Shown here piece by piece: positions 1-21,111 of a stretch of DNA of 21,111 nt. The first letter of the stretch is position 1; each line of letters starts with the position of its first letter. Origin of the DNA: a virus; IMG/VR virus record IMGVR_UViG_3300010160_000278, positions 1-21,111 of that record; one strand, 5' to 3'. The notes beneath the pieces are model-generated. The model was not told where the DNA came from and searched no databases. It saw only the letters and a program-made list of their open reading frames with translations. Made by a program: the position numbers and the translations under genes.

Positions 1-1221
1 TAAAGACTTTGGAAGCTTTGGAAGACTTGGAATATTATTTTTACCACTTAACATATTTGCATGACGTATAACAAACTCAGGATCTCTAATATTGTCACCA
101 TTACCAACAGCTGCATTAAACTCCCTTTCAAGTTGCTCTGGAGTTTTTCCTGTCTTTTTAACCATAGTTTTTAAAAACTCTTCTTCTCCAATGTTATCTG
201 ATACATTACTTAAATATTTTAAAGCTTCTTTTCCATCAGTAAAATATGGCTTAACAAAACGTTTACCAATACCTTTAGCAGTTTTAATAGCACCACCAAG
301 AGGATCAAGTCCTAATACTCCTGCTCCAGCAGAAAGTGCTAGAGATGCAGCAATACCTTTTGGATCTCTTGCTGCAATTGATTCTCCTAGAGCATCTGTT
401 AACGATCCTATATATGTAACTGGATTAACATATTCATCAAATACGTCTACAGCTCCTCCAGGTGGAGCCCAACTTGCTGGAAGAATATTAGATAATCTAC
501 CTTTATCTTCTAAGTGCCAACTACCAGGAGTATTTAAATCTCCCTTTGTAGCTTTGTTCTTTTTTCTTTCTGCTAGTTCTTCTTTAGCATTAACCAATGC
601 TTTCTTTTGACCTTGGTCATATTTTGCAGCATTCTCTAGTTTCTCTCTCTCTGTAAGTTTTAATACAGGAGGAGCTACTCTTGTAGCATCTTGACGCATT
701 GGTTCAGGATACTTATCTAACCAACCACCTTCTTGCATCATTGGATATTCTGTAACCTTCTTACCATCAAATTTATAATCTTGATCAGGCTGCATCATCT
801 TTGTATCACCTGTATCAGATACACCAAGAACAGGATAGTCAACTCCCTGCATAGTGATGTCATTAGAACCTATCTCTGTCACCTCACCTGGGTGAGCCCA
901 TTGACCCATGTCATCTTTGATTACAGAGCCATTCTGAGCACTTGCTTTTGTCTTCTTAGCATACTTGCCATTACTAGGAGCAGGGTCTTGTGTACGTGCG
1001 TACATGAATCCTACAGCACCTGGTAATGCACCACCCATAGCAAATCGTCCCCCCCATGCAGGAGAATAGTCTCTACCCTTGGTATTATATCCAAGTCCTA
1101 CAAAGTCAGGACCTACAGATGCTTTTGCATCATTGTAGTTACTTTGTTTGCCATAGTTATCCTTAGTCTTTTTCTTTAAGACCAAGCCACCTTGTTCATA
1201 TTTGTCTAACCAATTTGCCAT
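1..1221 (-). CDS. Probable virion cargo (ejected) protein, N-terminal 407 residues, runs off left edge
   Basis: The frame is open from an ATG at 1219-1221 to the window edge, so the 3' end is missing. The start overlaps the previous stop as TAATG. The protein begins MANWLDKYEQGG, and the tryptophan motif recurs near residues 165-171 as GGWLDKY. Residues 57-75 are Gly/Ala-rich (GGRFAMGGALPGAVGF). Residues 100-160 hold a Gly/Asp-rich segment (DDMGQWAHPGEVTEI, then VDYPVLGVSDTGDT). Residues 185-225 are charged and probably helical, and residues 290-325 form an Ala/Gly-rich, weakly hydrophobic stretch that could contact membrane. No enzyme motif is visible. In crAss-like phages the genes after the muzzle encode capsid cargo proteins delivered with the DNA, and the WLDKY/GG style recurs in large virion proteins of Bacteroidota phages. 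The cargo role is inferred from position and that style. Confidence 0.6.
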   Translation of the reverse strand, partial: MANWLDKYEQGGLVLKKKTKDNYGKQSNYNDAKASVGPDFVGLGYNTKGRDYSPAWGGRFAMGGALPGAVGFMYARTQDPAPSNGKYAKKTKASAQNGSVIKDDMGQWAHPGEVTEIGSNDITMQGVDYPVLGVSDTGDTKMMQPDQDYKFDGKKVTEYPMMQEGGWLDKYPEPMRQDATRVAPPVLKLTEREKLENAAKYDQGQKKALVNAKEELAERKKNKATKGDLNTPGSWHLEDKGRLSNILPASWAPPGGAVDVFDEYVNPVTYIGSLTDALGESIAARDPKGIAASLALSAGAGVLGLDPLGGAIKTAKGIGKRFVKPYFTDGKEALKYLSNVSDNIGEEEFLKTMVKKTGKTPEQLEREFNAAVGNGDNIRDPEFVIRHANMLSGKNNIPSLPKLPKSL

Positions 1222-2087
1222 TACTTGTAAGAGATTTGAGATGGTGCAACAATGAATTGAGAAACAATGTGAGCTGTAGAGCTATCATCTAAGATGTGTC
1301 TCACCTTAAGATCCTTAGCTCTTAGTGGTTCTTTCTTAAATGATCTTTTTCCATAATCCATATTTGCTTGGTTTACAACCTTATCTATTGATAAAGACTC
1401 ACAGCTTGTTGTAAACAAAGGTACAGATTTACTTTTAATTAATCCCCAGAAAGTATTATATTGATAGAAATTATCTGACTTAGTATAAGTGATAGTTTTA
1501 CTTTCAGTATTATAGATTGGGTAGGTTAAGTATTGTTGTAGGTTATGCATTGGCTTTGGTACTAATTCTAGTATACCAGTAGACTGTTGACTATTGTAAA
1601 GAACAGCTTTGTTAAACCATTGATTATCAACACTTATCTGAGCATTATCATTAAACACACCATCTGGGATAGGTAGATAATTAAACACCTTACTGTAGTC
1701 TTTTATATTCTGAAGTATTTCATCATAGCTTTGATAAGCAAATGGATACTCTATAATGTAAGGTTCTACGTTACCATAGTATTTATTGTAGTTAACTACA
1801 TCAGTTAAGTGTCTCCATAAAGAACCTGTATTACATTCTGTGTAGGGTAATGCAGCAAGCTGTTCTATAGTGGCAGTGCCAATAGTAACTTGTAAAACTG
1901 TATGGCATTTACCTGTAGATGTTATAGTAATTGTAGTGACAGAATTATCCACACTAACAGTATACCCATCAATAAGATTTTGTTTGGTTATATCAGTGCC
2001 CAAGACAGTCCCTAAGTTATCAGAGATATCAAAGGGTCCAGTTCTGCCACCTGAACATGTTAATCTTATTATTACTGTTTTAGCCAT
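1221..2087 (-). CDS. Muzzle C-terminal-like protein with an N-terminal TGPF domain (288 aa)
   Basis: Residues 1-70 form a small beta-rich domain (RLTCSGGRTGPFDI, then GYTVSV, then STGKC) that matches in layout residues 1-72 of the protein encoded at 11782-12351. Residues 85-288 resemble the C-terminal end of crAss-like muzzle (stabilization) proteins: YYGNVEPYIIEYPF, FNKAVLYNSQQSTGILEL, YPIYNTESK, then QANMDYGKRSF and a basic stretch before the end. In relatives I remember, this region is fused to the large muzzle chain. Here it follows that gene after 13 bases with its own ATG, and it is coupled through TAATG to the cargo gene. It probably acts at the distal end of the tail with the muzzle. 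No signal peptide or membrane segment is visible. The domain likeness is from memory. Confidence 0.65.
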   Translation of the reverse strand: MAKTVIIRLTCSGGRTGPFDISDNLGTVLGTDITKQNLIDGYTVSVDNSVTTITITSTGKCHTVLQVTIGTATIEQLAALPYTECNTGSLWRHLTDVVNYNKYYGNVEPYIIEYPFAYQSYDEILQNIKDYSKVFNYLPIPDGVFNDNAQISVDNQWFNKAVLYNSQQSTGILELVPKPMHNLQQYLTYPIYNTESKTITYTKSDNFYQYNTFWGLIKSKSVPLFTTSCESLSIDKVVNQANMDYGKRSFKKEPLRAKDLKVRHILDDSSTAHIVSQFIVAPSQISYK

Positions 2088-2100
2088 CTTTCTTATTTAT

Positions 2101-5100
2101 TTAACATGGATTTACATTAGTTGGAACTCCTGCGTTATCAATATTTCCACTGTATTTAGTACCTCCACCTGTAGGAACCCAAGCATAGTAAAATCCATCT
2201 TGACCTTCAAATCTTATATTACATAATTGATCTACAAATAACCTAGTTACTAAATTACCAGTTGGTTGTGCAGCACTAGCATAAACTGTTTGAATCACTG
2301 GGTAAGCACATGCAAGAGCTGCATCAGCTTGACCCACTAGATTTAAATCATATGAAGTATATGCTGAACCAGTACAACCTGCCCAGTTACTCATTACACC
2401 TAAACTAGAAATATTAAATGAATAATGATACTTGTAATCTGACTCTGACACAATAAACCACTTATATCCACCACCATTAAATAATGTACTATCTCCAGGA
2501 GTTGCATATCTGTAAACTGTCTGAGTAAAGAATGGTACTATTTCCATATCTGTAAATATACTAGATGGTATTACACTGCTTCCAGGGAAATTAGTATTAC
2601 ATAAATCTGTAACAGGAGATGTCGTAGATCTAGATACAGCATACGCATATCTAGTTGTTGTTGTAGTTGTTGTAGTTAAACATGTTGTACCACCTGCAGA
2701 TGCAATACCTATTGAAGGAGAAGCACTTGGATCAGTTAATATGCTATTGATTATAATAAATTGTGTATTACGTCCAGGAATAGGATTAGTAGGATCATTA
2801 AAATTAGGTGGAACAAATCCAAATACTAATTGACCAATTACTGGATTACTAGGTCCTCCATTAGTAAATGCTGATGACCAGAATAGATCACCTGTATAAC
2901 ACTCTTCTAGTCTAAACCATATGTCAGGGAAAGCATTACATTTAGCATTACCTTCACCACCTGGAACTAGTCCACCAGTTCTTGTTTGTGTATAACTATT
3001 AGAGCAAGGATTTTGATCTTCCTCTTTATAATACTCATCATATAAACCAGTTACTGCATTGTACACACAAACATAGTTTTGAGCCTCATCTAATTGTACC
3101 CAGATAGGAGATGTATCACATACATCTACAGGAGAAACAATGATTCTTGTTTGTTCTACATTTGTATAACAAGGGTTAGTATTTGTTTGCAATTGGAAAC
3201 TTGTACATGTACGTGTAGCAGGATCAGTCACTTCACAGTAAGGATCTCCTGTATTCACCCATGCAGGTTCATAATCACATGGTGCTCCAGTTCCTAAAAG
3301 ATTAGTTTCAATGTTTCCAACTGTTGGAGAACAAGGATTGTTATCTATATAGTTTTGATAAGCATTACACTCAACACAATATGCAGCACCATATACTACA
3401 TAGTTAGCTGCAGTGTTACATATATTAGGTGTAACTTCTATATTTCTAGTATCATTAAATGTTGGAGAACTTGGATTGATATCAATTTGTTCTTGATATG
3501 TTACACAACTTCCTTCACCACAATATGGAACTCCTACATTTTCCCAATATGCATCAGTATCAGCATATATAGCTTCACCATTTAAAGCACACTCCAATGG
3601 AACTGCTGTAGTAGTAGTTGTAGTGGTTGGAGAAGGTATCTCTGTAACAGCTATTGCTGCCACTTCACATCCTTCATTTAATCCAGAATAGTAGAAACCA
3701 TTTTCTCCTATGTAGAAATTAGGTATGTATGTGTGGAAACTTACCCAAGCTTTGGTATTCAAGTTAAATGATGCAGTCCATGACTTATTGCAGAAATATT
3801 CTACATCTGTTAGGTTTACATATCTTATAACTGATGTATTACCAGCCACTGGTTGATTTATATAAAACTTCTGTAAAGCTTCATTATAGTATATTTGCTT
3901 ATTAGGTTGAGGGATATAATCTAACTTAGTTATAATTATTCTCTCAAACTTACTATCATATACACCATGTAAACCAAGACCATTAAAGTGGTTATCTATA
4001 TTTGCTGTAGGGAAGTGTCTTAATATTTCAAATGCTAAATGGTCTGTAAAGAACCTGTTTAGACCACTACCAAACCCTGAGATATCTATTGCTTTGGTAG
4101 CATTAGCTATCATAAATATTTGACCTCTCTTAGCATCTATTGTTATTTGTCCATCAGGTAGTTTAAGTAAAAACTTGTTTTGAGAACCTACATAACCTAG
4201 GTCAGTTTCAGCATAATCAATTGCAGGAGCTGATGTAAATAATGTAGGGTTACCTAAGAAAGCTGACTGAGGATTACTTGTGTTCATTGTCAATAAGTTA
4301 CCATAAAGCAATGATTTGTTTTCAAATCTAGCTAGGGTAGCCTTATTCTGTATACCATCTAATGATACTAACTTGCCATAGTTTTGAGGGAAGTCAAAGA
4401 AACTTATTGGACGATATATCAACCAACTATTAATTCTATTATCAGAATAACTTTCTTGTGGATCAGAGTATATAGCTCTGAATGGGAAGTATGTAAAGCA
4501 AAGTTGCTTTATCCAGTCTGAAGGTAAATGAGAGAAATAGTTCTCTGTGTTTTGTTTAGAGAAAGTGGTATTGTAATAATATGTATTATCAAGTACAATA
4601 GGAACTCTGCTTTCTTGGAACCAAGTATCAGGAATACCTGAGCTCACGTGTGGATAGAAGTCACCCTCTAGGTTATTAAATGCTTGACGTAAGTCTACAT
4701 TAATAGAACTCTCTACATAGAAATAAGGAATACCATATGCAAAAGTGTACATCTTACCATCATATATGTAGTTTTGTGAACCAGTTAATACAGTACCTGG
4801 AGCAGGAGTTGTAGAAGAGGTAGTGGTAGTTGTACTAATATTATCCACTATATTATCATTAGGACAGTCTAAATAGTGAGCTTTGGTAGAAATGATATTC
4901 TTCATCAAAGTAGCTCCTACATAGTAATCAGCTAATATAGATCTAGCAGAATACCAATATTGTGGATAGGCTACATTACCTAACTCATCATAGTAAATAT
5001 CACTATCATCTGGAGCTCCCACTCTATTATCAATAAAGAAAGGAAGTTTAGTTTTGAATCCAAACTTACCAATATATGTATCACCACCAAATACAACTTC

Positions 5101-8100
5101 AGTATCACCTAATGGAAGAGAACTAAATATTCTTTGGAATCCTGTATCAATAGTTTGATAAGAATATATTTGTCCATATTGATTATTATTAATAGTCTTT
5201 ATTGAAGCATAATAAGATACAACTTTTATATCTTCTTGCTGCTCAGGAGCACTACAGTTATTTGCTTGAGAAATAGTAAATCTTGAATCATCAGATATCT
5301 GACTTACACCTGCTATATATAAAGAAGGAGTTTGATTTGGAAAAGGTAAAGGATCAATAGGATTTACTACCCCAGTTCTAGTTTCAATAGTTTTAGTATA
5401 TATTGAAGACTCTCTATTCCAGTTATTAAGATCATGATTATCACCTACGTTCTGTACACCTGGGAATACATACTGACACTTATCAAGTTGTCTTTGTTTA
5501 ATACCTATATTACCAGTTAGAGGATTAGCAGCAGCATTCTGTATATCTGCATTATAGTCATAGCTAGAGATGGAGTTAAATGATTGTGCAAAGTTCTTTC
5601 TACTAATACCATTTAGGTAGATTTGTAGATAAGATTGATAGGCTGTAAACATTGCTGTAGCACTAAATCCTCCTAGGTCAGCTATCTTCTTGCTAGAGTT
5701 TAAGGCATCTATTTGAGTTTGTCTGGTGAGAAGCTTGTACATAGAATGCTTCATTACCTCAACAAAATGAGCTCTTCCACCACCAAACAATACACTTTCT
5801 AATTTAAGAACATTACCTAATGTAGGTTGTCCAAAAGAAGTTTCTGGTGAATTAAATACCTGTCTGTATTTAGATTCAATACTACTAAATCCATCTAAGT
5901 TATTTGGAAAACAATTAATATTTACTTTACTACTTTCCACTATAGTGTAACGATTACATCCTGTTACAAATGTAGGAGGACCTATTGAATTAATTGTCAC
6001 TGATGTATTAAATGGTACAGTGATAGTTTGATTTGCTAAAGTTATAGGATCTACATAAGTAAATTCAGGTCTTGGAGTAACTACACATTTATAGTTTGAA
6101 GAGATTATATAAGTACTAGATGTAATATTTTTAAATGTAGCTGCTCCTGTATTTACAACAGGAAGTGTAAGAGAACATATTTCAGTGGTAGCTGTAGTAA
6201 AATCTTTACTTGATACAGTGCCTGTATAACAATCTGTATATTGTAATGCACCATTAGCTGTAGCTGTTACTTGGAAAGTATCACATTGAGACATGTAAGA
6301 ATTGCTCTTCTCAAGTAAGAATGGATCTTTATCAAGATCATTATATGGATAGTTAGGATAGTAATAGTCTGTACCTTGTCTAGTATACTTGCCTACATTC
6401 CTCAATATACCTTTAGCAATAATAGATTTGTTTGCACTTCTATTACCTCTTACTATTTTAAATCCAACAATTGAAGCTTTTTCTTCAGTTGTTAAAGTAG
6501 ATGTTTGAATTAAGAACGCTACTTGTTGTACATCTATTTTTACACCTATTGGATAGATGGCATTAGAAGTTTGCATCACTGGTTCTATCTGACCACCTAC
6601 ATATGTAATAGGAGGAGTCTCAAAGTAAGGAGAAACTAATACATCAGGAAATTTGTGATGTCTAATTTTCTCACCAGCAAGGTCTCCCCACACATCTACA
6701 TTACAAGGATATTCTTCATCTTGAGCTTCCCAATAGGCAAATTCTCCAGATTGATATGGATATGCTTGTCCTATATTTTGAGTGCTAGAAACAGGATATG
6801 TAGTGGATACAGTGGCAGTGTTATATATTTTCCAATAAGGTTGAGGAGCTCCATCTCCTATGTAATCTGCATTAGCTGTAGTTACATCTGGCTGAGATAA
6901 CTCCTGAGCATTTTTAACTCTACCAGGAATATGAAAGCCATCTGTTTGTTTACCATTATCTAGTAAAAAGACTATCTCGAATGCATATACCTCATCTCTT
7001 AGATATCCTCTTAAATTAGCTGTATAGAAAGGATCTGCATAGCTATTACCTGCTGGTAACTTATAAGTTTCCCATTCTAATGTTATTCTACTAGCAATTG
7101 ATTGATAATTAATTCTATCAATAGAAGTAAGATTGTCCCAAACTATATAGTCTTGTACACTTGTAACATCTTGTGCAATATCATAATAAGGGAACTTCTC
7201 TAATATATCACCTAAGCTTAAAGGTATTTGTGTTTGGTTTTGACCTGAATAGGTGGTTGTTGTTACTTTGTCTTGGATCTTAAAAGTTCCTACAAGTTCT
7301 ACACTGGTACCATTATTAATAGTCTTAATAACAGCTAAATTAAAATATTGGAAGTATCCTGTAATATCTACATTACCAATACTTAACAATATAGACTTTC
7401 CTACAGAGTATTGAAAATCAGGAGTAGTTATCTCTGTATTTGCAATAGATGTGGGATTAGTTACAGAATAATAGGATGTATATCCATCTCCTGAAGCATT
7501 ACAATATTGAACAGCAAACTGATATGTACCAGCTTGTAAATCTCCACCTACAGCTGTTCCAGTAATATCTATGCTAGGAATAGAGAAGTTAGGTTGTACT
7601 TTTAACTTATTACAGTCAAGTACAGGAGTGACAATTGGATCACAACTTGAATCACCCACATAAGTTGAAATATAGGGAACTTGTTCAATGTTTATATATC
7701 TTCTTGGATTCAATCCATCAGTCCAATATACCTCAGTGGTACAGTTTGTAATCTTATGTACAGACTTATGAATTGGATAGTTTATATCAAAGTTTAAGCA
7801 TACAGAGTTAGCACATACAGTGATTTCTAAATCAGGGTATTCTGTACATAGTGTATGATATACACAATCATTATTATCCATATATCCAATTTCACTTCCT
7901 CCTGTTTCAGGATTAGCTAAGAAGAATATGTGTTTGTTTTTCTCTTGAATGAAATGAGTTCCAATTAAATGATATCCTGCAGGAAACTCTAAACAAATTT
8001 CATTACTTGGCTCATTTTGATAACTTACAGAATTAGCATCAAAGTTTTCTAATGCTCCATTTAGGGCATAAGAAAGTTTACCCTTCTGTATTTGGTTTAC

Positions 8101-8181
8101 AGAAGAATCCATATCTAGTCCAACTCTGCCAAGATTATACTCTTGTCTTATGTTAGATTGTCCTTCTTGGTTATCTGCCAT
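2101..8181 (-). CDS. Muzzle / tail stabilization protein, crAss-like (about 2,026 aa)
   Basis: This giant structural protein should form the terminal muzzle of the short tail and gate DNA release. The first ~1,500 residues follow the crAss-like muzzle pattern: KLSYALNGALENF near the N-terminus, YWTDGLNPRRYINI near 150, FAYGIPYFYVESSINVD near 1150, then LIYRPISFFDFPQNYGKL, TDLGYVGSQNKF, DAKRGQIF near 1350 and GLHGVYDSKFERIIITKLDY. Beyond that the chain is modular. Poly-Thr linkers lie near 1116, 1518 and 1837. A Cys-rich NPCS-type repeat spans about 1541-1751, and two related beta modules form the end. I chose ATG 8181 (MADNQEG) because it overlaps the upstream gene by 11 bases; an ATG at 8232 is open but would overlap by 62. 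The usual muzzle C-terminal end is absent and appears in the next gene. Confidence 0.85.
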   Translation of the reverse strand: MADNQEGQSNIRQEYNLGRVGLDMDSSVNQIQKGKLSYALNGALENFDANSVSYQNEPSNEICLEFPAGYHLIGTHFIQEKNKHIFFLANPETGGSEIGYMDNNDCVYHTLCTEYPDLEITVCANSVCLNFDINYPIHKSVHKITNCTTEVYWTDGLNPRRYINIEQVPYISTYVGDSSCDPIVTPVLDCNKLKVQPNFSIPSIDITGTAVGGDLQAGTYQFAVQYCNASGDGYTSYYSVTNPTSIANTEITTPDFQYSVGKSILLSIGNVDITGYFQYFNLAVIKTINNGTSVELVGTFKIQDKVTTTTYSGQNQTQIPLSLGDILEKFPYYDIAQDVTSVQDYIVWDNLTSIDRINYQSIASRITLEWETYKLPAGNSYADPFYTANLRGYLRDEVYAFEIVFLLDNGKQTDGFHIPGRVKNAQELSQPDVTTANADYIGDGAPQPYWKIYNTATVSTTYPVSSTQNIGQAYPYQSGEFAYWEAQDEEYPCNVDVWGDLAGEKIRHHKFPDVLVSPYFETPPITYVGGQIEPVMQTSNAIYPIGVKIDVQQVAFLIQTSTLTTEEKASIVGFKIVRGNRSANKSIIAKGILRNVGKYTRQGTDYYYPNYPYNDLDKDPFLLEKSNSYMSQCDTFQVTATANGALQYTDCYTGTVSSKDFTTATTEICSLTLPVVNTGAATFKNITSSTYIISSNYKCVVTPRPEFTYVDPITLANQTITVPFNTSVTINSIGPPTFVTGCNRYTIVESSKVNINCFPNNLDGFSSIESKYRQVFNSPETSFGQPTLGNVLKLESVLFGGGRAHFVEVMKHSMYKLLTRQTQIDALNSSKKIADLGGFSATAMFTAYQSYLQIYLNGISRKNFAQSFNSISSYDYNADIQNAAANPLTGNIGIKQRQLDKCQYVFPGVQNVGDNHDLNNWNRESSIYTKTIETRTGVVNPIDPLPFPNQTPSLYIAGVSQISDDSRFTISQANNCSAPEQQEDIKVVSYYASIKTINNNQYGQIYSYQTIDTGFQRIFSSLPLGDTEVVFGGDTYIGKFGFKTKLPFFIDNRVGAPDDSDIYYDELGNVAYPQYWYSARSILADYYVGATLMKNIISTKAHYLDCPNDNIVDNISTTTTTSSTTPAPGTVLTGSQNYIYDGKMYTFAYGIPYFYVESSINVDLRQAFNNLEGDFYPHVSSGIPDTWFQESRVPIVLDNTYYYNTTFSKQNTENYFSHLPSDWIKQLCFTYFPFRAIYSDPQESYSDNRINSWLIYRPISFFDFPQNYGKLVSLDGIQNKATLARFENKSLLYGNLLTMNTSNPQSAFLGNPTLFTSAPAIDYAETDLGYVGSQNKFLLKLPDGQITIDAKRGQIFMIANATKAIDISGFGSGLNRFFTDHLAFEILRHFPTANIDNHFNGLGLHGVYDSKFERIIITKLDYIPQPNKQIYYNEALQKFYINQPVAGNTSVIRYVNLTDVEYFCNKSWTASFNLNTKAWVSFHTYIPNFYIGENGFYYSGLNEGCEVAAIAVTEIPSPTTTTTTTAVPLECALNGEAIYADTDAYWENVGVPYCGEGSCVTYQEQIDINPSSPTFNDTRNIEVTPNICNTAANYVVYGAAYCVECNAYQNYIDNNPCSPTVGNIETNLLGTGAPCDYEPAWVNTGDPYCEVTDPATRTCTSFQLQTNTNPCYTNVEQTRIIVSPVDVCDTSPIWVQLDEAQNYVCVYNAVTGLYDEYYKEEDQNPCSNSYTQTRTGGLVPGGEGNAKCNAFPDIWFRLEECYTGDLFWSSAFTNGGPSNPVIGQLVFGFVPPNFNDPTNPIPGRNTQFIIINSILTDPSASPSIGIASAGGTTCLTTTTTTTTRYAYAVSRSTTSPVTDLCNTNFPGSSVIPSSIFTDMEIVPFFTQTVYRYATPGDSTLFNGGGYKWFIVSESDYKYHYSFNISSLGVMSNWAGCTGSAYTSYDLNLVGQADAALACAYPVIQTVYASAAQPTGNLVTRLFVDQLCNIRFEGQDGFYYAWVPTGGGTKYSGNIDNAGVPTNVNPC
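2651..2676 (-). repeat. Poly-Thr linker tract 3 of the muzzle gene
   Basis: Eight threonines in a row encoded by mixed ACA/ACT codons, giving a GTTGTA-like repeat on the plus strand. It joins the Cys-rich repeat region and a GIASAGGTTC end to the two final beta modules. Confidence 0.8.
2930..3560 (-). repeat. Cys-rich NPCS-type protein repeat in the muzzle (about four to five copies)
   Basis: Units of about 45 residues share the order W-x-NxGxPYC, a TYQ/AYQ/SFQ strand, D/T-N-PCSPT (or NPCY, NPCS), an xTR/ETN strand and a C-xx-P/Y tail. Clear examples carry YCGEGSCVTYQEQIDINP, YCVECNAYQNYIDNNPC and YCEVTDPATRTCTSFQLQTN, followed by more divergent units near 3010-3130. The DNA has diverged, so the repeat is old rather than a fresh tandem duplication. 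Similar repeats occur in surface proteins of Bacteroidota and their phages. Confidence 0.7.
3608..3630 (-). repeat. Poly-Thr linker tract 2 of the muzzle gene
   Basis: Seven threonines after IPSP mark where the conserved muzzle body ends (GENGFYYSGLNEGCEV) and the modular Cys-rich repeat region begins. Confidence 0.8.
4804..4837 (-). repeat. Thr/Ser-rich linker tract 1 of the muzzle gene
   Basis: STTTTTSSTTPAPG lies within the conserved muzzle body, just before the YDGKMYTFAYGIPYF segment, and probably forms an exposed loop. Confidence 0.75.
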
Positions 8182-9127
8182 ATCTTGAGCTTCTGTTTGG
8201 TAATTCATATTGTGCAAAGCGTTGTAAATCATTTCTTACTCTTCTTTGCTTAGTCCATACATCTTGTTTCTTAATCTCAGTGTAAGCCATAATAAAGGCT
8301 TCTTCTGAAAGTTGCTTATAGTAAACTAACTTAGCTTGTATTTGGTTGAATGTCTCATCATTGATTTGGTTAGATAAGGTTTCAAAAACTTTATATTTAA
8401 TAAAGGCTTCTACATATTCTCTTATACGATAGTTATCAGGAATCAATTGATTCCCTACACAATCATAGTCTGTAGCATAGAAAATCATATGAACAATACC
8501 ACAGCTGAAGTTTGTGACAAACTTATTATCTCTAATATCAAAGCTATCATAACCAGCACTTCCTGGAGTGAACTCGTGCACAGGGGGTGCATTTGTATAA
8601 AACTGCCAAGCATCTGTATAACTTACATCACATTTACCTTGGCAAGATATATTGCCTGGTTTTAATAAATACTCTTTTCTTATACCTCTAGCTATCTGTT
8701 GATTGGTTTTATATACAGCTTGGATGATGTCAGGCATACACGTAGGACATCCTGTTGTACATTGTGGATTTGTACATGGTACTCCACCACTAATAACAGG
8801 AGAAACTTGTATAGTTGTTTGGCTAGCTGCCTGAGAATAGAATGAGTTAGCTGTCTGATAGGGAAGCTGAGGAATCTCTGTACACATCCAGGCTTCTCTA
8901 ACAGCAAAGAAGTTGTCAGGAAGTCTAGCTTCATATCCAGAAATATCTAATGTCTGTTCAGCAATAACATAACTTGATCTACCCATCTTTTGTAGACACT
9001 TGTCTAAATAGGTGGGGAACATTAAATCATCAACTGCTCCTGTATCAAAGTAGGATTTTAACTCTTCTTTAACAATTGAATAGATTGGCTCAGGAGAGAT
9101 AAAGTTGTATCTGTAATAGTATGCCAT
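8171..9127 (-). CDS. Neck ring protein next to the muzzle (crAss001 R1-like, 318 aa)
   Basis: The protein opens with a short helical segment typical of podoviral neck or adaptor proteins: YSIVKEELKSYFDTGAVDDL, then a helix ending LDKCLQKMGRSS. A beta section follows (DISGYEARLPDNFFAVREAW). The middle, near residues 115-131, is Cys-rich (CTNPQCTTGCPTC). The C-terminal third is helical (YRIREYVEAFIKYKVFETLS) and ends with a basic stretch. Gene order, just before the muzzle, matches the ring-protein position of crAss-like phages, whose rings share the P22 gp4-like adaptor idea of stacking below the portal. The start is an ATG in an A-rich leader, six bases after the previous stop. Which ring it forms is inferred from order alone. 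Confidence 0.7.
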   Translation of the reverse strand: MAYYYRYNFISPEPIYSIVKEELKSYFDTGAVDDLMFPTYLDKCLQKMGRSSYVIAEQTLDISGYEARLPDNFFAVREAWMCTEIPQLPYQTANSFYSQAASQTTIQVSPVISGGVPCTNPQCTTGCPTCMPDIIQAVYKTNQQIARGIRKEYLLKPGNISCQGKCDVSYTDAWQFYTNAPPVHEFTPGSAGYDSFDIRDNKFVTNFSCGIVHMIFYATDYDCVGNQLIPDNYRIREYVEAFIKYKVFETLSNQINDETFNQIQAKLVYYKQLSEEAFIMAYTEIKKQDVWTKQRRVRNDLQRFAQYELPNRSSRYGR

Positions 9128-9133
9128 GTTATT

Positions 9134-9610
9134 TTATTTTTTCCATTCCCTATAAAGGTGCTGGTATTTGTCATCTGTTTTTATGTAATGTGACAGCAAT
9201 CTAGAAGTAGTACGAGAAGGTTTGAAGTACCATAAGTTGATGTTACGAATTCTTGTAGACTCTTTAAACCACATCCAACCAAAGAAGAATCCTTCTGTAT
9301 GATAGTTGAAGTTGTAAATGATCTTACCCTTTTGTTTTGTCTTTTGCCAATCAACTGGTAGGTTAACCATCTCCTTACCATCAACTGTTTTCATCTTCTT
9401 TCTCTTCTTTTTATTGATAGAGAATTCACCAAAGCCAAAAGGAAGTCTTGCTTTCTCTCCTGTTTCTAGAATGTAGTTTTTGAAATGTTCATTATATTGA
9501 TATATAATGTTTCTCCACTCATCAAATGTAACTTTTATGGTGGGATTTTTTCTGCAGAAATTGTTGTAGTTTTCTTTACTGGAGCTTCTCCAGTCAATCT
9601 TGGTTCGCAT
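9134..9610 (-). CDS. HU/IHF-like conserved crAss-like phage protein (158 aa)
   Basis: This small basic protein has an N-terminal helical half (residues 1-50, DWRSSSKENYNNFCRKNP, then FDEWRNIIYQYNEHF). At residues 49-70 it has ETGEKARLPFGFGEFSI followed by NKKKRKK, which resembles the arm region of HU/IHF proteins (compare LPGFGTF in HU). The rest (LPVDWQKTKQKGKIIYNF, then FFFGWMWF) does not match bacterial HU and is aromatic. Published crAss-like genome maps place IHF-like genes among the tail genes, which fits. Its start overlaps the preceding stop as TAATG, and it sits between two ring genes, so a structural or DNA-packaging role is possible. DNA binding is not shown by the sequence. Confidence 0.55.
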   Translation of the reverse strand: MRTKIDWRSSSKENYNNFCRKNPTIKVTFDEWRNIIYQYNEHFKNYILETGEKARLPFGFGEFSINKKKRKKMKTVDGKEMVNLPVDWQKTKQKGKIIYNFNYHTEGFFFGWMWFKESTRIRNINLWYFKPSRTTSRLLSHYIKTDDKYQHLYREWKK

Positions 9611-10347
9611 TAACTAGTTGGTTTAGCATTAGGAGCCTGACCATCTATACCTTCAAATGTCATGTCTGTTTTAATGCTAAAGTAAGTAGATAATAGTTTT
9701 TGAGATGTTAACTCTAATACTTGTTTTTCTAAATAACCAGGACATCCAAACTCCTTATCCAATGGATTCATACAATAGTCTTCATCGCTCACTGTAGGAG
9801 TTGGGCCACATGCACAGTCTGATGGGTATAGTATCTCATTAGGAACATCTTCTTCAAAGAATGCAGAAATTCTCACTGAGTGCAAATTAGGATTATTAAT
9901 ATATAAATATCCTCCATTTGCTATCCAGTAATATTGTTCAGCTCTAATGATAGGTAGCTTTAATAAATTTAAGTATCTGTTAATTGTAATCTCTTTAAAT
10001 CTTTTTCCTTTACCACCCATAGCGTTGATAGAATATACACCTTGTATTAGATATTGATAGTTTCCTTCACTGATGCGAGGAAGTTTGAATCTGCTTCTTG
10101 CCACTTGACAAGGATCAACATACTCACAGCAATCAGAAATAGGAACCTCTATCATCTCTAAACAAGGAAGTGTTTGGAATACAGTGTCTGTAGCCCAAAG
10201 CTTTCTGAGATTTGTTTCTCTCTTTACCAATAAAAATGTATTGTTTCTAACCTCAGACGCAACAACCCTATCAGTGATAAGGTTATCTGTTGTTAATAGT
10301 TTGTGCATTGCACGAACATCTGAGACCATTTTTCTTAATGTAGCCAT
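9610..10347 (-). CDS. Neck ring / structural protein (crAss001 R2-like, 245 aa)
   Basis: The order of elements suits a virion adaptor: an N-terminal helix (MATLRKMVSDVRAMHKLL), a basic linker (REVRN-like VASEVRNNTF, VKRETNLRKLW), a beta core with CLEMIEVPISDCCEYVDPC near residues 62-80, then GVYSINAMGGKGKRF and a strand-rich C-terminal half (QYYWIANGGYLYINNPNL, VRISAFFEEDVPNEIL). Cysteines are frequent (near 70-80 and 175-200). It is coupled by TAATG to both neighbours: the metallophosphoesterase upstream and the HU/IHF-like gene downstream. In crAss-like phages this slot holds a ring protein. I see no catalytic motif. The family assignment is from memory and gene order. Confidence 0.65.
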   Translation of the reverse strand: MATLRKMVSDVRAMHKLLTTDNLITDRVVASEVRNNTFLLVKRETNLRKLWATDTVFQTLPCLEMIEVPISDCCEYVDPCQVARSRFKLPRISEGNYQYLIQGVYSINAMGGKGKRFKEITINRYLNLLKLPIIRAEQYYWIANGGYLYINNPNLHSVRISAFFEEDVPNEILYPSDCACGPTPTVSDEDYCMNPLDKEFGCPGYLEKQVLELTSQKLLSTYFSIKTDMTFEGIDGQAPNAKPTS

Positions 10348-11597
10348 TATAAATACTGTTTGAATATATTTGTTATTCCTTCATCATAATCAATTAGGAA
10401 TCCTGTTACTTCTGCTTTAGACATTGTATGACCATTCTTATCATCCCATAGACTCTTAGAATTTGAGAATGCTGAGATTTGGTAAAACTTAATACCATTG
10501 AAATCATGACTCACCTCATGGTGTTTATCTCCTGTGAATATATAGAACTTATCATGTAAAGACCACCCTGCTCTATATTCTATTGGAAACAATGCAGCAA
10601 GCTTTGCAGGTTTAATAGCATCTCCATGATTAAACATCAATGCTGATTGACCATAGCTTACATACTTTCTATACTTAGGAGAACAATCAAATGTTACTCT
10701 CTCTGTATTTCTAAAGTAGGTTTGTAACCAATTAACCATATGCCATCCTACAAACTCATCATGATTACCTGCTACATATACTACCTTCACTTCATGACCA
10801 TACTGTAATAACATTGTAATCATTAAGATCTCATGTCCACATATGTACTCGAATGATGTTTGATATGTGTGAGTGTTTGTTTGAGGAGTTCCTTTTGTAG
10901 TCATACCACTGTATTCACTATTGAACTCATCAGACCCAATGATGTATGTAATTTCTTCTAAGTTGTTTGAAAGCTGAGCTTGGTTAGCTATCAACTCCAC
11001 CTTGTACATGATATGAGCTAGTCTATTAGTAACATCATTGTTACCATCTATGTCATATTTGTTCAAGTGAGAATCCTGTTTGTTGATGACTAACATACCT
11101 TTTGGTTTGTCAAAGTCAACCTTAGGACTCATAACCTCTTGACTTACAGGCTTATATGAAGCTAAAAAGTCTACAAACGCATCTTGAAAAACTTGTTCTG
11201 TAGACTTCTTCCCTAACCAGGCTTTGACTTGCCAATGTGGATTCCCACCATTTCCCCAGTAGTTCTGTACGTACTTGGTGATTTCCCATTTGTCTGTGTC
11301 AATCTTACACTTTACTATGAGCTCATCTAAGCTCTTAATTTCATCTTTGCTATTGAAGACAATCTCTCCTGTTCCTTTAACAATGTCTTCTTCAAATCTC
11401 ACTATTGTTTCCTCTAGCTCAGAAACATAGTTACCCACCTCTGCCACTTCTTCAACAATTTCTCTGTTTCTTAACTCTACCAATAACTCATCAACCTCTA
11501 ATTCTGTAATTCCAAGCTTGTCAGCGTAGAACTTTTTACTCTTTTTCCAATGTAGGATTTCTTCTAGCTGGTTCAGTAATGCTTGATTCTCAGGCAT
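10347..11597 (-). CDS. Calcineurin-like metallophosphoesterase with N-terminal HTH-like segment (416 aa)
   Basis: The C-terminal two thirds carry the binuclear-metal phosphoesterase signature in order: QDSH (Asp175, His177), GSDEFNSE (Asp223), the phage-type TTKGTPQ at 233-239, GNHDE at 277-281, NHGD (His324) and TGDKHHE at 355-361. The family hydrolyses phosphodiesters or phosphomonoesters, often in nucleic acids; the substrate here is unknown. Residues 11-45 look like a helix-turn-helix (WKKSKKFYADKLGITELEV), and 55-75 are acidic and helical. The ATG at 11597 is preferred over an upstream TTG at 11657 because a promoter overlaps that TTG and the ATG falls about 25 bases after the expected transcription start. 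The gene heads the ring-muzzle unit and is coupled by TAATG to the next gene. Confidence 0.85.
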   Translation of the reverse strand: MPENQALLNQLEEILHWKKSKKFYADKLGITELEVDELLVELRNREIVEEVAEVGNYVSELEETIVRFEEDIVKGTGEIVFNSKDEIKSLDELIVKCKIDTDKWEITKYVQNYWGNGGNPHWQVKAWLGKKSTEQVFQDAFVDFLASYKPVSQEVMSPKVDFDKPKGMLVINKQDSHLNKYDIDGNNDVTNRLAHIMYKVELIANQAQLSNNLEEITYIIGSDEFNSEYSGMTTKGTPQTNTHTYQTSFEYICGHEILMITMLLQYGHEVKVVYVAGNHDEFVGWHMVNWLQTYFRNTERVTFDCSPKYRKYVSYGQSALMFNHGDAIKPAKLAALFPIEYRAGWSLHDKFYIFTGDKHHEVSHDFNGIKFYQISAFSNSKSLWDDKNGHTMSKAEVTGFLIDYDEGITNIFKQYL

Positions 11598-11625
11598 ATG
11601 TAGTTTATTTTGGTTAAAAATTAAT

Positions 11626-11658
11626 GTAAAGATAGGAACTATTTCTGAATTTCCCAAA
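11626..11658 (-). promoter_or_regulatory. Bacteroidota-type primary sigma promoter
   Basis: On the minus strand TTTG (11655-11658) is followed by 20 bases and then TATCTTTAC (11626-11634). This matches the known Bacteroidota consensus of TTTG at -33 and TAnnTTTG at -7, with one mismatch in the last position of the second element. The first base of RNA would fall about 20-25 bases before the ATG at 11597. It lies just after an intrinsic terminator, so it would restart transcription with the metallophosphoesterase and run into the ring and muzzle genes using host RNA polymerase. Confidence 0.7.
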
Positions 11659-11710
11659 AATAAGTTAACTATTTTGGTTATATGGAATAACTTTTTTAGT
11701 TATAGTTAAA

Positions 11711-11741
11711 ACAAAAACTCCCAGGGTGGAAACCCTAGGAG
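11711..11741 (-). terminator. Intrinsic terminator closing the fibre cassette
   Basis: Read on the minus strand, CTCC and AGGGT pair with ACCCT and GGAG around a four-base loop, with a single mismatch within the stem (11718-11741). The stem is followed at once by TTTTTGTTTT. It lies 40 bases after the stop of the 189-residue gene and ahead of the promoter at 11626-11658, so it separates two transcription units. Confidence 0.85.
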
Positions 11742-11781
11742 AACTCCCTGTAAACCAACAAACAGGATTTTTAAAATTGTA

Positions 11782-12351
11782 TTAGCATTGGAACGAATTA
11801 TATTGAAAGTTGCCACTTGTAATATTCCAAGATATATTCTCTTGATCAAACAAAAGAGCAGTGATAGGAGTACCTACAGCGTTTCTAGCAATTGCTGTAC
11901 AAGTTGTAGGAGCACCTCCTCCAAGGCCTGCAAATGAGTAGCTATTAGCTACAAACAAGGTATAGTCAGAAGCATCTAAGTATATTCTTAAAACTGAACC
12001 TGTAGGACATCCATCATTTTCAGCATACTGTCCAACCTCAGCTAAATAATAATCCTCTGGATTAAGAGTTGTAGATGTGGAAGTTGTACTTGTACTACTT
12101 GTAGAAGTACTAGTGGTGGTGGTAGTTGGAGCTCCCACTACATCTAAATAAAGGTCTCTATCACAGACTCCTGTAGATCTTACAAGAACTTCTGTAGTAT
12201 ATTGTGGAACTAGAGTTGATGTGTATCCAGCAACAAGAGCTGCTCTAGAAATACCAGTTTCAAATGCTGTTATGTAACCATCTACATTTGAGTATAAGTT
12301 GAATGGACCTGTATCAGATCCTGCTAGGGTAAGTGTTATTAATACTGTCAT
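11782..12351 (-). CDS. Two-domain virion accessory protein with Ser/Thr linker (189 aa)
   Basis: Residues 1-72 form the TGPF domain (LTLAGSDTGPFNLYSN, GISRAALVAGYTS, RSTGVCDRDLYLDV), also found at the start of the 288-residue protein at 1221-2087. A pure Ser/Thr linker of about 21 residues follows (APTTTTTSTST onwards). The last ~85 residues (EDYYLAEVGQYAENDGCPTG to FQYNSFQC) form a separate compact domain with several cysteines. This build of domain, linker, domain is common in accessory and receptor-binding proteins of Bacteroidota phages, but a binding partner cannot be read from the sequence. It is the last gene of the fibre cassette, 11 bases after the previous stop, and is followed by a strong terminator. 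A role on the virion surface is inferred. Confidence 0.6.
   Translation of the reverse strand: MTVLITLTLAGSDTGPFNLYSNVDGYITAFETGISRAALVAGYTSTLVPQYTTEVLVRSTGVCDRDLYLDVVGAPTTTTTSTSTSSTSTTSTSTTLNPEDYYLAEVGQYAENDGCPTGSVLRIYLDASDYTLFVANSYSFAGLGGGAPTTCTAIARNAVGTPITALLFDQENISWNITSGNFQYNSFQC
12067..12126 (-). repeat. Ser/Thr linker tract in the 189-residue protein
   Basis: About twenty Ser and Thr residues in a row (TTTTTSTSTSSTST onwards) built from ACT/ACA/AGT/TCT-type codons. It separates the TGPF domain from the C-terminal domain. Confidence 0.8.
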
Positions 12352-12362
12352 ATTGGTTTATT

Positions 12363-13217
12363 TTAACAAAGTGATAATCCTGCTGAGTTTGATAAGTAAG
12401 TAACATTATTTTGGTATGAGTAACAAGATCCATCACAAATACCTGATTGACAACAGTTTGCATGACTAAGTGTATAAAATGTATATTGTCCTGAAGTATT
12501 TCCTGAATTTACATTTAATGTTGCATATGCTGTTCCTGAACTTTCACAAAGTGGATTATCTTCTATATTAGCAAAATCATATGAAAATTCAAATGTTATA
12601 GTATATGGAGCAGCAATTGGATTACCATATTGATCTTTTAATGTAACTGTATATACGTCTTGTTGATCAACAGTTCCATTACAACCATCAGGAAAAGTTG
12701 TATTATTACTTAATGTAAAACATGTTAATACTGGAGGAGGAGGAGGAGGTATTGTAGTGGTAGTTGTAGTAGTTGTACATGCTGCACATCCACCACCATA
12801 CATAGTTGCAATATTAGTTGGAGCTCCTGATATATTTATATTTACAGCATTTCCTCCATATGATAAAAGGTAGTTACCATTAGCAAATGTTACAAATCCT
12901 GATGAAGTAAATATAGTAGAAGTACAAAATGTTGAAGTATTTCCTAATACTGTTACACTACCTGCTGGACTATAACATGCTATATATGAAGTGCTACCAT
13001 AACTAACTGATGCATTAAAAAATGTTGTATTTGTTATAGATTGATATGGAGGACATTGATTGTTTGCATATCCAACTAAAGGACCACTATCTACATAATA
13101 ATTACTAACTATAAATTGTTTAGTAGCAATTTGATTACCTGTAGGTGGTGTTCCTATTGGAGTAAGCCCCATTGTTGTTAAATCTGTATATGTTACTAAA
13201 GCATTAAATGTTTGCAT
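12363..13217 (-). CDS. Probable fibre-associated protein with poly-Thr/poly-Pro hinge and Ig-like domain (284 aa)
   Basis: An N-terminal beta-rich domain (residues 1-145, Asn/Ser/Thr/Tyr-rich, with TYTDLTTMGLTPIG near the start and GGGCAAC at its end) is joined by eight threonines, then Ile and six prolines to a C-terminal domain. The latter contains VYTVTLKDQYGNPIAAPYTI, the pattern of bacterial Ig-like (Big_1-type) repeats, and ends in a Cys-rich section (CCQSGICDGSC). Poly-Thr plus poly-Pro should make a stiff extended hinge. The start overlaps the collagen-like fibre stop as TAATG, so the two proteins are probably made together, and this one may attach to or tip that fibre. No enzymatic motif is seen and the receptor is unknown. 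Confidence 0.55.
   Translation of the reverse strand: MQTFNALVTYTDLTTMGLTPIGTPPTGNQIATKQFIVSNYYVDSGPLVGYANNQCPPYQSITNTTFFNASVSYGSTSYIACYSPAGSVTVLGNTSTFCTSTIFTSSGFVTFANGNYLLSYGGNAVNINISGAPTNIATMYGGGCAACTTTTTTTTIPPPPPPVLTCFTLSNNTTFPDGCNGTVDQQDVYTVTLKDQYGNPIAAPYTITFEFSYDFANIEDNPLCESSGTAYATLNVNSGNTSGQYTFYTLSHANCCQSGICDGSCYSYQNNVTYLSNSAGLSLC
12732..12776 (-). repeat. Poly-Thr plus poly-Pro hinge in the 284-residue protein
   Basis: TTTTTTTT, then Ile and PPPPPP. The proline part is a pure (CCT)n-type run (GGAGGAGG on the plus strand), prone to slippage, so its length may vary between related phages. Confidence 0.8.
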
Positions 13218-14959
13218 TATTTCAATTTAGCTTCTAATTCAGAAATACGTTTTTCTAATTGAGCAATCTTCCAGCTATGTACCTGTGTATAATCCACTAC
13301 TAAGAAACCATCTTCTTTTTCTTCTACAGCATCTGGTAATACATTCTGTACTTCTTGTGCAATATATCCCCAATGAGTTTTATTATCTTTTGCTTCATCT
13401 TTCCAAGTAAATGCTACAGTTTCTACATTGTTTGATGGAATAGCTGTAATTATATCTTTAAGTCTTAAGTCAGAGTTTTGGAAGAAAGAATCTGCATATA
13501 TTGAATTACCACTTACATATACAGTTGAGTTTGTATATCCAGAGTTTGCATTAGTACATATAACTATTGCTCCTGCAGTTGCTGGAGAGATAGATGTAAA
13601 TCCAGGGCCAGTAGGGCCAGTAGGGCCAGTTGCTCCTTGGGGACCTTGGGCACCTTGAGGACCAGTAGGACCAGGTCCTCCTGTTGCTCCTTGAGGTCCT
13701 GTAGCTCCCTGTGGTCCAGTTGGACCAGGACCTCCTGTAGGACCTTGTGGACCAGTAGCTCCTTGTGGACCTTGAGGGCCAGTGGGACCAGCAGCACCAG
13801 AAGTACCAGCTGATGCTGATGTGCCAGCTGTTCCTGTACTTGTTCCACTAGAAGCAGATGTACCAGAACTAGCTGATGTACCTGCTGTAGCTGAAGAACC
13901 TGAGCTTCCTGAACTTGCAGATGTACCTGATGAACCAGAGCTTGCAGATGTTCCTGATGTAGCACTAGATCCACTTGTTCCTGCTGTTGCAGAAGTACCA
14001 GTTGAACCTGAAGTACCACTTGTTCCATTACCACCAGCAGCTCCAAATAAGTTTACAGCCCAAGCTGCATATGTTCCTGCACCCACTGTAGTGGTAACGT
14101 TAACCACCATAACACCTGTACCACTATTGTAAGAGGTAACAGATCCTTGCATTGTATTACTTACATCATATACTATGATGACTGTCTGTGCAACACTATA
14201 AGCTAATCCTGTACCAACAGTTAATGTTCTAGTACCAGTTCCTATTAATAAAGATGTAACAGAAGATGTTAAATATCTATCTCCATCTAAACCAGCTGTA
14301 CCTGAAGAAGCTGAAGTACCATTTGTACCACTAGACGCAGATGTTCCAGATGTACCAGTAGTACCAGTAGAACCAGAAGTACCAGAGGTTGCATCTTGAC
14401 CTGAAGTACCAGCAGTAGCATCACGACCTGATGTACCTGTGGTACCAGAGCTACCATCTGTACCTGAAGTTGCAGAACTTCCTGAACTTCCAGAAAGACC
14501 AGAAGAACCAGATGTACCAGCAGTTCCAGAAAGACCACCAGAACCTGAAGTACCATTAGAACCTTCTCTACCAGAACTTCCAGACGTACCATTAGATCCA
14601 GAGGTACCACTACTACCAGCAGCACCAGCGGCACCGTTACTACCTGAGCTACCAGATGAACCAGAGGTTCCAGATGAACCTGTAGCACCTGAACTTCCAG
14701 ATGTTCCAGAGCTTCCTGTTATACCACTAGAACCAGAAGTTCCAGAGGTACCATTAAGACCAACAACACCATTGCAAAGAGCGTCATCTATTTTTGATAG
14801 AGCACAGTTTAAGTTATCTCCAGTGTGAATTCCTGAACAAGGAAGGTTGGGTCCATTATATGTAACAAGACCTGATACTGTTTCACAAGGAACTGAACTA
14901 CAGTTTTCATTAGGATGATAGTAAGCATTGTAACAAGGATCTCCAGGATTGCAAGCCAT
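13217..14959 (-). CDS. Collagen-like tail/head fibre with C-terminal Peptidase_S74 chaperone (580 aa)
   Basis: Residues 1-66 are a Cys-rich N-terminal domain likely to anchor the fibre. Residues ~67-225 are Gly-Thr-Ser and Gly-Ser-Ser triplets. A beta module at ~226-303 ([18 protein letters not shown], then [11 protein letters not shown]) resembles small modules seen in other phage fibres. More Ser/Thr triplets follow, with Ala often replacing every second Gly. Residues ~388-452 are true collagen-like [13 protein letters not shown]. The end is an S74 intramolecular chaperone: SDLRLKDI places the Ser496/Lys501 dyad of this self-cleaving family, followed by [27 protein letters not shown] and a terminal coiled coil ([12 protein letters not shown]). 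The chaperone should trimerise the fibre and then cleave itself off before Ser496. Confidence 0.85.
13606..14760 (-). repeat. Collagen-like and Gly-Ser-Thr triplet repeat coding tract
   Basis: Nine-base and longer imperfect repeats encode Gly-X-Y triplets in two blocks (about 14290-14760 and 13606-14045), separated by a non-repeat module. The block nearest the 3' end of the gene uses Pro/Gln/Ala in X and Y; the other blocks use Ser/Thr. On the opposite strand the repeat gives artificial Pro/Glu/Val-rich open frames. Confidence 0.85.
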
Positions 14960-14980
14960 TTTATAATTAGTTTAATAAGA

Positions 14981-16072
14981 TTAAGGAATGTACATAATAT
15001 AATATGCAGCTATGACAGGTTGAATATTTGCGTGAGCTTCCCCACCACCTGTATTAGTATTTGTAACACTTGTAGTTATATCAACAGTAAGACTAACACT
15101 ACTAGTATCTCTAGTTAGAGGCACAGAAGTTCTACTTCCATCTCCTTGTCCTGAAGGAGCTTGAACTCCTGCATAACTATGGCTATGAGGATTTGGAGAA
15201 ATAGTACCAATAGATGTAGCAGTTGCACTATGTGAGTGAGAAGGCATCTGTGATGCAATAAGCGTCACTGTATTTGCTCCAGCTGTATTAAATATTGCAT
15301 AGTTTGGATTACCAGGATTTGCAGGATTAACTGCAGCATCCAATCCAACTCCTATTGGAGGAACATTTTGAATAGCTCCAACAGCAACACGTCCTCTTCT
15401 ATCAGGAGTGCCATTTAAGCCATTACATAGATATACCTTGTAGAACCCAGCAGCATTTAAACCTGCACCTGTTCCATCAAAGTTAGTTAATGATCCATAG
15501 TATTCATATGCTACATATGGAACCATTTTTAAATATTGTTGATTTGAACCACCACCACTTTGACTAGCTAAATAAGCTGCAATCAAAGCATCTAAGTCTG
15601 CTAGCTTAACATAGTTTGTATCTACATCAAGTGTAAGAGCAGCAAGATCAGTGACAGTTAAACAAAGCTTATTTATAATAGCTTGGACAATAGCATGAGT
15701 GTCAGAAGAAGCAGTTACCCCTGTAAGACAATCAATTGCATAATCAGCATTTAGTATAGTTAATATATCATCAATAGTAAATACTTGTGCTTGTAAGCTA
15801 CATATAGCTGATACTGTAGCTGTAAATAACTCTTGAGTATTTGGTGTATGAGCAGGTAAATATAAATCAACTATAGGACAAGATATACTTAATGTAATAG
15901 CATCCCCTGTACCAGTTAATAAAGGAACTAGAGCATTCATTATAGCTTGTTCAACAGAAACTAAATTGTCTCCTGTTTCAACACCTAGTGCCTCATAGTT
16001 TATACCTGTATATCTAACACATTCATCAGATACTGTCTGAACACATCCATTATAACAACTTTCGCAAGACAT
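14981..16072 (-). CDS. Tail-collar / microcystin-dependent-protein-like fibre (363 aa)
   Basis: The first ~180 residues are mostly helical with Ile/Leu/Ala/Asp-rich sections (SVEQAIMNALVPLL, IDDILTILNADYAID, VDTNYVKLADLDALIAAYLASQ). They follow a Cys-rich start (MSCESCYNGC). The C-terminal half has the phage tail-collar layout: LCNGLNGTPDRRGRVAVG near residue 215, then VTLIASQMPSHSHS, a second His pair in NPHSHSYAG, and the closing GGGEAHANIQPVIAAYYIMYIP-like strand split around residue 345. Paired histidines in this family are known from short tail fibres, where they bind metal in the receptor-binding tip. It lies 21 bases upstream of the collagen-like fibre, so both probably serve adsorption. 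The trimer state and receptor are inferred. Confidence 0.75.
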   Translation of the reverse strand: MSCESCYNGCVQTVSDECVRYTGINYEALGVETGDNLVSVEQAIMNALVPLLTGTGDAITLSISCPIVDLYLPAHTPNTQELFTATVSAICSLQAQVFTIDDILTILNADYAIDCLTGVTASSDTHAIVQAIINKLCLTVTDLAALTLDVDTNYVKLADLDALIAAYLASQSGGGSNQQYLKMVPYVAYEYYGSLTNFDGTGAGLNAAGFYKVYLCNGLNGTPDRRGRVAVGAIQNVPPIGVGLDAAVNPANPGNPNYAIFNTAGANTVTLIASQMPSHSHSATATSIGTISPNPHSHSYAGVQAPSGQGDGSRTSVPLTRDTSSVSLTVDITTSVTNTNTGGGEAHANIQPVIAAYYIMYIP

Positions 16073-16080
16073 GGTTTAAT

Positions 16081-16356
16081 TTATTTATGAATTAACACTT
16101 TAACTCTACTCACAACCTGAGAGGTAGTGGGAAGACCACACACCATAGCATAAGTGGGAGTACAAAGTCTATATGTTAATATTTGTTTGTAATGTAATAA
16201 ATCATCAATTATCTCTCCAGGAATACAATTATTCATAGAGAAGATAATATTATTATACTGGCGATTTGCCCAGTAAGTTAATCTTTCATCAATTTGTAAT
16301 AGTGTAGCAGGAATGCTAGCATCAACTACACAATCTGTTAATCTTGGTGATAACAT
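16081..16356 (-). CDS. Small protein of unknown function (91 aa)
   Basis: I do not recognise this protein. It is probably helical in the middle (LLQIDERLTYWANRQYNNII, then IIDDLLHYKQILTYRL) with four Cys spread along it (near 9, 43, 65, 73) and a short basic end (SRVKVLIHK). There is no signal peptide or membrane helix. Its ATG lies inside the 3' end of the six-Cys gene, with 35 bases of overlap in a different frame, and its stop is eight bases before the collar-fibre start, so it is embedded in the accessory fibre operon. Similar small genes in phages are often assembly helpers or minor virion parts, but nothing here decides that. Confidence 0.6.
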   Translation of the reverse strand: MLSPRLTDCVVDASIPATLLQIDERLTYWANRQYNNIIFSMNNCIPGEIIDDLLHYKQILTYRLCTPTYAMVCGLPTTSQVVSRVKVLIHK

Positions 16357-16468
16357 CTTTTATTCTTTTTGTAGCAGTTTTAAGTTTGTTGTTGCATGCT
16401 GAACATAGGCCATTAATTAATTGACAGCCACAGCCCACCTTCATACCACATCCTCTACAGTTTGCCAT
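16322..16468 (-). CDS. 48-residue six-cysteine, probable zinc-binding protein
   Basis: Read on the minus strand from ATG 16466-16468 to TGA 16322-16324. The protein starts MANCRGCGMKVGCGCQLING, and two more cysteines follow (LCSACNNK), giving Cys at 4, 7, 13, 15, 22 and 25 in CxxC-x5-CxC-x6-CxxC spacing. That is zinc-ribbon or double-knuckle-like. The tail (KLKTATKRIKDVITKINRL) is basic and amphipathic. It starts two bases after the end of the 185-residue gene and overlaps the 91-residue gene by 35 bases. The open frame, cysteine pattern and tight placement support a real gene; binding to zinc, nucleic acid or a virion partner is inferred. Confidence 0.7.
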   Translation of the reverse strand: MANCRGCGMKVGCGCQLINGLCSACNNKLKTATKRIKDVITKINRLCS

Positions 16469-16469
16469 A

Positions 16470-17027
16470 TTAAGGGAAATTAATTATATAGTTGTTTCCT
16501 GTACAACCACATTGATTTGCAATAAAATAATCCAATTGTCTATTTGCTTGGATATATAATTTATTGGCTGTATCAATAGCACAGTTATTAGCTGCTGCTA
16601 TAGAGCCTTGAATCATATACCAAATACTATTCAATACTACTTTCGACTGGGTTCTTATAGCTGAATCACATTCCATCATGTCAAGCTTCATAAACGCACC
16701 ATCAAACTTTTCTTGAATAAGTTCAGTACGCATAATGTTCTTCTCTACAAAGTTTGTAGTAGCTGGGGCAACTGAATATTTCATGAAATATATTCCATCA
16801 GGCAATGGTGTCACTGCTGGGAATGTACTTAGTCCTAAAATAATTGAGTTGTAAACATTAAAGCTATTCACATTGAATGGAATAGAAACAGGTGTAGGAA
16901 AACCAGGAACAGTAATTTGCATAGTAGCAGCACTAACATTAGGTGGATCTGTATCATAAACAGATATATCAGCCACACCAAGTGTTTGTGTGTTATATGT
17001 GTTGATTACTAAAAAATCTAATATCAT
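16470..17027 (-). CDS. Conserved phage virion-region protein (185 aa), function unknown
   Basis: The N-terminal ~100 residues are beta-rich (LDFLVINTYNTQTLGVADIS, DTDPPNVSAATMQITVPGF, PDGIYFMKYSVAP), like an Ig or jelly-roll domain of a structural protein. The C-terminal ~85 residues are helical with regularly placed Cys (MMECDSAIRTQ, NNCAIDTANKLYIQANRQLD, then NQCGCTGNNYI). This beta domain plus Cys-bearing helical hairpin build occurs in unnamed structural-region proteins of Bacteroidota phages; I cannot assign a role. The ATG sits directly behind the T-tract of a terminator, so expression relies on readthrough or on a promoter I cannot see. A minor head or fibre-attachment protein is the likeliest reading. 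Confidence 0.6.
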   Translation of the reverse strand: MILDFLVINTYNTQTLGVADISVYDTDPPNVSAATMQITVPGFPTPVSIPFNVNSFNVYNSIILGLSTFPAVTPLPDGIYFMKYSVAPATTNFVEKNIMRTELIQEKFDGAFMKLDMMECDSAIRTQSKVVLNSIWYMIQGSIAAANNCAIDTANKLYIQANRQLDYFIANQCGCTGNNYIINFP

Positions 17028-17040
17028 GGTTTTTTATAAT

Positions 17041-17083
17041 AAAAATGCCAGAGGATTTGAGATATCCTCTCACCCTCTGGCAT
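17041..17083 (-). terminator. Intrinsic terminator behind the 386-residue virion protein
   Basis: Read on the minus strand, ATGCCAGAGG (17074-17083) pairs perfectly with CCTCTGGCAT (17045-17054). The loop contains a second partly complementary GAGGAT/ATCTC, so the stem can shift register. TTTTTATT follows at once. It lies 27 bases after the stop of the gene at 17110-18270. The T-tract ends 14 bases before the next ATG, so it may act as a partial terminator that lowers expression of the fibre cassette relative to the upstream virion protein. Confidence 0.85.
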
Positions 17084-17109
17084 AGGTTAATATGATGCTA
17101 CTTTTATTC

Positions 17110-18270
17110 TTAAGGAATCAAAGTAGTTGTTGTTGAAGTACTAGGCCATACAGTAGTTGTAGTGCTAGTAGTTGTGATACAAGCAGTATCTCCAGCTACA
17201 GCTCCTAAACCAGCTACTAAGATATCTTCAATTGCAGATGTTTCAGATTCAGGAACAGCAATAATTACCATGCTATCTTCCATGATGTAATCACCCCATT
17301 GGTAAGCAGATCTATCATACTCATTGAATTTGATGTAATACAAATCATAGATTGTACCATCAGTTACCCAAGACTCAAAGTTCTCGTTGTAACCATTCAT
17401 TCTGTAAAGATGCTTTAAGTAACCAGCTTGGTAACTATAGAAGTTCTTCTCTAATTGTTGAACCTCAGCAGAAGTACCAACAGCATAGTTAGAACGTTGA
17501 ATAATTACAGGTTGAGCTACTTTGTTACAAGGATCATCAACAATAAAGTCAGCAGTAGTTGCAGGACCAGAGAAAATGAAAGTTCTAAAGTAGAATCTGT
17601 CATACTCAAAAGGGAATGCAGCAATGTCACAAGGTTGTCCATAAGCAGTTAATGGTTTACCAGTGATACGTAAGAAAGCAGATTGATCATCACCAAGTCT
17701 TTGGAATTGATAAAACTGAGATAAGTAAATGTTGTCTGGGTTGTCACCAGGTGCATGAGATTCTAACTTTAAGATTAATGAATCAATTAAAGCAGGAACA
17801 TCAGTATCTGTACAAGGATCTCCACCACAATCACAACAAGGTGCATTAACAGTTACACTACGAGTGAAACCATTGAAGTACAATGTGTTTAAATAGCTAG
17901 AGAAGCCACGTAATGTTAATGTAACAATTTCACCACATTTTACTGTGAAGTCAACTACATCAGTTACTTGATTTACAGGAGTAGCACATCCTAAAGATTT
18001 GTACCACTCAGTTACGTTTGTTTTACAAGAAGAGCCACTTGGACATCCAGATATTTTGTCTGAACGCTTAGATCCTTGTAAGTATGTATTTACTCTACCT
18101 TGTGCGATGTAAAAGTAAGGATAGTTTGTAATGTTACCAGTAGTAGATACTGTGTAATCACTATTAAAAATTCCTACTTGACCAGCTGTTAAATCTTGTG
18201 TAGAGCCAGAGCTAGGTAGAGTATTTCCTACTGGAACGACAAAGAGCGTGGTTAATGAAAAATCAGCCAT
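17110..18270 (-). CDS. Probable abundant virion protein (auxiliary capsid candidate) with Thr-rich C-terminal tail (386 aa)
   Basis: The protein starts MADFSLTTLFVVPVGNT and is beta-rich throughout, with a Cys-rich patch near residues 145-160 (NAPCCDCGGDPCTDTD). A long conserved-looking section follows (SFEYDRFYFRTFIF-like FPFEYDRFYFRTFIFSG, then LEKNFYSYQAGYLKHLYRMN, FESWVTDGTIYDLYYIKF). It ends with TTTSTTTTVWPSTSTTTTLIP-type Ser/Thr sequence and no domain behind it. Its own terminator and its place among capsid and ring genes suggest a product needed in many copies, such as a head decoration or auxiliary capsid protein. Its family is not certain to me; a tail-tube-like protein is an alternative but would not fit a short-tailed crAss-like phage. 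Confidence 0.6.
   Translation of the reverse strand: MADFSLTTLFVVPVGNTLPSSGSTQDLTAGQVGIFNSDYTVSTTGNITNYPYFYIAQGRVNTYLQGSKRSDKISGCPSGSSCKTNVTEWYKSLGCATPVNQVTDVVDFTVKCGEIVTLTLRGFSSYLNTLYFNGFTRSVTVNAPCCDCGGDPCTDTDVPALIDSLILKLESHAPGDNPDNIYLSQFYQFQRLGDDQSAFLRITGKPLTAYGQPCDIAAFPFEYDRFYFRTFIFSGPATTADFIVDDPCNKVAQPVIIQRSNYAVGTSAEVQQLEKNFYSYQAGYLKHLYRMNGYNENFESWVTDGTIYDLYYIKFNEYDRSAYQWGDYIMEDSMVIIAVPESETSAIEDILVAGLGAVAGDTACITTTSTTTTVWPSTSTTTTLIP
17120..17176 (-). repeat. Thr-rich C-terminal tail of the 386-residue protein
   Basis: TTTSTTTTVWPSTSTTTT closes the protein almost at its stop. The two Thr runs are separated by VWP. Unlike the other tracts, no domain follows. Confidence 0.75.
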
Positions 18271-18297
18271 TTTGATTATGTTTTAGGTTATTAAAAA

Positions 18298-19029
18298 TTA
18301 TTCGTTTGTTTGTATTCTATAGATTGAGCTTTGAACAGCACTTTGGTTTTCTGTATACATAGCCAAGTTTTGTACTGTAAGATCTAATAGTTCATCTTCT
18401 AGGTATAGTTCAAGTTCGCAATCCTGATCGAATGATGGTAATCCATCAAGCATGATATATCCTGCCTTATTTATATATTGAGGATATCTCATGTAAGATA
18501 TATTTATAGTTTTTGGTGTAAATGTACCATCTGTAAATATAGAGATCTCATCAGAAGATATAAAGTTGAATGTCTCTTGATATTCAAAAGAGGGTTTATA
18601 GTGAGTGTTGTTTAAGCAAAACTGTAAGTCACCATGCTTAGCCAAGTCTCTATTAATCCATATCTTTCTATCTGTGCATCTTCCTTTATCAGCTAATACA
18701 TAACTATCTATATAGAACATGTACTGAGGTGTAAGGAGATGGACGTTTGCAAACCATTGATTTAGTTCAGCATTTTTCAATGCTAGGGTAAGTGGTTGGT
18801 GGTTGTAAGTCTCTACAAGACTTTGTAAGTCTTCATAACGTTTCTTAAAAGCATCCAGACCTAATCCAGAAACTGTACTAAACCCATCAACTTTTTGCTT
18901 TATCAATTTGATTTGAGCTTCATTCAATGCTAGAATTTTATCTTCTACAGGAATTTCTTGATGCTCATTAGTGGATAGTTTATTTAGTTTCTGATCAATC
19001 TTATATAATAAACTATCTACTGGGATCAT
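18298..19029 (-). CDS. Probable neck ring protein (crAss001 R3/R4-like, 243 aa)
   Basis: A helical N-terminal part dominates: SLLYKIDQKLNKLSTNEHQE, EDKILALNEAQIKLIKQK near residues 30-47, then YEDLQSLVETYNHQ. A beta half follows (YMFYIDSYVLADKGRC, WINRDLAKHGDLQFCL). The C-terminal pattern SYMRYPQYINKAGYIMLDG, followed by DQDCELELYLEDELLDLTV near residue 205, is common in neck and adaptor proteins of Bacteroidota phages. Position two genes after the capsid gene and far from the other two ring genes still matches crAss-like order if the fibre cassette is an insertion. It overlaps the upstream gene as ATGA (four bases), so the two are translationally coupled. Ring identity is inferred from order. 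Confidence 0.6.
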   Translation of the reverse strand: MIPVDSLLYKIDQKLNKLSTNEHQEIPVEDKILALNEAQIKLIKQKVDGFSTVSGLGLDAFKKRYEDLQSLVETYNHQPLTLALKNAELNQWFANVHLLTPQYMFYIDSYVLADKGRCTDRKIWINRDLAKHGDLQFCLNNTHYKPSFEYQETFNFISSDEISIFTDGTFTPKTINISYMRYPQYINKAGYIMLDGLPSFDQDCELELYLEDELLDLTVQNLAMYTENQSAVQSSIYRIQTNE

Positions 19030-19994
19030 AGTGCAGCTATTTTTTTACCTTTCAATTTACCTTCTAAAATTAACAATTGGTCTTGGTTATCTTCATCTGC
19101 TAAGAACTTCACTAAATCATCTTCGTCTTTAGCTATCTCAAACTCACCTTCATAAATCTTACCATTAGGTTTAGCTCTATATACTGAGTGAGCAACAGCT
19201 TGTTTAACCAAGTCTTTAATATGGAGTAAGTTTTCTTTCATATCTGCAAATCTGTTGAATACCTCAATTGGATTCAAACCTTGATATCTGCCATTCTTGA
19301 ATTCAGTTTGTTTCAATAGGTTATCCACCTGATTGTAAACTGCTTCTTCTTTGGAATCATCTGACACTGGAAGACCAAGTAGACGAGCCACTTTCTTCTT
19401 CTTCTCAGGAGTCATACTATCAAACTTAACAATTGCTTTGTTGATAAGTTGTTTCTTCTTAAACATTACCTTGTTCTCAATATCATCATCAGCAACATAG
19501 TATTGAATATCAGCAGGATATTCACCCCTCTCCCAAGCTTGGTAGCTAGAAGCAATTGTTGGATGAACTCTTAACCATGAGAATGCTACTTCTCTTAATG
19601 GTAATGTAAAGTCAAAATAGTTATCACCATCTAGTAACTTTACTGGTTGAACGTGCAAAGAATCATCTGTAGAAGTTGATAATCCATAGTTCCAAAATTG
19701 AGATCTTGGTCCTAAGTCAATATCACCTAATGCAGCTTCTAATCTGCTACGTACTTCTGTTACTCTTTCTATCTCCAATTCCTTTTCTAAAGGATCTTGG
19801 ATTCTTTTGATGTAGCTAGCGTTAGGATCTAAGCCTGTTCTATACTGACCATCTAATTCTTTATAAGGATATTTAAAAACTCCTGTACCAGGAATTCTAG
19901 TGTATCCTTTAATAGCTAGTCCACCTTGCATCGTTTGCAATTGCGAGTTGTTGTACTCTTTCTTAATAGTAGAGATTTTTCCTATCTTACCCAT
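19026..19994 (-). CDS. Capsid-region protein of unknown function, lysine-rich (322 aa)
   Basis: I do not recognise a named family. From MGKIGKISTIKKEYNNSQLQ the N-terminal third is basic and extended. The middle (SRSQFWNYGLSTST-like PRSQFWNYGLSTSTDDSLHV, then FDFTLPLREVAFSWLRVHPT) looks folded. Residues ~180-290 are helical and Lys-rich (KKKKVARLLGLPVSDDSKEE; EVFNRFADMKENLLHIKDLV). The stretch KKVARLLGLP resembles a small SAP/HeH-like helix pair, but weakly. The end is acidic then basic (AKDEDDLVKFLADEDNQDQ, LKGKKIAAL). I prefer ATG 19994 to 20060 because the latter lies inside a predicted RNA structure. The leader ends AACTACATATG, as at the metallophosphoesterase. As the first gene after the capsid protein, it is probably a head-completion or assembly protein. 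Confidence 0.55.
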   Translation of the reverse strand: MGKIGKISTIKKEYNNSQLQTMQGGLAIKGYTRIPGTGVFKYPYKELDGQYRTGLDPNASYIKRIQDPLEKELEIERVTEVRSRLEAALGDIDLGPRSQFWNYGLSTSTDDSLHVQPVKLLDGDNYFDFTLPLREVAFSWLRVHPTIASSYQAWERGEYPADIQYYVADDDIENKVMFKKKQLINKAIVKFDSMTPEKKKKVARLLGLPVSDDSKEEAVYNQVDNLLKQTEFKNGRYQGLNPIEVFNRFADMKENLLHIKDLVKQAVAHSVYRAKPNGKIYEGEFEIAKDEDDLVKFLADEDNQDQLLILEGKLKGKKIAAL

Positions 19995-20024
19995 ATGTAG
20001 TTGTTTTTTTGTTTGGTTTATTTG

Positions 20025-20081
20025 CAGATGGTTCCCATCGAAGGGAACACTGTACAGCATTTACTTGTACATGTCCATCTG
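20025..20081 (-). promoter_or_regulatory. Possible three-way-junction RNA element in the leader of the 322-residue gene
   Basis: CAGATGG (20025-20031) pairs with CCATCTG (20075-20081). The enclosed sequence forms two further hairpins: GTTCCC/GGGAAC (20031-20048, six-base loop) and TGTAC/GTACA (20051-20071, 11-base loop). Position 20031 is shared by two helices, so one pair must open. The result is a compact three-way junction in the minus-strand RNA, about 30 bases before ATG 19994. Pairing was found by eye only. It could be a riboregulator, a processing site or a protein-binding site. Confidence 0.5.
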
Positions 20082-20087
20082 TGATTT

Positions 20088-20127
20088 AGAAGACTCCCCC
20101 ACTGGGAGAGTGGGGGGAATGTCTTCT
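20088..20127 (-). promoter_or_regulatory. Long GC-rich stem-loop between the capsid gene and the next gene
   Basis: AGAAGAC (20088-20094) pairs with GTCTTCT (20121-20127), and CCCCCACT (20096-20103) with AGTGGGGG (20109-20116), leaving a five-base loop and a small asymmetric bulge. In this AT-rich window it stands out. No T-tract follows on the minus strand, so it is not a standard terminator for the genes here. On the plus strand TTAGTTTTTT follows, which would make it an intrinsic terminator against antisense transcription. An mRNA-protecting or RNase processing stem at the 3' end of the capsid message is also possible. Confidence 0.65.
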
Positions 20128-20141
20128 TAGTTTTTTGCGAA

Positions 20142-20174
20142 ACACCATTGGTGTCAGTCTGAGGATACTATCCT
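20142..20174 (-). promoter_or_regulatory. Two short palindromes just behind the capsid stop
   Basis: ACACCATTGGTGT (20142-20154) and AGGATACTATCCT (20162-20174) are six-base inverted repeats around single central bases. They lie 15-47 bases after the capsid stop. As RNA hairpins their loops would be too tight without opening a pair or two; as DNA they could be protein-binding half-site pairs. Together with the two elements at 20025-20127 they make nearly the whole intergenic stretch self-complementary. Confidence 0.4.
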
Positions 20175-20188
20175 TAGAGGGGCATTTA

Positions 20189-21111
20189 TTAGAATTGAGG
20201 AATTTCTTCTATCAATACTGTACGAGATAAATCTTCGATAAATACATCACAACGATCTTTCATCCAGATCTCATATCCAGGGAATTTGTTTGCAGACTGC
20301 ATTCCTTGAGACTTAGCAAAACCTAAGTGGCTACGAGTTCCATCAATATAACCCCAAGTCATAGAAGGAGCACCCTTCATACGTACTTCACGAATGTTGT
20401 TAACCATAGAACCATCGCTCATAGGGCTTACATCAAATACCATGAATACAGGAGTTGATTTTTTATTTTGACCAAATTCTAAGTTTGTTTGAGGAAGATC
20501 CAACTCTTTCAAGTGAATTAACTCAACACGACCAGTCTCACGAGTAACCATTGCATCGAATGCAAAGTTATATGTGATATGTTGGCCCTCTCCTTGCATA
20601 TATCTGTTACCAGAATCTGCCATGAAAGTAAGACCAGAATTTAAAGCATCATTCTTTAAAGCTTGTTGGAATACGTCAAAGCCAGCTTCATTAGTGTACA
20701 TTTTTACACGTCTGTCTTTAACATCCACACGTCTGTAGAATAAGTCACCAAATACAGAACGAATTAAGTTCGCAGTGAACTCACCTCTGTTGTACTGTAC
20801 TAAGTTACCATTGTTACGCATTCTGTGGTAAACACCAGCAGATGTACGCTTTAAGTTTTGTTGAGAACCATTAGTCTTTACAGTTCCAGGCTTAGCCCAG
20901 ATCATACGCTTAACTTTTAATTCTAACATAGACTTACGCATCCAGAACTCAATAAATGGTTCCCACTTAACATCGTTACGAGTTAAAGGTAATTGGTTAC
21001 GTATTTGAGGAGCATATACTAAGATATCTAAAGGTTTGCCAGAAGCATCTCTCATCATCTTGTCATCAGCCCACTCAGTGATTTTGTGCTCATAACCATA
21101 TGCAGAACCTA
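20189..21111 (-). CDS. Major capsid protein, crAss-like HK97 fold, C-terminal 306 residues (5' end outside window)
   Basis: The frame is open from the right edge, and an internal ATG pair at 21053-21058 is not the start because the in-frame codons upstream (EHKITEWADDK) continue without a stop. Visible features fit crAss-like major capsid proteins: FIEFWMRKSMLELKVKRMIW followed by AKPGTVKTNGSQQNLK, then YNRGEFTANLIRSVFGDLFY, RRVKMYTNEAGFDVFQQALK (the family's TGEYG-type axial segment), a beta stretch VFMVFDVSPMSDGSMVNNI, and the C-terminal MTWGYIDGTRSHLGF with IWMKDRCDVFIEDLSRTVLI. The product forms the icosahedral shell. The gene is followed by a stem-loop-rich spacer. The terminase and portal genes are expected beyond the right edge, as in other crAss-like genomes. 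Confidence 0.85.
   Translation of the reverse strand, partial: GSAYGYEHKITEWADDKMMRDASGKPLDILVYAPQIRNQLPLTRNDVKWEPFIEFWMRKSMLELKVKRMIWAKPGTVKTNGSQQNLKRTSAGVYHRMRNNGNLVQYNRGEFTANLIRSVFGDLFYRRVDVKDRRVKMYTNEAGFDVFQQALKNDALNSGLTFMADSGNRYMQGEGQHITYNFAFDAMVTRETGRVELIHLKELDLPQTNLEFGQNKKSTPVFMVFDVSPMSDGSMVNNIREVRMKGAPSMTWGYIDGTRSHLGFAKSQGMQSANKFPGYEIWMKDRCDVFIEDLSRTVLIEEIPQF

Follow-up and report, generated by a model that had tools for sequence, protein, structure and literature searches.

The gene at the left edge of the window (the whole stretch of 21,111 bases analysed here, which is the entire IMG/VR record) encodes a protein that consists of a constant, mostly disordered carrier, comprising a WLDKY-type motif, a PGAVGFTYAR module and a 68-residue β-domain, to which exchangeable payloads are joined. 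The family to which it belongs is highly variable, and in the window copy the payload changes at the second motif. As a class, it is very probably a polyvalent modular virion protein, and its status as virion cargo is fairly well supported. We give roughly even chances to the more complete reading, in which an environmental crAss-like phage carries it in the virion as a modular polyvalent protein and ejects it, and the motif is a docking or packaging tag. The WLDKY-type tag appears to be undescribed so far: searches of open-licence PMC papers for WLDKY and similar strings returned nothing on such a motif, which is no proof of absence.

The gene lies at positions 1..1221 on the minus strand, as do the parts of it given below and the two adjoining genes at 1221..2087 and 2101..8232. 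Its reading frame runs from 1221 to 1 with no stop ahead of the left edge, so that 407 amino acids are kept and the 3′ end is lost; the payload of this copy is not recognisable because the gene is cut there, and it is the relatives that show how the missing end looks in other phages. The first-pass annotation had seen WLDKY twice in this protein, and both copies are indeed present, one at residues 4-8, followed by EQGG (1198..1212), and one at residues 167-171, preceded by GG (709..723), the latter being the payload switch point. The constant PGAVGFMYAR module (residues 62-97; 931..1038) and the constant β-domain (residues 98-165; 727..930) lie between them. Downstream of the second motif are a pre-payload segment with a hydrophobic Gly/Ala stretch (residues 226-320; 262..546) and the start of the payload (residues 323-407; 1..255), which has nearly no match in the relatives. 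WLDKY is the sole pentamer repeated in the 407 residues. None of 20,000 shuffles of the protein contained WLDKY twice, but 1,767 of them contained some repeated pentamer, so the repeat within this single protein is suggestive only. Pfam and PHROGs did not recognise the window protein, apart from a single PHROG that matched residues 1-19 at E = 0.067.

Relatives were gathered by scanning IMG/VR with the window protein (51 loci, with six search patterns, one of them holding the N-terminal motif) and with the aligned conserved domain (the best 80 of 481 relatives kept). The loci hold 130 domain-carrying ORFs, 85 once contained copies are removed, and 80 of these 85 are complete at both ends. Removal of near-duplicates left the reference set of 77 complete relatives, which includes L053, from a phage collection, and L052, in which the domain is split. 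Their lengths range from 193 to 2054 amino acids, with a median of 828. Each ORF was started at the first ATG following a stop, and some N-termini may be wrong (probably that of L016). No motif-bearing member was found in the phage collection searched. Among 89 candidate stretches from bacterial genomes there was one partial match, on a short MAG contig; this domain fragment (L132, 8291-8365) belongs to a Sphingomonadaceae MAG and the contig is probably a mis-binned phage contig.

The first-pass annotation had named absence of the motif from homologues as a result that would count against it. The motif is kept: the W-L-[DNS]-K-[YF] type, in the strict form WL[DNSEKG][KNQS][YF], occurs 185 times in the 77 proteins, compared with a mean of 0.64 and a maximum of 5 in shuffles. 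The looser pattern W[LIVM]xx[YFL] is found in the last nine residues of 74 of the 77, in the first 14 residues of 35 and in the first 60 of 67; a C-terminal motif is lacking only from L052, L085 and L053. The N-terminal placement is partly biased, since one search pattern contained the N-terminal motif; of the 40 relatives found by the domain search only, all but one (39) end in the C-terminal motif, and a motif is present in the first 60 residues of 34. The 53 internal motifs tend to flank the β-domain, with 11 after it and 15 before it at a distance of at most eight residues (1.1 expected). The motif is also frequently adjoined by GG, which stands ahead of it in 60 of the 66 C-terminal copies and in 42 of the 53 internal ones, and behind it in 22 of the 35 copies within the first 14 residues. 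This GG is what would be expected if the motif were a processing site, with a head-maturation protease cutting at GG, trimming the tags and freeing payload units from a polyprotein. The targeting sequence of about ten residues in the T4 internal proteins is likewise removed after packaging according to the part of the literature consulted (PMC7697877), and HExxH payloads occur in 29 of the 77 relatives. We nevertheless regard processing as unlikely: a cut at the very C-terminus, where the motif stands, would free only about seven residues, many copies have no GG on one side and no protease is tied to the motif.

The first-pass annotation had further proposed that the motif is shared by several cargo proteins, and this part has to be abandoned, as within each phage the motif is restricted to a single gene. 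The 654 other ORFs of the same loci (656 rows minus two truncated copies of the family gene) contain two isolated, chance-like matches of unrelated look. When 28 records were searched whole, the pattern occurred in 23, and 34 of its 35 matches were inside the family ORF. The 35th, in record G017, was considered as a second motif protein and rejected: the contig starts with the last part of this gene as it occurs in another strain, and the match lies there. The contig ends of this record (L259 and L023) carry differing versions of one gene region, which suggests that strains are mixed in the assembly. A scan of IMG/VR with the motif only (the motif, one codon and a stop) gave at least 120 stretches. 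Among the matches listed, 102 of 120 reading frames contain the β-domain, 12 extend beyond the stored stretch, one is probably due to chance and five are relatives devoid of the domain (L165, L173, L223, L243 and L248). The first of these, of 614 amino acids, is encoded straight after a clear crAss_MUZ muzzle (E = 3.9e-135) and has LysM and two motifs at its end.

As for the other parts of the carrier, the PGxxGxxYAR module is present in 67 of the 77 relatives, invariably ahead of the β-domain. The β-domain has near-invariant positions over its 68 residues and is confidently predicted as a six-stranded β-fold (mean pLDDT 92.3). A Foldseek search of the PDB with this domain gave no match at E = 0.001 or better; a VIA fold comparison gave a best Z of 4.8 (56 aligned residues, r.m.s.d. 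2.5) and also listed cupin-like entries, and in a viral library the best four matches include the ‘Structural protein’ of Cellulophaga phage phi4:1 (E = 1.3e-4). Homology of the β-domain to the 1003-residue protein encoded downstream was examined and rejected (hhalign E = 0.73). In L005, which at 193 amino acids is the shortest of the 77, everything outside the β-domain is predicted to be disordered in a weak model from 15 sequences (mean pLDDT 50), and such disorder around the motifs is as expected for linear motifs. Interchangeable heads stand before the first motif, zinc-ribbon-like in 25 of the 77 relatives and of the KAKxxL...LTxKQ kind in at least 11.

The exchange of payloads can be followed at the DNA level. 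The window and L002 share 93.8% identity that extends from the upstream gene through the second motif and stops there. In the reversed window, two separate blocks of similarity to L032 meet at 20373/20374, some 15 bases ahead of the second motif, and these blocks are 873 bases apart in L032. Residues 172-322 of the window protein are found again in L032, L082, L058, L014 and L064, and the pre-payload segment occurs in 11 of 75 relatives ahead of differing payloads, such as an ADP-ribosyltransferase (ART) in L082 and HExxH in L032; past about residue 322 there is nearly no match, with one weak overlap with L119 (E = 5e-4) reaching residue 339. Over the whole family, 12.3% of the ends of internal similarity are close to internal motifs, against 4.5% expected, and 34.1% are close to Gly-linker strings, against 8.7% expected, enrichments that are purely descriptive because the ends are not mutually independent.

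One may wonder at this stage whether the motif is a mere joint, that is, a conserved seam for the homologous recombination of payload cassettes, kept by exchange and having no binding role. The breaks with L002 and L032 at or just before the second motif and the enrichment of similarity ends near internal motifs are in line with this, as is the near-fixation of some N-terminal and internal motif codons (for instance, Leu is TTA in 31 of 31 N-terminal copies). However, the motif is also kept at both ends of the protein, where no cassette follows, and plain Gly linkers mark the similarity ends more strongly, so a tryptophan motif is unnecessary for a seam. The codons of the C-terminal motif, moreover, show a variety near the gene-wide level, although that of Lys is nearly fixed, and this synonymous variation indicates that selection acts on the motif as a peptide. 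We therefore hold the joint reading to be quite improbable. A recombination signal in the DNA as the sole cause is similarly disfavoured by the codon variation, the fixed Leu TTA counting the opposite way.

The payloads themselves are diverse, and the kinds suggested by sequence are zincin-like HExxH domains, ADP-ribosyltransferases, peptidoglycan-acting domains and histidine phosphatases. HExxH occurs in 29 of the 77 relatives, compared with 0.5 in shuffles. Pfam was scanned at E = 0.01 with 22 members taken singly (21 of the 77 and the truncated L033), giving ART-PolyVal in one, His_Phos_1 in three, YkuD in one, LysM in one and two weak matches below cut-offs; 15 of the 22 had no match at this threshold. 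The other 56 relatives (alignment A2) were scanned at E = 0.001, and the matches were DUF6973 (four), ART-PolyVal (two), and His_Phos_1, YkuD, LysM, GNAT and M91 (one each, M91 below its cut-off). With PHROGs, the same 56 matched phrog_24249 ‘tail protein’ five times, two transglycosylase families once each, an endolysin once and other unnamed families, while NCBIfam contributed no more than names of the phosphatase type and weak single matches here and there. Disparate domains are combined in one chain, as in polyvalent proteins: L015 has His_Phos and an HExxH region, L082 has ART-PolyVal and HExxH, and L095 and L094 each have several HExxH regions. Some of these payloads (LysM, YkuD, transglycosylase and lysozyme types), together with the location of the gene directly after the muzzle genes and the ‘tail protein’ matches in five of 56 members, would suit a fixed tail-tip or cell-wall-degrading tail protein rather than ejected cargo. 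The ADP-ribosyltransferase, M91-type and GNAT-type payloads instead suggest cytoplasmic targets, and the carrier is predicted to be disordered, which makes a fixed tail protein very improbable in our view.

As to its genomic setting, the motif gene belongs to the minus strand of the window, which bears a virion block of the crAss-like type. Matches above cut-offs were obtained for crAss_MUZ, CrAss_Ring_1 (PF24228), CrAss_Ring_2 (PF25702) and Crass_capsid (PF23898); that for CrAss_Ring_3_4 is below its cut-off. The muzzle protein (2101..8232) matches PF25731 crAss_MUZ with E = 3.4e-33, which bears out the location after the muzzle given by the first-pass annotation, and it also matches phrog_37948, the family of the phi4:1 muzzle homologue gp042 (E = 1.6e-94). 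Between the muzzle and motif genes is a gene for a 288-residue protein (1221..2087) whose match is to phrog_15100, a muzzle-like virion family, at the C-terminal end of that family. The C-terminal part of this family forms a separate gene here, and the adjoining muzzle matches its N-terminal part. The motif gene stands between the muzzle genes and conserved virion genes, and this order is kept: leaving out members without enough flanking sequence, a relative of the 288-residue protein is encoded directly upstream in 74 of 75 relatives, the 1003-residue type directly downstream in 70 of 75 and a 924-residue type within 7 kb in 56 of 57. Elsewhere in the window, 13217-14959 encodes a collagen-like protein that has a Peptidase_S74 intramolecular chaperone domain at its C-terminus, several genes near it contain threonine runs, and a DNA repair exonuclease-type gene (10347-11657; phrog_704, E = 2.9e-43) is located within the virion block.

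The link to virions comes from phi4:1, in which the muzzle homologue gp042 is followed by gp041, gp040 and gp039, all three annotated from experimental MS/MS. The β-domain is found in gp040 as a distant relative (HMM E = 4.5e-10), Phage_lysozyme2 and two HExxH are found in gp041, and gp039 matches the family of the 924-residue protein, encoded two genes downstream of the motif gene (hhalign E = 1.3e-11). Homology between the body of gp040 and the 1003-residue protein is not claimed (E = 0.09). In the same slot of Leptolyngbya phage Lbo-JY46 (L053), the protein joins the β-domain to a region that resembles a transglycosylase (E = 0.001, below cut-off). The listed host of this phage is cyanobacterial, yet it has a crAss-like capsid protein as well as the β-domain, and we may ask whether a Bacteroidota contaminant is its true host. 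As for crAss001, the downstream 1003-residue type matches gp45 weakly, over a short glycine zipper (E = 1.7e-5), whereas the 924-residue protein as a homologue of gp46 was rejected (E = 0.43); PDB sequence searches with both downstream proteins found nothing. The motif pattern is absent from phi4:1, Lbo-JY46 and crAss001, the last also lacking the β-domain, so the motif is not generally required for such proteins to enter the virion. As to the ejected cargo protein with a packaging, processing or assembly signal proposed by the first-pass annotation, virion cargo is fairly well supported, through gp040 and its two MS/MS-annotated neighbours; the presence of the window protein in the virion, its ejection and the signal function we infer.

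A docking or packaging tag is the best reading of a short motif in a disordered chain that stands at both ends and at the joints and is conserved as a peptide. The carrier, with its terminal WLxKY motifs, PGAVGFTYAR module and small β-domain, would hold exchangeable enzymatic payloads whose putative activities are directed against the cell wall and, once ejected, probably against targets within the host cell. WL[DN]K[YF] would be a short linear tag that docks each end of the chain and each joint to a virion component, for which the muzzle or tail barrel, the portal and the capsid interior are candidates, and a payload placed between tags would thereby be loaded and delivered. More tentatively, WLxKY may be a portable loading code: a bracketed payload would be docked in the tail barrel or capsid and then ejected, recombination at the tag would add effectors, and the system would be an independent, two-ended counterpart of the T4 targeting sequence. 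If this is so, a conserved tag on a hypervariable payload gene predicts which proteins are loaded; it is a peptide to be sought near the muzzle or portal, and it marks a large store of phage effectors directed against bacterial hosts.

Polyvalent proteins have been described as injected multidomain proteins, with ART, zincin-like peptidase and lysozyme domains among those named (Iyer et al., 2017; PMC5512222). In the sections of that paper concerned with them, the polyvalent proteins of phages and conjugative elements likewise combine disparate domains in one polypeptide, including ART-PolyVal itself, HExxH peptidases, lysozymes and GNAT, and those of phages are likewise encoded among late virion genes. 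The same sections mention no short motif bracketing the units, whereas here a constant carrier with terminal motifs is found in crAss-like phages; the string ‘crass’ has zero occurrences in the main text. In phi4:1, gp040 and gp041 similarly place a β-domain and lysozyme plus HExxH after the muzzle homologue, in MS/MS-annotated proteins, but they are two adjacent genes instead of one and have no WLxKY motif. The cargo proteins C1 and C2 of crAss001 (gp45 and gp46) also come from a gene block right after the muzzle and their ejection has been proposed, but unlike the motif family they have neither the motif nor the β-domain, and our family profile (A4) has no significant match to gp45 with hhalign (E = 0.13, probability 0.5). 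What is known of the choice and delivery of cargo in crAss-like phages comes, in the passages on cargo of the crAss001 structure paper, from cryo-EM fragments of one protein: cargo was located in the capsid and tail, in agreement with the corresponding part of a review (PMC10136315), and a 14-residue segment with a helix near the muzzle, of uncertain assignment, was considered by the authors to be probably gp45 (PMC10172136). Finally, the capsid targeting sequence of T4, as presented in the relevant passages of PMC7697877, is likewise a short peptide at a protein terminus, for which a role in loading variable proteins has been proposed. It is N-terminal, differs in sequence and is removed by the maturation protease, whereas WLxKY is found at both ends and internally. 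By analogy, and with terminal placement as the only similarity, this T4 peptide is the nearest working analogue of a WLxKY tag.
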